A DNA stretch of 64,000 nucleotides, from NCBI RefSeq assembly GCF_001997295.1, contig NZ_CP019605.1:2790001-2854000 (forward strand). The letters are read 5' to 3'. The translations under genes and the position numbers were made by a program. Of this stretch, positions 1-64,000 are shown piece by piece. Under the pieces are notes generated by a model that was given only the letters and a program-made list of their open reading frames with translations, was not told the DNA's origin and made no database searches. Source of the DNA: Tessaracoccus flavus (lineage in GTDB: Bacteria > Actinomycetota > Actinomycetes > Propionibacteriales > Propionibacteriaceae). Each line of letters begins with the position of its first letter. The stretch's first letter is position 1.

Positions 1-1
1 C

Positions 2-754
2 ATCTCCGGGGACCAGCAGTCGAAGATCATGACCGAAGTGCAGCCCATGAAGATGGCCGCCGCGGAGGGCCTGTTCTACACCGAACAGAACGCCAGCTTC
101 TCGATCTTCACCATCGGCAACCGCGAGGGCACCGAACCCATCCTCGAGCTCAGAATCCCCGGGCTGCTGTCGCTCATGTCCGGCCACGACGAGGTCAAGG
201 GCATCAACAACCTCCGCGACGAGTACAACGCTGAGGGCTTCAAGCGCTTCGACGGGTCGCAGACCCAGCTCCAGGAGGAGTTCGCCGAGACGCTGGCCGC
301 CAACTACGACGTCGACCCCATGCCCAACGTGGCAATCTCCTACTGGACCTTCCGGCTCATGATCGGCCTCGGGTTTGCGGGCATCGCGCTGGCCGCGTTC
401 ACGCTGTGGGTCGTGCGGAAGGACCGCCTGCCGAAGCCCGGACTGCTGTGGACCGTCGGCATGTTCGCGATGCCGCTGCTGCCGCTGTTCGCCAACTCCT
501 TCGGCTGGATCTTCACCGAGATGGGCCGTCAGCCCTGGGTGGTGGCCGGTGTCATGCCGACGGCCGCGGGTGTCTCGCCGACTGTCTCCGCGGGCACCGT
601 GCTGTTCTCGATGATCGTCTACACGCTGCTGTACGGCGCTCTCGCCGTCATCGAGGTGTGGTTGTTCCTCAAGTACGCGAAGGCCGGTCTGCCCGACGTC
701 GCGCCGGTCGAACTGCAGACTGATCCCGACGCTCCGATGACGTTCGCGTACTGA
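2..754 (+). CDS. cydA: Cytochrome bd oxidase subunit I (CydA), 3' part
   Basis: Membrane quinol oxidase subunit that carries the haems and reduces O2. The gene enters from the left edge; the open frame starts at base 2 and codes for the last ~250 residues of a protein that is usually about 450-520 residues. What is visible: the conserved TEVQPMKMAAAE stretch, then FRLMIGLG, whose Met corresponds to the haem b558 ligand region of the family, then GWIFTEMGRQPW and at least three hydrophobic segments. The next gene, cydB, starts 16 bases after the stop, so the two are co-transcribed. An internal ATG at base 29 is not the start, because the family sequence continues upstream of it. Confidence 0.95.
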   Translation: MSGDQQSKIMTEVQPMKMAAAEGLFYTEQNASFSIFTIGNREGTEPILELRIPGLLSLMSGHDEVKGINNLRDEYNAEGFKRFDGSQTQLQEEFAETLAANYDVDPMPNVAISYWTFRLMIGLGFAGIALAAFTLWVVRKDRLPKPGLLWTVGMFAMPLLPLFANSFGWIFTEMGRQPWVVAGVMPTAAGVSPTVSAGTVLFSMIVYTLLYGALAVIEVWLFLKYAKAGLPDVAPVELQTDPDAPMTFAY

Positions 755-770
755 TCAGGGGACAAGAAAC

Positions 771-1844
771 ATGATTCATCTTCTGGAAACCGTTTCGGTG
801 CCGACCCTCCCGCTGGTCTGGTTCCTGCTCATCGCCGTCCTGTGGACCGGCTTCTTCTTCCTCGAAGGGTTCGACTTCGGCGTCGGCATGCTGATCCCCG
901 TCCTGGGTAAGAACGACCGTGAGCGACGCGTCGTCGTCAACACGATCGGGCCGGTCTGGGACGGCAACGAGGTGTGGCTGATCACCGCCGGCGGCGCCAT
1001 GTTCGCCGCTTTCCCCGGCTGGTACTCGACGCTGTTCTCGGGGCTCTACCTGCCGCTGCTGCTGGTGCTGATCGGGCTCATCCTGCGCGGCGTGGCCTTC
1101 GAGTACCGCTCGAAGCACCCCGGCAGCCGGTACCGCGCCATGCTCGACTGGTTCGCAATCGTCGGCTCGTTCCTCCCGGCGCTCGTCTTCGGGATCGGGT
1201 TCGCGAACTTCGTCGTCGGCCTCCCGAACGACGGCCTGCTGTTCGACGGCTCGTTCTGGGGCCTGTTCGGACCGTTCGCCCTGCTGGGCGGCGTCATGCT
1301 GGTGGTGCTGTTCCTCGTGCACGGGTCGGCCTTCATCGCGCTGAAGACCAAGGGGCTCATCCATGACCGCGCCGAGGCGTTCGGGGCCAGGTTCGGGTGG
1401 GCGGCCACCGCGCTGGTCGCGGTGTTCGTCATCTCGCAGAACCTCTTCTACCCGGCCACCTCGGAGTTTGGTGATTTCGCCGTGCTGGCGTGGGCTGTCG
1501 GCGTGGTGTCGATCGTCTCCATCGCCGCCGCCACGGTCATGATCAAGCGCGGCCGCGACGGCTGGGGCTTCGTCCTCACCGGCGCCTCCGTCGTCACGCT
1601 GTTCGTTGGGATCTTCCTCAAGATCTACGGCAACCTCGGCTTCGCCCAGGACGAGACCGTCGCAGCGACCGAGCGGTTGAACATCATCACCGCCGCTTCG
1701 TCCCCGACGACGCTGACGATCATGACGTGGGCCGCGGTCATCTTCGTGCCGATCGTGCTGGCCTACCAGTCGTGGACGTACTGGGTGTTCAGCAAGCGCA
1801 TCAGCCTGAAGAACATCCCCGAAGAGGTCTCCCCGATCGCCTGA
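771..1844 (+). CDS. cydB: Cytochrome bd oxidase subunit II (CydB)
   Basis: Second membrane subunit of the cytochrome bd terminal oxidase, partner of the CydA part just upstream. It has 357 residues, the normal family length. The N-terminus has the typical FFFLEGFDFGVGM signature, followed by WDGNEVWL and about eight to nine hydrophobic helices, ending in a helix with YQSWTYWVF. The ATG at 771 follows a GGGGA-containing spacer. A repeat block (1846-2060) begins right after the stop and separates it from cydD. The cydABDC order is the usual one and implies assembly of the oxidase by the CydDC exporter. Confidence 0.96.
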   Translation: MIHLLETVSVPTLPLVWFLLIAVLWTGFFFLEGFDFGVGMLIPVLGKNDRERRVVVNTIGPVWDGNEVWLITAGGAMFAAFPGWYSTLFSGLYLPLLLVLIGLILRGVAFEYRSKHPGSRYRAMLDWFAIVGSFLPALVFGIGFANFVVGLPNDGLLFDGSFWGLFGPFALLGGVMLVVLFLVHGSAFIALKTKGLIHDRAEAFGARFGWAATALVAVFVISQNLFYPATSEFGDFAVLAWAVGVVSIVSIAAATVMIKRGRDGWGFVLTGASVVTLFVGIFLKIYGNLGFAQDETVAATERLNIITAASSPTTLTIMTWAAVIFVPIVLAYQSWTYWVFSKRISLKNIPEEVSPIA

Positions 1845-1845
1845 T

Positions 1846-2060
1846 CCCTGAGCAGGGCGTCCGTCGAATCGGTCCCTGTGCAGGGCCAGTGAGCAGCCCG
1901 TCCGTCGAAGGGTAACGGCGTCGTGGCCCACCGCCGCCCCCAACCACAGGGCGGCGACCACAGCCGGGGCCGTAACCCTTCGACAAGCTCAGGGACCACG
2001 GACGACAAGCTCAGGGACCACGGACGACAAGCTCAGGGGCCACGACCGACAAGCGCAGGG
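1846..2060. repeat. REP/BIME-like repeat, locus 1
   Basis: Fills the gap between cydB and cydD. It consists of CCCTGAGC-type units, a central ~70-base stretch with PyPy-rich inverted segments around ACCACAGGGCGGCGACCACA, and then three successive copies of GACAAGCTCAGGG on the plus strand. The same arrangement (outward core flanked by inverted CTGAGCTTGTCGAAGGG units) recurs at seven other loci in the window. The cydD promoter or ribosome site, if separate, must lie inside or just after this block. Confidence 0.85.
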
Positions 2061-2083
2061 AACAGCTGTGGAACACTGAATGA

Positions 2084-3694
2084 ATGGCCGCCCCCATCCA
2101 TCCCCGACTGCTGCAGCGGGCACGAGCCACCCGCTGGTTTCTCCTGGCCACCGTCGTGGTCGGGCTGGCCACCGCGGCGCTCATCATCGCCCAGGCGCGG
2201 CTGATCGCCGACTGGGTCACTGAGGCGTTCGCGACCCGATCATTCCCTCCCGGCTGGCAGACGGCGGCCCTCATGCTGGCGCTGGTGTTCGCGGGGCGGG
2301 CGGCGCTGACCTGGCTCGGCTCGCTCCTGGCCCACCGCAGCGCGGCGGCGGTGAAGTCGACGCTGCGGCGAGACGTGCTGGCCGCCCGGCTCGCGACCCC
2401 GATCGGCGCCGCGTCGTCGGCGTCGCTCGTGCGCACCGTCACCGCCGGCCTCGACGCCCTCGACGGCTACTTCTCGAAGTACCTCCCCCAGCTCGGCCTG
2501 GCGGCGACCGTGCCCCTCCTCGTGGGCGGCACCATCCTGCTCACCGACTGGCAATCGGCCCTCATCATCGCGTTCACACTCCCGCTCATCCCCCTCTTCA
2601 TGGCCCTCATCGGCTGGACGACCGAAAAGGCCACCCGGCAGAGCTTCGGGGTGGCCGACCGGCTGGCCCGGCACTTCGGCGACCTCATCGCGGGCCTGCC
2701 CACCCTCCAGGCGTTCGCTCGGGCCAGGGCCCAGCGCCACGGGGTCGAGCTCAACGAAGGGCAGTACCGCGAAGCGACGATGAAGACCCTGTACATCTCC
2801 TTCCTGTCCGCGTTCGCCCTCGAACTGCTGGCGTCGTTGTCGGTGGCGGTCGTGGCGGTAACGGTCGGCTTCCGCCTCGTTTACGGCGACGTCGACTTCA
2901 CCACCGCCCTCTTCGTCCTCATCCTGGCGCCGGAGGCTTTCCTGCCCGTCCGGCAGGTCGGCGTTCACTTCCACGATTCCGCCGACGGCGTCGCCGCCGC
3001 CGACGCCGCGTTCGAGGTGATCGACGCAGCCCCCTCCCCCGGGGGCACCGGTCCCGTGCCCGCAGGGGCCCTCCGGCTCGAGGACGTGCGCTACACGTAC
3101 CCCGGCGCTGACGCCCCCGCCGTCGACGGGCTGAGCCTCGCCGTCGAGCCGGGCGCGGTGGTCGCGCTCAGCGGGCATTCCGGGGGCGGGAAGTCGACCG
3201 CCCTGGCGATCGCCATGGGCTTCCTCGTGCCTGAATCCGGCCGCGTGACTGTGGGCGGCGAGGATCTCGCTGGCCTGGATCTCACCGACTGGCGCCGGCA
3301 GGTCGCCTGGGTGGCCCAGGAGCCCGGGATGCTCAACGGGACCGTCGCCGACAACGTCGCGCTCGGGCATCCCGAAGCCGCTGCCGCCGACATCTCCCGG
3401 GCGCTCGCTGACGCCGGCGCCGACTTCGGCCCCGACAAGCACGTCGGCGACGACGGCGAGGGACTGTCCGCCGGCGAGCGACGGCGCGTCGCCCTCGCCC
3501 GTGCGCTCGTGCGCATCAGGGTGGGCGGGGCGCGGTTCCTCATCCTCGACGAGCCCACAGCCGGCCTCGACGCCGACACCGAGGCCCGCGTGATCGCAGC
3601 GGTCCGCGCTACGGGCGCCGGCGCACTCGTGGTCAGTCACCGGCCCGCCGTGCTCGCCGCGGCCGACCACGTCGTCGAGGTGGTGACGGCATGA
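2084..3694 (+). CDS. cydD: ABC exporter subunit CydD
   Basis: Half-transporter of the heterodimeric CydDC thiol/haem exporter needed to mature cytochrome bd. 536 residues: about six membrane helices in residues 1-310, then an ABC ATPase domain. Walker A is GHSGGGKST, the signature is LSAGERRRVALARA and Walker B is FLILDEPTAGLD. The ATG at 2084 comes only 24 bases after the upstream repeat and has no strong ribosome site. Its stop overlaps the start of cydC (ATGA at 3691-3694), so the two halves are translationally coupled. Confidence 0.93.
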   Translation: MAAPIHPRLLQRARATRWFLLATVVVGLATAALIIAQARLIADWVTEAFATRSFPPGWQTAALMLALVFAGRAALTWLGSLLAHRSAAAVKSTLRRDVLAARLATPIGAASSASLVRTVTAGLDALDGYFSKYLPQLGLAATVPLLVGGTILLTDWQSALIIAFTLPLIPLFMALIGWTTEKATRQSFGVADRLARHFGDLIAGLPTLQAFARARAQRHGVELNEGQYREATMKTLYISFLSAFALELLASLSVAVVAVTVGFRLVYGDVDFTTALFVLILAPEAFLPVRQVGVHFHDSADGVAAADAAFEVIDAAPSPGGTGPVPAGALRLEDVRYTYPGADAPAVDGLSLAVEPGAVVALSGHSGGGKSTALAIAMGFLVPESGRVTVGGEDLAGLDLTDWRRQVAWVAQEPGMLNGTVADNVALGHPEAAAADISRALADAGADFGPDKHVGDDGEGLSAGERRRVALARALVRIRVGGARFLILDEPTAGLDADTEARVIAAVRATGAGALVVSHRPAVLAAADHVVEVVTA

Positions 3695-5309
3695 CCGGGG
3701 AGCGGGCAATCCGGCGCTGGCCTGCGCTGATCATGGCGCGCGACCTGCTCGACGCGGTGCCGAAGGGCCGCCGTCGCTTCCTCTTCGCCGTCGTGCTGGC
3801 GGTCCTCGCGTCGGGCTCATCGGTGGCGCTCATGGGGTCTCTGCCTGGCTGCTGTCGTTCGCAGCGTTGGCCCCGCCCGTGCTCTACCTGCAACCAGCCG
3901 CCGTGGGCGTCCGGGCCTTCGCGATCTCGCGGGGCGTCTTCCGCTATCTCGAGCGGCTGGTCGGTCACGACGTGGCGCTGCGCATGCAGACGGCGCTGCG
4001 CGTGCGGGTCTACGACAAGCTGAGCCGCACCACGCTGATCGGGAGCCGACGCGGCGACCTGCTCACCCGCGTCGTCTCCGACGTCGTAGCCATCCAGGAC
4101 CTCGTCGTGCGGGTGGTCATCCCGTTCGTCTCCGCGAGCGTCGTGGTGGCGGCGGCGTCGATCGGCCTGGCCGTCCTCGACTGGCGCGCGGCGCTGGCCC
4201 TGTTCGTCACCGCGGTGCTGGCGGGCGTCGTCCTGCCGTGGTGGACTCAGCGGCTCACGCTCGACGCGGACCTCGCCGCCACCCCCGCCCGCGGCCGACT
4301 GTCCGACGGCGTACGCGAACTGTCGCGCACAGCCACCGACCTCGTCGCCTACGGTGCCGATGGCGCCCAGCTCGACCGGCTGCTAGCGGTCGACGACGAG
4401 CTCCGGCGGATCGAGTCCCGCGGCGCCTGGGTGCGCGGGCTCGCCACGGGAGGGCAGTTGCTGGCGGCCGGGGTCGCGGTGCTGGCGTCGCTCTACTTCG
4501 GGACGGACGCCGTCGCCGACGGCCGCCTGGACCCCCGGTTCCTCGCCGTGCTCGTGCTCACCCCGCTGGCTCTCCACGAGGTGCTGGGAACGTTCGCCCA
4601 GGCCGCCCAGACCTACACGCGCGCCCGCTCGGCACTGGGGCGTCTCGCCGAAGTGTTGGACGCCGAACCCGTCGGATCCGGCGACGCTGTGCCTGGCGAC
4701 GGCGCACCCGGCCTGCGCTTGCGCGGGGTGACGTTGGGATGGCCGGGCCATGAGCCGGTGATCGCCGACCTGACGCTCGCCGTCGAACCGGGCGAGAGGG
4801 TGGCGCTCGTCGGCCCCTCCGGCGTCGGGAAGACCACTCTGGCGGCCACCGCCATGGGCCTCATTCCTCCGCTCGCGGGCACGGTGGACCGCGGCGGCAG
4901 CGTCGGCTACCTCGAACAGGACGCCCACATCTTCGCCACGACGGTGCGGGAGAACGTCCGGGTCGGCAGCAGAGACGCGACCGACGACGAGATCACCGAC
5001 GCCTTGGCGCGGGCCGGGTTGCCGATCGACCTCGACCGGGCGGTCGGCGAATCCGGCGGGTCGCTCTCCGGCGGAGAACGCCGTCGCCTTGCCCTGGCGC
5101 GGCTTCTCGTCGGAAGCAGAGACCTCATCATCCTCGACGAACCCACGGAGCACCTCGACCGCGAGACCGCCGACCAACTCATGGACGACGTCTGGCGCGC
5201 CTTCGCCGGGCAGCCTCTGCTGGTGATCACCCACGACCCCGACGTCGTCGCCCAGTGCACCCGTGTCGTCCGCCTTTCGGGTGTGGGCGCCGGTGCGGTA
5301 TCGGCGTGA
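3691..5309 (+). pseudogene. cydC: ABC exporter subunit CydC, frameshifted near its start
   Basis: Second half of the CydDC exporter. Reading from the ATG at 3691 the frame codes for a normal N-terminus up to SSVALMG and is then lost. The rest of the protein (VSAWLLSFAALAPP onward, through Walker A GPSGVGKTT, signature LSGGERRRLALARLL and Walker B LIILDEPTEHLD) lies in another frame to 5309. Adding one G to the GGGG run at 3834-3837 restores one continuous ~539-residue protein, so the break is a single-base loss in a homopolymer. It may be a true mutation or a sequencing error. A restart at ATG 3867 would give a product lacking the first membrane helices. Confidence 0.9.
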
Positions 5310-5383
5310 GGATTCACGCAGCCGGGGCGACGGGGGCGTGCGGAGCCCGACCGTTCCGGGGCGGTGACCGGTAGAGTGGCCGC

Positions 5384-6673
5384 GTGACCCACGCCGCTGA
5401 CCGCCGCCCGCTCAGAGTGGCGCAATTCGTCGACAACTACGGGCCGGGCAGCAACGGCCTGATGTTCGCCGTACAGCAGCTCGAAGGCAACCTGCTCGAC
5501 GCGGGGCACGAAGTCATCGTCGTCGCGCCCGCCGCCAAGGGCCCCAATCCGCACCACGGGAGAGCCGGTCGGACAGAGCTTCGGCTACCGTCGGTCCGCG
5601 TGCCGAAGATGCCAACGCGGGTGGCGAACGGTCGGCACTTCGACCGCACGATCGACAAGCTTGGCGCCCTCAAGCCCGACGTCATCCACGTGCACGGCTT
5701 CGGCACCGTCGGGCTGCTCGGCATCTGGGCCGCACGGCGCCTCGGCATCCCCACCATCCTCACCTGGCACACCGACTTCGACGCGTACGCCGACCACTAC
5801 TCCACAGTCCTGCCCCTGCTGACGGGCGTGCTCCGCGCCTTCGCCGTCTGGTCCCGGGGCGAGGTGGTGGACCGTAATGACCTCAAGTTGGCCGAGATCC
5901 GCTACGAGGATCGCGGACGATCAACAGCCTCCCTGCTCGGCGTCTGCGAGAAGATGCTGCGCTCCGCCGACCTCGTCACCACACCGTCGCCCAAGACCGC
6001 TACGCGGTGCCGCGAGATCGTCCCGGAGGCCAGCATCCTCGTCGTCCCGAACGGAGTGGACCCGCTACCCCCCGGCCCGCCGCCGTTCACCCGGGAGCCC
6101 GGGCCGCTGGTGCTGTACGCCGGCCGCATCGCACCGGAGAAGGGCATTCCCCTCCTGGCCGAGGCGTTCCATCTGGTGCACGCCCAGCGTCCTGACGCCC
6201 GCCTGATGATCGTCGGCGACTGGCAGCGGTACCCCCGGATCCGCAAGGTCCTGGCCGAGGGAGCCGCGCAGGGCAAATTCATCCTCACCGGAGAGAAGAA
6301 GCGCGACGAGCTGGGCGCCTACTACGGCATGGCAGACCTGTTCGCCTTCCCCAGCGAGACCGACACCCAGGCGCTCGTGCTGCACGAGGCGGCCCTGGCC
6401 GGGCTGCCGATCGTGAGCGTCGACCACGAACTGCGCCTCGTCATCGAGCCGGGCGTCAACGGGGAGATCACGCGGCCGACCGCCGCCTCCCTCGCCGCGG
6501 GGATCATGCGGGTGATCGCCCGACTTGAAGACGACGAGTGGCGCACCCGCGCCTCGGCACGCTCGATCGAACTCGCGTCGCAGTGGACCATCCGCTCCCA
6601 GGCCGACGAGATTCTCCGGCTCTACGCGGAGGTTGCCGCCGGGCCTGCCGGCGAGCGCGCCGTCGGGCTCTGA
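5384..6673 (+). CDS. GT4-family glycosyltransferase
   Basis: Retaining GT-B glycosyltransferase, 429 residues, probably acting on a lipid acceptor at the inner face of the membrane (inference from similarity to glucosyl-diacylglycerol and PimB-type enzymes). Visible features: N-terminal GPGSNGLMFAVQQLE, HVHGFGTVG and TWHTDFDAYA in the acceptor half; APEKGIPLLAEAF and the EX7E-type segment SETDTQALVLHEAALAG in the donor half. It starts at GTG 5384, the first start in frame, 74 bases after cydC. There is no export signal and no membrane helix. The exact sugar and acceptor cannot be read from the sequence. Confidence 0.85.
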   Translation: MTHAADRRPLRVAQFVDNYGPGSNGLMFAVQQLEGNLLDAGHEVIVVAPAAKGPNPHHGRAGRTELRLPSVRVPKMPTRVANGRHFDRTIDKLGALKPDVIHVHGFGTVGLLGIWAARRLGIPTILTWHTDFDAYADHYSTVLPLLTGVLRAFAVWSRGEVVDRNDLKLAEIRYEDRGRSTASLLGVCEKMLRSADLVTTPSPKTATRCREIVPEASILVVPNGVDPLPPGPPPFTREPGPLVLYAGRIAPEKGIPLLAEAFHLVHAQRPDARLMIVGDWQRYPRIRKVLAEGAAQGKFILTGEKKRDELGAYYGMADLFAFPSETDTQALVLHEAALAGLPIVSVDHELRLVIEPGVNGEITRPTAASLAAGIMRVIARLEDDEWRTRASARSIELASQWTIRSQADEILRLYAEVAAGPAGERAVGL

Positions 6674-6717
6674 CGCCGTCGCACTCTGTGGCCCAGGCCT
6701 CGTTGTCGCCCTTCCAG

Positions 6718-7002
6718 GCGCCAACCGCCGACGACGAACGCCAACGGTCGGACCCTGACGCCAACGGTCTGACCGGAACGCCAACCGACTGGGAGAAACG
6801 CCAACGAGAAAGCGCCAAACGCCAACGGCGCCACGACTACGCCGACGAGATCCCTGGACGCTGGCGATATTTCGCGGGCGTCGCTGATTCTGGTCGGCGA
6901 ACGCTCCTCACCGTTGGCGTTCCGGTCAGACCGTTGGCGAACCGGCGAAACCGTTGGCGTTACCCCAGACCTGTTGGCGTTTCGGTCGAACCGTTGGCGT
7001 TG
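6718..7002. repeat. 20-bp-period convergent array, copy 1
   Basis: This 285-base array lies between the convergent ends of the GT4 gene and fumC. The left arm has six ACGCCAAC units starting at 6718, 6738, 6758, 6778, 6798 and 6819. The right arm has five CCGTTGGCGTT units starting at 6911, 6931, 6951, 6971 and 6991. The centre (about 6829-6910) contains TTTCGCGGGCGTCGCTGA. The ten bases between cores differ from unit to unit. No credible gene lies here, and the long open frames crossing it have no family features. Confidence 0.95.
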
Positions 7003-7023
7003 ACGTCGCCGAGGGCCGACGGC

Positions 7024-8412
<1,389 letters not shown>

Positions 8413-8439
8413 GAGGCTGACGCTACCGCTTTCCGGGAC

Positions 8440-8487
8440 AAAAAGGGCCCGGCCCGCTGCCCTTGGGGGGGCGGCAGCGGGCCGGGC
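8440..8487 (-). terminator. Hairpin plus T-run between copA and fumC (terminator or attenuator)
   Basis: On the minus strand a perfect 15-bp stem (arms 8473-8487 and 8447-8461, loop 8462-8472) is followed by CCC and then TTTTT (complement of 8440-8444). This is a textbook intrinsic terminator. It would end the csoR-copZ-copA transcript. It also lies downstream of a good promoter (8517-8544) and only 28 bases before the fumC start, so transcripts starting there must read through it to express fumC. Confidence 0.85.
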
Positions 8488-8516
8488 GATCTTGGGGCTC
8501 ATCGCTGAGCGACACC

Positions 8517-8544
8517 AGCATACGCGCACGTAACCGCCGGTCAA
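8517..8544 (-). promoter_or_regulatory. Predicted sigma-A promoter for fumC
   Basis: On the minus strand: TTGACC (complement of 8539-8544), a 16-base spacer and TATGCT (complement of 8517-8522). The predicted start of transcription is near 8509-8511, about 100 bases upstream of the fumC ATG and upstream of the hairpin at 8440-8487. Assigned by consensus match only. Confidence 0.6.
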
Positions 8545-8595
8545 AGCTGACGCCGTGTTTCAGCGGGAATTTTCACCCATCGAAACCACGTGAAA

Positions 8596-10785
8596 TCAGC
8601 CCGCGGACTTGCCGTGGTTGATGGACCTGAAACCCCTCAGCCGGAGACTGTTCAGCACCACGAAGACACTGGAGAAAGCCATCGCCGCGCCCGCGATCAT
8701 CGGGGTCAGCATCCCCAGCGCCGCCAGCGGGATGGCCGCCGTGTTGTAGGCGAACGCCCACACGAGGTTCTGCTTGATGGTGCTGAGCGTTGCGCGCGAC
8801 AGCCGCACCGCATCGACGGCGGCGGCGAGGTCGTGTCGCATGAGCGTGATGTCGCCGGCCGCGATGGCCGCGTCGGTGCCGGTGCCCATGGCGATGCCGA
8901 GGTCGGCCTGCGCGATCGCGGCCGCGTCGTTGACGCCGTCGCCCACCATCGCCACCTGCCGACCAGCAGCCTGCAACTCCTTGATGACCTCAACCTTGCC
9001 CTGGGGCGTCACCCCGGCGCGCACGTCGTCGATGCCCACCTCTGCGGCCACGGCGCGCGCCGTCTTCTCGTTGTCGCCGCTCAGGAGCACCGGGGTGATC
9101 CCAAGGCTCTTGAACTGCGCGATGGCGGCCGCTGCGGTGTCCTTGACGGTGTCCGCGACGATGATGCGGCCCAGCAGTCGCTCCTCCGTCGCCACCTCGA
9201 CGACGCTGCCCACGAGGTCGCCCGCCCACTGCGGCGCGGAATGCCCGAGCTCGGCCATGAAGGCGGGTGACCCGGCGTAGATGGTGCGTCCGTGGACCAC
9301 ACCCTTCACGCCGCGGCCGGGGACGTTCTGGAAGTCGACGACCGGGGCCGGACGCTCGACCTCGGCCACGACGGCCTGGGCGATCGGATGCTCCGACGCC
9401 GCCTCCACCGCCGCCGCGACGGCCAGCAGTTCGGCCTCGGAGACGCCGTCGGCCGGCTGGACAGCGGCCACGGCCATCTGGCCCGTGGTGAGAGTGCCGG
9501 TCTTGTCGAACACGACGGTCTGGACGCGCCGCGCCCGCTCCAGCACCTGAGGCCCGCGGATGACAGTGCCGAGCTGCGCGCCGCGCCCCGTTCCCACCAT
9601 GAGCGCCGACGGCGTGGCCAGGCCGAGCGCGCAGGGGCAGGCGATGATGAGGACGGAAATGGCTGCAGAAAGCGCCGCCGTCGTGCCGTTGCCGACGACC
9701 AGGTGCACCACCAGCGTCACAGCCGCGATGACCAGCACGACCGGCACGAACACGCCGGAGACCTTGTCCGCCAGTCGCTGGACCTCAGCCTTGCCGGTCT
9801 GCGCCTCCTCGACCATGTGCGCGATCCGCGCAAGCTGCGACGCCTCCCCGACGGCGGTGGCCCGCACGACGAGCCGGCCGGTCGTGTTCACCGAGCCGCC
9901 GACGACGTCGGAGCCGGGTTCGACCTCCACCGGGAGCGATTCGCCGGTCATGACGGAGGCGTCGACGGCGGAGCGCCCCTCGACCACCTCGCCGTCGGCG
10001 GCCACCTTCTCGCCGGGCCTGACGACGATGAGGTCGCCGGCGCGCAGCTGCTTGGCGTCCACCCGGCGCTCGTCGCCGTCGACCAGAAGCGTCGCCTGCT
10101 TCGCCCCCACCTCGAGCAGAGCCCGCAGGGCGGCACCGGACTCCGTCTTGGCTCGCGCTTCGATGTAGCGGCCGAGCAGCAGGAAGGAGATGATCGTGAC
10201 GGCTGCCTCGAAGTAGATGAAGCCGAGCGCGTCCTGGGATCCGAGGTTGAACTCGAACTCGTGCTTCATGCCGATCATGCCGGCGTGGCCGAACACCATC
10301 GCGTACACCGACCAGCCGTAGGCGGTCAGCGTGCCGAGCGTGACGAGCGTGTCCATGGTCGTGGCGCCATGGCGCAGGTTGGTCCACGTGGCGCGGTGGA
10401 AGCTTCGCCCCAGCCAGAGCACCACGACCGTCGACAGCACGAGCGCGGCCCACTGCCAACCGGGGAACTGGAGCGCGGGAATCATGGACACGAGGACGAC
10501 GGGGATGCTGAGCGCAAACGACCAGAGCACGCGCGGCTTGAGTTCGGCGGCCTCGTCGGCCTTGGGCGCCTCCGGCTGGGGCACCGTGGCGCCGTAGCCC
10601 GTCTTCTCCACCACTTCGATGAGCATCGCAGGGTCGACCCCGTCGGGTGCCTCGACCGTCGCGCGCTCAGTGGAGTAGTTGACCGTGGCGATGATGCCGT
10701 CGACCTTGTTGAGCTTCTTCTCAATGCGGGCCGCGCACGAGGCGCAGGTCATGCCTTGAATGTCGAGTTGAATCTGATTGGTCAT
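8596..10785 (-). CDS. copA: Copper-exporting P1B-type ATPase
   Basis: Pumps Cu(I) out of the cell using ATP. 729 residues: one N-terminal heavy-metal domain with GMTCASC (residues ~10-16), eight expected membrane helices, the membrane CPC metal site in IACPCALGLATPS (~residue 380), the phosphorylated Asp in FDKTGTLTTG (~425), the SEHPIAQAV motif of the P1B nucleotide domain, and GDGVNDAAAIAQADLGIA near the C-terminus. The start is preceded by GAGGAGGGCC on the coding strand. It is last in the operon csoR-copZ-copA, about 100 bases after copZ, and is followed by the terminator at 8440-8487. Confidence 0.97.
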   Translation of the reverse strand: MTNQIQLDIQGMTCASCAARIEKKLNKVDGIIATVNYSTERATVEAPDGVDPAMLIEVVEKTGYGATVPQPEAPKADEAAELKPRVLWSFALSIPVVLVSMIPALQFPGWQWAALVLSTVVVLWLGRSFHRATWTNLRHGATTMDTLVTLGTLTAYGWSVYAMVFGHAGMIGMKHEFEFNLGSQDALGFIYFEAAVTIISFLLLGRYIEARAKTESGAALRALLEVGAKQATLLVDGDERRVDAKQLRAGDLIVVRPGEKVAADGEVVEGRSAVDASVMTGESLPVEVEPGSDVVGGSVNTTGRLVVRATAVGEASQLARIAHMVEEAQTGKAEVQRLADKVSGVFVPVVLVIAAVTLVVHLVVGNGTTAALSAAISVLIIACPCALGLATPSALMVGTGRGAQLGTVIRGPQVLERARRVQTVVFDKTGTLTTGQMAVAAVQPADGVSEAELLAVAAAVEAASEHPIAQAVVAEVERPAPVVDFQNVPGRGVKGVVHGRTIYAGSPAFMAELGHSAPQWAGDLVGSVVEVATEERLLGRIIVADTVKDTAAAAIAQFKSLGITPVLLSGDNEKTARAVAAEVGIDDVRAGVTPQGKVEVIKELQAAGRQVAMVGDGVNDAAAIAQADLGIAMGTGTDAAIAAGDITLMRHDLAAAVDAVRLSRATLSTIKQNLVWAFAYNTAAIPLAALGMLTPMIAGAAMAFSSVFVVLNSLRLRGFRSINHGKSAG

Positions 10786-10889
10786 TGGCCCTCCTCAGGG
10801 CGCGCCGGACCCACACGGGTGGCGTGTTCGAACCGTTGTTCGTGCGGCGCCGGTGGGCGCGTATGTGTGCCGCCGTGGGCGGCGGAAGG

Positions 10890-11099
10890 TCAGGCCTCGA
10901 CGACGGTATAGTCGCCGGCCTCGCGGACCGCCTCGATGATCGAGTCGAAAGGGACCCGCTCGTCGGACTCAACGAGCATCGAGCCGTCCTCGAGGGTGAC
11001 GTTGACGTTCTTGACGCCCTCGACCTCGGAGACCTCTTCGGTGACGTGGGAGACGCAGTTGCCGCACGTCATCCCGGAAACGGTGTACTTGGTGATCAT
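10890..11099 (-). CDS. copZ: Copper chaperone, heavy-metal-associated domain
   Basis: Small cytosolic Cu(I) carrier of 69 residues: a single HMA fold with the metal motif GMTCGNC near the N-terminus and a C-terminal beta-strand ending YTVVEA. It presumably hands copper to CopA or to the sensor CsoR. I start it at ATG 11099 (MITKYTVSG), which follows GAGAGGG; the frame opens five codons earlier without a ribosome site. It lies 11 bases after csoR in the same operon. Confidence 0.93.
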   Translation of the reverse strand: MITKYTVSGMTCGNCVSHVTEEVSEVEGVKNVNVTLEDGSMLVESDERVPFDSIIEAVREAGDYTVVEA

Positions 11100-11110
11100 G
11101 GTGGACCCTC

Positions 11111-11419
11111 TCACTTGACCAGGCGCTTGATCGCCTGCATGGCTTCGTCGAGCTTCTCATCGGCCTCCGGGCCGCCCTTACGGGCCGCGTCGGCCACGCA
11201 GTGCGCGAGGTGGTCGTTGAGCAGACCCAGAGAGACCGCCTTGAGCGCGCTCGTGGCGGCGGCCACCTGGGTGAGGACGTCGATGCAGTACTGATCCTCC
11301 TCGACCATGCGCGCGATCCCGCGCACCTGGCCCTCGATCAGCTTCAGGCGACGAAGATACGCCGTCTTCTCCGGTGTGTATCCATGCGTCGTATGGCATT
11401 GCACTTCGGCTGTGGTCAT
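11111..11419 (-). CDS. csoR: Copper-sensing repressor CsoR
   Basis: All-helical DUF156-family repressor that leaves DNA when it binds Cu(I). 102 residues from ATG 11419, chosen because GAGGAGGG precedes it; the longer frame to 11467 would be read from inside the promoter. The copper ligand pattern of the family is present: Cys in EEDQYCIDVL, and His and Cys in LAHCVADAA. Before that come YLRRLKLIEGQVRGIARM, typical of the family's first helices. Its own operator (11442-11458) lies just upstream, so the csoR-copZ-copA operon is autoregulated. Confidence 0.96.
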   Translation of the reverse strand: MTTAEVQCHTTHGYTPEKTAYLRRLKLIEGQVRGIARMVEEDQYCIDVLTQVAAATSALKAVSLGLLNDHLAHCVADAARKGGPEADEKLDEAMQAIKRLVK

Positions 11420-11438
11420 TGCGCCCTCCTCGCCGTCC

Positions 11439-11467
11439 ACAATACCCCCTGGGGGTACTGAATCCAA
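11439..11467 (-). promoter_or_regulatory. csoR promoter with CsoR operator in its spacer
   Basis: Minus strand: -35 TTGGAT (complement of 11462-11467), a 17-base spacer and -10 TATTGT (complement of 11439-11444). Most of the spacer is the perfect G-tract palindrome TACCCCCTGGGGGTA at 11443-11457, which matches the known CsoR operator type. Bound CsoR would block polymerase directly. The csoR ATG is about 20 bases downstream of the -10 box. Confidence 0.85.
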
Positions 11468-11525
11468 GTACCTTCATCATCTCATCCGGCCCAGGTCACG
11501 CCGCGGGTGGGGTCTCTCAGCCTTG

Positions 11526-11865
11526 ATATCCACAAGCAAGGCACAGCCCCTGTGGATAATCACCGGGCCTGGCGCGCCGGGTCGCCACCGCTCATGCCTA
11601 TATCACACCCGGCCCGATCGATGCGCCGGGGGTAACCACGCGGTGAAAGCCCTTGCCAGAACGTGATACCCGGCGATGACCGGCCGCAGGGAACGGTGCC
11701 GTCGGCACGGGCCCTGCCTCCGTAGTGCCGCGCCCCGTCTCTTTGTGGACAAATCCATGAGAGATCTTCAGCTTTCATGAATATAACGATTTGATAACGG
11801 AAGTTTCACGCTCAACTCCCACCGCCGTCCACAACCGCGGGGATCACCACTGGACGTTATCCACA
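11526..11865. other. Cluster of DnaA-box matches with an AT-rich stretch upstream of dnaB
   Basis: The gene-free region between csoR and dnaB (11468-11955) contains two exact DnaA boxes: TGTGGATAA at 11551-11559 and TTATCCACA at 11857-11865. It also has two 8-of-9 matches, at 11526-11534 and 11744-11752. Between the last two boxes is an unusually AT-rich segment (11768-11806) for this genome. Several further CCACA words follow up to dnaB. No dnaA or dnaN is in the window, so this may be a DnaA-controlled dnaB promoter region rather than an origin. A short open frame at 11560-11778 (minus) has no support. Confidence 0.55.
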
Positions 11866-11955
11866 ACCGTCCACAGCGCACCCACAAGTCATTCCACAGG
11901 GAGTGTCAGAGCGGTGCCCTAATGTGTGGGGACCTGGCAGACGATGGGAGGGCAG

Positions 11956-13308
11956 ATGACACAGGCAGCCGTCTACGACGACCGCGACCTCGACCGCACG
12001 CCACCTCAGGATCTGGCCGCCGAGCAGAGCGTCCTCGGCGCGATGATGATGTCGAAGGACGCTATCTCCGACGTCGTCGAAGTCCTGCGCGGGGTCGATT
12101 TCTACCGACCCAACCACGAAACCATCTTTGACGCGATCATCAACCTCTACGGCCGCGGCGAGCCTGCCGATCCCATCACCGTCGCCGGAGAACTGGGGAA
12201 GTCGGGGCAGCTGGGCAAGGTCGGGGGTGCCGTCTACCTCCACGACCTGCTCTCCAGCGTCTCGATCGCGGCCAACGCGATCTACTACGCCGAGTTGGTG
12301 CGAGACAAGGCGATCCTGCGGCGGCTGGTCAACGCCTCCATCCGCATCGCCCAGCTCGGCTACTCCGGCCAGGGCGAGGTCGACAAGATCGTCGACGAGG
12401 CCCAGCAGACGCTCTTCGAGGTCACGGACCGAAACGCGGCTGAGGACTACAAGTCTCTGCGGGAGCTGATCGAGCCCACGTTCGACGAGATGGAGGCCAT
12501 CGCCTCGTCCGGCGATGCACTGTCGGGCGTACCTACGGGTTTCACCGAACTTGACCGCATCACCAACGGCCTGCACCCAGGCCAGATGGTCATCGTCGCC
12601 GCCCGCCCCGGCGTCGGCAAGTCCACGTTCGCGCTGGACGTGTGCCGCAGCGCGGCGATCCACCACAACCTGACGACGGCGTTCTTCTCGCTCGAGATGA
12701 GCCGCACCGAGATCGTGATGAAGATCCTCTCGGCGGAGGCCTCAGTACCGCTCGGCCGGATCCGCGGCGGCAAGATGGACGAGAGCGACTGGCAGCGCGT
12801 CACCGATAAGTCGGCGATCCTGGGCGAGAAGAACTTCTTCATCGACGACTCCCCCAACCTGACGATGATGGAGATCCGCGCGAAGGCGCGCCGCCTCAAG
12901 CAGCGTCACGACCTGCAGCTGCTGGCGATCGACTACATCCAGCTGATGAGCTCCGGCAAGAAGGTGGAGTCGCGTCAGCTCGAGGTCTCCGAGTTCTCCC
13001 GCCAGATCAAGCTGTTGGCCAAAGAGCTTGAGATCCCGGTCATCGCGTTGTCGCAGCTCTCGCGTAACACCGAGCAGCGCAAGGACGGCATCCCCCAGCT
13101 CTCCGACCTGCGTGAGTCAGGCTCGCTGGAGCAGGACGCCGACATCGTCTTGATGCTGCACCGCCCCGAGATGTACACGCAGAACCCCACCGACGAGGAG
13201 CGCGGCCTCGCCACGTTCCACATCCCCAAGCACCGCAACGGCGAGACCGGCCGCATCGACGCCCTCTTCCAGGGCCACTACAGCCGCTTCACCAACGCCC
13301 CGATGTAG
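11956..13308 (+). CDS. dnaB: Replicative DNA helicase
   Basis: Hexameric 5'-3' helicase at the replication fork. 450 residues from ATG 11956 (MTQAAVYDD), chosen because GGGAGGG lies seven bases upstream; the frame opens ten codons earlier without one. N-terminal domain LAAEQSVLGAMMMS; RecA-like domain with Walker A AARPGVGKSTFALD, AFFSLEMSR, Walker B LLAIDYIQLM, and the C-terminal HRPEMY and KHRNGETG segments. There is no intein, unlike several actinobacterial DnaB proteins. It follows a region with DnaA-box matches. Ribosomal protein genes often found before dnaB in actinobacteria are absent here. Confidence 0.96.
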   Translation: MTQAAVYDDRDLDRTPPQDLAAEQSVLGAMMMSKDAISDVVEVLRGVDFYRPNHETIFDAIINLYGRGEPADPITVAGELGKSGQLGKVGGAVYLHDLLSSVSIAANAIYYAELVRDKAILRRLVNASIRIAQLGYSGQGEVDKIVDEAQQTLFEVTDRNAAEDYKSLRELIEPTFDEMEAIASSGDALSGVPTGFTELDRITNGLHPGQMVIVAARPGVGKSTFALDVCRSAAIHHNLTTAFFSLEMSRTEIVMKILSAEASVPLGRIRGGKMDESDWQRVTDKSAILGEKNFFIDDSPNLTMMEIRAKARRLKQRHDLQLLAIDYIQLMSSGKKVESRQLEVSEFSRQIKLLAKELEIPVIALSQLSRNTEQRKDGIPQLSDLRESGSLEQDADIVLMLHRPEMYTQNPTDEERGLATFHIPKHRNGETGRIDALFQGHYSRFTNAPM

Positions 13309-13387
13309 CGCGCTCCCGGGTCTCCCTGGGGTGGCCGAGGAGCGCACCCGGGATGGGTGCACCGACGTCGACGACGCGGACCACGCG

Positions 13388-13710
13388 ACGCCAACCGACT
13401 GCCCCCAACGCCAGCCGACGACCTCAAACGCCAACGGACAGCGGCCAACGCCGACGGATATCGCGAGACGCCCGCAGGACTCAGCGACGCCCGCGAGATC
13501 TCGCGGGCGTCGCTGAGTCTTGTCGGCGGTTGGCCTTGTCTGTTGGCGTTGCCAATTAACCGTTGGCGTTTCTGTCTACCCGTTGGCGTTTCCAGATAAC
13601 CGTTGGCGTTGCTGTCTACCCGTTGGCGTTTCCAGATAACCGTTGGCGCTGCTGTCTACCCGTTGGCGTCGGCGCTTCCCTCTTGGCGTTTGGTTCTGTT
13701 GGTTGGCGGT
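13388..13710. repeat. 20-bp-period convergent array, copy 2, with a perfect 42-bp palindrome
   Basis: The array lies between convergent dnaB and arsR. Left arm: four ACGCC(A/G)AC units at 13388, 13408, 13428 and 13448. Right arm: eight units with core GTTGGCGTT at exact 20-base spacing (13540 to 13680), then a looser one near 13700. Bases 13478-13519 form a perfect 42-base palindrome centred on AGATCT. The variable halves of the right arm alternate (two types, 40-base higher-order period). The remaining 13711-13832 shows nothing I can assign. Confidence 0.96.
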
Positions 13711-13832
13711 CGGGCCCAGCGGCCGGCGACCGCACGGTCCCCGCCACGAGTGCGGCCGCAGCCCGGACGCCCCACAAGGGCCCACCGAGGGGCCTGATCC
13801 GGTGGAGCCGGGCTCTCGGAGACGAGCACCGG

Positions 13833-14204
13833 CTAGGAGCCGCACTTCTGGTCGCCGACCGGGAGCTCAAGGAAACCCCGCACTGCGGCGAGGGACTCCG
13901 GGCGGACGGTCCAGTGGACCCACCGGCCACGCTTCTCGCGGGCCACGAGCCCGGCGTCGTGAAGCTTGTTCATGTGGAAGGACAGCGTCGGCTGGCTGAT
14001 CCCGAGCGCATCCGGCAGATGGCATGCACAGGCTGTGCCAGCCGCGGACTCCGCGAGATACCGCAACAACCGCACCCTCGTCGGGTCGGCGAGCGCCTTG
14101 AAGGTCGACGCCAGCGCGTCCGCCTCCTGAGCCGCAAGCAGGTCGCAGCCCGCTCCCGCGCAGCAGTCGTCCACGTCACTCAGGTGACCGGCGGCTGAAC
14201 TCAT
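13833..14204 (-). CDS. arsR: ArsR-family arsenic-responsive repressor
   Basis: Winged-helix SmtB/ArsR repressor, 123 residues from ATG 14204 (MSSAAGHLSDVDDCC). Recognition helix segment GISQPTLSFHMNKLHDAGLV; wing REKRGRWVHWTV. Likely As(III) ligands are the N-terminal Cys14-Cys15 pair plus a Cys in TACACHL. This matches the Cys-Cys plus Cys arrangement known for Corynebacterium ArsR rather than the CVC site of E. coli. The frame opens far upstream, but those residues would overlap the divergent arsD promoter and gene. It is transcribed away from arsD. Confidence 0.88.
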   Translation of the reverse strand: MSSAAGHLSDVDDCCAGAGCDLLAAQEADALASTFKALADPTRVRLLRYLAESAAGTACACHLPDALGISQPTLSFHMNKLHDAGLVAREKRGRWVHWTVRPESLAAVRGFLELPVGDQKCGS

Positions 14205-14286
14205 GGTGAACAGGGTACCCGACGCATTGACATTCATCGATACGCTGGGTTGACTGTCCATCGACACTTCTCGATATGGAGGCTCC
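14205..14286. promoter_or_regulatory. Divergent arsR/arsD control region
   Basis: 82 bases between the two starts. For arsD I see TTGACT (14250-14255), a 17-base spacer and GATATG (14273-14278), with GGAGG just before the ATG. The spacer and -10 overlap an imperfect dyad CCATCGA / TCGATATGG (14258-14279), and a related word ATCGATA occurs at 14236-14242. This dyad is the likely ArsR operator (inference). Confidence 0.5.
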
Positions 14287-14721
14287 ATGCCCGCGATCCA
14301 CGTCTTCGAACCGGCCCTCTGCTGCAACACCGGTGTATGCGGCCCCGAACTGGACGAGAGCCTCGTGCGGTTCACCGCGGACCTGGATCACCTGCGCAGC
14401 GCCGGCGTCGACATCACCCGGCACAACCTCGCCAATGACCCCACCGCCTTCGCAACCAATCCGGTGGTCGTGAACTTCCTGCAGGTCGCGGGCTCCCCCG
14501 GCCTTCCCCTGGTGCTCGTCGACGACGTGACGGTCGCCGCCGGCCGCTACCCCAGCCGCGCGGAACTGCTCCGCTACGCCGAGCGCCCCGAGCTGGGCGA
14601 CCTGGGTCTGGCCAGCGCCGGAAGTTGCTGCGGGTCCGGCCCTGACGACACCGCGGAAGTGGCGACCGGCTGCTGCGGCGGGGCGCCGGAGTCCGCCGCT
14701 GCACGGGCGGCCTGCTGCTGA
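14287..14721 (+). CDS. arsD: Arsenic metallochaperone ArsD
   Basis: Delivers As(III)/Sb(III) to the ArsA ATPase. 144 residues. The thioredoxin-like fold starts MPAIHVFEPALCCNTGVCG, giving the conserved Cys12-Cys13-Cys18 metal site; further CC pairs occur in the C-terminal tail (SCCGSG, GCCGG and a terminal CC), as in other ArsD proteins. The ATG at 14287 follows GGAGG. The stop overlaps the arsA start by one base (TGATG), so the two are translationally coupled. Confidence 0.93.
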   Translation: MPAIHVFEPALCCNTGVCGPELDESLVRFTADLDHLRSAGVDITRHNLANDPTAFATNPVVVNFLQVAGSPGLPLVLVDDVTVAAGRYPSRAELLRYAERPELGDLGLASAGSCCGSGPDDTAEVATGCCGGAPESAAARAACC

Positions 14722-16478
14722 TGTATTCCTTCCTCCGGGACCTCCCCCGCTTCCTCTTCTTCACCGGCAAGGGTGGCGTCGGCAAGACGTCGCTCGCCTG
14801 CGCCTCCGCGACGCACCTCGCCGACGAGGGACGCCGGGTGTTGCTCGTCTCCACCGATCCTGCGTCCAACGTCGCCCAGGTCTTCGGCCAGCCCATCGGC
14901 AACCGCATCACGGCGATCCGCGCGGTCCCCGGCCTGGACGGCATCGAGATCGACCCCCAGCAGGCGGCCGACGACTACCGCGAGCGCATCATCGGACCCG
15001 TGAGGAACCTCCTCCCGGAAGCCGAGATTGCATCGATCGCTGAGCAGCTGTCCGGGTCCTGCACCACCGAGGTGGCGTCGTTCAACGAGTTCACCGGCCT
15101 CCTGGCCGATGATTCACGCATCGCGGGCTACGAACACGTCGTGTTCGACACGGCCCCCACAGGGCACACGATCCGCCTGCTTCAGCTGCCCGGCGAGTGG
15201 ACGAGCTTCCTCGACGACGGCAAGGGTGACGCCTCCTGCCTCGGCCCGATGGCGGGCCTCGACAAGACCCGCGCCACCTACGCCTCGGCGCTGGCACGCC
15301 TCTCGGACCCCTCTCTGACCCGGCTCGTGCTCGTGACCCGCGCCCAGCCGTCCACACTGGTCGAGGCCGGGCGCACCGCCGACGAACTGGCTCACGTGGG
15401 CATTACTGAACAACACCTAGTGGTCAACGCCCTCCTTAGCGACCCCGGCGACGATCCCCTGGCCACGGCGGTCCACGCGCGCGAACAGCGGGCACTCAGC
15501 CAACTTCCCCCTTCCCTCGGGCGCCTCACGCGCACCGAGGTGGCTTTGCGGCCCAACGCCGTCGTCGGCGTGGACAGCCTTCGGGAACTGCTCAATCCCC
15601 ACCCGCAGCCAGTCAGACCCACCGGGGACACGACCGCCGTCGAGGCGAACGGCCTGGCCGAACTGATCGACGAACTGGCTGCGCAGGACCACGGCCTCAT
15701 CATGTGCATGGGCAAGGGCGGCGTCGGGAAGTCGACCGTGGCGGCCGCTGTCGCGCTGGCCTTGGCGGAGCGCGGGAAGACCGTCCATCTGTCCACCACC
15801 GACCCGGCAGCACACCTCGACGACGTGCTCGCAGGCGCCTCCGACGAGCACCTCAGCGTCTCCCGCATCGACCCGCAGGCCGCCATTCAGGCCTACCGAG
15901 ACAAGGTCATGCGGACCAAGGGCGCACGACTCGACGACGCCGGGCGCGCACAGTTGGCCGAAGACCTGATGAGCCCGTGCACCGAGGAGGTGGCCGTCTT
16001 CGGCGAGTTCTCACACCTGGTCAGCCAGGCGCGCAGACAGTTCGTGGTCGTTGATACCGCGCCCACCGGGCACACTCTGCTGCTGATGGACGCGACCGGT
16101 TCCTACCACCGCGACATCGTGCGGGGCATGGGCCCCGGTCAGCGGCCCGTGACCCCGCTCATGCGCCTGCAGGATCCGGCGCTGACCAGGATCGTCATCG
16201 TCACCCTGCCCGAGGCGACGCCGGTGCAGGAGGCCGCGGACCTTCAGTCTGAACTGCGGCGGGCGAGCATAGAGCCGTATGCCTGGGTGGTCAATCAGTC
16301 CATCGCGGCCGCCCGCACGTCGTCGCCGCTGCTCTCGGCCAGAGCTGCGACCGAGGCTCCCCACCTCACCGAGGTGTCCAGGCTGGCGGCCAGGGTCGCC
16401 GTCGTCCCACTCCTGCCTGACGAGCCCACCGGCTCGCGAGGCCTCCACACGCTCATCCCCGAGCCCGCCACCATCTGA
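14721..16478 (+). CDS. arsA: Arsenite-activated ATPase ArsA
   Basis: Two-domain ATPase (585 residues) that energises an arsenite permease. Each half has its own P-loop: FTGKGGVGKTSLAC near residue 13 and MCMGKGGVGKSTVAA near 330, each followed by a DTAPTGHT segment. The three Cys of the arsenite activation site are present in SGSCTTEV, DASCLGPM and MSPCTEEV. No arsB or acr3 permease lies in the window, so the pump's membrane part must be elsewhere or missing. The start overlaps the arsD stop; the next gene is 17 bases downstream. Confidence 0.95.
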   Translation: MYSFLRDLPRFLFFTGKGGVGKTSLACASATHLADEGRRVLLVSTDPASNVAQVFGQPIGNRITAIRAVPGLDGIEIDPQQAADDYRERIIGPVRNLLPEAEIASIAEQLSGSCTTEVASFNEFTGLLADDSRIAGYEHVVFDTAPTGHTIRLLQLPGEWTSFLDDGKGDASCLGPMAGLDKTRATYASALARLSDPSLTRLVLVTRAQPSTLVEAGRTADELAHVGITEQHLVVNALLSDPGDDPLATAVHAREQRALSQLPPSLGRLTRTEVALRPNAVVGVDSLRELLNPHPQPVRPTGDTTAVEANGLAELIDELAAQDHGLIMCMGKGGVGKSTVAAAVALALAERGKTVHLSTTDPAAHLDDVLAGASDEHLSVSRIDPQAAIQAYRDKVMRTKGARLDDAGRAQLAEDLMSPCTEEVAVFGEFSHLVSQARRQFVVVDTAPTGHTLLLMDATGSYHRDIVRGMGPGQRPVTPLMRLQDPALTRIVIVTLPEATPVQEAADLQSELRRASIEPYAWVVNQSIAAARTSSPLLSARAATEAPHLTEVSRLAARVAVVPLLPDEPTGSRGLHTLIPEPATI

Positions 16479-16495
16479 CCAGGAAGCCCCGCCTC

Positions 16496-17113
16496 ATGGC
16501 CATCGACCGCAACAGCGTCCAGCGTCAGCTCATCGAAGACCTCGCCTACGCCTACGGCGACGTCTTCGGCGACGCCGAGATCGAATCCGCCTTCACCGAG
16601 GCGTGGGAGCTGCTGAGCTCCCGGGCAACGGTCCAGAACTTCCTACCCGTGCTGGTGGCGCGCCGCGCCCGCGAGCAACTGATGGCGCGGGCCCAGGCTG
16701 AGGGCCGAGTGGTCAAGCACGTGCCCGAGCTGCTCTTCGTCTGCGTGCACAACGCGGGCCGCTCCCAGATGGCGGCGGCTCTGGCCGAACATCTGTCGGC
16801 CCGACGCGTCCACGTCCGCTCGGCCGGCTCGATGCCGGTGGACGAGATCAACCCGGTCGTCGTCGAGGCACTGCGCGAACGGGGCATCGCCCTCAACACT
16901 GCCTACCCCAAGCCGCTGTCGAACGACATGGTCCACGCCGCCGACGTCATCGTGACGATGGGATGCGGCGACGCGTGCCCGATCTTCCCCGGCAGGCGCT
17001 ACGAGGACTGGGAGGTCCGGGACCCAGCCGGACAACCCCTCGACGTCGTGCGCGAGATCCGCGACGATATCCAAGCCAGGGTGACCACCCTCCTCCGCGA
17101 AATCCTGAACTGA
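16496..17113 (+). CDS. arsC: Arsenate reductase, LMW-phosphatase type with N-terminal helical domain
   Basis: Reduces As(V) to As(III), probably with mycothiol or thioredoxin as electron source (family knowledge). 205 residues. Residues 1-70 form a helical module seen in some actinobacterial ArsC proteins (LIEDLAYAYG...FTEAWELLSSRA). The catalytic domain starts at LLFVCVHNAGRSQM, a CX5R phosphatase loop, and continues with VIVTMGCGDACPIFPG, carrying the second redox Cys. It ends with RDDIQARVTTLL. Second reductase-type gene follows 11 bases later in the same operon. Confidence 0.9.
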   Translation: MAIDRNSVQRQLIEDLAYAYGDVFGDAEIESAFTEAWELLSSRATVQNFLPVLVARRAREQLMARAQAEGRVVKHVPELLFVCVHNAGRSQMAAALAEHLSARRVHVRSAGSMPVDEINPVVVEALRERGIALNTAYPKPLSNDMVHAADVIVTMGCGDACPIFPGRRYEDWEVRDPAGQPLDVVREIRDDIQARVTTLLREILN

Positions 17114-17124
17114 GAGGCCCCGCC

Positions 17125-17967
17125 ATGACCCGACCTTCCGTACTCTTCGTCTGCGTCCACAACGCCGGCCGCTCACAGATGGGCGCGGCCTACACGCACC
17201 ACCTGTCGGGCGGCGCAGTGGAGGTGCGCTCTGCAGGATCGGCGCCGGCTGACTCCATCAACCCGGCCGTCCGCGACGCCCTACTCGAGGAGGGCATCGA
17301 CATCTCCGCGGAGACCCCGAAGATCCTCACTGACGAGGCGGTCGTCGCGTCCGACGTCGTCATCACCATGGGATGCGGCGATACCTGCCCCTACTACCCC
17401 GGCAAGCGGTACCTGGACTGGACCCTCGAGGACCCGGCCGGGCAGGGAGTGGCATCGGTGCGGCCGATCCGCGACGAGATCAAGCGCCGCGTGCTGACCC
17501 TCCTGGGGGAGCTGGGGGTCGAGCCCGTCGAACTCCCGACACCTAAGCCCACGCTGCTCTTCGTGTGCGTGAAGAACGGCGGTAAGTCCCAGATGGCCGC
17601 CGCGTTGGCCCGCCGGTTCGGCGGCGACGCCGTCGAGGTCCACTCGGCCGGCACTCACCCGGGGTCGAAGCTCAACGAGGAATCTGCGCGCTCGGTCGAG
17701 GAGCTCGGCGCGACCTTCGACGGCGAAAGCCCCAAGCCCGTCGACCCCGACGTCCTGCGTCGGGCGGATCGCGTGGTCGTCATCGGCACCGAGGCTGACG
17801 TCCAGCCGGTTGAGGGGATGCGCGGCACCATCGAGGTCTGGGACACGGTCGAGCCCAGCAAGGACGGCATCGAGGGCGAGGAGCGTATGCGCCTGGTCCG
17901 AGACGACATCGCCGCCCGGGTGAAGGCACTCCTCGACGACCTCCAGTCACCGAACCTGGTTCGCTGA
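17125..17967 (+). CDS. Tandem-domain LMW-phosphatase/arsenate reductase fusion
   Basis: 280 residues with two consecutive low-molecular-weight phosphatase domains. The first (residues ~1-135) has an intact CX5R loop, LFVCVHNAGRSQM, and the MGCGDTCP segment, so it should be an active arsenate reductase. The second (~145-270) starts LLFVCVKNGGKSQM, where the loop Arg is replaced by Lys, and lacks the MGCGD motif (VVVIGTEAD instead). I start it at ATG 17125 after GAGAGG, inside a longer frame that overlaps arsC. The stop codon TGA is supplied by the REP repeat that begins at 17964. The second domain's role is unknown. Confidence 0.85.
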   Translation: MTRPSVLFVCVHNAGRSQMGAAYTHHLSGGAVEVRSAGSAPADSINPAVRDALLEEGIDISAETPKILTDEAVVASDVVITMGCGDTCPYYPGKRYLDWTLEDPAGQGVASVRPIRDEIKRRVLTLLGELGVEPVELPTPKPTLLFVCVKNGGKSQMAAALARRFGGDAVEVHSAGTHPGSKLNEESARSVEELGATFDGESPKPVDPDVLRRADRVVVIGTEADVQPVEGMRGTIEVWDTVEPSKDGIEGEERMRLVRDDIAARVKALLDDLQSPNLVR

Positions 17968-18184
17968 GCTTGTCGACCTGTTCCCTGAGCTTGTCGACCT
18001 GTTCCCTGAGCTTGTCGAAGGGTTAACGCCCGCGACTGTGGTCACCGCCCTGCCGGTCGGGGGCGGCGGCAGGTCACGAGGCCGCTACCCTTCGACGGAC
18101 GCTCCTCGCGCAAAGCGCTCGTCACTGATCAGGGACCGATTCGACGGACGCGCCTCGCGCGAAGCGCTCGTCACTGCTCAGGGA
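17964..18184. repeat. REP/BIME-like repeat, locus 2
   Basis: Begins inside the last codons of the preceding gene. It has three CTGAGCTTGTCGA units, a ~75-base core with GGTCACCGCCCTGCCGG-type inverted segments, then CCCTTCGACGGACGC and two copies of a unit containing TCGCGCRAAGCGCTCGTCACTG in inverse orientation to the tandem units of locus 7 (54720-54869). Confidence 0.85.
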
Positions 18185-18219
18185 TCTGCCAGCAGCGCTC
18201 GCCAGGTAAGTTGAAGCCC

Positions 18220-18711
18220 ATGAGCGAATCTCCGCACCCGGCCCTCCGGCTGGCCCGCCACGGCAAGAATGACGACGGCGACCGCTTCGTCGGCCTGTGG
18301 GTCGAGGTGATGGTCGCGGGGCGCCAAGGATCCGATGCCAGGCGGGTGGTCAAGCACTTCTTCCGCGGTGACGTGGCCGCTGCGCTCGACAGCGCGGGCC
18401 CGGGCGCCTTCGCCGTCGAACTCCGAGACGCAGCCCGCATCTATGTGGCCAGCTGCCTGACCGATCCCCAGTACACCTCCACCATGTTCGGCATGAAGCG
18501 CCTCGCCGACGACGACGTCCGCGCCAAGATCGCCAACGAGACCGCCCGGGCGCTGTCAGCGCTGGGCGTCGGCCAGGAGCCGTCCGGGGCCGAGCTGCTG
18601 CCGGTCGCGCTGGTCGGTGGGTACAGAGACGCGCTGGGCCCAGGCTCGGAGGAGGCGCTGCGAGCAGCCCTCGGGCAGACGGGCGCTCGCTACGGGCATC
18701 TGCTCACGTGA
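18220..18711 (+). CDS. Hypothetical protein
   Basis: 163 residues from ATG 18220 (MSESPHPALRLARHG); a TTG three codons upstream is also possible. AGGTAAG lies about ten bases upstream of the ATG. Soluble, mixed alpha/beta composition; distinctive segments are RFVGLWVEVMVAG, ARIYVASCLTDPQYTSTMFGMKRL and the C-terminal ARYGHLL. No signal peptide, membrane helix or motif that I recognise. Its stop overlaps the mutY start (GTGA at 18708-18711), so it is probably co-translated with mutY, but that does not by itself imply a repair role. Confidence 0.75.
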   Translation: MSESPHPALRLARHGKNDDGDRFVGLWVEVMVAGRQGSDARRVVKHFFRGDVAAALDSAGPGAFAVELRDAARIYVASCLTDPQYTSTMFGMKRLADDDVRAKIANETARALSALGVGQEPSGAELLPVALVGGYRDALGPGSEEALRAALGQTGARYGHLLT

Positions 18712-19610
18712 CTGCTCGTACCGCCGAGAGCCAACCCCACGCGGAGGCCGATGTCGCCGTCGATGGCCTGTTCGCGCCCGTGGCCACCTGGTTCGCCGCC
18801 AACGCCCGCGATCTCCCCTGGCGCCGCGCGGAGACGACTCCCTGGGGAGTGCTCGTCAGCGAAGTGATGTGCCAGCAGACGCCGGCGCCGAGGGTAGCGC
18901 CGCTGTGGGAGGAATGGATGGAGCGCTGGCCCACGGCCGCCGCCCTGGCCGATGCCGCCACCGCGGATGTGTTGCGTGCCTGGGGTCGGCTCGGCTACCC
19001 ACGGCGTGCGCTCCGCCTGCAGGAGACGGCACGCGCGGTGGACCAGCTCGGCGGCCTCCCGAAGGACGAGGCGGGGCTGCTGGCGCTCCCCGGCGTCGGT
19101 CGCTACACAGCTGCCGCCGTCGTCGCGTTCGCCTACGGGCGCCGCTCGCTGGTGCTCGACACCAACGTCCGCCGAGTGCTGGCACGCGCCGACGGCGGGG
19201 TCGAGTTCCCACACCGCCACGAGACCGCGGCGGAGCGGACGCGGGCCTGGCAGTTCGTCCCCGAGGACGACGCTGAGGCGGCGCTGTGGTCGGCGTCAGC
19301 CATGGAGCTGGGGGCACTGGTGTGCACCGCCAAGAATCCCCGCTGCGATCAGTGCCCCATCGCCGATCGTTGCGCCTGGCGCGCCGGTGGCTACCCGGCC
19401 TGGTCAGGACCCGAGCGCACCGCCCAACCGTGGGAGGGCACCGATCGCCAGTGCCGCGGTCGCATCATGGCGGCGCTGCGGGCGTCGTCGGGACCAGTGA
19501 GCCTGGCCGACGTCGCCTGGCCCGACCAGGACCAACTCGCCTCCTGCGCCGAATCCCTCGCGCGCGATGGGCTGGCAGTACGCGTCGACGGCGGTCTCGC
19601 CCTTCCCTGA
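18708..19610 (+). CDS. mutY: A/G-specific adenine glycosylase (MutY)
   Basis: Removes adenine mispaired with 8-oxoguanine. 300 residues, starting at GTG 18708. Visible: WFAANARDLPWRR, the catalytic Glu in SEVMCQQTPAPRV, helix-hairpin-helix LPGVGRYTAAAVVAFAYG, catalytic Asp in VLDTNVRRVLARA, and an iron-sulphur ligand set CTAKNPRCDQCPIADRC (CX6CX2CX5C). The C-terminal NUDIX-like 8-oxoG recognition domain of E. coli MutY is missing or reduced to ~50 residues. This short form is common in actinobacteria. Confidence 0.93.
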   Translation: MTARTAESQPHAEADVAVDGLFAPVATWFAANARDLPWRRAETTPWGVLVSEVMCQQTPAPRVAPLWEEWMERWPTAAALADAATADVLRAWGRLGYPRRALRLQETARAVDQLGGLPKDEAGLLALPGVGRYTAAAVVAFAYGRRSLVLDTNVRRVLARADGGVEFPHRHETAAERTRAWQFVPEDDAEAALWSASAMELGALVCTAKNPRCDQCPIADRCAWRAGGYPAWSGPERTAQPWEGTDRQCRGRIMAALRASSGPVSLADVAWPDQDQLASCAESLARDGLAVRVDGGLALP

Positions 19611-19687
19611 ACCCGGACCGATCCCGCGGGAGTCACGGGATGTCGGCCTCCGCGACCACCCAGACACCCGTTGCCTAGGATCGAGAC

Positions 19688-20287
19688 ATGATCCGTGCAG
19701 TTGTGTTCGACCTCGGGCAGGTCCTCGCCTCGCCCCCCAACCTCTACGTCGACGCCGCCGACCGGCTCGGGGTCAGCGCAGCCGACTACGAGGCCAACTA
19801 CTGGGCCGATCGCCCCGCCTACGACGACGGCGCCTCGGACGCCGAGTACTGGGGTCCCTTGCTGCGGACGCTGGGGCTCACCCCCACGGACGACGACATC
19901 GCCGAGATGGCACGCCTCGACTCCGAGCTGTGGATCCAGGTACGCCCCGAGGCGCACGCCCTCCTGCGCGACACCCGCGCGGCCGGCCGCACCGTCGCCG
20001 TCTTGTCCAACGCGCCGCACGCGATCGCCGCCGCAGCGGAGCACTCCGCGTGGCGCGCCGACATCGACCGTCTCTTCATCTCCGCACCCATGGGCTACTC
20101 CAAGCCTGAACCTGCCTGCTTCCGCCAGGTGCAGCATGAGCTCGGGCTCGACGCCGATCAGATCGCGTTCATCGACGACCGCCACCCCAACGTCGACGGC
20201 GCACTGGCCGTCGGATGGCATGCCCACCTCTGGGCGGACGACGCCGATACGCGCGCCTGGCTGCAGGAGCTGGGCGTGCTGCAGTGA
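19688..20287 (+). CDS. HAD-superfamily hydrolase
   Basis: 199 residues with the four HAD motifs: nucleophile Asp in VVFDLGQVL (motif I), VLSNAP (II), Lys in YSKPEPACF (III) and IDDRHPNV (IV). The residue two after the nucleophile is Gly rather than the acid Asp of phosphatases, as in the DLGGV/haloacid-type subgroup, so substrate and even phosphatase activity are uncertain. ATG 19688. The stop overlaps the next start (GTGA at 20284-20287). Confidence 0.85.
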   Translation: MIRAVVFDLGQVLASPPNLYVDAADRLGVSAADYEANYWADRPAYDDGASDAEYWGPLLRTLGLTPTDDDIAEMARLDSELWIQVRPEAHALLRDTRAAGRTVAVLSNAPHAIAAAAEHSAWRADIDRLFISAPMGYSKPEPACFRQVQHELGLDADQIAFIDDRHPNVDGALAVGWHAHLWADDADTRAWLQELGVLQ

Positions 20288-20892
20288 ACATCTCCGACAT
20301 CCGCGACGACGGGACCGACTACCTGGCCGGCGAGACCATCACCGGCCGCCTCGAACCCCGCGACGAGCTGCGCGGAGTGGTCTTCGAGGGATGCACCTTC
20401 ACCGGGTGCGTGCTGGATGAGGCGGTGCTACGCAACTGCGACTTCATCGACTGCCGGTTCGACTCGTGCTCGCTCTCTCAGACCAAGCTGCCTGGGACGA
20501 GCTTCGCCGATTGTGTCTTGAAGGGCTGCCGGGCGCTGTCCGTGGCGTGGACGTCGGTGATCGCCGGGACCCTGTCCGTGGCGCCGCTGACCTTCGAAGG
20601 CTGCAAGCTCACGTACTCCAGCTTCGTCGGCAGCACGCTGCGCAGATGGTCGTTCATCGACTGCGACCTCAGCGAGGCCGACTTCTCCGATGCCGTCTTG
20701 GCCGCAACGTCGTTCGAGCACTGCAACCTCGCCAAAGCCCGGTTCGTCGGGGCCGACCTGCGCGGAGTGAGCCTCATCTCGTCGTACAACTACTACTTCG
20801 ACCCACGCGAGGCGAAGGTCGCCGGGCTCCGGGTCACCCCCGACGGCGGCGCGCAGCTGCTGCGCGCGTTCGGGATTGAGGTCAGGGAGTAG
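20284..20892 (+). CDS. Pentapeptide-repeat protein
   Basis: 202 residues from GTG 20284, coupled to the HAD gene by a four-base overlap; the frame opens earlier but only in the shadow of that gene. It shows a run of pentapeptide repeats of the A(D/N)LXX/C-F type, such as FEGCTFTGCVLDEAVLRNCDF and DLSEADFSDAVLAATSFEHC, which form a right-handed beta-helix. The size and C-terminal YYFDPREAKVAGLRV segment resemble the Qnr/MfpA-like DNA-mimic group, but this cannot be decided from the repeats alone. The last 11 bases overlap the converging MFS gene. Confidence 0.88.
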   Translation: MNISDIRDDGTDYLAGETITGRLEPRDELRGVVFEGCTFTGCVLDEAVLRNCDFIDCRFDSCSLSQTKLPGTSFADCVLKGCRALSVAWTSVIAGTLSVAPLTFEGCKLTYSSFVGSTLRRWSFIDCDLSEADFSDAVLAATSFEHCNLAKARFVGADLRGVSLISSYNYYFDPREAKVAGLRVTPDGGAQLLRAFGIEVRE

Positions 20893-22081
20893 CGGTCGGT
20901 ACTTGGTCAGCGTCCAAGTTCGTTCGGCGAGGCGGACGGGTGACGGCCGGGAGCAGCACTCCGGCCAATGCCAGCAGCCCCATGACGGTGAACGCCACCG
21001 TGTAGCCGCCCGCTCCCGCCACCAGCGCCGACGACACCAGCGGACCCGCGACGCCCGCGAGGCTCCAGCCCACAAGCATCAGCCCGTAGATGGCGCCGGC
21101 ATGCGTGAGGCCGAAGAAGGCCCCGGCGGTCGACGGCAGCGTCCCGAACGCACCCCCGTAACAGAGGTAGACGACGGCGGCCAGCGCCAGGAACGCGAAG
21201 CCGGTGGCGTGGGGCAGGGCGACCAGCGCCAGACCCTCCAGCGCGAGGATCGCGCCGAGCACTTTCAACCGGCCCACCCGCTGGGCCAGCGCCGCCCAGC
21301 CGATCCGTCCCGCGCCGTTGAACAGAGCCAACACGCCGACGGCGGCCGCCGCACCCGCAGCGTCGAGACCACCGACGTCGACCGCAGCGCCTGCCATCAT
21401 CGAGATGAGCGAGATGCCGGCCGCCACAGCGACGGTGAGGATCGCGGTCAGCAGATACCACTGGCGGGTCCCCAGCGCCTCCCGGGGCGTGAAGTCCGAC
21501 GACGCACCCTCGCGGGCGGCGGTTGCTGGCGGGCTGACGAGCATCGCGGCTGCCAGCGCGCCGACCACCAGGTAGGCGAGCCCGAGCGGCCTGAAGGCCA
21601 GCGCAGGCGACTCAGGGCTGAGACCGATGAGGTACTGGGCGGCCGGCGACGTGACGGTGGCGCCGAACCCGAACCCGCCGACGGCGAGCCCGGTGACCAC
21701 GGCGCTGTGCCGCGGGAACCACTTCTGCAGCAGCGCGACGGGCACGATGTAGGCCATCCCAAGTCCGAACCCGCCGATGACGCCGTAGCCGACGACCAGC
21801 ACCCAGAACCTCTCCGGGCTGGTGGCGAGGGAGGCCAGGAGGATGCCGGCGGCGTAGAGCAGGACGCCCAGCAGCGCGACGACCCGGGGGCTGGAGCGGT
21901 CCTGCAGCCTCCCGCCGATGGAGGCGCCGACGAAGATCATGCCGATGGCCACCTCGAAGGGCACGGCTGCCTGCACCGCCGTCAGTTCGGGCTGTAACGC
22001 GCGCCCGAACAGGCTCCACGCGTAGACGCCGCCGATGACGACCTGAACCAACACGCCCCCGACCAGGGCCAACCATCGCAT
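20882..22081 (-). CDS. MFS transporter, OFA (oxalate/formate antiporter) type
   Basis: 399 residues from ATG 22081 (MRWLALVGGVLVQ); the frame continues 34 codons upstream through a Ser/Arg-rich stretch with no membrane character, so the later start is preferred, though no clear ribosome site marks either. Twelve hydrophobic helices. OFA-type features: IGGVYAWSLFGRALQ in the first helix and GFGLGMAYIVPVALLQKWFPR in the loop after helix 4. The substrate is probably a monocarboxylate but is not readable. It converges on, and overlaps by 11 bases, the pentapeptide gene. Confidence 0.85.
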   Translation of the reverse strand: MRWLALVGGVLVQVVIGGVYAWSLFGRALQPELTAVQAAVPFEVAIGMIFVGASIGGRLQDRSSPRVVALLGVLLYAAGILLASLATSPERFWVLVVGYGVIGGFGLGMAYIVPVALLQKWFPRHSAVVTGLAVGGFGFGATVTSPAAQYLIGLSPESPALAFRPLGLAYLVVGALAAAMLVSPPATAAREGASSDFTPREALGTRQWYLLTAILTVAVAAGISLISMMAGAAVDVGGLDAAGAAAAVGVLALFNGAGRIGWAALAQRVGRLKVLGAILALEGLALVALPHATGFAFLALAAVVYLCYGGAFGTLPSTAGAFFGLTHAGAIYGLMLVGWSLAGVAGPLVSSALVAGAGGYTVAFTVMGLLALAGVLLPAVTRPPRRTNLDADQVPTATP

Positions 22082-22202
22082 GGCGAGCAAGCTTAGGGGT
22101 CGCCGTCGTGGGTCCGAGGGCGGGGGCGGCTCGACGCTCGTAGCCGAGCGTCGCGACGCGCAAGACGACGTCGTCGCGTTCATCCATCAGGCCAGAAATG
22201 GC

Positions 22203-22235
22203 GCGGGCCCCCCGGCACAACGCCGGGGGGCCCGC
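22203..22235 (-). terminator. Hairpin terminator downstream of rlpA-like gene
   Basis: Perfect 14-bp GC-rich stem (22203-22216 with 22222-22235), five-base loop, 20 bases after the stop of the RlpA-like gene. Neither side has a true T-run, so it may act in either direction between the two minus-strand genes. Confidence 0.65.
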
Positions 22236-22254
22236 CTTCCTTGGGGGGGAAGGA

Positions 22255-23109
22255 TCAGCGCAGAACCTGGTAGTTCGCGGTGATCACACCTGCGGAGGTG
22301 CCGCCGATGGCCTGCATCGCGGCACGGGAGAGATCCAGGCAGCGGCCGGCGATGAACGGCCCACGATCGTTGATGCGCACCACGACCTCCTTGCCGTTGG
22401 CCGGGTTCTGGACGCGGACGCGCGTGTTGAACGGCAGCGTCTTGTGAGCGGCGGTCAGACCGTTGGGGTCGTAGATCTCACCGTTGGCGGTGCGGTACCC
22501 CTGCCAGTAGTAGGACACCTTGCACGACTGCCACGCCAGAGGCGACTCCGGCTCCTTCTCCACCGGCACGCCGGCCAGCGGCGGGGCGGGCGCAGGGATC
22601 GTCGTCACCGGCGGGATGTCCGTCGTGGAGAACTGGATGATGTTGTTGAACTGCCACTGGTCACGCTGGACGAACTTGCCGTTCTCGTGCGCGACGACGG
22701 TGGTCCACGCCCAGGCGCGGCACCCGTTGGCGCCGGTCAGGTCGGTGTCGCACTCGGCCTTCCACAAGCGGCCGTCGGAGGCGGTCCACTCCCCGGTCGT
22801 GGCCAGGGGATTGCCCTCCCACTGGCTGCGCTCGGAGGGAAGGTACGTGAGGTTGTTGAAGGTCCACCCGTTGTGCACCACGTGGTGGCCGTCGACCTTG
22901 ACAACCTTGGTGGCGAAGATGTCGGTGTTGCAGCGCACGACCGTGGGCGAGTAGTTCTCGCACGTGGTGCGCCAGTAGCGGCCGTTGACGAGGTGATCCC
23001 CCGGCTGGGTGTATTGGATGGTTTCCACCGCCTGCGCGGTCGGCGCAACGAGGCCGACGGTGGCCCCGGTGATCGCCGCCAGGCCGGCGAAGAGAAGGCG
23101 CTTAAACAT
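22255..23109 (-). CDS. Secreted RlpA-like double-psi beta-barrel protein with an unassigned N-terminal domain
   Basis: 284 residues from ATG 23109 (MFKRLLFAGLAA), with GGGAGA ahead. Signal peptide ~1-27 (cleavage after AQA). Residues ~28-161 are a domain I cannot name, made of two copies of a ~60-residue unit: GR-W-x2-x-C ... C ... W-x-FNN. The copies are GRYWRTTC...GWTFNNLTYL and GRLWKAEC...QWQFNNIIQF. Residues ~193-284 are an RlpA/expansin-type double-psi barrel: YYWQGYRTANGEIYDPNGL, AAHKTLPFNTRVRV, VRINDRGPF and LDLSRAAMQAIG. RlpA domains bind or cut peptidoglycan. The same N-terminal domain occurs in the protein at 25966-28386. Confidence 0.88.
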   Translation of the reverse strand: MFKRLLFAGLAAITGATVGLVAPTAQAVETIQYTQPGDHLVNGRYWRTTCENYSPTVVRCNTDIFATKVVKVDGHHVVHNGWTFNNLTYLPSERSQWEGNPLATTGEWTASDGRLWKAECDTDLTGANGCRAWAWTTVVAHENGKFVQRDQWQFNNIIQFSTTDIPPVTTIPAPAPPLAGVPVEKEPESPLAWQSCKVSYYWQGYRTANGEIYDPNGLTAAHKTLPFNTRVRVQNPANGKEVVVRINDRGPFIAGRCLDLSRAAMQAIGGTSAGVITANYQVLR

Positions 23110-23344
23110 GTATGTCTCCCAAGTCCGTTCACGAGAACGCGACGAACGTAACATCTCGCCCGCCAGAATCCAAGAAACTCTCAGGTTAGGTTCAGGGTTT
23201 GCGGGGCGATGATGCTACGACTAGCTCCTCGACGGCTGATGAACTGATCAACGACCTGAGAGACGGACCAAATTCGCTGTAGCCGACCCATATCGGTTCG
23301 GCCCGGCCACGGCTACCATCGAGTCACGCTTTCCGGAGGTTCGC

Positions 23345-24514
23345 ATGCACATCCCTCGTACCTATGCCCTGATCTTGGCCGGTGGCGAGGGTTCCCGACT
23401 CGAGGGCCTCACCGACGCCAAGCCGAAGCCGGTCCTGCCCGTGGGCGGCACCTTCCGGCTCATCGACATCTCGCTGTCGAACCTCGCGCAGTCCCACCTC
23501 AGCGACATCGGGATCGTCGAGCAGTACCTACCCCACAGCCTGAACACGTATCTCTCGGCGGGCCGGCCCTGGGACCTGGACCGCAACCACGGGGGACTCG
23601 AGGTGCTGGCGCCGTTTGAGGGCGGCCCCGGCGAGGGATTCGCCAAGGGCAACGCCGACTCGATCTACCGCCAGCGCGAGGTGATCCGAGCTTTCGACCC
23701 CGAGTACGTGCTGGTGCTGAGCGCCGATCACCTCTACACGATGAACTTCCTCGACGTCCTGAGCACTCACATCGAGAAGGAAGCCGACCTCACCATCGTC
23801 ACCACGCTCGTCGACGAGGACCCGTCCAGGTACGGGGTCGTGCAGGTCGACGACGCGGGCACCGTCACCCGCTTCGACTACAAGCCCGACGATCCAGAGG
23901 GTCGCCTCGTAGCGACCGAGGTCTTCGTCTACACCGCATCTCAGCTGCTGGCTGCGCTCGAGGAGCTGACTGCTGACGGCGGGGAGCTGGAGGACTACGG
24001 CGATCAGCTGATCCCCTGGTTCGTCGAGCACCGGAAGGTTGTTGAACACCGCCACGACGACTACTGGCTGGATCTGGGCACGCTGCAGTCCTACTGGACC
24101 GCCAACCTGCAGATCCTCGACGGAAACGGGGTGGTACTCGACGACCCACGCTGGCGCATCTACTCCGCGCTGCCCCAACTCCCGCCTGCGCGCGTCATGG
24201 GTGGGGCCGAGGTGCACGACTCTCTGCTGTCTTCCGGATCCGTCGTGGAGGGGGAAGTGCGGCACTCCGTCATCGGCTCGGCCGCCATCATCGAGGCGGG
24301 CGCCACCGTCGTGGACTCCGTGGTGCTCGACGGCGCCCGCATCGGCCCCGGCGTCTCGCTGGTCAACTGCATCGTCGACGAGGGCGCGCAGGTGACGGGC
24401 GGTTCCCAGCGCGGGACCGGCGACACCGTGACCCTCATCGGGGACGACGGACTGATCGACACCCGGCAGCCCCTCGACCCGGAGGCCGCCCTCCCCCGCG
24501 GTTTCCCGCGCTGA
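23345..24514 (+). CDS. GlgC-like sugar-phosphate nucleotidyltransferase
   Basis: 389 residues; GGAGG precedes ATG 23345. N-terminal nucleotidyltransferase domain with LAGGEGSRLEGLTDAKPKPV and GGTFRLIDISLSNLAQS, then a C-terminal left-handed beta-helix (VHDSLLSSGSVVEGEVRHSVIG, VVDSVVLDGARIGPGV). This is the layout of glucose-1-phosphate adenylyltransferase, which makes ADP-glucose for glycogen. The sequence differs from standard actinobacterial GlgC in the substrate loop (HSLNTYLSAGRPWDLDRNHGG), so the nucleotide or sugar preference is not certain. The 235-base gap before it (23110-23344) holds the promoters of two divergent genes; I see no riboswitch there. Confidence 0.82.
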   Translation: MHIPRTYALILAGGEGSRLEGLTDAKPKPVLPVGGTFRLIDISLSNLAQSHLSDIGIVEQYLPHSLNTYLSAGRPWDLDRNHGGLEVLAPFEGGPGEGFAKGNADSIYRQREVIRAFDPEYVLVLSADHLYTMNFLDVLSTHIEKEADLTIVTTLVDEDPSRYGVVQVDDAGTVTRFDYKPDDPEGRLVATEVFVYTASQLLAALEELTADGGELEDYGDQLIPWFVEHRKVVEHRHDDYWLDLGTLQSYWTANLQILDGNGVVLDDPRWRIYSALPQLPPARVMGGAEVHDSLLSSGSVVEGEVRHSVIGSAAIIEAGATVVDSVVLDGARIGPGVSLVNCIVDEGAQVTGGSQRGTGDTVTLIGDDGLIDTRQPLDPEAALPRGFPR

Positions 24515-24563
24515 CTTCCCATTCGGCCCGCTGACCAGTGACCGCGGACACTAGGGTGGCGGG

Positions 24564-25688
24564 ATGAGGATCGGCGTACCCCGAGAGGTCAAGAACAGCG
24601 AGCACCGGGTCGGGATGACGCCGGTCGGGGTGCACGAGTTGGTGCAGCGCGGACATGAGCTCATCGTCGAGCACGACGCCGGGTTGGGCTCGTCGTTCAC
24701 CGACGACGACTACCGCAAGGCGGGCGCCACCGTCGTCGACGACGCCCCCGAGGTCTGGGGCTCAGCCGAACTGGTGCTCAAGGTCAAGGAGCCCACACCC
24801 GACGAGTTCGGGCTGCTGCGCGAAGACCTGACGTTGTTCACGTACCTGCATCTGGCGGCGGACGAACCCCTGGTGGACGCGCTCCTCGACGCCGGCACGA
24901 CGGCGATCGCCTACGAGACCGTGCAGCTCGACAGCGGGCAACTCCCGCTGCTGCACCCGATGAGTGAGGTGGCCGGCTGTCTGGCCACCCAGGCGGGTGC
25001 CAGTCACCTGCTCAAGCACCGTGGCGGCCGGGGCATCCTGCTCGGCGGTATCGGCGGGGTGGCCAACTCCGAGGTGCTGGTCCTGGGCGCGGGGGTGGCG
25101 GGACAGAGCGCCACGAACATCGCAGTCGGGTTGGGCGCGAATGTGACGCTGCTCGACACTGACCTCGGCAAGCTGCGCGCCGCCCTGGCCCGATGGGGCA
25201 ACCGCGTTACCACGCTGGCGTCGTCGGAGATCGCCATCCGCGACCAACTCGCTGGAGCCGACCTCGTCATCGGCACCGTGCTGATTCCCGGTGCTCGCGC
25301 GCCGAAGCTGGTCAGCGACGAGATGATCGCCGGAATGAAGTCCGGCTCGGTGCTGGTGGATGTGGCGATCGACCAGGGCGGTTGCTTCGAGCCCAGCCGA
25401 CCCACCACGCATGAGGACCCGACCTTCCGGGTGCACGACTCGCTGCTGTACTGCGTGACCAACATGCCGGCCGCCGTCCCCCATACGTCGACCTGGGCGC
25501 TGACCAACGCGACGTTGCCCTACGTCAACGCCTTGGCCGAGCACGGCTGGCGCGGCGCGATGGAGGCCGACGCGACGCTGCGTCGTGGGCTCTCGACCCA
25601 CGCGGGCACGCTGACGTCGGTGCCGGTCGCGGAGTCCTTCGATCGCGAGTCGGTGCCGGCGGAGGACGTCTTGGGGATTGAATGCTGA
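24564..25688 (+). CDS. ald: Alanine dehydrogenase
   Basis: NAD-dependent interconversion of L-alanine and pyruvate plus ammonia. 374 residues. Visible: MRIGVPREVKNSEHRVGMTP, the substrate Lys in VLKVKEP, His in LFTYLHLA, and the NAD-binding GIGGVANSEVLVLGAGVAGQ with Asp at the end of the next strand (VTLLD). The family C-terminal region TLPYVNALAEHGW is intact. The TGA stop (25686-25688) is formed by the CTGAGCTTGTCG of the following REP unit, and the preceding residues (VLGIEC) look like a slightly changed family end. Confidence 0.95.
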   Translation: MRIGVPREVKNSEHRVGMTPVGVHELVQRGHELIVEHDAGLGSSFTDDDYRKAGATVVDDAPEVWGSAELVLKVKEPTPDEFGLLREDLTLFTYLHLAADEPLVDALLDAGTTAIAYETVQLDSGQLPLLHPMSEVAGCLATQAGASHLLKHRGGRGILLGGIGGVANSEVLVLGAGVAGQSATNIAVGLGANVTLLDTDLGKLRAALARWGNRVTTLASSEIAIRDQLAGADLVIGTVLIPGARAPKLVSDEMIAGMKSGSVLVDVAIDQGGCFEPSRPTTHEDPTFRVHDSLLYCVTNMPAAVPHTSTWALTNATLPYVNALAEHGWRGAMEADATLRRGLSTHAGTLTSVPVAESFDRESVPAEDVLGIEC

Positions 25689-25847
25689 GCTTGTCGACTG
25701 GTCCCTGAGCTTGTCGAAGGGTTACGACCCTCCAGCCAACCGTCGCCCCCGACCACAGGGCGGCGACCACCCTCGGGGCCGTAACCCTTCGACAAGCTCA
25801 GGGAGCACGGACGACAAGCTCAGGGAGCACGGACGACAAGCTCAGGG
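25685..25847. repeat. REP/BIME-like repeat, locus 3
   Basis: Two CTGAGCTTGTCG units pointing one way, a ~70-base core with CGACCACAGGGCGGCGACCAC, then CCCTTCGACAAGCTCAGGG and two further ACAAGCTCAGGG copies in the opposite sense. It begins inside the ald stop codon and ends 119 bases before the epimerase-like gene. Confidence 0.87.
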
Positions 25848-25965
25848 AACGACGACGACCTCAACCTCGTCCTGACGGCCGATGACGCCAGTTGAGCCAC
25901 TGCTGCCTAGACTGAGGGACAGTTCGCCCTCGTGCCCGACCCAGCAGCCCAGGAGCCATTCCTCT

Positions 25966-28386
25966 ATGCACCATCCCGGATCCACCCATCCCGACCTCGA
26001 CGGCGGTGGCCATCGCGTCCGCAGGGCGGCGCCGCGGATGAGCGCGGGCCGCCGGGTGGCTGCCGTCATGGTCGCGGTGGTGCTGGCGCTCCTGGGATCC
26101 GTGTTGACGCCGCATCCGCCGGTGGCGTCGGCGGTCGACGTCTACAGCACTCCGGGCTATCACGAGATCAACGGGCGCAAGTGGTTCACGCGCTGTGAGT
26201 CGTACACCGCCCAGATCGAGCGCTGCTGGACCTACATCTGGATGACGCAGACCGTGATGGTCGACGGCAAGCCCACCCCGGTGACGGATTACCACTTCAA
26301 CAACCTCACCTACCTCGCCGCACGCCGCGCCCTGTGGGGCAACAACCCTCTCGCGAAGACCGGGGAGTTCGAGTCCCAGGGCCGCAAGTGGAAGACGTCC
26401 TGCCAGGACGACTGGACCGGCCCCAACGGTTGCCGCTCGTTCATCTGGATGAAGTTCCTCGACTACCGGCAAGACGAGCAGGGCCGCGGCTACTTCGTCT
26501 CCGTGGAGCAGTGGGTCTTCAACAACGTCGTGCGGTTCACCAGGGAGCCGGACAACCCGCCCGATCCCACGCAGAACCCCAGCTGGACCCCGACCACGCC
26601 CGCCCCGAGCCCGAAGCCGACCCCATCACCGAGCTCGACCCCGACGACGCCTCCTCCCGTGTCTCCCTCGGCCGAGCCCTCACCGTCGATCGAGCCCTCA
26701 CCGTCTGTCGATCCCAGTCCGTCCGTCGACCCCTCACCGTCAGTTGAGCCCAGCCCGGACCCGTCAGCGAGCCCCACCCCGACCGGCACCCCCGCGCACG
26801 AGTGCGGCGCCCCGATGCCCGCCGGCTACACCATCAACGATGAGGGTCGCCCGTACGTCATCAACAACCCGGGCTACACCCCGCACGACGCCTACAACCC
26901 CATCAGCATCGCCAACTACATCCAGGCCATCAACCGTGGTCCGGGTACCGCCGAGCAGAAGCGGTGCGCCATGGTGGCGGCGGGCGAGATCCTCGTCAAC
27001 GGATCGGTGGTCGACACGTACAACGGCGAGGTCGTCCGCTGGTTGCCCTACCAGTTCTCCTTCTCCGCCAATCCGTCGACGCCGGTGCTCCCCCCTGGCT
27101 GGTACTCAGGCCTCGGCCAGGCCGGATCCATGAGCGCCCTGCGGATGCTCTACCAAGCGACCGGGGAGGAGCGCTGGCTCACCTACGCCCAGGAGTTGGC
27201 GAACGCTCTGGAGGTGCCCTACGACGAGGGCGGCATCAAGCATTACATCAACGTCGAGGGTCGACGGATGCTGCTCTGGTTCGAGGAGTATCCGACCGGC
27301 GACACCCCCACCACGGTCCTCAACGGCAACAATCTGGTGCTCATCGGCCTCGACATGTGGGCTGACTACACCGCCGAGCTCGCGGAGGATGGAATCTTCC
27401 CCTACGACGAGCGCTCGGCTGAACTGTTCGAGGAAGGGCTCACCGCGTACGAGCATGTGCTGCCCATGCTGGAGGTGCCAACCGGCGGCGGCATCATGAG
27501 CAGTTACGACCTCGTCCGCGGCTATCCCGCCGCCCCGTTGCGCGTGGTGAAGCTCGACGACGGGAAACTCGACCGGGTCTCGCTGAACGGCGATCTCATT
27601 TCGATGCCGGTGCTCGACCCCGCCCCCACCTTCCCCAACCGGTTCCTGGACCCAAGCTTCGAAACCTCGTGGCAGGTGATCGGTCCGCTCTCCAACACCT
27701 CCATCGCCGGTGGAGTGGTCACTACGACGACGACGGGCACCGGCTGGGTCGGTGTGGCTCAGAACATCCCCGCGGGCACTTTCCCGGCTGGGCGCCGGGT
27801 GGTTGTGCAGTTCGACGCTCGCCACGAGAAGGCGCAGGCGGGCGTCAGCGCTGCTCCGATGGCGTCGATCCAGGCGAACTGCGTGAGCGGCAACTACCAG
27901 CTCGCGCGCCACACGACGGTGCGCGGTGCCGAGTGGGCCACGTATTCCGTCGAGTTCCCCGCGCCCGCGGCCGACTGCCAGATCCGCGTGCAGTTCCTCC
28001 CGACCGTCTCGGTGGTGCCGGGCAGCACGTTGCAGTGGTCCAAGCCTGCGATCCGACTCGCGGAAGCGAAGGGGGCCGCCCACGACCCCGACTACGACAT
28101 CCTGGTCTTCCGCACCCCCCGCCAGGAGCTGAAGCTCTTCGGCAGCGGGCTCTACACGGTCCAGGCGTTCGCCGACGGTCGCTGGCAGAGCATCGCCACC
28201 CTCAACGCGACGGCCTGGGGCCGGTCCGTGATCATCCCCGAGCGCTACACCGGCCGCAACCTCAACTACCGGTACCACGAGTCCCACATCGGCGAACTCC
28301 GCCAGTTGGCGAGCCGTTCCGGTTGGCCCGTCTTTGCGGAGTACGCCAACCGTTGGGTGAAGACGGCCCTCAACACCCCCGGCTGA
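25966..28386 (+). CDS. Secreted multidomain glucuronyl C5-epimerase-like protein
   Basis: 806 residues from ATG 25966, ten bases after AGGAG. Long signal sequence, cleavage predicted after VASA (~56). Residues ~57-193: the same duplicated GR-W...C...FNN domain as in the RlpA-like protein (GRKWFTRC...YHFNNLTYL and GRKWKTSC...QWVFNNVVRF). ~194-275: Pro/Ser-rich linker (PSPSVDPSPS repeats). ~280-530: helical-barrel domain resembling the C-terminal domain of heparan glucuronyl C5-epimerases: PPGWYSGLGQAGSMSAL, LWFEEYPTGD and TVLNGNNLVLIGL. ~555-690: beta-rich jelly roll (NRFLDPSFETSWQV) like carbohydrate-binding modules. The end, YRYHESHIGELRQL...FAEYANRW, resembles the last helices of the epimerase, so the jelly roll appears inserted in it. 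Substrate unknown; an extracellular uronic-acid polymer is likely. Confidence 0.8.
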   Translation: MHHPGSTHPDLDGGGHRVRRAAPRMSAGRRVAAVMVAVVLALLGSVLTPHPPVASAVDVYSTPGYHEINGRKWFTRCESYTAQIERCWTYIWMTQTVMVDGKPTPVTDYHFNNLTYLAARRALWGNNPLAKTGEFESQGRKWKTSCQDDWTGPNGCRSFIWMKFLDYRQDEQGRGYFVSVEQWVFNNVVRFTREPDNPPDPTQNPSWTPTTPAPSPKPTPSPSSTPTTPPPVSPSAEPSPSIEPSPSVDPSPSVDPSPSVEPSPDPSASPTPTGTPAHECGAPMPAGYTINDEGRPYVINNPGYTPHDAYNPISIANYIQAINRGPGTAEQKRCAMVAAGEILVNGSVVDTYNGEVVRWLPYQFSFSANPSTPVLPPGWYSGLGQAGSMSALRMLYQATGEERWLTYAQELANALEVPYDEGGIKHYINVEGRRMLLWFEEYPTGDTPTTVLNGNNLVLIGLDMWADYTAELAEDGIFPYDERSAELFEEGLTAYEHVLPMLEVPTGGGIMSSYDLVRGYPAAPLRVVKLDDGKLDRVSLNGDLISMPVLDPAPTFPNRFLDPSFETSWQVIGPLSNTSIAGGVVTTTTTGTGWVGVAQNIPAGTFPAGRRVVVQFDARHEKAQAGVSAAPMASIQANCVSGNYQLARHTTVRGAEWATYSVEFPAPAADCQIRVQFLPTVSVVPGSTLQWSKPAIRLAEAKGAAHDPDYDILVFRTPRQELKLFGSGLYTVQAFADGRWQSIATLNATAWGRSVIIPERYTGRNLNYRYHESHIGELRQLASRSGWPVFAEYANRWVKTALNTPG

Positions 28387-28396
28387 CGTCTCCGTC

Positions 28397-28600
28397 GCCC
28401 TGAGTAGGGAGCGAAGAACGAGCGACCGTATCCCCGTTGCCCTGAGTAGGGAGCGAGGAACGAGCGACCGTATCCCCGGTGCCCTGAGTAGGGAGCGAGG
28501 AACGAGCGACCGTATCGAAGGGCCCCCGACCAGGCACTGCGGAAATCTCACGAGCCCTTCGATATACGGCCGTTCGTCCCTCACGGCCGCTACTCAGGGA
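28397..28600. repeat. 42-bp tandem repeats and inverted partner (variant of the REP family)
   Basis: Three tandem copies with a 42-base period begin at 28397, 28439 and 28481, each starting GCCCTGAGTAGGGAGC and containing ACGAGCGACCGTATC. A reverse-oriented partner (CCCTTCGATATACGG ... CTACTCAGGG) follows at 28555-28600, with another fragment near 28615-28640. Together they could form a long hairpin after the epimerase-like gene. The rest of 28387-28710 holds nothing else I can assign. Confidence 0.85.
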
Positions 28601-28710
28601 AACGTGAAGCGCCACGCCGTTCGTCCATCACGGCCGCCAATGGGGGGAAACATGACAACGAGTTGGTAACGAGTGGGTGCAACCGGGGCTCGGAGGGCGC
28701 ACACTGGGTC

Positions 28711-29283
28711 ATGCGTAGTTGGCTGATTGCCCTAGTCATGGTGCTGAGCGGAGTCACGCTCGCCGTCGTTCCCGCTGCCCCCGCCGTCGCGTGCAGCTGC
28801 GCCGTTTCGTCAACCGCCGAGTACGCCGAGCGAGCCGATCTCGTCGCCGTCGGCACGATCACCGGGCGGGAGGTCCCAGAGAACGCCACGAGCTCTGCGG
28901 ACGACGCCACGTGGACCGTCGAGATCGACAAGGTCTACAAGGGCGACGCCACCCCGACGGTGCCCGTGCTGACCGCGCTGGAGGGCCCCAGCTGCGGGTG
29001 GGACCACGTGAGCAGCGGCCAGACCATCATCCTGTTCGCCAACCTCGACGGCGAAGACGTGCGGTCCGACCTGTGCAGTGGGACCGGCGCCTTCACGCCG
29101 GAGCTGGACGCGGAGTTGGCAACGCTCCTCGGCTCCCCCGCCGCCCCGACGGAGGCACCCGCAGCAGCGCCGGACGAGGGTGGACTGGAGACGCGCACCG
29201 TCGTCGGCTTGGCGCTGCTCATCGCGGCAGCGGTGGTCCTCGTGGCCGGCGCCGCCCGGCGCCACCATGGAGTGGGCGGCTAG
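28711..29283 (+). CDS. Exported membrane-anchored protein with TIMP/NTR-like domain
   Basis: 190 residues from ATG 28711 (MRSWLIALVMVLSG). Signal peptide ending near AVA, immediately followed by CSC at the mature N-terminus, as in tissue-inhibitor-of-metalloproteinase-like bacterial proteins. Then ERADLVAVGTITG, WTVEIDKVYKGD, GPSCGWDHVSSGQTIILFA and DLCSGTG, the expected five-stranded OB-type pattern. A Pro/Ala linker leads to one C-terminal membrane helix (TVVGLALLIAAAVVLVAG) and a basic tail RRHHG. Function unknown; four of the Cys could form disulphides. The stop overlaps the converging DUF4126 gene by four bases. Confidence 0.78.
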   Translation: MRSWLIALVMVLSGVTLAVVPAAPAVACSCAVSSTAEYAERADLVAVGTITGREVPENATSSADDATWTVEIDKVYKGDATPTVPVLTALEGPSCGWDHVSSGQTIILFANLDGEDVRSDLCSGTGAFTPELDAELATLLGSPAAPTEAPAAAPDEGGLETRTVVGLALLIAAAVVLVAGAARRHHGVGG

Positions 29284-29876
29284 GTCTGATCCACCGCGGA
29301 CTGATTGAACTTCTGCCGCATCCACCGAACGCCTCGACGCACGCGGGAGCCGAGTTTGAAGGCGAGCCACAGCATGAAAGCGAGCAGGATCGCGGCAATG
29401 ACGGCCGCGGCCACCGGGAAGAGGACCGCGAGCGTCGTGACACCGACCACGCCGACGTCTCCGGCCACCGAGGCGCCGATGTTGGTCACCGGCTCCGGGG
29501 AGGTGTTGACAGCAAGCCTGATTCCGGCCTTGGACAGGTGGCTGAGCAGCGCGGTCACGCCACCGACGGCGGCCAGCGTGATCGTCATCAGGTCGCCGTT
29601 CGCCCCAGCGATGAGCGCGCCGATGAGAGCGCCGGCGATGGGGCGGATGACGGTGGATGGCACGTCCCAGATGGAATCGAGGACGGGCACCTTGTCGGCC
29701 ACCACCTCGATGAGGGCCAGGATCCCCATGACGATGAGCACATCCGTGCGCTGGAATCCCTCCGGCACCCCCCCGGTGTCGGCGAAGCGTCCCAACAGCC
29801 CGAGGATGAACACGGTGGCGTAGGCGTTGATGCCAGAGGCCCAACCCGAGGCGAATGTCATGGGCAGAAGTTCCAT
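29280..29876 (-). CDS. DUF4126 membrane protein
   Basis: 198 residues, five to six hydrophobic helices, many Gly/Ala. Family-typical segments: ASGINAYATVFILGLLGRF at the N-terminus, DKVPVLDSIWD in the first loop and LSHLSKAGIRLAVNTSPEPVTN in the middle. The C-terminal tail is basic (RVRRGVRWMRQK). No function is established for the family. It converges with the TIMP-like gene. Confidence 0.85.
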   Translation of the reverse strand: MELLPMTFASGWASGINAYATVFILGLLGRFADTGGVPEGFQRTDVLIVMGILALIEVVADKVPVLDSIWDVPSTVIRPIAGALIGALIAGANGDLMTITLAAVGGVTALLSHLSKAGIRLAVNTSPEPVTNIGASVAGDVGVVGVTTLAVLFPVAAAVIAAILLAFMLWLAFKLGSRVRRGVRWMRQKFNQSAVDQT

Positions 29877-29936
29877 CGCCCCAGTATGGCGGCCGCGAGC
29901 CGCGTGAGGGATTGGTTGAGTGCCCCGGCACCCGAA

Positions 29937-30140
29937 ACGCCAACAGATAATCGTCCGTGCCAGCGATACTCAGTGAAGCCAGCGATATTTCGCGGGCATC
30001 GCTGGTTTCCGTCGGCGAGGACCCTTCAGGGTTGGCGTTCGGCCCTCCCCGTTGGCGTTTGGCCCTCCCCGTTGGCGTCGGGCGCTCAACGTTGGCGTTT
30101 CCACCTCCCCGTTGGCGTTCGACCCTCGCCGTTGGCGTCG
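29937..30140. repeat. 20-bp-period convergent array, copy 3
   Basis: One left-arm unit (ACGCCAACA at 29937), a centre with CAGCGATATTTCGCGGGCATCGCTGG around 29970-30005, and six right-arm GTTGGCGT cores at 30031, 30051, 30071, 30091, 30111 and 30131. It sits between the DUF4126 start and the 3' end of the lipid kinase (both minus strand); a short GGCGAC triplet repeat follows before the kinase stop. Confidence 0.93.
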
Positions 30141-30174
30141 CGCGGCGACGGCGACGGCGACGGCAACCCTCGCC

Positions 30175-31146
30175 TCAGTCGGACGGCTCCCAGCCCTCCG
30201 GCATCATCACGTTCAGACCACCGTGCTCGACCGACACGCGCACCCGCGAGATCTCCCCCATGTGGTCGCCGTCGAGCTCGATCTCCTCGGGTGAGGCGAA
30301 GCGGATCTCGATCTGGCGCACCTGCTGGTAGTTGAGGTCGCGGGTGTCGTCGCTCTTGCGGCGGTCGGCGTCGCTCTTGAACCTCCGAAACAGCGCGTTG
30401 TCCACCAGCACCTTCCAGGCGAGTTTCGGCCAGCCCCACACGCCCTGGGGGCGCACGGCCACCACGTCGAGCAGTCCGTCGTCGACGGCGGCGTCGGGCA
30501 GCAGCATGACGTTGGCACCGATGGAGCCACAGTTACCGATCAGCACGGTGTGGATGCGCGCGCGCTGGGGCTGGTCGTCGTCGAGCTTGAACTGGATCCG
30601 CATCCTCCGGTTCTCGCGCAACGCCTCGATGCCCGCCTTGACGTAGGCAAGCATCCCCACCTTCTTCTTCAGCTTCTCGTCCGTGGTGGACATGATCTGA
30701 GCGTCGAGCCCGACGCCGGCCATGACGACGAAGGTCCGCTCCTCGGAGCTGCCGTCCGGGCGGGTGAAGTCGGCGACGGCGAGGTCGACGGGCCGCGACA
30801 CGCCGTTGAACGCTGCGTCAACGGACTCCTCCAGATTGTCGAGCGTGAGCTTCAGGTTGCGGGCCAGCAGGTTGCCGGTCCCCTGCGGACACAGGGCGAG
30901 CGGCACGGACGCGCCGCGAAGACCCTCCGAGACAGCGCGGATCGTGCCGTCGCCCCCAACCCCGAGTACGACGTCGACCCCCTCCTCGACCGCGCGCCGG
31001 GCCATCCCGGTGCCCGGGTCATCTGCTTCGGTCTCCAGCCAGAGCGACTCCTCCCACCCCGCGTTCTGTTGCGCCTTGTCGACGACGGCGGCAAGGTCAG
31101 CCCGGTCGATCTTGGTCGGGTTGAAAATCACAGCGGCTCTCGGCAT
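30175..31146 (-). CDS. Diacylglycerol/lipid kinase family protein
   Basis: ATP-dependent lipid kinase of the DagK/YegS group, 323 residues from ATG 31146 (MPRAAVIFNPTK); the frame opens 50 codons earlier without similarity and would overlap the divergent small gene. Catalytic domain motifs: VLGVGGDGTIRAVSEGL and CPQGTGNLLARNL; C-terminal beta domain with AGVGLDAQIM, ANVMLLPDAAVDDGLLDVV and EIELDGDHMGEI. Probably recycles diacylglycerol into phosphatidate at the membrane. Confidence 0.9.
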   Translation of the reverse strand: MPRAAVIFNPTKIDRADLAAVVDKAQQNAGWEESLWLETEADDPGTGMARRAVEEGVDVVLGVGGDGTIRAVSEGLRGASVPLALCPQGTGNLLARNLKLTLDNLEESVDAAFNGVSRPVDLAVADFTRPDGSSEERTFVVMAGVGLDAQIMSTTDEKLKKKVGMLAYVKAGIEALRENRRMRIQFKLDDDQPQRARIHTVLIGNCGSIGANVMLLPDAAVDDGLLDVVAVRPQGVWGWPKLAWKVLVDNALFRRFKSDADRRKSDDTRDLNYQQVRQIEIRFASPEEIELDGDHMGEISRVRVSVEHGGLNVMMPEGWEPSD

Positions 31147-31236
31147 GGGCCCATTGTGGCCCCGTCCCGGTCCCCTCGCCAGCAGCTCCGGCGAAGTCCC
31201 GTCCGAATCCTGCGGTAGCTCACTTAGGCTGGAGGC

Positions 31237-31518
31237 ATGGACGACGCCTCGGAGATCAACGACGACCTGCACCGTCGAGTACGCGCGCTCCGGCATCTGC
31301 GCACCGCCGCGCGAGTCGTCGCGGTGTTAGCCGCCCTCATCGCGGTTGCCTGGCTGGTGGCCGCGTTCGCGGCCTTGGCCGGCTCGCTCGACATCTCCCC
31401 CGAACTTGCCTTCGTAATGGCGGCGCTCAGCGCGCTGCTCACGGGCATGGCCGCGCACGTCGGGTGGGTCCTGGCGCCGCGGGGTGTGGCGACGTTGGAG
31501 TCTCGCCTCGATACCTGA
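31237..31518 (+). CDS. Small two-helix membrane protein
   Basis: 93 residues, ATG 31237 preceded by GGAGG. A charged N-terminus (DDASEINDDLHRRVRALRHLR), helix 1 VVAVLAALIAVAWLVAAFAALAG, helix 2 LAFVMAALSALLTGMAAHVGWVLA. No family recognised. Divergent from the lipid kinase with 90 bases between starts. The clear ribosome site and membrane pattern support a real gene. Confidence 0.7.
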   Translation: MDDASEINDDLHRRVRALRHLRTAARVVAVLAALIAVAWLVAAFAALAGSLDISPELAFVMAALSALLTGMAAHVGWVLAPRGVATLESRLDT

Positions 31519-31542
31519 GCCTGCCGGATGGTCACGAGACTG

Positions 31543-31681
31543 CCGCCTCCGCCGCCCCTGACCACGGGGGCGGTGATGGCAGTCGGGGCCGTAACCCTTC
31601 GACAAGCTCAGGATCGACGACGACAAGCTCAGGGATCGATGACGACAAGCTCAGGGATCGACGACGACAAGCCCAGGGATC
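31543..31681. repeat. REP/BIME-like repeat, locus 5
   Basis: Core with CTGACCACGGGGGCGGTGATGG, then CCCTTCGACAAGCTCAGG and three further GACAAGCYCAGGG units at ~20-base spacing. One side of the composite (the CTGAGCTTGTCG half) is missing or degraded. The rest of 31519-31798 shows no gene. Confidence 0.82.
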
Positions 31682-31798
31682 AACAACGGGCGGAGCAGCA
31701 TTACCCCGGACCGGCTGCAGACCGCGAGGGGACGGGTCTAGGCTTGTTCCACGAGGGGCACCAAGGTTGTTGCCCCGGTACCAGGAGGTGCAACTGTT

Positions 31799-32200
31799 AT
31801 GGACACTGTCGCGGAGGAGCTGACAGACTCAAAAAGCGTGAAGGTGACGCACGTCGTCGCCCGACCGCTGGACAACGTATGGGGAGCCCTGATGAAACCG
31901 CAAGGTGCTGCGGCGCTCCTGGGCGAAGGCGGCGAACTGGGAAACAAGGGAGAGGATTGGCGCGCCAACGACGGCACCTACGGTGTCACGCGCAGCTTCC
32001 ATCCCAAGGAACAGATTCGCTTCTCGTGGCACGCCTCGGAAGGCGCGCCGCGCACACTGGTGGATCTCCACCTGCGCCCCGCCGGTGATCAGACCGAGTT
32101 GGAGATCGCCCACGAGCATCTGCCCGAGGACGCGGATACCGAAGAGCTGAGGCGCCGCTGGCGCGAGGTGCTCACCCGCATCGAAGAGGCATCGGCGTAA
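31799..32200 (+). CDS. SRPBCC/START-like domain protein
   Basis: 133 residues; AGGAGGTG precedes ATG 31799. One AHSA1/polyketide-cyclase-like fold: N-terminal VKVTHVVARPLDNVWGALMKP, middle GVTRSFHPKEQIRFSWHA, and C-terminal helix EELRRRWREVLTRIEEA. Such domains bind hydrophobic ligands or assist toxin-response proteins; no specific role is readable. Followed by a strong terminator. Confidence 0.85.
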   Translation: MDTVAEELTDSKSVKVTHVVARPLDNVWGALMKPQGAAALLGEGGELGNKGEDWRANDGTYGVTRSFHPKEQIRFSWHASEGAPRTLVDLHLRPAGDQTELEIAHEHLPEDADTEELRRRWREVLTRIEEASA

Positions 32201-32211
32201 CCGAAATGTCA

Positions 32212-32240
32212 GGGCCCGAGACGTGCAGTCTCGGGCCCTT
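32212..32240 (+). terminator. Intrinsic terminator after the START-like gene
   Basis: Perfect 11-bp stem (32212-32222 with 32228-32238), loop GTGCA, followed by TTGTCC. A second small hairpin CCCCAC-TTC-GTGGGG follows about ten bases later. Confidence 0.8.
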
Positions 32241-32365
32241 GTCCGTCCCCACTTCGTGGGGTTCCTGACCCCGTACCTAACCCCCCGTAAGCCAAAATAC
32301 TACGGGGCGTAGGATGACCGAGACGGCGCCGACGCCGTCGCTATTCAAGGGAGAATGAGGCCGAA

Positions 32366-34885
32366 ATGCTCGCATTAGCGCGCTCAGAACGGAAGGCCGC
32401 GCGGGTACTGCCGAGAGGGGCAGTTGCCGCGCTGGCGGGAATCACAGCACTCTGGCTATCGTCGTGTACCACCGAAGCCCCGGCGCCGGGCGACGAACCC
32501 CACATCGGTGGTGAAGCCAACCTCCAGCTGCCGGATCTCGGCAGCGTCTCCTTCCTGGGGCTCCCCGGCGACATCCTGCTCGGGCTCGGGCTGATCGTCT
32601 GCGCGCTGGGCCTCGGGTTCGGTCTGATGACCTACACCCAGCTCAAGCGCATGCCGGCCCACGCGGCGATGCGCGAGATCTCCGAGCTGATCTACACCAC
32701 CTGCAAGACCTACCTCAAGCAGCAGGGCAAGTTCCTCCTGCTCCTGTGGGCCTTCATCGCGGCGATCATCATCGTCTACTACCTCTTCCTCGTCGGGTTC
32801 TCCGTCGGGAAGACTTCGATCGTCATCCTCTTCTCGCTCATCGGCATGGCCGGCTCCTACGGTGTGGCCTGGTACGGAATCCGCGTCAACACGTTCGCGA
32901 ACTCCCGCACCGCTCACGCCGCGCTGTCCGGTAAGCCCTACTCCAGCCACGACATCCCGCTGCGCTCCGGCATGAGCATCGGCATGGTGCTCATCTCCGT
33001 CGAGCTCGCGATGATGCTGATCATCCTGGTCTTCCTGCCCGGTGAGATCGCTGGCGCCTGCTTCATCGGCTTCGCCATCGGCGAGTCCCTCGGCGCCTCG
33101 GCTCTGCGCATCGCCGGCGGCATCTTCACGAAGATCGCAGACATCGGCGCCGACCTCATGAAGATCGTCTTCAAGATCAAGGAAGACGACGCCCGCAATC
33201 CAGGCGTCATCGCGGACTGCGTCGGCGACAACGCCGGCGACTCGGTTGGCCCATCGGCTGACGGATTCGAGACCTACGGCGTCACCGGCGTCGCGCTCAT
33301 CACGTTCATCCTCCTCGGCGTCCCCGAGGTGTCGATGCAGGTCACCCTTCTCGTGTGGTTGTTCGTCATCCGCGCCGTCATGGTGGTCGCCTCCGGCATC
33401 TCCTACTACGTCAACGCCGCGCTCGCCCGTGCCAAGTACCGCAACGCGATGGAGATGGACTTCGAAAAGCCGCTCACCTCGCTGGTCTGGATCACCTCGG
33501 CGGTCTGCATCGCCACCACGTTCCTGACCTCCGCACTGCTGCTCGGCAGCCTCGGCGACGGCCTGTGGTGGAAGCTCTCGCTCATCGTCAGCTGCGGCAC
33601 GCTGGCCGGCGCGCTCATCCCGGAGTTGGTCAAGGTGTTCACCTCCACCAACGCGCGGCACACGCAGGAGGTCGTGGTGTCCGCCAACAAGGGCGGCGCC
33701 TCGCTCGGCATCCTGTCCGGCCTCGTCGCCGGAAACTTCTCCGCCTACTGGCTCGGCATCGCCATCGCGGGCCTCATGGCCATCGCCTACTGGATCTCGA
33801 CGCTCGGCCTGGCCACGCTCATGCTGGCCCCCGCCGTGTTCGCGTTCGGCCTGGTTGCGTTCGGCTTCCTCGGCATGGGTCCCGTGACCATCGCCGTCGA
33901 CTCCTACGGCCCCGTCACGGACAACGCCCAGTCGGTGTTCGAGCTCTCGACCATCGAGGAGATGCCCGGTGCCCGCGAGGAACTCGCGGCGGAGTTCGGG
34001 CATGAGCCCGACTTCGAGCGCGCCAAGTACTTCCTCGAGGCCAACGACGGTGCTGGCAATACGTTCAAGGCGACGGCGAAGCCGGTGCTCATCGGCACAG
34101 CGGTCGTCGGTGCCACCACGATGATCTTCTCGATCATGATGGGGCTGACCGGCGGTCTCGAGACCGACGTCGAGAAGCTGTCGCTGCTCCACGCCCCGTT
34201 CCTGCTCGGCCTGATCGTTGGCGGCGCAGTCATCTACTGGTTCACCGGCGCCTCCATCCAGGCCGTCACGACGGGCGCGTACCGCGCGGTCGAGTTCATC
34301 GGTGCCAACATCAAGCTCGACGGCGTGACCAAGGCGTCGGCCGAGGACTCGTCCAAGGTGGTGCAGATCTGCACCCAGTACGCCCAGCGGGGCATGCTGA
34401 ACATCTTCCTGGGGATCTTCTTCGCCACGCTGGCCTTCGCGTTCGTGGAGCCGTTCTTCTTCATCGGCTACCTCATCGCGATGGCGCTGTTCGGCCTCTA
34501 CCAGGCCATCTTCATGGCGAACGCGGGTGGAGCCTGGGACAACGCGAAGAAGATCGTGGAGGTCGACCTCGACGGCAAGGGCACTCCGCTGCACGACGCC
34601 ACCATCGTGGGCGACACCGTCGGCGACCCGTACAAGGACACCTCCTCGGTTGCGCTCAACCCTGTGATCAAGTTCACCACGCTCTTCGGGCTGCTGGCCG
34701 TCGAGCTCGCGGTGCTCCTCGAGTACCAGAACGGTGCGCTGCTGACCGGCGTGCTGGCCGCGGTGTTCCTGGTGGCCTCGATGTACTTCGTCTACCGCTC
34801 CTTCTACGGCATGCGGATCAACGAGCCGCTGGACGTCATCAAGGGCGAGCTGGCGGCCCCGGATCCGGAGCACGCTCCCGTCTGA
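32366..34885 (+). CDS. hppA: Divergent ion-translocating membrane pyrophosphatase
   Basis: Couples PPi hydrolysis to H+ or Na+ export. 839 residues, about 16 helices. The catalytic loops are recognisable but unlike the standard bacterial type: KEDDARNPGVIADCVGDNAG followed by DSVGPSADGFETYGVTG, where most enzymes have DNVGD-AGM-ADLFES. The C-terminal GGAWDNAKK and VGDTVGDPYKDTSSVALNP are present. This fits the divergent, Na+-regulated H+-pumping group reported for Cellulomonas and others (family knowledge; assignment is inference). The N-terminus (ATG 32366, AAGGGAG ahead) looks like a lipoprotein signal: ITALWLSSC with LSSC as lipobox, Cys34. Flanked by terminators on both sides. Confidence 0.9.
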   Translation: MLALARSERKAARVLPRGAVAALAGITALWLSSCTTEAPAPGDEPHIGGEANLQLPDLGSVSFLGLPGDILLGLGLIVCALGLGFGLMTYTQLKRMPAHAAMREISELIYTTCKTYLKQQGKFLLLLWAFIAAIIIVYYLFLVGFSVGKTSIVILFSLIGMAGSYGVAWYGIRVNTFANSRTAHAALSGKPYSSHDIPLRSGMSIGMVLISVELAMMLIILVFLPGEIAGACFIGFAIGESLGASALRIAGGIFTKIADIGADLMKIVFKIKEDDARNPGVIADCVGDNAGDSVGPSADGFETYGVTGVALITFILLGVPEVSMQVTLLVWLFVIRAVMVVASGISYYVNAALARAKYRNAMEMDFEKPLTSLVWITSAVCIATTFLTSALLLGSLGDGLWWKLSLIVSCGTLAGALIPELVKVFTSTNARHTQEVVVSANKGGASLGILSGLVAGNFSAYWLGIAIAGLMAIAYWISTLGLATLMLAPAVFAFGLVAFGFLGMGPVTIAVDSYGPVTDNAQSVFELSTIEEMPGAREELAAEFGHEPDFERAKYFLEANDGAGNTFKATAKPVLIGTAVVGATTMIFSIMMGLTGGLETDVEKLSLLHAPFLLGLIVGGAVIYWFTGASIQAVTTGAYRAVEFIGANIKLDGVTKASAEDSSKVVQICTQYAQRGMLNIFLGIFFATLAFAFVEPFFFIGYLIAMALFGLYQAIFMANAGGAWDNAKKIVEVDLDGKGTPLHDATIVGDTVGDPYKDTSSVALNPVIKFTTLFGLLAVELAVLLEYQNGALLTGVLAAVFLVASMYFVYRSFYGMRINEPLDVIKGELAAPDPEHAPV

Positions 34886-34900
34886 GTTCCTGCTGACCGA

Positions 34901-34940
34901 GCGGCGGGGCGCCACCGAAGAGGTGACGCCCCGCCGCTTT
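34901..34940 (+). terminator. Intrinsic terminator after hppA
   Basis: 16-bp stem with one mismatch (34901-34916 with 34922-34937), loop GAAGA, followed by TTT, 15 bases after the hppA stop. Confidence 0.85.
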
Positions 34941-34947
34941 GTCGCTC

Positions 34948-34992
34948 GGTCCCTGAGCCCGCCACTAGGTCCCTGAGCTTGTCGAAGGGTTA
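34948..34992. repeat. REP unit, locus 6 (short)
   Basis: Two GGTCCCTGAGC units, the second complete (CCCTGAGCTTGTCGAAGGG). No core and no inverse partner. It is followed directly by array copy 4. Confidence 0.8.
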
Positions 34993-35036
34993 CACCCCGA
35001 GGCTCACCGCTCACGACTGTCCGCCTCCCCGCCCTG

Positions 35037-35200
35037 ACGCCAACCGAGAACGGCCAACGCCAATCGCTATACCGTGACGCCCCCGAGGACCATCGACGCC
35101 CCCGAGATCTCGCGGGCGTCGCTGAATCTCGTTGGCGAGTTCCCTTGACAGTTGGCGTTTGCGGCTGCCGGTTGGCGTTTCTGCTGTCGCGGTGGCGTCT
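35037..35200. repeat. 20-bp-period convergent array, copy 4
   Basis: Left arm ACGCCAAYCG at 35037 and 35057; centre with GAGATCTCGCGGGCGTCGCTGA at about 35103-35124; right-arm cores at 35131, 35151, 35171 and 35191, all exactly 20 apart. It lies between hppA and the DUF4282 gene (both plus strand). The gap 35201-35337 contains no other recognisable element apart from the AAGGAG ribosome site. Confidence 0.93.
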
Positions 35201-35337
35201 AGCCCCGTCGAGGCACACCACACCCCACCTCGTCTCTCAGGATTCCAAGGGCTCGCAACTGCCCGCTCGTCCGGATGAACCTGAACCGCGCAACTGCCAC
35301 ACTGGGACGAAACCAAGGTCGTGATCGAAGGAGAACC

Positions 35338-35940
35338 ATGTCCAACCAGGACAACCCCGCCGGATACCCAGAGCGCCCCGAGGGCACCGGACCCGACTAC
35401 TCCCCCAACCCGTACGGCTCCCCACAGCCGGGCGGACCCCAGTACCAGCCGAGTCCCTACGGCACTCCAAATTCGGACAACCAGTCGGCCGGACCCTACA
35501 GCTCCACCGAGGGTCCGGGCACCACTCAGCCCCAGCCTCCGTACGCAGCACCGCCGTCCGGCGGCTACTCGCCCTACCCCTACTCCGCGTCCGACTCGGG
35601 GGGCCCGTCGTACCCGTCCGGTACCTTCGGAGCCCCGGGTGGACGCCCGGAGCGCGGCTTCCTGGGCTCTCTGTTCGACGTCAGCTTCAGCTCGTTCATC
35701 ACCCCGAGCGTCGTGAAGGTCGCCTACATCATCTCGATGGTGATCATCGGCATCTTCGTGCTGTTCGGTGTGATCGCCGCCCTCACCTCCGGAGACGGCC
35801 TGCTCGCGGTGTTCGGTCTCATCCTCGCCCCCGCCGTCGGCCTCTTCTACCTGGTGCTGGTGCGGATGACGCTGGAGTTCTACTACGCGACCATCCGGAT
35901 GTCCGAAGACATCCACCGTCGACTCCCCGGCGGGCACTGA
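35338..35940 (+). CDS. DUF4282 membrane protein with Pro/Gly/Tyr-rich N-terminal tail
   Basis: 200 residues from ATG 35338 (AAGGAG ahead); the frame opens 21 codons earlier without a ribosome site. Residues 1-105 are disordered, rich in Pro, Gly, Tyr and Ser (SPNPYGSPQPGG). Then FDVSFSSFITPSVVKVAYI, two hydrophobic helices, and FYYATIRMSEDIHRR, which match DUF4282. Function unknown; the tail probably faces the cytoplasm. Confidence 0.85.
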   Translation: MSNQDNPAGYPERPEGTGPDYSPNPYGSPQPGGPQYQPSPYGTPNSDNQSAGPYSSTEGPGTTQPQPPYAAPPSGGYSPYPYSASDSGGPSYPSGTFGAPGGRPERGFLGSLFDVSFSSFITPSVVKVAYIISMVIIGIFVLFGVIAALTSGDGLLAVFGLILAPAVGLFYLVLVRMTLEFYYATIRMSEDIHRRLPGGH

Positions 35941-35950
35941 CACGGAAAAC

Positions 35951-36004
35951 GCGACGGGGCGCCGGCCACAACGGGAGAAATCCCGCGTGGCCGACGCCCC
36001 GTCG
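35951..36004. terminator. Shared hairpin terminator between convergent genes
   Basis: Long interrupted stem (arms 35951-35969 and 35987-36004) between the 3' ends of the DUF4282 gene and fkbP. It should serve both strands. Confidence 0.75.
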
Positions 36005-36018
36005 TCACGTCCGAAGGG

Positions 36019-36399
36019 TCAGTTGAGGCCCACGAGGTCGCAGACGAAGATGAGGGTCTCGCCTGGGGCGATGACGCCACCGGCCCCGCGGTCACCGTAG
36101 GCGAGGTGGGACGGGATGGTGAGCTGGCGACGTCCGCCGACCTTCATCCCCTGAAGGCCCTGGTCCCAGCCCTGGATGACGCGGCCAGCGCCGAGCGGGA
36201 ACGACAGCGGCGCCCCGCGGTTCCAGGACGAGTCGAACTCCTCACCCGAGCTGAACGCAACCCCGACGTAGTGCACGTGGGCGGTGTCGCCGGCCTTGGC
36301 CTCCTGGCCGTCGCCTTCGACGATGTCCTTGATCTCGAGGTCTGCGGGCGGCTCGCCACCCGGGAAGTCGACCTCCGGCTTTTCATTCATTGCAGTCAT
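36019..36399 (-). CDS. FKBP-type peptidyl-prolyl cis-trans isomerase
   Basis: Folding helper, 126 residues from ATG 36399 (MTAMNEKPEVDF); a second ATG three codons in is possible. The frame opens far upstream across the next gene but lacks similarity there. FKBP motifs: HVHYVGVAFSSGEEFDSSW, PLSFPLGAGRVIQGWDQGL, GMKVGGRRQLTIPSHLAYG and LIFVCDLVGL. No signal peptide, so cytosolic. It is 11 bases downstream of the GT87 gene and may share its transcript. Confidence 0.94.
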   Translation of the reverse strand: MTAMNEKPEVDFPGGEPPADLEIKDIVEGDGQEAKAGDTAHVHYVGVAFSSGEEFDSSWNRGAPLSFPLGAGRVIQGWDQGLQGMKVGGRRQLTIPSHLAYGDRGAGGVIAPGETLIFVCDLVGLN

Positions 36400-36410
36400 G
36401 GGCCACCAGC

Positions 36411-37685
36411 CTACCCGCGGGTCTCCGACGGCGCCGATCTGCCGCCGGCGGCAGCCCGTGGGGCGGCGAACCAGGCCACGAGCAGGAGCCCGAAAGCCCA
36501 CCACAGGTAGGCCGAACCCACCAGTTGCTGCCACCAGGACCAGTTGGGGTTCTGCTGAGGTGGTCGCGGGAACCACAGGTGGGGCGCCAGCAGGTAGACG
36601 GCCGCGCCTGCGACGGCGAACCCTGCCAACGCCCACCCGGTCCAATGCGGAAGGCACCGCCAGGCCCAAACGAGCACCACGACGACGGCCGGGGCGGACC
36701 ACACCCAGTGGTGTCCCCACGAGACAGGCGAAGCCAGCAGGGCGTAGTGGCCCATCACCATGGCGGCCATGACGGCGTCGCCCTCGTTGAACAGTCGGCG
36801 AAGCAACGCCAGGCAAGCGAGCCCGACGATCGCACACACGACGAACCACAGGACGGTCTCCGCGCCGTCGAAGCCCAGGCGGTGGATTGCGCCGCTCAGG
36901 GACTGGTTGGTGGCAAATGCGTTGGCGCCGATTCGCTCTGGGCTGATGAGGGCTGACGTCCAGTACCGCCAGGAGTCGTCGGGGGCGAGCAGGAACCCGA
37001 GCCCCGTATAGAAGAGCGCTGATCCGATGCCCATGGCCAGCGCGCGCCAGTCACGTCGGATGAGGAAGTAGGCAAGGAAGACGGCCGGGGTGAGCTTGAT
37101 CGACAGCGCCAGCCCCACCAACGACCCGCGCCACCAGCGCTGACGTCGGCCGAGGACGTCGCCGAGCACCAGCGCCATCAGAATGAGGTTGATCTGTCCG
37201 TGCTCCACGGTTTCGCGCACGGGGATCGTCCAGACGGCAAGGATCCCCGCCAGGACGGCAAGCCAGAAGGCGTCGCGCCCGTCTGCGCCGAGTGCCCTGA
37301 TGACGAGCCACAGCGACAACACGAGCGAGGCTATCGACAGGCCGGTCAGGATGGCCGCTCCAGCGCCGAAGCTCACGAAGCTGAACAGCGAGAAGAGGAT
37401 CGCTCCGATCGGCGGGTAGGTGAAGAACAACTCCGCGCCGGACCGGGTGCGGAACAGCTGCCCGTAGAGATCCTCACCGCCGAGGAACGCCTCACCGCCC
37501 ATGCGGTAGACGTCGAAGTCGATCCGGTAGGTCGCCCACGGGTCTGTGCTGGGAAATGCGGTGACCAGCACGAAGACGAGCCAGGCGAACACCACCACAG
37601 CCACGCCCCTGAGCGCGCGGGAGCCGAGGTAGCGGTCCATCGCGGTGGCCGCGGCGTCGCGCGCCGGATGCGTCATGCGTCGCAT
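36411..37685 (-). CDS. GT87-family polyprenol-linked mannosyltransferase-like protein
   Basis: 424 residues with about ten membrane helices and a GT-C layout. DFDVYRMGGEAFLGGEDLYG carries the acidic residue after helix 1 expected of the catalytic base; then FTYPPIGAIL, EHGQINLILMAL, SIKLTPAVF, TNQSLSGAIHR and SPVSWGHHW, all typical of GT87 (PimE-like alpha-1,2-mannosyltransferases). Likely adds a sugar to a lipoglycan on the outer membrane face. It starts at ATG 37685 or 37676; neither has a clear ribosome site. Confidence 0.82.
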   Translation of the reverse strand: MRRMTHPARDAAATAMDRYLGSRALRGVAVVVFAWLVFVLVTAFPSTDPWATYRIDFDVYRMGGEAFLGGEDLYGQLFRTRSGAELFFTYPPIGAILFSLFSFVSFGAGAAILTGLSIASLVLSLWLVIRALGADGRDAFWLAVLAGILAVWTIPVRETVEHGQINLILMALVLGDVLGRRQRWWRGSLVGLALSIKLTPAVFLAYFLIRRDWRALAMGIGSALFYTGLGFLLAPDDSWRYWTSALISPERIGANAFATNQSLSGAIHRLGFDGAETVLWFVVCAIVGLACLALLRRLFNEGDAVMAAMVMGHYALLASPVSWGHHWVWSAPAVVVVLVWAWRCLPHWTGWALAGFAVAGAAVYLLAPHLWFPRPPQQNPNWSWWQQLVGSAYLWWAFGLLLVAWFAAPRAAAGGRSAPSETRG

Positions 37686-37780
37686 CTTAGGCTCCCGGCC
37701 GCCGCCGGTGTTCCGGGGTCGGCTGGCTCAGCCCGTGCCAGCGACTCCTTGCCTCCGCGCGGCTGGGGTTGGCTGGAACT

Positions 37781-37866
37781 GAGTTGAGCAGATGAGATGG
37801 GTCAACGCTGCGACACGCCGAGGTAACATCGTTACTATTCGTTCACCCGTCTTATTTGCTCAACTC
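37781..37866. repeat. 86-bp inverted-repeat element, copy A
   Basis: Starts GAGTTGAGCAGATGAGAT and ends with a near-inverse ending in TTTGCTCAACTC. The outer ~10 bases are exact, the next ~15 imperfect. A second element of identical length and about three-quarters identity lies at 57406-57491. This copy sits between divergent GT87 and femX genes, in the only sizeable gap there (37686-37937). Confidence 0.85.
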
Positions 37867-37937
37867 AGTCCCCGGCCCCACGCTTCCCACCGCCCCGTGC
37901 CCGAGTGGGTGGGAGCGGAAGCCGGTAGCCTGAGGGG

Positions 37938-39062
37938 GTGATCACCTGTCGACCAATCTCAGCCGAACAGCACCTGGCCCACATCGGCCAGCGGGGCTCA
38001 GCCTCGTTCCTCCAGACGCCCGCGTGGGCGAAGGTCAAGAGCGAGTGGCGGGGAGAGTCGGTCGGGTTCTTCGACGGCGACGACCTCGTCGGCGTCGCGC
38101 TCGTCCTCTACCGGCAACTCCCGAAGCTCAAGCGCTACCTCGCCTACCTCCCGGAGGGACCGGTGCTGGACTGGGCGCGGCCCGACGTCGCTGAGGCACT
38201 CCAGGCTTTCGTCACCTACGCGAAGAAGCGCAAGGCGTTCGCCGTCCGGATCGGCCCGACCCTGGTGCACCGACGCTGGCTCGCCCCCACCATCAAGGAC
38301 GCGGTGGCCGACGACGACGTCACGCGTCTGTCCGACGTCACGCCCGACGAGACGACGCTGCTCGGCACCCGGGTTCGGAACCTCCTGCTCCACGGCGGCT
38401 GGGTGACCGACGAGACGGGTGAGGGCTTCGCCGCCGGTCAGCCGATGTTCAACTTCCAGCTGCCGCTGCGCCACGACGACGGCTCCCAGAAGTCCGAGGA
38501 CGAACTACTCAAGGGCATGAACCAGCAGTGGCGGCGCAACATCAAGAAGGCCGCCAAGGAAGGTGTCGTCGTCCGCCAGGGGTCGCGCGAAGACCTGGCC
38601 GCCTTCCACCGCATCTACCTCGAAACCGCCGCCCGCGACGGCTTCACGGGGCGGGCGCTCAGTTACTTCGAGACGATGTGGGACGCCCTGCGCGCCGAGG
38701 ATCCCGAGCGCATGAAGGTCTACCTGGCCGAGCACGACGGCGACCTTGTCGCAGCGACGACGATGGTGCAGGTGGGCGAGCACGCGTGGTACTCCTACGG
38801 CGCGTCCACCAACGCAAAGCGTGAGGTGCGCGGCTCGAACGCCGTCCAGTGGCAGATGATCCGTGACGCCAACGCGGCCGGTTGCGCCGTCTACGACCTG
38901 CGTGGCATCACGGAGGGCGTCGGCAAGGACGATCCCGAGATCGGGCTGATCCAGTTCAAGGTCGGCACCGGGGGCGAGGCCGTCGCCTACCTCGGCGAGT
39001 GGGATTACGCCATCAACAAGCCGCTCTACTTCGCGTTCACGCAGTACCTCAAGAGGCGGTGA
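37938..39062 (+). CDS. FemX/FemAB-family peptidoglycan bridge aminoacyltransferase
   Basis: Uses aminoacyl-tRNA to add a residue (probably Gly, given LL-DAP-Gly walls of this group; inference) to the lipid-linked peptidoglycan precursor. 374 residues, GTG 37938. Two GNAT-like halves: SFLQTPAWAKVKSEWRGE and YLPEGPVLDW in the first, NQQWRRNIKKAAKEGVVVRQG, AATTMVQVGEHAWYSYGAS and AVQWQMIRDANAAGCAVYDLRG in the second, then GLIQFKVGTGGEAVAYLGEWD at the C-terminus. The alanine-racemase-like gene starts four bases after its stop. Confidence 0.92.
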   Translation: MITCRPISAEQHLAHIGQRGSASFLQTPAWAKVKSEWRGESVGFFDGDDLVGVALVLYRQLPKLKRYLAYLPEGPVLDWARPDVAEALQAFVTYAKKRKAFAVRIGPTLVHRRWLAPTIKDAVADDDVTRLSDVTPDETTLLGTRVRNLLLHGGWVTDETGEGFAAGQPMFNFQLPLRHDDGSQKSEDELLKGMNQQWRRNIKKAAKEGVVVRQGSREDLAAFHRIYLETAARDGFTGRALSYFETMWDALRAEDPERMKVYLAEHDGDLVAATTMVQVGEHAWYSYGASTNAKREVRGSNAVQWQMIRDANAAGCAVYDLRGITEGVGKDDPEIGLIQFKVGTGGEAVAYLGEWDYAINKPLYFAFTQYLKRR

Positions 39063-39066
39063 CCCC

Positions 39067-40086
39067 ATGCCGCTGACGTTGACGATCAACACCGACGCCT
39101 GGCGCTCGCATCAGCGCTCGCTGCTGGCCGACGTCCCCGGGCTCGTGCCGGTGCTCAAGGGCAACGGCTACGGCTTCGGGCTCGACCTGCTCGCCCGCGA
39201 GGCCACCGCACTGGGCGTCGGTTCCATCTCCGTCGGCATCGCGCAGGAGGTGGCAGCGGTCAGAGCGGGCGGCTGGACCGGCGACGTCGTCGTCCTCAAC
39301 CCGTGGCGACCCTTCGACGACGCCGCCACCGCCCTGCTCGACGACCCCGGCGTCATCGCCACGATCAGCCGAGCCGACGACCTCCGCGCCGTCGCTGCGG
39401 AGCACCCGACGGCGAGGGTCATCGTCGAGATCGAGACGGCCATGCACCGGCACGGCCTCGACCCGCGCAACCTCACGGCCGAAGACTTCGGCGAGCTCAC
39501 CTTCGAGGGCTGGGCAGTCCACCTGCCGTCCAGCGGCCTCCTCGTCGAGGCCAGGCGCCTGGCGGCGACCGGTGTCTCGGTGCGGCCCGCGCCGGTGTGG
39601 GTCTCCCACCTCAGCGTCGCCGACTATGCCCAGTTCGCCCGCGAGTTCGACGCCCGCATGCGGGTGGGCACGCGGCTGTGGCTGGGCGACAAGGCGGCCT
39701 ACCACACCACCGCGACCGTCCTCGACGTCCATCCCGTCAAACGCGGCCAGGAGCTCGGCTACCACAGCGTGAAGGCTCCGAAGGAGGGCCACCTCGTCAT
39801 CGTGTCCGGCGGCACCGCGCACGGCGTCGCGATGGCCGCGCCCACACCGCAACGGTCGCTGCGGCAGCGGGGTGTGACCGCCGCCCAGGGGGTGCTGGAC
39901 GCCCTCGGGCGGTCCCTGTCGCCGTTCACGATCGGCGGCAGGAAGCGCGCATTCGCCGAGCCCCCTCACATGCATTCGTCGATGGTGTTCGTCCCGGGCG
40001 CCACGCCGCCGGCACAGGTGGGCGATGTCGTGCCGGTGACCACCCGCATGACGACGGTCACCCCCGACGAGGTCCGCTTCAGCTGA
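39067..40086 (+). CDS. Alanine-racemase-like PLP protein
   Basis: 339 residues, coupled to femX (four-base gap). The PLP-Lys motif is in VPVLKGNGYGFG, and the barrel continues with AMHRHGL, VSHLS and RVGTRLWLGD. The C-terminal domain keeps a GYHS segment where racemases have the catalytic Tyr, but the usual GYADG is replaced by GGTAHGV. The constant pairing with FemX suggests a cell-wall amino-acid role. Whether it racemises alanine or another residue is open. It ends eight bases inside the converging membrane gene. Confidence 0.8.
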   Translation: MPLTLTINTDAWRSHQRSLLADVPGLVPVLKGNGYGFGLDLLAREATALGVGSISVGIAQEVAAVRAGGWTGDVVVLNPWRPFDDAATALLDDPGVIATISRADDLRAVAAEHPTARVIVEIETAMHRHGLDPRNLTAEDFGELTFEGWAVHLPSSGLLVEARRLAATGVSVRPAPVWVSHLSVADYAQFAREFDARMRVGTRLWLGDKAAYHTTATVLDVHPVKRGQELGYHSVKAPKEGHLVIVSGGTAHGVAMAAPTPQRSLRQRGVTAAQGVLDALGRSLSPFTIGGRKRAFAEPPHMHSSMVFVPGATPPAQVGDVVPVTTRMTTVTPDEVRFS

Positions 40087-41485
40087 GCTCCGCGCCCGTC
40101 GTCGCGGCCACCGGCTCGGCGTCCTGCGGGGAATCCTCGCTCCCCACGTGGGCTGCAAATTCGTCGTCGTTCAGCACGCCGCCGATGGGGTCGGGCTGAT
40201 CGGGCGTGCGTAGCTCGTCGCGGCCGGGGCGGACGATGTCGCTGAGCGCCTCCCACGCCACGAGCCCCTGGATGCTGGCGCGCAGGATGATGGCCAGCCA
40301 GTACAGCCCGTAGGGTCCCTGCTGGGCCGAGGTCAGGCTGCCGGCGAGCCACCCCCAGATGGCCAGGTAGTAGCCGACCTCGGTGACGGTGACGGCGATC
40401 AGCTCCACCTTGTACGGGCGAGCCAGCATCACGGCCAGCAGCACCCACAGCGACGTCTGCGGTGGGTACGCGGGGCCCAGCAGCACGGTGAGCAGCACGA
40501 TCACCGCGATGAGGGAACCAACCCGCGGCCGCTTCCGTGCGGTGTAGAGGTAGGCCACCAGGAGCCCTAGGACCAGCATCAGGATCGCGAAGGCCAGGGA
40601 GCCTGTGTGCCGCGTCTCCCACCCGCCGAGCGAGAACAGGTACCACAGCGAGCCGTACCCGGCCTCCTTGTTGATCTCCTGGTGGTAGTAGCCGTAGACC
40701 GCACCGACGTCGTCGAGGAGCAGCGGCGCATGCACGCCGACGACGGTGACGACGGCGGGGAGGAAGAACTTCAGCGCCGTGACCGCACCGCCGCGCAGCC
40801 CCGCCGCCACCAGGACAGCGAGGATGATCGCGATCGGCATCGTGCCCGCCGATGCCGCGAGCCCCAGCACGATGCCGGCCTCGAACAAACGACGCCGCGC
40901 GAACTGCACGAGCCCCAGCGCGGTCAAGGCGAGCGGCAGCAACTCCCAACTGATGAGGCCCGCCGCCAACACGATGGGCGAGCCCGCGATCAGCAGCGAG
41001 TCCCACGAACGACCGTCGCCCCGTCGGCCGAGCCACGCGAAGCTGGCCGCCGTGACGAGGAAGCAGAGGAACAGTCCGAGCGCCGTCCAGCCGAAGAAGG
41101 CCGTGCTCGTATCGATCTGTTGCTGCAGCGTCTGCCCTGGCCCGACGGACCCCATGAGCCTCGACGCCTGTGTCGCCATCGTGATCGCGACGGCGACCAG
41201 TGGAGAGAACAGCATCTGTTCCCCACCGAGGGCTGGGGTGCCGAGCGCGAATTCCTGCCCGAGGAACGACGACTGGATGTCCGAGTAGCACAGCCGGATG
41301 TAGGAGTTGATGGCGTTGTCGGCGTCGGTCTGGAGGCACGGCAGGTGCCTCAGGAAGAGCACGAGGAAGGTCAGCGTCGCGGCCAGCATCGCCCATGGCA
41401 GGGGGTTGAACCACAGCCCACGCGGCTTGGCGTGGCGGCCCATGGGGCCGCCGAACCGGGGCAGCAGCGCGTTATCCACGGCCAC
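40079..41485 (-). CDS. Polytopic membrane protein, Rv0051-like (GT87-type)
   Basis: 468 residues, about ten helices. The first loop, LPCLQTDADNAINSYIRLCYSDI, contains acidic residues near the membrane surface, as in GT-C transferases. Gene order ponA then this gene is the same as Rv0050-Rv0051 in Mycobacterium tuberculosis (established synteny; family match inferred). A disordered acidic tail (DELRTPDQPDPIGG...) ends the protein. It starts 261 bases after ponA on the minus strand with array copy 5 between them. Confidence 0.75.
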   Translation of the reverse strand: MAVDNALLPRFGGPMGRHAKPRGLWFNPLPWAMLAATLTFLVLFLRHLPCLQTDADNAINSYIRLCYSDIQSSFLGQEFALGTPALGGEQMLFSPLVAVAITMATQASRLMGSVGPGQTLQQQIDTSTAFFGWTALGLFLCFLVTAASFAWLGRRGDGRSWDSLLIAGSPIVLAAGLISWELLPLALTALGLVQFARRRLFEAGIVLGLAASAGTMPIAIILAVLVAAGLRGGAVTALKFFLPAVVTVVGVHAPLLLDDVGAVYGYYHQEINKEAGYGSLWYLFSLGGWETRHTGSLAFAILMLVLGLLVAYLYTARKRPRVGSLIAVIVLLTVLLGPAYPPQTSLWVLLAVMLARPYKVELIAVTVTEVGYYLAIWGWLAGSLTSAQQGPYGLYWLAIILRASIQGLVAWEALSDIVRPGRDELRTPDQPDPIGGVLNDDEFAAHVGSEDSPQDAEPVAATTGAELS

Positions 41486-41560
41486 ACAGTAGCCGACGGC
41501 CGCGCCGCCGCCGCGGTCCGTCGTCGGTCCCGCGCTTCCCTCTGGCGGCCGCGAGACCAG

Positions 41561-41744
41561 ACGCCAATCGACGCGGCGTTACGCCAGCGAGAGTCGTCGT
41601 CGCCCGTGACACATCAGGGGCGACGATGGATGTCGGGGGCGTTCGGCGTTGTCAGTTGGCATTTGGCCGTGACCGTTGGCGTTTGGCCGTGACCGTTGGC
41701 GTTTGGCCCGCACCGTTGGCGTTCCGGCCGGTCGGTTGGCGTCG
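41561..41744. repeat. 20-bp-period convergent array, copy 5 (alternative centre)
   Basis: Left arm ACGCCAR at 41561 and 41581. Centre of a second type: ACATCAGGGGCGACG at ~41611-41625. Right-arm GTTGGC cores at 41655, 41675, 41695, 41715 and 41735, exactly 20 apart. The last unit ends two to three bases from the ponA stop codon (41747-41749). Confidence 0.93.
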
Positions 41745-41746
41745 CG

Positions 41747-44005
41747 TCACTCCTCGACCGTGGCCGACGCCGTCGGTCGGGCGTTCGGCGGCTCGACGAC
41801 CTGCGTGGCAGTCGCCGTCGGCGTCGGGACCGCGGTCGGCGAGGGCGCGAGGGTCGGCTCCGGCGCTTCCGTGGGCTCCGGAGGCTCGGTGGGCTCCGGC
41901 TCTTCCGTCGGGGTGGGTGTCGGCGTCGGCGTCTCGGTCGGCTCCTCGGAGGGGGTCTCGCTCGGAGTGGGCGACGGGCTCGGCGACGGCGACGGTTCCT
42001 CCGACGGGCTCTCGCTCGGCGACGGAGGCGGCGACGGGCTGGGCGTCAGCGTCTCGCCTCGCTCGGGCTCGATCTCGATCGGCTCGTCGAACTCCTCGAT
42101 GGGCATGCCCTCGGTGGCCTGCATCATGTACTCGACCCAGGTCATGAGCGGGTACGACGAGCCGAAGAACGTCGGGTCCTGGGGCCGCTTGTAGTCCTCG
42201 AGGTCGGCCGTGCCGGCATCGCCGGCCACGTACATGACCGCGGTGGAGATCTGCTTGGTGTACCCGACGAACCACGCGGACGTGATGGTGTCCTCAACGC
42301 CGTTGGTGCCGGTCTTGCCAGCCACCGGGCGGCCGAGTTCGCTGGCCCGACGACCCGTGCCCTCCGTGACCACGGAGGTGAGGGAGTCCGTGACGTTGGC
42401 GGCGACGTTGCGGTCGATCGTCTCCTCGTCGGCCGACGCGGCCTCGTAGACGACGATGCCATTGCGGTCGATGACCTGCTTGACGATGTGCGTCTCGTTG
42501 CGCCGGCCGCCGTTGGCCAGCGTGGCGTACGACTTGGCCATGTTGACGGGGCTGACCTCCGCCGCGCCGAGCGAGATGCGGTTGCCCTGCGCCTCCCAGT
42601 TGGAGCCGGTCGGAGCTCCGGCATCGTTCGCCGCCCGGATGACCTCGTTCACCCCGTCGGGGATCTGCTCGGTCATGTCGACGAACGCCGTGTTGATGGA
42701 CTCAGCGGTGGCGCGGCGCAGCGTCACCGGGCCGTACTGGTTGCTGAACTCGTTGCGGACGGTCCGCGTGTCGCCGCGCGGGGTGAACGTGTCGCCGTTG
42801 AAGACCGAGTCCAGCGAGAAGCCGTTCCGCAGGCCGGCGATGGTGGCGAAGGTCTTGAACGTCGACGCTGCGGGGCGCGGCGTCGTCGCCCAGTTGCGAG
42901 AGTTCTCCACGTAGTCCGGCCCGCCGTAGAGAGACAGCAGGGCGCCGGTGTCGGTGTCGACGGACGCGATTGCGACGTGGAGATCGGCTGGATCCGGAGA
43001 GCCCTCGGCGTCGGCCGCGGCCTGCGCGGTGTACTTCTGGGCGGTGGTCGTGGCCGCGCTCTGCATGGTCTTGTTCAGCGTCGTGACCACCTTGAGCCCG
43101 CCACCCTGGATCTCACCCTCGGTGAGGCCCGCGAGCTCGGTGAGCTCGTCCTCCACCATGGAGATGAGGAATCCCTTAGGGCCGCCATAGCGGTTGTTGA
43201 TCGGGACCTCGGGGAAGGTCGGCAGCGCGGGTTGCGCACGGTCGAACTCGGCCTGGGTGATCGCCCCCATCTCGAGCATGCCCCGAAGGACGTACTGATA
43301 GCGGCCGAGCAGCTTCTCGAGCTTCTCCGGACCACCGGACGGGTTGAACCCTGCCGGATTGTTGAGGATGGCGGCCAGCGCGGCGGACTCCTCGACAGTC
43401 AGGTCCTTGGCGTCCTTGAGGAAGTAGGATTTGGCCGCGGCCTGGATGCCGTAGGCGCCGCGCCCGAAGTAGATCGTGTTGAGGTAGCCCTCAAGGATCT
43501 CTTCCTTGGGCAGCTCGCGGCCCATCTTCGTCGCCAGGATCAGTTCGTTGACCTTGCGGGAGAGCCGCTGACCAGAATCCAGGTAGAGGATCTTGATGTA
43601 CTGCTGGGTGATCGTCGAGCCACCCTGCAGTTCGCCGCCGGTCGCGATGGAGTAGACCGAGCGCATGATGCCGCTCACGGAGAACCCCGGGTCCTCCCAG
43701 AACGTGCGGTTCTCGGCGGCCACGACGGCGTCCTTCATGAGCTGCGGCATCTCGGCGTACGGGATGGTGACGCGGTTCTGGACGGCGAGCGAACCCAACT
43801 GGTTGCGCCCGTCCTCGTAGTAGAGGAAGGTCGTGTTGGTTGTGAAGTCGCTGTTCGGGTCTGGGAGATCCGTCGTCGCGTAGAGGAACAGGAAGGTCCC
43901 GAGCCCAGCCAGGCTGCCCAGGAGGAACACGACGAGGGCGCCGATACCGAGCCGCCCCCAGATCTCGCGCGCCCTGGACTTCGCGCGCCGCTTTGCCTTA
44001 GCCAT
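41747..44005 (-). CDS. ponA: Class A penicillin-binding protein (PonA type)
   Basis: Bifunctional peptidoglycan synthase, 752 residues. Basic N-terminus and one membrane helix (GIGALVVFLLGSLAGLGTFLFLY); GT51 transglycosylase with the catalytic Glu in VVAAENRTFWEDPGFS and GGSTITQQYIKILYL; transpeptidase with SXXK in AASTFKTF (~residue 380), SXN in ESINTAF and KTG in VAGKTGTNG. The last ~110 residues are a Pro/Glu/Thr/Ser tail (PSPSPPPSPSESPSEE...). No PASTA domain. MscS lies 70 bases upstream on the same strand, and an Rv0051-like gene follows. Confidence 0.95.
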   Translation of the reverse strand: MAKAKRRAKSRAREIWGRLGIGALVVFLLGSLAGLGTFLFLYATTDLPDPNSDFTTNTTFLYYEDGRNQLGSLAVQNRVTIPYAEMPQLMKDAVVAAENRTFWEDPGFSVSGIMRSVYSIATGGELQGGSTITQQYIKILYLDSGQRLSRKVNELILATKMGRELPKEEILEGYLNTIYFGRGAYGIQAAAKSYFLKDAKDLTVEESAALAAILNNPAGFNPSGGPEKLEKLLGRYQYVLRGMLEMGAITQAEFDRAQPALPTFPEVPINNRYGGPKGFLISMVEDELTELAGLTEGEIQGGGLKVVTTLNKTMQSAATTTAQKYTAQAAADAEGSPDPADLHVAIASVDTDTGALLSLYGGPDYVENSRNWATTPRPAASTFKTFATIAGLRNGFSLDSVFNGDTFTPRGDTRTVRNEFSNQYGPVTLRRATAESINTAFVDMTEQIPDGVNEVIRAANDAGAPTGSNWEAQGNRISLGAAEVSPVNMAKSYATLANGGRRNETHIVKQVIDRNGIVVYEAASADEETIDRNVAANVTDSLTSVVTEGTGRRASELGRPVAGKTGTNGVEDTITSAWFVGYTKQISTAVMYVAGDAGTADLEDYKRPQDPTFFGSSYPLMTWVEYMMQATEGMPIEEFDEPIEIEPERGETLTPSPSPPPSPSESPSEEPSPSPSPSPTPSETPSEEPTETPTPTPTPTEEPEPTEPPEPTEAPEPTLAPSPTAVPTPTATATQVVEPPNARPTASATVEE

Positions 44006-44075
44006 TCCTCCAGCGTAAGCGCCCGCGGCGGCTGCGCGAAAAAACCCGCGCCTCCGCGGCCGCGCCGCGCCTGCG

Positions 44076-44957
44076 TCAGGTGGCGCTCCCTGGTCCGTAC
44101 GGTCCGGCCAGGATGGGCCCCCGGACCCCGGCGTCGGCGAGTGCCCGTTGCGCCCGCTCGCGGACCGCGCGGGTTGGCCCCCACTGCTGGTTGGGCCCCG
44201 TCTTGAGCAGCACCTGCATCGTCATGGTGCCCGCCGTGACCGAGCCCACGCCCAGCACCGACGGCTCCTCGAGCAACTGGTCGGAGAACTCGGGCTCCTT
44301 GTCCATGCCGGCGAGCGCCGCCCGCAGCACCTCCTGGACTCGGCTCGGATCCTCGTCGTTGGCCACCGGTACGTCGACGATCGCCGTCGAGTATCCCTGA
44401 CTCACGTTGCCCAGCGTGAGCACCTCCCCGTTGCGGACGTACCAGACCGTGCCCGTGGTGTCGCGGAGCTTCGTCACGCGCAGCGTGACCTCCTGGACGG
44501 TGCCGGTGAGGTCGCCCACCTTGATGAGGTCGCCCACTCCGAACTGGTCCTCGGCGAGCATGAAGATGCCGGACAGGTAGTCCTTGACAAGGGACTGGGC
44601 GCCGAAACCGAGCGCCACCCCACCCACGCCGGCGGACGCGATGAGCGGCCCCATCGGCACGCCGAAGATCGCCAGGACGGTCAGCACGACCACCACGATC
44701 AGCGCCACATCCACCACGTTGCGCAGCAGGGAACCCAGCGTCTCGACGCGTTGTCGCTGCCTGTCCGCGGCCACGCCGCTGGCCTTGGCCAGCAGCACCC
44801 GGGCGCGGAAGCCGAGGTCGTCGTCGTTTCGGTCATGCACCCGGTCGGCCAGCACCCGCACCGTCCGTCGGATCACCAGCGCGAGGAACACCCGCAGCAA
44901 GAGGGCCACGGTGATGACGACGGCCGCGAGCATCAGATTCTCCCAGAGATCACCCAT
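44076..44957 (-). CDS. mscS: MscS-family mechanosensitive channel
   Basis: Tension-gated ion channel, 293 residues. Three N-terminal helices; pore helix region PLIASAGVGGVALGFGAQSLVKDYLSG with the typical Gly/Ala packing; then the beta domain FMLAEDQFGVGDLIKVGDLTGTVQEVTLRVTKLRDTTGTVWYVRNGEV and a C-terminal alpha/beta domain. ATG 44957. Divergent from cca; upstream of ponA. Confidence 0.93.
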   Translation of the reverse strand: MGDLWENLMLAAVVITVALLLRVFLALVIRRTVRVLADRVHDRNDDDLGFRARVLLAKASGVAADRQRQRVETLGSLLRNVVDVALIVVVVLTVLAIFGVPMGPLIASAGVGGVALGFGAQSLVKDYLSGIFMLAEDQFGVGDLIKVGDLTGTVQEVTLRVTKLRDTTGTVWYVRNGEVLTLGNVSQGYSTAIVDVPVANDEDPSRVQEVLRAALAGMDKEPEFSDQLLEEPSVLGVGSVTAGTMTMQVLLKTGPNQQWGPTRAVRERAQRALADAGVRGPILAGPYGPGSAT

Positions 44958-45018
44958 GGGCCCATTGTGTCCGATTCGCTATGGCGTCGACCGCCGCTGG
45001 ACCACGGCGCGCGACCAG

Positions 45019-45180
45019 ACGCCAACAGTCCCAGCCAAACGCCAACAGGAATCGCGCTTCGCCACCGGAATCCATCGAGGCCCCCGATACATCAGGGGCG
45101 GCGCTGATTGTCGTCGGCCTTCCGGCTTCGTCGTTGGCGTTCAGTCGGGACCGTTGGCGTTGCGGTCGCACGGTTGGCGT
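45019..45180. repeat. 20-bp-period convergent array, copy 6 (alternative centre)
   Basis: ACGCCAACA at 45019 and 45039; centre ACATCAGGGGCGGCG at ~45089-45103, the second centre type shared with copy 5; right cores at 45133, 45153 and 45173. It lies between the divergent mscS and cca starts, so here it must share space with two promoters. Confidence 0.92.
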
Positions 45181-45251
45181 GGCCGCCCCCGGGCTCGGGT
45201 GGGGCCCGCCGGGGATGGGGACCGGGGAGGCCGACGGTAGACTCTCGGCTC

Positions 45252-46685
45252 GTGCCGACCCTCACCCAAGCGCAGACCAACGCCATGCAGCAGTTGCTGC
45301 GCATCGCCCCCGTCATCGACGACCTGGGCAACCTGTTCCGCGCCGAAGGCCACGAGCTCTTCCTCGTCGGCGGGTCGGTCCGCGACGCTCTGCTGGGGAG
45401 CCTCGGCCACGACCTGGACTTCACCACGTCGGCCACGCCTGACGAGACGCACGCGTTGCTGCGTCGGTTCACGCCGTCGACGTGGGACATCGGCAAGGAC
45501 TTCGGCACCATCGGAGCACTCAAACGGGCCGACGGCCAGGAGTGGCAGATCGAGGTCACGACGTTTCGGGCCGACATCTACCGCAGCGAGTCACGCAAGC
45601 CCGAGGTGAGCTTCGGCGACTCGATCGACGGCGACCTCATCCGCCGCGACTTCACCGTCAACGCCATGGCGGTCGACGTCGCCACCCGCGCCTTCGTCGA
45701 TCCCTACGGCGGCCTCGACGACCTCGCCGACGGCGTGATCCGGACCCCGTCGACCCCCGAGCGGAGCTTCAGCGACGACCCCCTGCGCATGATGCGTGCG
45801 GCCAGGTTCGCGTCGAGGCTCGGGTTCATCGTGGCCGACGAAGTCGTCAGAGCCATGACGGACATGGCTGAGCGCATCACGATCGTGTCGGCCGAACGGA
45901 TCCAGGCCGAGCTCTCCGGGCTGCTGCTCACCGACTCACCGCGGGCCGGCCTGGACCTCCTCGTCCGCACGGGGATCGCCGACTACATCCTCCCCGAACT
46001 GCCGGCCCTCAAGCTGGAGCTGGACGAACACCACCGCCACAAAGACGTTTATCAGCACTCGCTGACCGTTCTCGACCAGGCCATCGCGCTGGAGAAGGAT
46101 CGCGGGCACGAGCCGGACATCGTCAACCGCCTCGCGGCGCTGCTGCACGACATCGGCAAGCCGGTCACCCGCCGCTTCGAGGGCAGCAAGGTGACCTTCC
46201 ACCACCACGACGTCGTGGGCGCGAAACTCGCGAAGAAGCGGCTCCGCGCCCTCAACTACCCGAGCGCCGTCGTGAAGTCCGTGGCCCGCCTCATCGACCT
46301 GCACCTGCGCTTCCACGGCTACTCCGACGGCGAGTGGAGCGACTCGGCCGTCCGCCGGTACGTGCGCGACGCCGGCGACGAACTCGAGCGCCTCCACATC
46401 CTGACGCGCGCCGACTGCACGACGAGGAACCAGCAGCGCGCCAACCGTCTGCGGCGCGCCTACGAGGAACTCGAGTGGCGCATCGACGAGCTCGCCTCGC
46501 AGGAGGAGATCGCCTCGCTGCGCCCCCACCTCAACGGCGACCAGATCATGGAGGTCCTCGGTATCGGCCCGGGCCGCGAGGTGGGCCAGGCCTATGCGTT
46601 CCTGCTCGAGCACCGCACGGAGCACGGCCCCCTCCCCGAGGACGAGGCCGTGGAACTGCTGCGCCAGTGGTGGGCCGACCGTTGA
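45252..46685 (+). CDS. cca: CCA tRNA nucleotidyltransferase
   Basis: Adds or repairs the CCA end of tRNAs. 477 residues from GTG 45252 (VPTLTQAQTNAMQ); the frame opens inside array copy 6, and that extension is repeat sequence, so it is rejected. Class II head: LFLVGGSVRDALLG and DLDFTTSA; then RRDFTVNAMAV and RAARFASRLGF; HD domain with HKDVYQHSLTVLDQ and ALLHDIGKP; C-terminal tail. Same order as in mycobacteria: pcnA/cca beside the DUF6049 and murJ genes. Confidence 0.94.
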   Translation: MPTLTQAQTNAMQQLLRIAPVIDDLGNLFRAEGHELFLVGGSVRDALLGSLGHDLDFTTSATPDETHALLRRFTPSTWDIGKDFGTIGALKRADGQEWQIEVTTFRADIYRSESRKPEVSFGDSIDGDLIRRDFTVNAMAVDVATRAFVDPYGGLDDLADGVIRTPSTPERSFSDDPLRMMRAARFASRLGFIVADEVVRAMTDMAERITIVSAERIQAELSGLLLTDSPRAGLDLLVRTGIADYILPELPALKLELDEHHRHKDVYQHSLTVLDQAIALEKDRGHEPDIVNRLAALLHDIGKPVTRRFEGSKVTFHHHDVVGAKLAKKRLRALNYPSAVVKSVARLIDLHLRFHGYSDGEWSDSAVRRYVRDAGDELERLHILTRADCTTRNQQRANRLRRAYEELEWRIDELASQEEIASLRPHLNGDQIMEVLGIGPGREVGQAYAFLLEHRTEHGPLPEDEAVELLRQWWADR

Positions 46686-46826
46686 CCCAGGCCTGCTCCG
46701 CCCCGTTCGACCTGAAGAAATGAGGTGCCAGGCCGCATACAGCGGCCGAGGCACGTTTTCCCAGGGTGAAGTGTCCTCGTCTGCGCTTTCTAGCCCAGAG
46801 AGTGCGGCAACTACCATGGGACAGTG

Positions 46827-48713
46827 ATGGTCGGACGGTTGCTGCGCGCTGGGCTGGCGGCGCTGCTCCTGACGCTCGCTGTCGCCGTCGGCGCCCCGTC
46901 GGCTTCGGCGGTCGGAGACGAGTACATCGACGTCGATCTCGCGTCCGTCTCCGTCACCACCCTCGATGTCTCCGACCCCACCCAGACGGTCGTGCTCAGC
47001 GGCACGATCACCAACACCTCCACTGTCGACGTGACCTGGCTGAGCGTCGATATCTGGCGGCTCACCGAACCCGTCACCTCCACCGCGGAGCTCGAGACCG
47101 TGACGGACGACCCCGACTCACTTCCCCTCACCGGTCGCCTTCTCGAGGAGGAACTCGGCAACACCCTCGTGCTGAGGACCACCGACCCCTTCCGGCCCGG
47201 CGAACGCGCGCAGTTCACGGTGCGGGCGACCATCGAGCAGTTGGGCTTCACCCGCGACGACACCGCCTACCTCGTCGGGGTCCAGGCCCGCGGGCTGCCG
47301 ACAGACGGCGACAAACGGACGCTCGGCCGCGACCAGGCCGTCCTTCCCGCCACCCAGACGCCGGCCGAGTCGAGCGCGCTGGTCATCCTCGACGCCGCAC
47401 CGAGCTGGCTCCCCGACGGCACCTTCCTCGACGACTCTCTCCACACCGCCCTCGACCAGCGGCTGGAGACGCTGCTCGCGAGCGCCGAACGTCCCGGCGT
47501 GCAGGCCGCCATCGATCCTGCCCTCTACTCGGCCGTCGGGCGCCTCGCCGTCCCGCATCAGGTGGGCGACGACGAGCGTCCCGGCAGCGGGATCGCGGTG
47601 CGCTGGCTGGAGCGCGTCGACGCCCTGGGAGAGGAAGGCCGCCTCTGGCGCCTCCCCTACGGCAACCCGGACTTCTCCGCCGCCGAGGCTTCGGGCCGGT
47701 TGCAGCAGGTGCTCGCCTGGGCGCGCGCAGCCGCCCCCGCCGGGCTGGAGGAGGTGCCGAGCGTCACCGTGCTCGACGGCGACCCGAGCAACGATCTCAT
47801 CGCACGGCTCAGTGAGTTCGACACCGTCGTCATCCGCAACGCAACCGGCGCCAGCCCCGGCCCTCCGCAGCTCATCGGAGCGGCGCGGGACCGCTATTCC
47901 GCGCTACCCGAGAGCCTCCGGCTGCCGCGTCGCATCGCGGAGGAACTCCTTGCCGAGAGCCCGCCGCTCTACCTCATCGACACCCCACAGGCGGCCGACG
48001 ATGACCGCGAGCTCGGCGCCTGGCGCCGGCACGTCCCCATCGCCGTCGAGGAGCCACTGCCCCTGCGGTGGCCCGATGGCCCCGCAGCCACACCCCGAAC
48101 GCAGGTGTCGGCGGCACTTGACGCCGCGGCTGCCAGGGCCGTCTTCCTCAGGGACCTGACCGGCACCGGGGAAGGGCTGCCCGACAGCAACAGGCTGGGC
48201 GCGCTCGCGTTTTCGAAGGGCTTCGTCGACGAGGGCGCCGCGGTTCGCTTCATCGAGGCGGCCATTCCCGCGGAGCAGGACACCGGCTCGGTCCAGCTGT
48301 CGGCTGCGCAGTCGTTCGTCATGGGTGCCCGCACCAACACGTTCCCGGCGACGCTCACCAACGAACTGGCCGTCCCCGTGGTGGTCCGGCTCGAGTTCAC
48401 CTCCGAGTCTCCCCAACGCATCCGCGTCCCGGCGACGGAGTTCGTCACGGTCGGTCCCGGCGAGTCCCAGACCGTCGAGATCAGCCCTGAGGCGTCCAGC
48501 AACGGCGTCTCACTGGTGCGGGCCCGGATCGTGACGAGGGGCGGCGCGGTCATCGGCGCGCCCCAGACAATCGAAATCACCGCCACCGACCTTGGGCGCG
48601 TCGGCTGGATCATCATCGTCGTCTCGGGTGCAGTAGTCGTAGGGGGCACGGCCCTACGCATCCGCGGCGTGCGGAGGCAGCGTGCCAAGGAGGAACGTGA
48701 GTCAGGTCAGTAG
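46827..48713 (+). CDS. DUF6049 exported membrane protein (Rv3909-like)
   Basis: 628 residues from ATG 46827 (a GTG lies just before). Signal peptide ending PSASA; large extracellular part beginning with an immunoglobulin-like domain (VVLSGTITNTSTVDVTWLSVDIW) and ending with another beta domain (VVVRLEFTSESPQRIRVP). One C-terminal membrane helix VGWIIIVVSGAVVVGGTAL and a basic cytoplasmic tail. The function is not established; the fixed place before murJ suggests a role in cell-wall export. It overlaps murJ by 17 bases. 46686-46826 holds a probable promoter (TACCAT near 46812). Confidence 0.85.
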   Translation: MVGRLLRAGLAALLLTLAVAVGAPSASAVGDEYIDVDLASVSVTTLDVSDPTQTVVLSGTITNTSTVDVTWLSVDIWRLTEPVTSTAELETVTDDPDSLPLTGRLLEEELGNTLVLRTTDPFRPGERAQFTVRATIEQLGFTRDDTAYLVGVQARGLPTDGDKRTLGRDQAVLPATQTPAESSALVILDAAPSWLPDGTFLDDSLHTALDQRLETLLASAERPGVQAAIDPALYSAVGRLAVPHQVGDDERPGSGIAVRWLERVDALGEEGRLWRLPYGNPDFSAAEASGRLQQVLAWARAAAPAGLEEVPSVTVLDGDPSNDLIARLSEFDTVVIRNATGASPGPPQLIGAARDRYSALPESLRLPRRIAEELLAESPPLYLIDTPQAADDDRELGAWRRHVPIAVEEPLPLRWPDGPAATPRTQVSAALDAAAARAVFLRDLTGTGEGLPDSNRLGALAFSKGFVDEGAAVRFIEAAIPAEQDTGSVQLSAAQSFVMGARTNTFPATLTNELAVPVVVRLEFTSESPQRIRVPATEFVTVGPGESQTVEISPEASSNGVSLVRARIVTRGGAVIGAPQTIEITATDLGRVGWIIIVVSGAVVVGGTALRIRGVRRQRAKEERESGQ

Positions 48714-51700
48714 TACGCGGAGGTTGGTCTCCGCCAGCGCCATCATGGCGTCGGGCACGCTGATTTCGCGCGCGCTCGGCGTCGGTCGAGTCATGTTGCT
48801 GGCGTTCATCCTCGGCAACGGCACGCGGCAGGCCGACATGTACGGCCTCGCGACCATGGTGCCCAACTCGCTGTACATCCTGTTCGCCGGCGGTGCGCTC
48901 AACACCGTCCTGGTGCCGCAGATCGTGCGCGCCATCAAGAACGACGACGACGGCGGCGAGGCGTACACCAACCGCATCATGACCGCATTCATGCTAATCG
49001 TCGCCTCCGTGGCGGTGCTCGTCACGGTGGCCGCCCCGGTGGTCACGGCCATCTACAGTTCGGGCGAGTGGCGCGAGCCGGCTCTGACGCAGCAGTACGC
49101 GTCGATGGTGGCGCTGACCTACCTCACGCTGCCGCAGATCTTCTTCTACGGAGCGTTCTTCCTCCTCGGCCAGGTGCTGAACGCCCGCGACAAGTTCGGC
49201 CCCATGATGTGGGCCCCCATCGCCAACAACGTCATCTCCATCCTGGTGCTCAGCACCTACCTCATCGTGTGGGGCAACGACGAGAACCACTCTGCGGCGT
49301 TCTCCACTCCGCAGATCCTGCTGCTCGGCATCGGCTCGACGTTGGGCATCGCGGTGCAGATGGCCGTGCTGCTTCCCTTCGTGAAGAAGGTCGGGTTCAA
49401 GATCCGCCCGCGGTTCGATCTCAAGGGCACGGGTCTCGGCAAGACCTTCTCGCTGACCAAGTGGACGATGGGTTTCGTCGCGGTCAACCAGCTGGCGCTC
49501 GTCGTGGTCAACCGCCTCGCCACGTCCGCGACGGCGACGGGTTCGGGCTCGGGCGTCGTCGTCTACGCCAACGCCCACCTCGTCTGGATCCTTCCCCATT
49601 CGCTCATCACCGTGTCGCTGGCCACGGCGATGCTTCCCAGCGCCTCCCGGCTGGCCGCGAGCGGCGACGACGAGGGGGTGGCGGCTGAGTTCACCAAGAC
49701 GGTGCGGCTGGCGCTCATCGTCATCGTGCCGGCCACCGTCGGGTTCTTAGCTCTGGCGGGCCCGATCGCCACGCTGCTGTTCGGCAACGGCCAGGGCGCA
49801 GCGGACGCCGCGTGGGTGGCCTGGGCGCTGATGGCGTTCGCGGTGGGTCTCATCCCGTTCACCATCCAGTTCGTCTGCCTCCGCACGTTCTACGCGTTGG
49901 AGAACACCCGGACCCCCTTCTTCCTGCAGTGCCTGATCGCGGGGCTCAACATCGTCGGCGCCATCTCGCTGGTGTGGCTGGTCGATTCGCCCAACTGGGT
50001 GGCGGCCGCGCTCGCACTCGCCTACTCGGTGGCCTACCTCGTCGGTGTCTTCTTCTCGTGGCGCGCCCTGCGGCGGAGCATCCCGGGCCTCGACGGGCAT
50101 TCCCTCCTCATGCACCTGGTGCGGCTCCTGCTGGGCACGGTCGTCGGCGGGGTGGCCGCCTACTACCTCTCCGGCTACCTGATCTCCGCCATCGACAACC
50201 GGGTCCTCGCGAACCTCGTGTCGATCCTGGCCGGATTGACGCTGATCGCCGCCTTCTACGTGGTCATCGGCAAGCTCCTGAAGGTGCGCGAGCTGAGCAG
50301 CCTCGGCCAGTTGGTCCGCACCCGGCTGGGTCGCCGCAGTGGCGGGCCCGCCGCCGAGACCAGCACCGACCTGACGCCGTCCACGATGGCCGCCTCGTCG
50401 CGCGAGGAGCTCCTGGTACGCGACCAGGCCCCCACCCGCGTCTCGCCGATGGTCGACGATCCAGGTCCGGCCACCGTCATCCGCAACCGTCCCGCCGTGA
50501 CCGAACACACGTTCGGCCAGACGTCCCGCGCCGTCGCCGTCGACGATGATGCCGACGATGACGACGACCAGACCGACGAGCCGTCGGGAGGCGGCTGGGA
50601 CGATCCCTCCCCCGCCTACGACGGCGGTGACGACGACACCACCGGCCCCATCGACATGGCTGGGATCTTCCGCGAGGAACCCCGTGGGCGCGTCGCGTCG
50701 GTGGGCACCCTGCTCAACACCCGTTACGAGCTGGTCCAGTCGCTGGCCGACCGGCACGGCACGGAGACGTGGCGCGCCCACGACTCGGTGCTCTCGCGCG
50801 ACGTCGTCGTCCACGTGATCGCCCCTGGAGATCCCCGCATCCCCGAACTCATGCTCGCCGCCAGGAAGGGCGCCGCCGCCACCGACTCCCGCTTCCTGCG
50901 GGTCCTAGACGCCGACGAGCTCGGCCACGACCAGGGTCCGATCGGTGCCTACGTCGTCGCCGAGTACGCCGCCGGGCGCTCGCTGACCGACCTGCTGGCC
51001 CGAGGCCCGCTCAGCACGCTGGAGGCCGCCCATATCGTGCGGGAGCTGGCGGACGCGCTGGTCCCCGTCCACGCGCAGGGCCTGTTCCACGAGCAGCTGA
51101 ACCCGGACAACGTGATCATCACCAACACCGGAGCGGTCCGCCTCGCCGGGTTCGGGGTGGAGGCCGCCCTGGCCGGGCGCGACGACCAGACGTGGGCCTC
51201 GCGGGAGCGCGCCGACGTCGTGGGGCTGGGCAACCTCCTCTACGCCGCTTTGGTCAGGCACTGGCCGGGCGGCCACGCGTACGGACTGCCTGCGGCGCCC
51301 GTCGTCGCCGGCGAACCAGCCTCACCGCACACGGTCCTCGGCGGCATCTCGCCCGCACTGGACCGGATCTGCAGCTCCACCATCACCCAGCGGGGCTCGC
51401 TGAGTGACCGGCGGATCACCTCGGCCTCCGACATGGCCGGTGCGCTGTCGGCGATCCTCGGCACGGCCGACGCGTCGCTCGATCTCGAGACCCGGGTCCG
51501 GACCTGGCAGCGCGACTCTGCAGCGCAGTCCTGGCCCGACGACGACCTCGGTGGTACCGGCCCGTTGGCCGCGCTCATGGTCGACGACGACGAGGACGAC
51601 CTCGGCATCATCCCCGCCCGACGCGCGCACTCCACCCAGGTGATGCCAGCCGCACCGCCGGAGTCGCAGCCGGGGCCTCGAACGGGACTGCTCCTTCTCA

Positions 51701-52317
51701 TCGGCCTGGCCATCGCCACACTGGTCATCTCGCTGATCCTCGTCGGCACCAACAACGCGTCGGACAACGCCGCCACCGAGGCCCCCACGACCCCCGGCGC
51801 GGTGAGCGCCGAACCTTCCCCGGAGGGATCGACGAGCGAGTCGCCCGGGCCACCGGCAGGGGCGCCGACGGTCGTGTCCGCCCGCGACTTCGACCCGGAA
51901 GCGGACGGAGGCAACGCGGAGGAGAACCCGGGCTCGGTCGCGAACGCCGTCGACGGCGATCCCGCCACCTCCTGGAGCACCCTGCAGTACCACAACCGGC
52001 CCGAGTTGGGCGGTCTCAAGCCCGGCGTCGGCGTGATCCTGGACCTGGGTGAAGAGCGGTCGGTGACCGAAGCCGAGCTCATCCTCACCGGCGGGGCCAC
52101 GTCGGTCGAACTGCGGGTTCCCACGGGCGACACCGCCTCGGAGCGGAGCGAAGCCGACTGGGAGGTCGTCGCCGCCGACGACGAGGCCACGGGCACCGTC
52201 GTGCTGGCTCCCGAGGCGCCGGTGACGACGAGGTACCTGCTGGTGTATTTCACGCGGCTGCCGGAGGTCTCCGACAGCCGATACCTGGCGGAACTTAACG
52301 AGGTGACCATCCGCTGA
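48697..52317 (+). CDS. murJ: Lipid II flippase MurJ fused to a pseudokinase and an extracellular domain
   Basis: 1206 residues from GTG 48697 (AAGGAGG just ahead). Residues ~1-555: MurJ/MviN with 14 helices (ISRALGVGRVMLLAFILG, PNSLYILFAGGALNTVLVPQ). An acidic linker follows. ~665-900: a protein-kinase fold lacking catalytic residues: no Lys in VVVHVIA, HEQLNPDNVIIT instead of HRD-LKP-N, and AGFG instead of DFG. One membrane helix near ~995 (GLLLLIGLAIATLVISLIL), then a Thr/Ser/Pro linker and a discoidin-like domain (ANAVDGDPATSWST). Identical architecture to mycobacterial MviN (Rv3910), where the phosphorylated pseudokinase recruits FhaA. Confidence 0.93.
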   Translation: MSQVSSTRRLVSASAIMASGTLISRALGVGRVMLLAFILGNGTRQADMYGLATMVPNSLYILFAGGALNTVLVPQIVRAIKNDDDGGEAYTNRIMTAFMLIVASVAVLVTVAAPVVTAIYSSGEWREPALTQQYASMVALTYLTLPQIFFYGAFFLLGQVLNARDKFGPMMWAPIANNVISILVLSTYLIVWGNDENHSAAFSTPQILLLGIGSTLGIAVQMAVLLPFVKKVGFKIRPRFDLKGTGLGKTFSLTKWTMGFVAVNQLALVVVNRLATSATATGSGSGVVVYANAHLVWILPHSLITVSLATAMLPSASRLAASGDDEGVAAEFTKTVRLALIVIVPATVGFLALAGPIATLLFGNGQGAADAAWVAWALMAFAVGLIPFTIQFVCLRTFYALENTRTPFFLQCLIAGLNIVGAISLVWLVDSPNWVAAALALAYSVAYLVGVFFSWRALRRSIPGLDGHSLLMHLVRLLLGTVVGGVAAYYLSGYLISAIDNRVLANLVSILAGLTLIAAFYVVIGKLLKVRELSSLGQLVRTRLGRRSGGPAAETSTDLTPSTMAASSREELLVRDQAPTRVSPMVDDPGPATVIRNRPAVTEHTFGQTSRAVAVDDDADDDDDQTDEPSGGGWDDPSPAYDGGDDDTTGPIDMAGIFREEPRGRVASVGTLLNTRYELVQSLADRHGTETWRAHDSVLSRDVVVHVIAPGDPRIPELMLAARKGAAATDSRFLRVLDADELGHDQGPIGAYVVAEYAAGRSLTDLLARGPLSTLEAAHIVRELADALVPVHAQGLFHEQLNPDNVIITNTGAVRLAGFGVEAALAGRDDQTWASRERADVVGLGNLLYAALVRHWPGGHAYGLPAAPVVAGEPASPHTVLGGISPALDRICSSTITQRGSLSDRRITSASDMAGALSAILGTADASLDLETRVRTWQRDSAAQSWPDDDLGGTGPLAALMVDDDEDDLGIIPARRAHSTQVMPAAPPESQPGPRTGLLLLIGLAIATLVISLILVGTNNASDNAATEAPTTPGAVSAEPSPEGSTSESPGPPAGAPTVVSARDFDPEADGGNAEENPGSVANAVDGDPATSWSTLQYHNRPELGGLKPGVGVILDLGEERSVTEAELILTGGATSVELRVPTGDTASERSEADWEVVAADDEATGTVVLAPEAPVTTRYLLVYFTRLPEVSDSRYLAELNEVTIR

Positions 52318-52472
52318 CTAGCCCCGCGGTCGCGTTCCACCCAACTCGCGTACCGTAGCCGCTTCTCAGCGTCAATTCTCCACCCCTGAGGGGGTGTCCG
52401 GTACGAGCCGACACAGGCAAAGGTAATAGGTGGGCGGACCCCGCCCACAACCGAACACGTACGGAGGAAACC

Positions 52473-53327
52473 ATGGCGCGACCAGAAGACACGCCCCAGT
52501 TCTCAGAGCCCAGGTACGAACGGGTCGACTTCGAGCCGACATCCGACTCGACCAAGGATCAAGCTAAAGAGGTGGCCTCTCACACCGGCGATCGTGCGAA
52601 GGACGTGGCTGGCACCGCAGCGGCGGAGGCGGGTGCCGTGAAGGACACGGCCACTGCCGCTGGCGCCCAGGTTGCCGAGACCGCCAAGCAGCAGGCCGGC
52701 AACGTCGCAGCGGAGGCCAAGTTCCAGACCCGTCGGCTTGTCGACGAGAGCGTCGCCGAGCTGAAGACCCAGGCTGGCACCGGCCAGCACCACCTCGCCG
52801 AGCTGATCCGCTCGCTGAGCGGGGAACTCCAGTCCATGGCCAACGGGACCAACGAATCCGGTCCGATGGTCGACCTCGTGAGCCGCGCCGAGCGCTTCGG
52901 CAACGACGCGGCCTCCTGGCTCGACTCCAAGCAGCCCGACGACGTGATGGCCGAGGTGCGCCGCTACGCCGCGCGCAACCCCTGGAAGTTCCTGGCGATC
53001 TCCGCGGGCGTGGGCTTCGTCGGGGCCAGGTTGGCCCGCGGCCTGCAGGGCGCCAAGGCCGACGAGAACGACTCCCGCTCCAACCGCGACCTGACCTACG
53101 TTGCGCCTGAGCACCGCCCCTACGACCCGACCGGGGCGAGCTACCCGGCCGGCGGACAGCCCACCTCCACCGGGGCCTACCCCACCACGCCCGTCGTCGG
53201 AGACCAGTACGCGGAGAACTCGCCGACGGCGCACCCCGGCGTCGGTGCCGAGTACCCCGGCACGGAGCGTCCGTTCGACGAGACCCCCCGCCGTGAGGAT
53301 CCCTGGGACCAGCAGGGGCTGCGATGA
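52473..53327 (+). CDS. Coiled-coil protein with hydrophobic segment, first gene of a membrane-stress-type operon
   Basis: 284 residues, ATG 52473 after GGAGG. Residues ~20-110 are Ala/Lys/Glu-rich amphipathic helix resembling LEA-like or apolipoprotein-type repeats (KDTATAAGAQVAETAKQQAG). A short hydrophobic segment WKFLAISAGVGFVGARLARGL near 170 is followed by a disordered Pro/Thr/Tyr tail. No named family. It overlaps the next gene by four bases (ATGA). The 155-base upstream gap (52318-52472) probably holds the operon promoter. Confidence 0.85.
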   Translation: MARPEDTPQFSEPRYERVDFEPTSDSTKDQAKEVASHTGDRAKDVAGTAAAEAGAVKDTATAAGAQVAETAKQQAGNVAAEAKFQTRRLVDESVAELKTQAGTGQHHLAELIRSLSGELQSMANGTNESGPMVDLVSRAERFGNDAASWLDSKQPDDVMAEVRRYAARNPWKFLAISAGVGFVGARLARGLQGAKADENDSRSNRDLTYVAPEHRPYDPTGASYPAGGQPTSTGAYPTTPVVGDQYAENSPTAHPGVGAEYPGTERPFDETPRREDPWDQQGLR

Positions 53328-53908
53328 CAACGCCTCACAACGATCCGCTCAGGGCAGGCGGGGAAGTGCCCATGCGCGGGCAGGCGGGCTATGACCCGGC
53401 GTCCGGGGCCTCCCGGGCCGTCCCGCCCAGCGCACACGATCGCGATTTCGCAGCGACTGACCGCGGGCTGAACGAGGAGGAAGCGAGCTACCTGCGCTAC
53501 CGCGAGGAAGACCGCTCGCTGGGTGAAATCGCCTCCGACCTCCTGGACAACGCCACGACGCTGATCCGCCAGGAGGTGGAGCTCGCCAAGGTCGAGGCCA
53601 AGGAGTCGGCGACCAAGGCTGGCAAGGGTGTGGGGATGCTGGCAGGCGCTGGCGTCGCCGGGCTGCTGGCGCTGATCGCCCTCACGCTCACAGCCTGGTG
53701 GGGCATGGCCGTCCTCATCGGTTCCTCCGACGATCCCGCCCTCGGGTGGGGCGGCCTGATCGTCACCATCATCTGGCTCGTCATCGCCGGCATCCTCGCG
53801 GCCGTCGGCAAGGGCGAGCTCAACAAGGTCCGCGGTCTCAAGCAGACCCAGGAAACAGTCAAGAAGATCCCGAACGCCGCCACCGGACATGAGGAGAAGA
53901 ACCGATGA
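53324..53908 (+). CDS. Holin-X-like (Phage_holin_3_6) membrane protein
   Basis: 194 residues. After a ~60-residue polar tail comes DRSLGEIASDLLDNATTLIRQEVELAKVEAKESATKAGKG, the family amphipathic helix, then two membrane helices (GAGVAGLLALIALTLTAWWGMAVLI and GGLIVTIIWLVIAGILAAVG) and a polar end. Despite the family name it is a chromosomal actinobacterial envelope protein, with no phage genes around it. Four-base overlaps with both neighbours show tight co-translation. Confidence 0.88.
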   Translation: MTTPHNDPLRAGGEVPMRGQAGYDPASGASRAVPPSAHDRDFAATDRGLNEEEASYLRYREEDRSLGEIASDLLDNATTLIRQEVELAKVEAKESATKAGKGVGMLAGAGVAGLLALIALTLTAWWGMAVLIGSSDDPALGWGGLIVTIIWLVIAGILAAVGKGELNKVRGLKQTQETVKKIPNAATGHEEKNR

Positions 53909-54576
53909 GCAACCCTGATGAGATTCGCGCTGATATTGCCCGCACGCGTGCGGAGCTGAGCGAGAACGTCAACGCACTGGGCGACTCGACGAAGCCGGGC
54001 AACATCGTCCGCAGCCAGGTCGACGACGTCAAGGAGGGCGCGCGCAACCTCAAGGAGCGGATCTTCGGCAGCAACGACGATCCCTACGACCAGTACGCGA
54101 CCTCCAACACCGGCCCAGGCGTCCGCGACAAGGCGTCTGCGCTGATGGACGATGCTGGTCAGGCGGTCTCGGACGCCCCGATGAAGGTCAAGTCCAGCAC
54201 CCGCGGGAATCCGCTGGCTGCCGGTCTCGTGGCAGCCGGGATCGGCGCGCTGATCGGCGGGCTCATCCCGCCCACGCGCTTCGAGAAGGAGAAGGCCAGC
54301 GAGATCGCCGATCAGGCGCAGCCCCTGGTCGACGAGGTCAAGCAGTTGGCGACGGAGGCCAAGGACAACCTGGCCCCGCTCGCCAGCGAGGCGGCAGAAT
54401 CCGTGAAGGGCACTGCCCAGACCGCGGCCGACGAGGTCAAGACCGAGGCCACCTCTGCCAAGGACGAGGTGGCCGACCAGGCCAAGTCGTCCGCGGACAA
54501 CGTCAAGGCCGACGCCCAGTCGGCGGTCGACGAGACCAAGAGCGAGGTAGACGAGAAGCGCGACAGCAGCTTCTGA
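53905..54576 (+). CDS. DUF3618 coiled-coil membrane protein
   Basis: 223 residues. N-terminal DUF3618 signature EIRADIARTRAELSENVNALGD; hydrophobic hairpin-like segment NPLAAGLVAAGIGALIGGLIPP near 110; then a long Ala/Glu/Lys helix with LEA-like 11-residue character (ADEVKTEATSAKDEVADQ). Third gene of the operon with the coiled-coil and Holin-X proteins. It ends in a strong terminator. Confidence 0.9.
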   Translation: MSNPDEIRADIARTRAELSENVNALGDSTKPGNIVRSQVDDVKEGARNLKERIFGSNDDPYDQYATSNTGPGVRDKASALMDDAGQAVSDAPMKVKSSTRGNPLAAGLVAAGIGALIGGLIPPTRFEKEKASEIADQAQPLVDEVKQLATEAKDNLAPLASEAAESVKGTAQTAADEVKTEATSAKDEVADQAKSSADNVKADAQSAVDETKSEVDEKRDSSF

Positions 54577-54585
54577 CCGCAACTC

Positions 54586-54620
54586 CGACGCCCCGCCCCG
54601 ACCCTCGGGGCGGGGCGTCG
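54586..54620 (+). terminator. Terminator of the DUF3618 operon
   Basis: Perfect 16-bp stem (54586-54601 with 54605-54620), loop CCC, nine bases after the stop. Downstream bases are CTGTTGCC, only weakly T-rich. Confidence 0.8.
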
Positions 54621-54640
54621 CTGTTGCCAGCCGCCAGGCT

Positions 54641-55138
54641 GCAACCCTTCGACAAGCTCAGGGACCTTGGTTGATCCCTGAGCAGCTCGCGAGGAACGAG
54701 CGAGCGTCCGTCGAAGGGCGGTCCCTGAGCAGTGATGAGCGCTTGCGCGAGGAACGTCCGTCGAAGGGCGGTCCCTGAGCAGTGACGAGCGCTTGCGCGA
54801 GGAACGTCCGTCGTAGGGTGGTCCCTGAGCAGTGACGAGCGCTTGCGCGAGGAACGTCCGTCGAAGGGTAACGACCTCACCGTTGACCACCGCCCCCAAC
54901 CACAAGGACGGCGACCACAATCCAGGCCGCAACCCTTCGACAAGCTCAGGGACCTTGGTTGATCCCCGAGCGTCCGTCGAAGGGCGGTCCCTGAGCAGTG
55001 ACGAGCGCTTGCGCGAGGAACGTCCGTCGAAGGGTAACGGCCTCGTCGTTGACCACCGCCCCCGACCACAAGGGCGGCGACCACAATCCAGGCCGCAACC
55101 CTTCGACAAGCTCAGGGACCAAAGACGACAAGCTCAGA
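54641..55138. repeat. REP/BIME-like repeat, locus 7, with 50-bp tandem units
   Basis: The longest repeat block in the window (~500 bases, no gene). It contains CCCTTCGACAAGCTCAGGG at three places, two copies of the ACCACCGCCCC core, and a 50-base tandem unit beginning GTCCCTGAGCAGTGA at 54721, 54771 and 54821, with a fourth copy near 54987. The block runs into ligD so that the ligD stop codon (complement of 55134-55136) is part of its last AGCTCAG. Confidence 0.92.
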
Positions 55139-57302
55139 CGTCTGGGCCGCGGAGGACCTCCGTCAGGTCGTAGCTGACCGGCTCCTCGAGCTGGTCATAG
55201 GTGCACGACTCGGGATCGCGGTCCTCGCGCCAGCCGACCCACTGGGCGGTGTGGCGGAACCGGTCGCCTTCCATGTGGTCGTAGCGGACCTCGACCACCC
55301 GCTCGGGCCGCAGCGGGACGAACGACAGGTCCTTCTTGGCGTTCCACCGGGAGTGGGCTGCGGAGGTCGGCGTCCGAGGGGTCGACTGATCCCGGTTGTC
55401 CGGCGTCGTCTCCTCCGGCTGCGCCCAGGCCCATGGATGGTCGTCGAACGTCGTCACCAGCGGCTGGAGCTCCTCGAACAACTCCTTGCGGCGGGCCATG
55501 GGCAGCGCCCCGATGACACCGACCGAGTTCAGCTGGCCGTCGTCGGTGTAGAGCCCCAGCAGCAGCGAGCCGATCGCGTCCGCCTCATCCTTGTAGAGAC
55601 GGTAACCGGCGACGACGCAGTCGGCGGTGCGCTCATGCTTGAGCTTGTACATCACCCGCTTGTCCTCGACGTAGGGCTCGTCGAGCGACTTCGCGATTAC
55701 CCCGTCGAGGCCCGCCCCCTCGAACTCCTCGAACCATTCCCGCGCCACGTCCGGATCATCGGTGGCGCGCGTGAGGTAGATGGGGGGCTCTGCGTGCGCC
55801 AGCGCTTCTTCGAGTGCCGCCCGGCGCTCCCGGAACGGCTTTTCGACGAAGTTGTTCTGGCCCAGCGCCAGGAGGTCGAAGGCGACGAAGCTCGCAGGCG
55901 TTTCCCTGGCGAGCTTCTCTATGCGGGAGGCCGCCGGGTGAATCCGCTGTTGGAGCGTGTCGAAGTTGAGCCGGTCGCCGGTGGTGGGGTCGACCATGAT
56001 GATCTCGCCGTCGATCGCCGAATGGTCGGGGAAGTTGTCGATGATCGCCTCGACGAGCTCCGGGAAGTAGCGCGTCATGGGGCGGGAGTTACGGCTGCCG
56101 ATCTCCACCTGGTCGCCCGACCGCCAGATGATCGACCTGAACCCATCCCACTTCGGTTCGTACAGGAAGTCCCCCTCGGGAAGCTTCTTGACGGGCTTAG
56201 CGAGCATGGGCCCGTAGGGCGGCGCGATCGCCGTGCCCCATCCGGCGTCCCGCTCCGCCTTGGGCGCGAGGTACTCGTCGTCGGCGCGATCGGTCCGGCG
56301 TTTCGACGGCGGCACCCTCGGGGGTTCGCCGGGCATCTTGGGGTAGTCGGGCGGGAAGTTGAGCTCCCCCAGACCGCGCTGCAGGTCGGCCTCCCAGAGC
56401 GCGAGTGCCCCGGTGACGTCTCCGGGGTCGTCGTCGATGTCAGACCACGGGCATGGTCGCTGCTCGAGGAGTGGGGGCACCGTCAGCACCGTGAAATCGG
56501 ACGGCTGGGCCTCGACAAGTTCATCCCACGTCAGGGGGGTGGAGACCGGTGCCCCCGGGAGCGGCCGGGGCGAATAGGCGGCGGCGATGGTCCGGTCCCG
56601 GTTGGCCTGGTTGAAGTCGACGAACACCCTCTCGCCGCGCTCCTCTTTCCACCACGAGCTGGTCACCAGATCGGGCAACCGGCGCTCCAGTTCGCGGGCG
56701 ATGCCGATGACCCCGTGGCGGACGTCCTGGAACTCGTGCGTGGGCTTGATCCTCGCGTACACGTGCACGCCGCGATTGCCCGATGTCTTCGCGTATGCCT
56801 TGAGCCCCACCTCCGCCATGAGTTCCCGCAGGGCGACAGCAGCCTCGACGGCGTCCTTGAAGTCGCGGCCCGGCTGCGGGTCGAGGTCGATCCGCAGCTC
56901 GTCCGGGTTGTCCAGGTTGGCGGTTCGGACGGGCCAGGGATGGAAGGTGATGGTGCCCATCTGTGCCGCCCACGCGAGGTCGGCGGGTTCGTCGAAGACG
57001 AGCTGCAGGTGCCGACGCCTGGACGGGTACGTGCACATGACGGTCTCGAGGAAGTCCGGCGCGCCTCGGGGCGGGCGCTTGGAGAAGAACTCCTCCCCGT
57101 CGATGCCCTCCGGGAACCGCTGCAGTGTCATCGGGCGGTCCCCGTTCAGGTGCAGGAAGGGCTCCGCGACCGTGAGCAGATACTCCACCAGCCCGCGTTT
57201 CGTGACGCCCCGGTCGGGCCAGAGCACCTTGAGCGCGCTCGTGAGCTTCACGTCCCGGATGCCGTCGGGGCCGTCGATCTTGAGCACTTCTGTCTCAGTC
57301 AT
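55134..57302 (-). CDS. LigD-type polymerase fused to a LigC-type ATP-dependent DNA ligase
   Basis: 722 residues. N-terminal primase-polymerase domain (~1-300): VLWPDRGVTKRGLVEYLL, QRFPEGIDGEEFFSKRPP, DELRIDLDPQPG with the metal-binding acids, AKTSGNRGVHVYARI. C-terminal ligase (~355-720): nucleotidyl Lys in YEPKWDGFRSI, GSRNSRPMTRYFPELV, AIDGEIIM, GLDGVIAKS, ADCVVAGYRLYKDE. The ligase half closely resembles mycobacterial LigC, and the polymerase half its neighbour PrimPolC. There is no phosphoesterase domain and no ku gene nearby. Probable role: gap filling and ligation in double-strand-break or excision repair. Confidence 0.92.
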   Translation of the reverse strand: MTETEVLKIDGPDGIRDVKLTSALKVLWPDRGVTKRGLVEYLLTVAEPFLHLNGDRPMTLQRFPEGIDGEEFFSKRPPRGAPDFLETVMCTYPSRRRHLQLVFDEPADLAWAAQMGTITFHPWPVRTANLDNPDELRIDLDPQPGRDFKDAVEAAVALRELMAEVGLKAYAKTSGNRGVHVYARIKPTHEFQDVRHGVIGIARELERRLPDLVTSSWWKEERGERVFVDFNQANRDRTIAAAYSPRPLPGAPVSTPLTWDELVEAQPSDFTVLTVPPLLEQRPCPWSDIDDDPGDVTGALALWEADLQRGLGELNFPPDYPKMPGEPPRVPPSKRRTDRADDEYLAPKAERDAGWGTAIAPPYGPMLAKPVKKLPEGDFLYEPKWDGFRSIIWRSGDQVEIGSRNSRPMTRYFPELVEAIIDNFPDHSAIDGEIIMVDPTTGDRLNFDTLQQRIHPAASRIEKLARETPASFVAFDLLALGQNNFVEKPFRERRAALEEALAHAEPPIYLTRATDDPDVAREWFEEFEGAGLDGVIAKSLDEPYVEDKRVMYKLKHERTADCVVAGYRLYKDEADAIGSLLLGLYTDDGQLNSVGVIGALPMARRKELFEELQPLVTTFDDHPWAWAQPEETTPDNRDQSTPRTPTSAAHSRWNAKKDLSFVPLRPERVVEVRYDHMEGDRFRHTAQWVGWREDRDPESCTYDQLEEPVSYDLTEVLRGPDV

Positions 57303-57405
57303 AGAGCAACACTAGTTGTCACCGGGCTCTGGCAGACACGATAAGGCCACCCGCTATGGGCTGCTCCGGGCAGCGAGCGGTTACCCTGCTTACCTGTCGG
57401 GGAGT

Positions 57406-57491
57406 GAGTTGAGCAAATGAGATGGGTCAACCCCGCGACACGCCGCGATAACAGCGTTTCGATTCGTCGACACATCTCATTTGCTCAACTC
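57406..57491. repeat. 86-bp inverted-repeat element, copy B
   Basis: The ends are perfect 18-base inverted repeats (GAGTTGAGCAAATGAGAT and its complement). Interior GGGTCAACCCCGCGACACGCC resembles copy A at 37781-37866. It sits between the ligD start and the glpK terminator, in an otherwise empty 286-base gap (57303-57588). Confidence 0.88.
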
Positions 57492-57552
57492 GCCGTCCGG
57501 ACCACAGAGCCCGTGAAGCCATCGCGCAGCCGCGCCAAGGGGACACAGGAAA

Positions 57553-57574
57553 GGGCCCGGCCGAAGCCGGGCCC
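57553..57574 (-). terminator. Terminator of glpF-glpK
   Basis: Minus strand: nine-bp stem GGGCCCGGC with a TTCG tetraloop, followed by TTTCC, 15 bases after the glpK stop. Confidence 0.85.
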
Positions 57575-57588
57575 CCTGTCGAAGTGGG

Positions 57589-59106
57589 TTACTCCTTGAC
57601 GTCCTCGTCGACCCAGTCGAAGGTCCGCGTGACGGCCTTCTTCCAGTTGCGGTACAGACGCTCGCGCTCGTCCTCGTCCATGGACGGGGTCCAGCGCTTA
57701 TCCTCTGCCCAGTTGTCGATGACGTCCTGCTCGCCCTGCCAGTAGCCAACGGCGATGCCGGCGGCGTAGGCGGCGCCGAGCGCGGTGGTTTCCGCGACGA
57801 CGGGGCGGACGACGTCCACGCCGAGCATGTCGGCCTGGAACTGCATCAGGGTCTCGTTGGCGGTCATGCCGCCGTCGACCTTGAGTTCAGCGAGTTCGAC
57901 GCCCGAGTCGGCTTCCATGGCGTCCAGCACCTCGCGGGTCTGGAAGGCGGTGGCCTCCAGGACGGCGCGGGCGATGTGGCCACGGTTGACGTAGCGGGTC
58001 AGGCCGACGAGCGCACCGCGTGCGTCCGCCTTCCAGTAGGGGGCGAAGAGGCCGGAGAAAGCCGGCACGAAGTACGCGCCGCCGTTGTCCTCGACCGTCG
58101 CTGCCAGCTGCTCGACCTCGGGGGCGGAGTCGAACATCTTCAGGTTGTCGCGCAGCCACTGCACCAGTGAACCGGTGACGGCGATCGAGCCCTCGAGGGC
58201 GTAGATGGCCGGCTTGTCGCCGATCTTGTAGCAGACCGTGGTGAGCAGGCCGTTCTCCGAGGGAACAACCTCCTCGCCGGTGTTGATCAGCATGAAGTTG
58301 CCGGTGCCGTAGGTGTTCTTCGCCATGCCGACCTCGAAGCAGGCCTGGCCGAAGGTGGCCGCCTGCTGGTCGCCCAGGATGCCGGCGATCGGAACGCCCG
58401 GGAGCATGCCCTGCGGGCGGCCGTCGCCGTAGACCTCGGCCGAGCTCTTGATCTCGGGAAGCATGGACATGGGGATGGTCATGTCCTTGGCGATCTCTTC
58501 GTCCCAGTCAAGGGTCTTGAGGTCCATCAGCATGGTGCGCGACGCGTTGGTGACGTCGGTGACGTGGATGCCGCCGTTCGTCCCGCCGGTCATGTTCCAC
58601 AGTACCCAGGTGTCCATGGTGCCCATGACGAGGTCGCCGGCTTCCGCCTTTTCGCGGGCGCCGTCGACGTTGTCGAGGATCCACTTGACCTTCGGGCCAC
58701 AGAAGTACGTGGCGAGCGGGAGTCCCACGCGGTCCTTGTACTTGTTCTGGTCGCCGCCGCCGAGTTCTTCGACGATCTTGGCGGTACGGGTGTCCTGCCA
58801 GACGATGGCGTTGTAGACGGGCTCACCGGTGTTCTTGTCCCACACCACGGTGGTCTCGCGCTGGTTGGTGATGCCAACCGCTGCGATGTTGCCCGAGTTC
58901 AGCTCTGCCTTGCTCAGCGCGTCGGCGACGACGGAGCGGACGTTGGCCCAGATCTCCTTGGGGTCGTGCTCGACCCATCCCGCGCGGGGGAAGATCTGCT
59001 CGTGCTCCTTCTGGCCGACCGAGACGATCGTGCCCTTGTGGTCGAAGACGATGGCTCGGGAGCTCGTCGTCCCCTGGTCGATTGCGAGTACGTACTTGTC
59101 GTTCAT
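57589..59106 (-). CDS. glpK: Glycerol kinase
   Basis: Phosphorylates glycerol to sn-glycerol-3-phosphate. 505 residues. FGGY-kinase motifs: [19 protein letters not shown] start ([19 protein letters not shown]), [55 protein letters not shown] and [21 protein letters not shown]. It lies 30 bases after glpF in the same minus-strand operon, terminated at 57553-57574. Confidence 0.97.
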
Positions 59107-59136
59107 GTAGTCACTAATTCCTTACTCGAGGTGTGG

Positions 59137-59910
59137 TCACGCGGGGAGGAGTGCGCCGGACAGCAGGCCTGCCAGCACACCACCGATGAGGGGGCCGACG
59201 ATCGGGATCCAGGAGTAGCCCCAGTCGGAGCTTCCCTTGCCCTTGATCGGGAGGATGGCGTGCATGATGCGCGGCCCGAGGTCACGGGTGGGGTTGATGG
59301 CGTAGCCGGTGGGGCCGCCGAGGCTGGCACCGATACCGACGACGAGGAGTGCGACGCCAAGCGCGCCCAGCCAGCCGAGGCCGGCGGGAGTTGCGGTGTC
59401 CGCGTCGCCCCAGTTGCCAGCGGCCAGCACGACGAACACCAGCACGAAGGTGCCGATGATTTCAGTGATGACGTTCCACATGGGGTTGCGGATCTCAGCA
59501 CCGGTCGAGAACACGCCGAGCTTCTTGCCCGGGTCGGGCTCAGCGTCGAAGTGCTGCTTGTAGGCCACCCACGTGAGGAGGGCGCCGATCATGGCACCCA
59601 GCAACTGGGCCACAACGTAGACAACCGTCGAGGCGGCGGTGATCGCCACGCCGGCGGCGTAGCTATCCGCGCCCGAGGCGAGGATGCCGAACGTCACGGC
59701 CGGGTTGATGTGGCCGCCCGACTTGTAGGACACCAGGACACCCGCGAAAACCGCGAGACCCCAGCCAAAGTTGATGAGGAGCCAGCCGCCGCCGAGCCCC
59801 TTGGTCTTTGCGAGGATGGCGTTGGCGACGACGCCACCACCAAGCAGCAGCAGCATCGCTGAGCCGACGACCTCCGATAGGAAAACGACTCCTAGCGAGA
59901 CTTCTTCCAT
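59137..59910 (-). CDS. glpF: Glycerol facilitator (aquaglyceroporin)
   Basis: MIP-family channel, 257 residues, six helices. First half-helix loop GGHINPAVTFG (NPA); second GYAINPTRDLGPR (NPT in place of NPA, with the selectivity-filter Arg and the Asp typical of glycerol channels). Acts with glpK, trapping glycerol after entry. ATG 59910 has GGAGAG upstream. The region above it contains five clustered inverted repeats (59928-60050), likely operator sites. Confidence 0.95.
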   Translation of the reverse strand: MEEVSLGVVFLSEVVGSAMLLLLGGGVVANAILAKTKGLGGGWLLINFGWGLAVFAGVLVSYKSGGHINPAVTFGILASGADSYAAGVAITAASTVVYVVAQLLGAMIGALLTWVAYKQHFDAEPDPGKKLGVFSTGAEIRNPMWNVITEIIGTFVLVFVVLAAGNWGDADTATPAGLGWLGALGVALLVVGIGASLGGPTGYAINPTRDLGPRIMHAILPIKGKGSSDWGYSWIPIVGPLIGGVLAGLLSGALLPA

Positions 59911-59927
59911 GGTCTTGCTCTCCGTTC

Positions 59928-60050
59928 CTGACAGCTATGTCAGCTAGGCGTCATCAATGACGCGACTTAAGGAGGCGGACGTTTGTGCCGCCTCCAGATA
60001 GAACACCGCCCCTTGCACGTCGGTGCAAGGGCCATGCACGTTTGTGCATG
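59928..60050 (-). promoter_or_regulatory. glpF upstream region with five inverted repeats
   Basis: In 123 bases: CTGACA-GCTA-TGTCAG (59928-59943), GCGTCAT-CA-ATGACGC (59948-59963), an eight-base-arm dyad GGAGGCGG/CCGCCTCC (59971-59995), CCTTGCAC-GTCG-GTGCAAGG (60011-60030) and CATGCAC-GTTT-GTGCATG (60034-60050). The last three share the centre ACGTNNGTGC (59979, 60017 and 60038). This pattern fits multi-site binding by a glycerol regulator (GylR/GlpR type, inference). No regulator gene lies alongside. 60051-60295 shows no supported gene. Confidence 0.65.
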
Positions 60051-60295
60051 AGGTGAGAAAGTGACTGCACTTTGTGGTTTTTGTATCGGGGATCCGCGGG
60101 CCTCGTGCCATGGCGCGACGCCTCTTCGGGTCGGCCACGGAGGGTGTGAGCGTGGTCGCTACTCCCCCGCTGCGCCGTCCGACGCCGTATGTCATGGTTG
60201 ACCCCCTCGGCTCCCTGGTGGAAAGGTACCGCGCGCTGCTCCGCGTCGTGTGCAAAACATGAAGACCCGTCAGTGCTCCTGCAGGGGCGATCTCG

Positions 60296-60342
60296 GCTCC
60301 CTGAGCTTGTCGCCTCTGCTCCCTGAGCTTGTCGAAGGGTTG
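60296..60342. repeat. REP units, locus 8
   Basis: Two GCTCCCTGAGCTTGTCG units, the second ending GAAGGGTTG. Short form without core or inverse partner, immediately followed by array copy 7. Confidence 0.8.
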
Positions 60343-60369
60343 CGACCGTGACTGTGGGCGCCATCCTGA

Positions 60370-60612
60370 ACGCCAACGCGAGGTGGAGACGCCAACGCGA
60401 AGGTGGAAACGCCAACCAACAAGTCCCCACGCCGCCGAGACTCAGCGAGGCCTGTGAGATCTCGCGGGCGTCGCTGAGTCTCGCGGGCGTCTCGGGATTT
60501 CGATTGGCGTTCCGCCTCGTCTGTTGGCGTTCGCTCTTGCCGGTTGGCGTTGAATCCTGTCCGTTGGCGTTCCGCGTTTCCGGTTGGCGTTCAGTCCTGC
60601 CGGTTGGCGTCA
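60370..60612. repeat. 20-bp-period convergent array, copy 7
   Basis: Left arm ACGCCAAC at 60370, 60389 and 60409; centre with ACTCAGCGAGGC and GAGATCTCGCGGGCGTCGCTGAGTCT (about 60440-60482), followed by a partial duplication of TCGCGGGCGTC; right-arm units at 60501, 60521, 60541, 60561, 60581 and 60601. The last unit overlaps the stop codon of the YhgE/Pip gene (60610-60612). Confidence 0.93.
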
Positions 60613-63375
60613 GGCGGCCCGTCGGTACTGCTCGACGGTCAGACGACGGCGGGAGGCGACCGCGAGGATCGACGCCAGCGCGGCGATGGAGGCCATCAGC
60701 AGCGCCACCCCGGCCAGGCCGATCTCTCCGGTCCCTCCGGCGAGCCATGTCCGCACGAGCAGCAGGCCGTTCTGCAGCGGCGACACCGCGCCGAGCGGCG
60801 ACAGCCAGCTGGCGGCCGACGACAGCCCGAGGGCCAGCGTCACGGCCAGGAGCAGCACCGAGATCCCGCGGCCGACGTTGCCGAGCCAGCCCGCGAGGGC
60901 ATGGTTGGCGAAGACGAACGAGATGCCCAGCGCAAGCAGGAGCACCATCAGGCCCACCGTCGTGCCGATGCCTAGCCCGAGCGCCACACCTCCGATGATC
61001 CCGAGCAGCAGGCCCTGGGCGGCCACGATGACCAGCGGCACCCACAGGGTCCTCGCCCACAGCAGCAGGCTCGGGGCTCTCGACGACACGACGTCGCGCG
61101 GGATGGGCCGGGCAGCGACGAAGCTCGCCAGCGCACCCAGCCACAGACCGGCCACCAGCAGGAGCGAGACCAGCGGCACCTCGCCGCGGGTCATCAGGTC
61201 GGCGTCGCGATCAACCGGTGAGGCCACGACGGTCGCCAGACGCTCCCGATCCTGCGCCGAGTACGTCGGCACCTCGTCGGCGCCCTTGGCCAGCTCCGTG
61301 GCGAACGTGTCCACACCGTCGTCGAGCTGCTCGGCGCCATCGGCCAGTTGGAGGAGACCGTCCGTCAGTCCGGTGGTGCCGTCGGCGGCCGACGTCACCC
61401 CGCGCGTGTACTGCGCGACCCCCAACACGTAGTCGCCCGCGCCCACCTCGAGTTGGTCGACGCCGTCGGCGAGCTGCACGACACCGTCGCGTAGCTGCCT
61501 GACTCCCCCGGCCAACTCGGTGACCTGGCTCATCTCACCGATGCCGGAGTTCAGTTCAGCCACGCCGCCCGCGAGCTGACCGACGCCGTCGCCGTACTGG
61601 TCGAGACCGTCGGCGAGCTCCCGGGAGCCGTCGGCGAGCTGCCCGATCCCGGCCGTGAGCTGGGGCAGCCCGGTGGCGAGCTCCTGGATGCCTTCGTTGA
61701 GCTCGGTCGCGCCGTCGGCGAGTTGCTCTCCGCCGTCGACCAGAGGCTGGGCCTCGGTGACGAGCGTCGCGGCGCCGTCACGCAGCTGCGTGACGCCCTC
61801 GATAAGCTGTCCGGTCTGCGCGGCGAGCTCGCCGCCCAACTGCCCCACACCCTGGGAGAGCGCTTCCGCCCCCTGCGCGAACTCGGCGGCACCGGCGGCG
61901 TACGTGCCGGTGCCGACGGCGAGCCCTTCGGCACCGGTCAGGAGGGAGGCACCGGTCTGCGGGTCGGGCGTGTTGAGGATCGCCGACGCGGTCCCCGTGC
62001 CGGCGCGGAAGCCCGCTGTGAATCCCGCTTCGGCGCCCGCCCGGAACGTGGCCTCGAGCATCGCGCAGGTGGCGGGGTCCGGCACCGGGCACTCGAAGGC
62101 CTGGATCACCTGACCGACGGCCGCCGCCGCCTCGGCGGGCGGAGCGACCGCACCGGAGGAGAAGCCCTGGAGCGCCTGGTCGGCCTGCGCGAGCCCGCCG
62201 CTGAGGCCAGCCGCCCCGTCGGCGATGCCGCTGGCACCGTCGGCGAGTTCCTGGGCACCGGCGGAGAGGTCCGCCGCGCCCCCGACGAGCTGATCGAGAC
62301 CCTGCGTGTCCTGCGGTTGGGTGAGCCCGGCGAGGAGCTGATCGAGGCCGCCGCGGAGCTGGTCGACGCCGTCGATCGCCGCCGCGGTGCCGTCGGTGTA
62401 GGCAGGGATCTGCGAGAGCAGCTGGTCCGCCCCTGTGCCGAGCTCGCCCAGCGTCTCGGCGGTGGGAAGCTGCGCCTCCACCTGCGCCAGGCCGTCGGCC
62501 AGCCCGTCCGCACCCGCGACGAGCGGATCGGCGCCGGCCGCGAGCTGCGCCGCGCCGTCGTTCAGCTCGCCGACGCCCGCGATCAGTTCGGGGATGCCGG
62601 CGGCGAACTGGTCCACGCCCGTGGACAGCTGCGTCACGCCATCGACGAGCTCAGGCATGGAGCTGTTGAGGGTGGCGATGCCGTCGACGAGCTGGTCGCC
62701 GCCGTCCACCAGGAGGGGTCCGTTCTCGCTGAGCTGGACCATGCCGTCGCTCAGCTGGGTCGAGCCCTGGGCGGCTTCCCGGACCCCGTCGGCCAGCTGT
62801 GCCGACCCGTCGCTCAGCTGGGCGGCGCCGTCGACGATGGTGCTGAACTGCTCGCCGACCGTGTTGAACCCGACGTAGATGCCGTCGAGATAGCCCTCGG
62901 TCAGCGTCTCGTTGATGGTGTCGGTGGCGAGGCGGGCGATCTCCTGGGCCAGGGACGCGTCGGTGACGGGCGCGTTCTCGCTCACGTCGACATCGATGGT
63001 GGCCTGCTGCGCGGCGTCGGCGTCGTTGGCCGAGAAGGACGTGGCCGACGCAGAGAACTCCCGTGGGATCGTCACGACGGCGGAGTACTCGCCGGTCTTC
63101 AGGCCAGCCGACGCGCTGGGAGCGTCGGCCAGCGTCCACGAGATGTTGTCGCCGTCGCGCTCCAGCATGGCCGCCGCGAGCTGACGGCCGAGCGGGACGG
63201 GCTGGCCGTCGATGGTGACGGCCTCGTCGAGGTTGACGACGGCCGCCTGGATGTCGTCGTCAGCGCCGGCGTTCGCCGCTCCGATCAGCGACACAACGAC
63301 CAGCAGCGGCACCAACGCGAGCGCGATCAGGCCTGGCCATCCGAGGCGCCGTCCGGTCATGGTCTCGGGGTTCAT
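60610..63375 (-). CDS. YhgE/Pip-type membrane protein
   Basis: 921 residues. One N-terminal helix (LIALALVPLLVVVSLIGAANAG), a ~190-residue extracytoplasmic domain, then ~400 residues dominated by repeats of QLADG/ELADG type (QLSDGMVQL, GIGQLADGSRELADG) that predict a long extended helix or coil. The C-terminus has five to six helices of ABC-2/Pip type (VSLLLVAGLWLGALASFVA to the end). The family includes the phage infection protein of Lactococcus and type VII-related YueB. Start ATG 63375 overlaps the stop of the upstream MMPL gene. Confidence 0.88.
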   Translation of the reverse strand: MNPETMTGRRLGWPGLIALALVPLLVVVSLIGAANAGADDDIQAAVVNLDEAVTIDGQPVPLGRQLAAAMLERDGDNISWTLADAPSASAGLKTGEYSAVVTIPREFSASATSFSANDADAAQQATIDVDVSENAPVTDASLAQEIARLATDTINETLTEGYLDGIYVGFNTVGEQFSTIVDGAAQLSDGSAQLADGVREAAQGSTQLSDGMVQLSENGPLLVDGGDQLVDGIATLNSSMPELVDGVTQLSTGVDQFAAGIPELIAGVGELNDGAAQLAAGADPLVAGADGLADGLAQVEAQLPTAETLGELGTGADQLLSQIPAYTDGTAAAIDGVDQLRGGLDQLLAGLTQPQDTQGLDQLVGGAADLSAGAQELADGASGIADGAAGLSGGLAQADQALQGFSSGAVAPPAEAAAAVGQVIQAFECPVPDPATCAMLEATFRAGAEAGFTAGFRAGTGTASAILNTPDPQTGASLLTGAEGLAVGTGTYAAGAAEFAQGAEALSQGVGQLGGELAAQTGQLIEGVTQLRDGAATLVTEAQPLVDGGEQLADGATELNEGIQELATGLPQLTAGIGQLADGSRELADGLDQYGDGVGQLAGGVAELNSGIGEMSQVTELAGGVRQLRDGVVQLADGVDQLEVGAGDYVLGVAQYTRGVTSAADGTTGLTDGLLQLADGAEQLDDGVDTFATELAKGADEVPTYSAQDRERLATVVASPVDRDADLMTRGEVPLVSLLLVAGLWLGALASFVAARPIPRDVVSSRAPSLLLWARTLWVPLVIVAAQGLLLGIIGGVALGLGIGTTVGLMVLLLALGISFVFANHALAGWLGNVGRGISVLLLAVTLALGLSSAASWLSPLGAVSPLQNGLLLVRTWLAGGTGEIGLAGVALLMASIAALASILAVASRRRLTVEQYRRAA

Positions 63376-64000
63376 ACCCTGCTCTCCTCGCGGGTGCTGG
63401 CCGGGGCGGCGAACGTGCCGTCGACGGCGAAATCTCTCAAATGGTCTTCACTGGCGGCGCCGAGCACGACGGCGCCCTCGACGCGCGTGCGTTCGACGAG
63501 CGCCATCAGGGCCGCCTTTTCGCGCTTCGTGCCCACCAGGTCCACCGAATCCACGATGACGACGGAACCCGCCGGGACCGCCTCGAGCGACTCGGCGACG
63601 TCGTGGACGTGGGTGAGGTCGAGGTACGTGACGCGGCGACGAACGCGGCCGGCGGTCTCCGGCAGCAGCGCACCGGCCACGCGGGCGCGACCGCCCGTCG
63701 TCTGCAGGCGGCCGGACAGCGCCAGGGCGGCGCCGGTGCGCGGCCCGACCGGTCCCACGAGCCCCACCACGTTGCCCGGCACCAGCTTCAGGCTGAGCGG
63801 GTCGAGCACGCCGTCGACCGCAAGGTCCTCGGCGTAGAGCACCGAATCGTCGCCCGGCCAGCTCTTGAGCGCCATCTCCTTGCTCAAGACCTCACCCTCG
63901 ACGTCGAAGACGGGCAGCAGCTTGTCGAGCCACGCCGGCAGCCACCACGCGCGCTCGCCCAGCAGCGTCATCACGGCCGGCACCAGCGTCATCCGCACCA
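63372..64000 (-). CDS. MMPL-family transporter C-terminus fused to a degenerate ABC ATPase-like domain (partial)
   Basis: Only the last ~209 residues are in the window; the frame stays open through the right edge. The first ~40 residues (RMTLVPAVMTLLGERAWWLPAWLDKLLP) are the typical end of an MMPL/RND transporter. They are followed by LYAEDLAVDGVLDPLSLKLVPGN and VGLVGPVGPRTGAALALSG, laid out like an ABC nucleotide-binding domain but with the Walker A Lys and Ser/Thr missing and no signature motif; VVIVDSVDLV sits at the Walker B place. Coupled by an ATGA overlap to the YhgE/Pip gene, so the two probably form one export system. Confidence 0.75.
   Translation of the reverse strand, partial: VRMTLVPAVMTLLGERAWWLPAWLDKLLPVFDVEGEVLSKEMALKSWPGDDSVLYAEDLAVDGVLDPLSLKLVPGNVVGLVGPVGPRTGAALALSGRLQTTGGRARVAGALLPETAGRVRRRVTYLDLTHVHDVAESLEAVPAGSVVIVDSVDLVGTKREKAALMALVERTRVEGAVVLGAASEDHLRDFAVDGTFAAPASTREESRV

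Follow-up and report, generated by a model that had tools for sequence, protein, structure and literature searches.

An array of short repeated cores lies 3' of a dnaB-type helicase gene at positions 13388..13710 of the window, the 64,000-nucleotide stretch of Tessaracoccus flavus DNA that was analysed. The genome is a single contig of 3,222,890 bases, of which the window covers 2,790,001-2,854,000. The array has no strand and is organized around a dyad between 13498 and 13499. Its left arm (13388..13457, minus strand) carries ACGCCAACGG-type cores at 13388, 13408, 13428, and 13448. The palindromic centre (13467..13530, no strand) includes the diverged innermost units. The right arm (13540..13669, plus strand) consists of seven CCGTTGGCGT-type cores with a 20-bp period, followed by weaker units up to 13710.

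A preliminary description of this DNA had placed seven such loci in the window, and pattern matching found every one of them where it had been reported. None of the other six has a strand. Array 1 (6718..7001, dyad between 6869 and 6870) separates a plus-strand glycosyltransferase gene from a convergent minus-strand fumarase-family gene; the locus under study is array 2. Array 3 (29937..30139, dyad between 29987 and 29988) is flanked by two minus-strand genes and lies near the 3' end of a diacylglycerol-kinase-type gene, and array 4 (35037..35199, dyad between 35107 and 35108) is 3' of a proton-pumping pyrophosphatase gene. Array 5 (41561..41743, dyad between 41611 and 41612) also has minus-strand genes on both sides, the 3' end of the right one being 4 bp away. 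Array 6 (45019..45180, dyad between 45089 and 45090), which sits between a minus-strand mechanosensitive channel gene and a divergent plus-strand gene of the poly(A) polymerase/CCA family, is the exception to placement at 3' ends. Array 7 (60370..60611, dyad between 60459 and 60460) adjoins the 3' end of a minus-strand YhgE/Pip family gene. In arrays 3 and 5 (at 29937 and 41561), the left arm is short and shows one or two recognizable outer units.

The cores and their spacing are far from chance expectation. With at most one mismatch, CCGTTGGCGT matches the window 61 times, as compared to a mean of 8.16 and a maximum of 17 in 100 shuffles. Pairs of GTTGGCGT-type cores number 43 at a distance of 20 and 29 at a distance of 40, with 0-3 at each distance from 10 to 19 and from 21 to 39; block-shuffled windows contain on average 0.02 pairs at distance 20 and at most one (n=50). 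An array consists of a palindromic centre flanked by two arms, whose GTTGGCGT-type cores face outward and share one polarity within an arm. From the dyad outward, 60 arms have the consensus TMTCGCGGGCGTCGCTGAGTCTCGTCGGCGT followed by GTTGGCGTT units. The central palindrome is part of the array and contains two diverged innermost units that share its dyad. When the best core matches within set ranges are taken, the innermost GGCG lies at +8 from the dyad in 58 of the 60 arms, the first step, to the neighbouring unit, is 19 bp in 55 of 60, the second step is 20 bp in 57 of 60, and the third is 20 bp in 50 of the 56 arms that have a third unit. The 20-base spacing that had been described as holding almost without exception is therefore correct for the outer steps, whereas the innermost step is 19 bp. 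Despite their varying spacers, 28 array centres align without gaps across 104 columns, two of 30 centres having been omitted as weak.

Conserved cores separated by variable spacers, as first described, are borne out in the larger sample. Among 288 spacers from 48 arrays, identity is 0.56 within an arm, 0.42 between opposite arms, and only 0.415 between different arrays. Spacers are weakly biased toward T at unit position 9 (85%) and C at position 19 (81%). Matches of at least 11 of 12 bases occur in 34 of 445 spacer pairs within an arm, 49 of 40,450 between arrays, and 1 of 433 between opposite arms. The highest likeness within an arm is as expected if each arm grows alone by 20-bp duplication. 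The sole opposite-arm match is in array 1 of the window, where one spacer is identical in both arms, and we take it as chance or rare exchange. An ordinary tandem repeat (VNTR) is ruled out by the low between-array spacer identity alongside conserved cores and by the two-armed dyad in place of a single direction.

The arrays form a genome-wide family and are not confined to the window, as both a whole-genome core-pair search and sampled stretches demonstrate. Genome-wide, core pairs 20 bp apart (at most one mismatch) number 245 in the forward and 233 in the reverse orientation; a reversed control pattern gives 0 and 0. Arrays were sampled in 864 kb, comprising the window and 40 evenly placed 20-kb stretches, in which a chain detector returned 50 candidates. 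Thirty chains were kept: 28 with at least two units in each arm, plus window arrays 3 and 5. Of the 20 dropped chains, five were looked at: three had arisen by chance within genes, and those at 174064 and 978498 are genuine arrays in which one arm is short. The 800 kb outside the window thus holds 23 to 25 arrays, corresponding to approximately 93-101 per genome. A model of the array centre based on sequence only, termed R1, yielded at least 79 distinct array places after its 150 best matches were reduced by hand. Window array 5 is absent from these 79, so the list is incomplete. The early estimate of hundreds of copies per genome consequently holds for units, of which there are several hundred, but not for arrays, of which there are roughly 100.

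Gene context was assigned with our own gene caller (778 genes, 86.5% coding). Twelve of the 30 arrays lie in convergent gaps, 14 in tandem gaps, and 4 in divergent gaps, as compared to 48, 150, and 83 of the 281 gaps longer than 100 bp, an excess in convergent gaps with P = 0.0025. In tandem gaps, 12 of 14 arrays are nearer the upstream stop codon than the next start (P = 0.0065). This bias toward 3' ends suggests a boundary between transcription units. Replacement of ordinary terminator-like stems by arrays was also considered and set aside, as the stem comparison gave no clear effect. Stems of at least 10 outside the array are present at 23% of 22 array-bearing convergent gene ends versus 28% of 92 others, with two array-bearing convergent ends not scorable, and at 0 of 14 array-bearing tandem ends versus 14.5% of 207 others.

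The distribution of the arrays among relatives was examined with the R1 model, which gives matches at E values of 0.01 or less in 25 of the 39 genomes of the genus, its own included. Inspected by eye, the best locus in each of the 24 other genomes is array-like in 12 and coding-like, with no ladder and E values of 0.001 or more, in the remaining 12. Array-like loci are accordingly present in 12 of 38 other genomes of the genus (G036, G029, G020, G033, G014, G019, G006, G038, G022, G012, G024, and G010), and arrays are scarce or missing in most species of the genus. G036, whose assembly is fragmented, has just one array, and the 6-kb contig that carries it may be a stray. The core word differs between species and is uniform within a genome; words in relatives include CGTTGGCGTC, GTTGGCGC, GGCTGGCGTC, and GGTGGCGTC. 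One further genome, G026, has a CGCTGGTG ladder that the R1 model missed; at 9310-9770 of stretch L116, these 20-bp units lie inside a higher-order repeat of 109 bp that also contains inverted ACCAGCG units.

In the wider family, an exact three-unit TGGCG ladder occurs in 18 of 157 genomes, most with 1-6 matches, some of which are ordinary tandem repeats. In G128, which belongs to another genus, forward matches number 43 and reverse matches 24 (control 0); its two-armed arrays of CACGTGGCGCA have reversed polarity relative to the dyad. In G112, from a third genus, CTGCGCCA ladders lie on a dyad. That TGGCG is common to G128 and G112 is partly because both were found with the TGGCG pattern. In the sister species G020 and G033 and in G128, the step geometry is kept while the word differs. 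The steps across the dyad are 20, 19 | 24 | 19, 20 in G020 and G033 and 20, 20, 19 | 23 | 19, 20, 20 in G128. In G020 and G033, the inner step is 19 in 22 of 22 cases and the outer step is 20 in 11 of 12 (11 arrays, including some ortholog pairs); in the two arrays of G128, these counts are 4 of 4 and 9 of 9.

Searches for ladders of period 19 to 23 had low power. None was found in 16 stretches, each 20 kb long at most, that had not been picked for a known ladder, and among 18 further stretches the detector reported ladders in G009, G025, and G026, the last picked for its ladder. The ladder in G009 (L106, about 3380-3490) is a one-sided TCAGCGAAACGATGGG ladder of period 23 directly after a gene, and is possibly the same sort of element with another step. 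G025 (L115, 9088-9162) has a one-sided intergenic AGGTGTTGTCAGT ladder of period 21. In G175, from another genus of the family, long 20-bp GACGAGCCGCC ladders surround a repeated GGGGCAGTTGCCCC-type module (L299, 6180-6700). Outside the genus, the exact four-unit core pattern was found in four stretches of genome contigs, in a search that may leave out the genome studied here, and by eye these are tandem repeats with conserved spacers. The exact three-unit pattern has no match in viral contigs. A 20-bp tandem repeat of ACGCCAACAGGTGTGAGGCA that begins at a small palindrome in Pseudonocardia parietis (L171, 1270-1440) was kept out of the family because its spacers are conserved.

Array sites turn over between species. 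Within 420 bp after dnaB or fumC, the detector found no ladder in 29 relatives for each gene, three rows in each set being shorter than 420 bp; by eye, G022 has a short fragment of its own array type after fumC, under the detector limit. In the gap between trxB and trxA, G033 and G020 share an array that is absent from the other 28 genomes compared, including the one studied here. The TrxB proteins of G033 and G020 are 99% identical, and these two sister species share further orthologous arrays, two near 370 kb and one near 771 kb of G020. Across the four orthologous arrays, cores have accumulated 0 substitutions in 160 positions (0 of 40 in each) and spacers 15 in 200 (6, 2, 6, and 1 of 50), a contrast with a Fisher P of 1.9e-4 for four arrays in one species pair. 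Flanks differ at 95 of 995 positions, a count inflated by misaligned ends. In this small sample of four arrays from one species pair, the cores are conserved in place, as purifying selection on cores and not on spacers would have it. The presence and absence of arrays among species, taken with the substitution counts from G020 and G033, show that arrays come and go and that cores are held where both sisters have the array.

These data indicate that each array is probably a protein-binding stretch of DNA, whatever its role. An array of proteins on double-stranded DNA would be expected to show steps of about two helical turns, conserved cores with unconserved spacers, indel-free geometry, a dyad, and changes that go unanswered across that dyad, and all of these are seen. 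An early aside that a 20-bp phase suits a protein on one face of the DNA is likewise supported by the near-fixed 19/20-bp steps, which would bring bound units to nearly the same side of the helix. In the proposed mechanism, the central palindrome would set the dyad, and units of a predicted sequence-specific DNA-binding protein, the presumed reader of the cores, would each occupy one core along both arms, starting from the dyad, with a first step of 19 bp and then one unit every 20 bp, or about two helical turns. Binding is predicted to be cooperative, proceeding outward from the dyad, and arms may lengthen via 20-bp tandem duplication. At gene ends, the resulting protein block could act as a two-way transcription boundary or roadblock. 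With this boundary role included, we give a double-stranded docking array for such a protein slightly less than an even chance. Several observations weigh against this reading: 4 of 30 arrays are divergent, window array 6 among them; array sites are not common to relatives, a patchiness that would be odd for a housekeeping boundary; and arrays neither replace nor accompany other gene-end hairpins clearly.

The same protein-bound array could instead serve chromosome organization or division timing, in the manner of a nucleoid-occlusion site or domain anchor. We regard this role as rather unlikely, as we do its corollary that 3' ends are used only since promoters must stay free. When the genome is divided into quarters by distance from dnaA (2.946 Mb), the at least 79 listed arrays fall as 26, 24, 21, and 8, with P = 8e-4 for the farthest quarter among the arrays listed. 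This apparent depletion leaves room for a role in chromosome organization. Passages on Noc (NBS) and SlmA (SBS) describe tens of palindromic sites for each protein, fewer of them near the terminus (PMC4726725). As those passages present them, the likeness lies in many palindromic sites that, to judge from the at least 79 arrays listed here, may be scarcer near the terminus; however, theirs are single palindromes on the 14-bp scale, whereas the arrays are long, phased, at gene ends, and variable in word between species. The depletion itself must be read with the knowledge that the 79 places derive from the best 150 matches of the centre model and that core and accessory gene content also shifts toward the terminus.

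An improbable alternative is that the arrays are miniature mobile or selfish repeats, in which a transposase supplied in trans binds the cores and the arrays spread and grow for their own sake. Core words that are species-specific and uniform per genome would fit such spread, as would the patchy distribution and the presence or absence of arrays between relatives, including one G033 array inside a stretch of approximately 342 bp that is missing from G020. However, in decaying copies cores and spacers would be lost at equal rates, which is not what the orthologs show; moreover, the low count of between-array spacer matches given above makes recent copying not evident. A search limited to the Y1 family (PF01797), that of RAYT-type transposases, found none in the 39 genomes of the genus, and its positive control was found in 5 of 14 named genomes. 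A mobile origin may still account for how arrays arise, and it leaves the kept cores unexplained.

A structured RNA or DNA cruciform, in which the arms pair core to core or the centre at least forms a hairpin, is very improbable. The proposal that the arms fold into a ladder of ten paired and ten unpaired bases is not supported, given unequal arms, unrelated opposite-arm spacers, and the lack of covariation across the dyad outside the centre. The two arms have equal numbers of units in only 6 of 28 arrays (rank correlation 0.23, P = 0.23), and opposite-arm spacers are no more alike than the between-array background, well below the within-arm value. Covariation across the whole 50-pair dyad is at the shuffle mean, its score being reached by 284 of 500 shuffles. 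The same is seen position by position, where in-register versus cross-array identities are 0.388/0.391, 0.370/0.383, and 0.337/0.346 for three spacers and 0.615/0.659, 0.893/0.900, and 0.667/0.666 for three cores. The folding energy of array 2 is very low (-185.2 kcal/mol, z -13.2), as dyad symmetry alone would make it. The placement of most arrays downstream of stop codons would also suit a transcribed structure. The central 21 pairs differ from the rest: their covariation score is reached by 3 of 500 shuffles, a modest excess, and paired cells make up 82.3% versus 79.6% in shuffles (reached by 0 of 500), other measures being reached by 13 to 59 of 500, although related sequences can exceed shuffles without structure. 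This excess makes a hairpin or cruciform at the centre alone possible, and the modest covariation of the central stem counts against a pure protein array.

The view that the arrays belong to no catalogued or described family agrees with our searches. Rfam gives 0 matches in the whole window at gathering scores, and no description of this design was found in open-licence full-text literature, a scope that most subscription papers fall outside. Transposon ends such as those of Tn7 (TnsB) and Mu carry several inverted protein sites at intervals of about 20-22 bp. The arrays likewise have inverted units spaced by about 20 bp, but they have no visible cargo, their arms meet at a palindrome, and there are roughly a hundred chromosomal copies. 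REP/BIME elements are described, in the relevant parts of two papers, as interspersed extragenic palindromic repeats of about a hundred or more copies and as proposed protein-binding sites with roles in chromosome organization and transcription termination (PMC2817692, PMC3733652). On those accounts, the arrays resemble them as approximately 100 interspersed extragenic palindromic elements; in contrast, BIMEs alternate REP orientation, whereas an array has two arms of uniform polarity facing away from the dyad, with 10-bp cores every 20 bp. REPs have GTAG/CGTC tags and are RAYT-associated, and the array centre contains GCGTC, position within the palindrome aside. REP/BIME elements mobilized by a RAYT are rejected, as no Y1 transposase was found in the 39 genomes of the genus and the cores have one polarity per arm. 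A 2025 REP survey includes Acidipropionibacterium thoenii in a table, and its relevant passages make no mention of a ladder (PMC12306157). The TAACTGA arrays of Beggiatoaceae and others are many intergenic sets of short direct repeats, thought in the passages concerned to bind a regulator (PMC4679880). As characterized there, they lack a dyad and most of them immediately precede start codons, whereas the present arrays are two-armed and lie mostly after stop codons.

Returning to the protein-docking array, its behaviour across genera allows a more specific and tentative proposal, which is possible though doubtful. The arrays may be a nucleoprotein system locked in geometry and drifting in word, in which a predicted protein nucleates on the dyad and extends in 19-then-20-bp steps at gene ends, while the recognition word co-evolves in each species and in another genus has even reversed its polarity. 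If true, bacteria would here possess a boundary or insulator element that relies on a protein array and not on an RNA hairpin; interspersed bacterial palindromic repeats have mostly been read as mobile elements or RNA hairpins. The sister-species orthologs separate the kept parts (core words, dyad, and 19/20-bp steps) from the drifting spacers, pointing to DNA-protein geometry. With a geometry that is constant while the word changes, the search for the binder has a direct starting point, as does the question of how gene ends are marked, or the chromosome organized, in these bacteria.

A second dispersed palindromic repeat, CCCTGAGCTTGTCGAAGGG, is also present in the window, with 11 matches at up to three mismatches (8 exact) as compared to 0.02 expected. 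The matches are at 1976, 17983, 18004, 25703, 25785, 31595, 34971, 54645, 54933, 55099, and 60321, and the repeat adjoins some arrays, for example, at 34971 and 60321.
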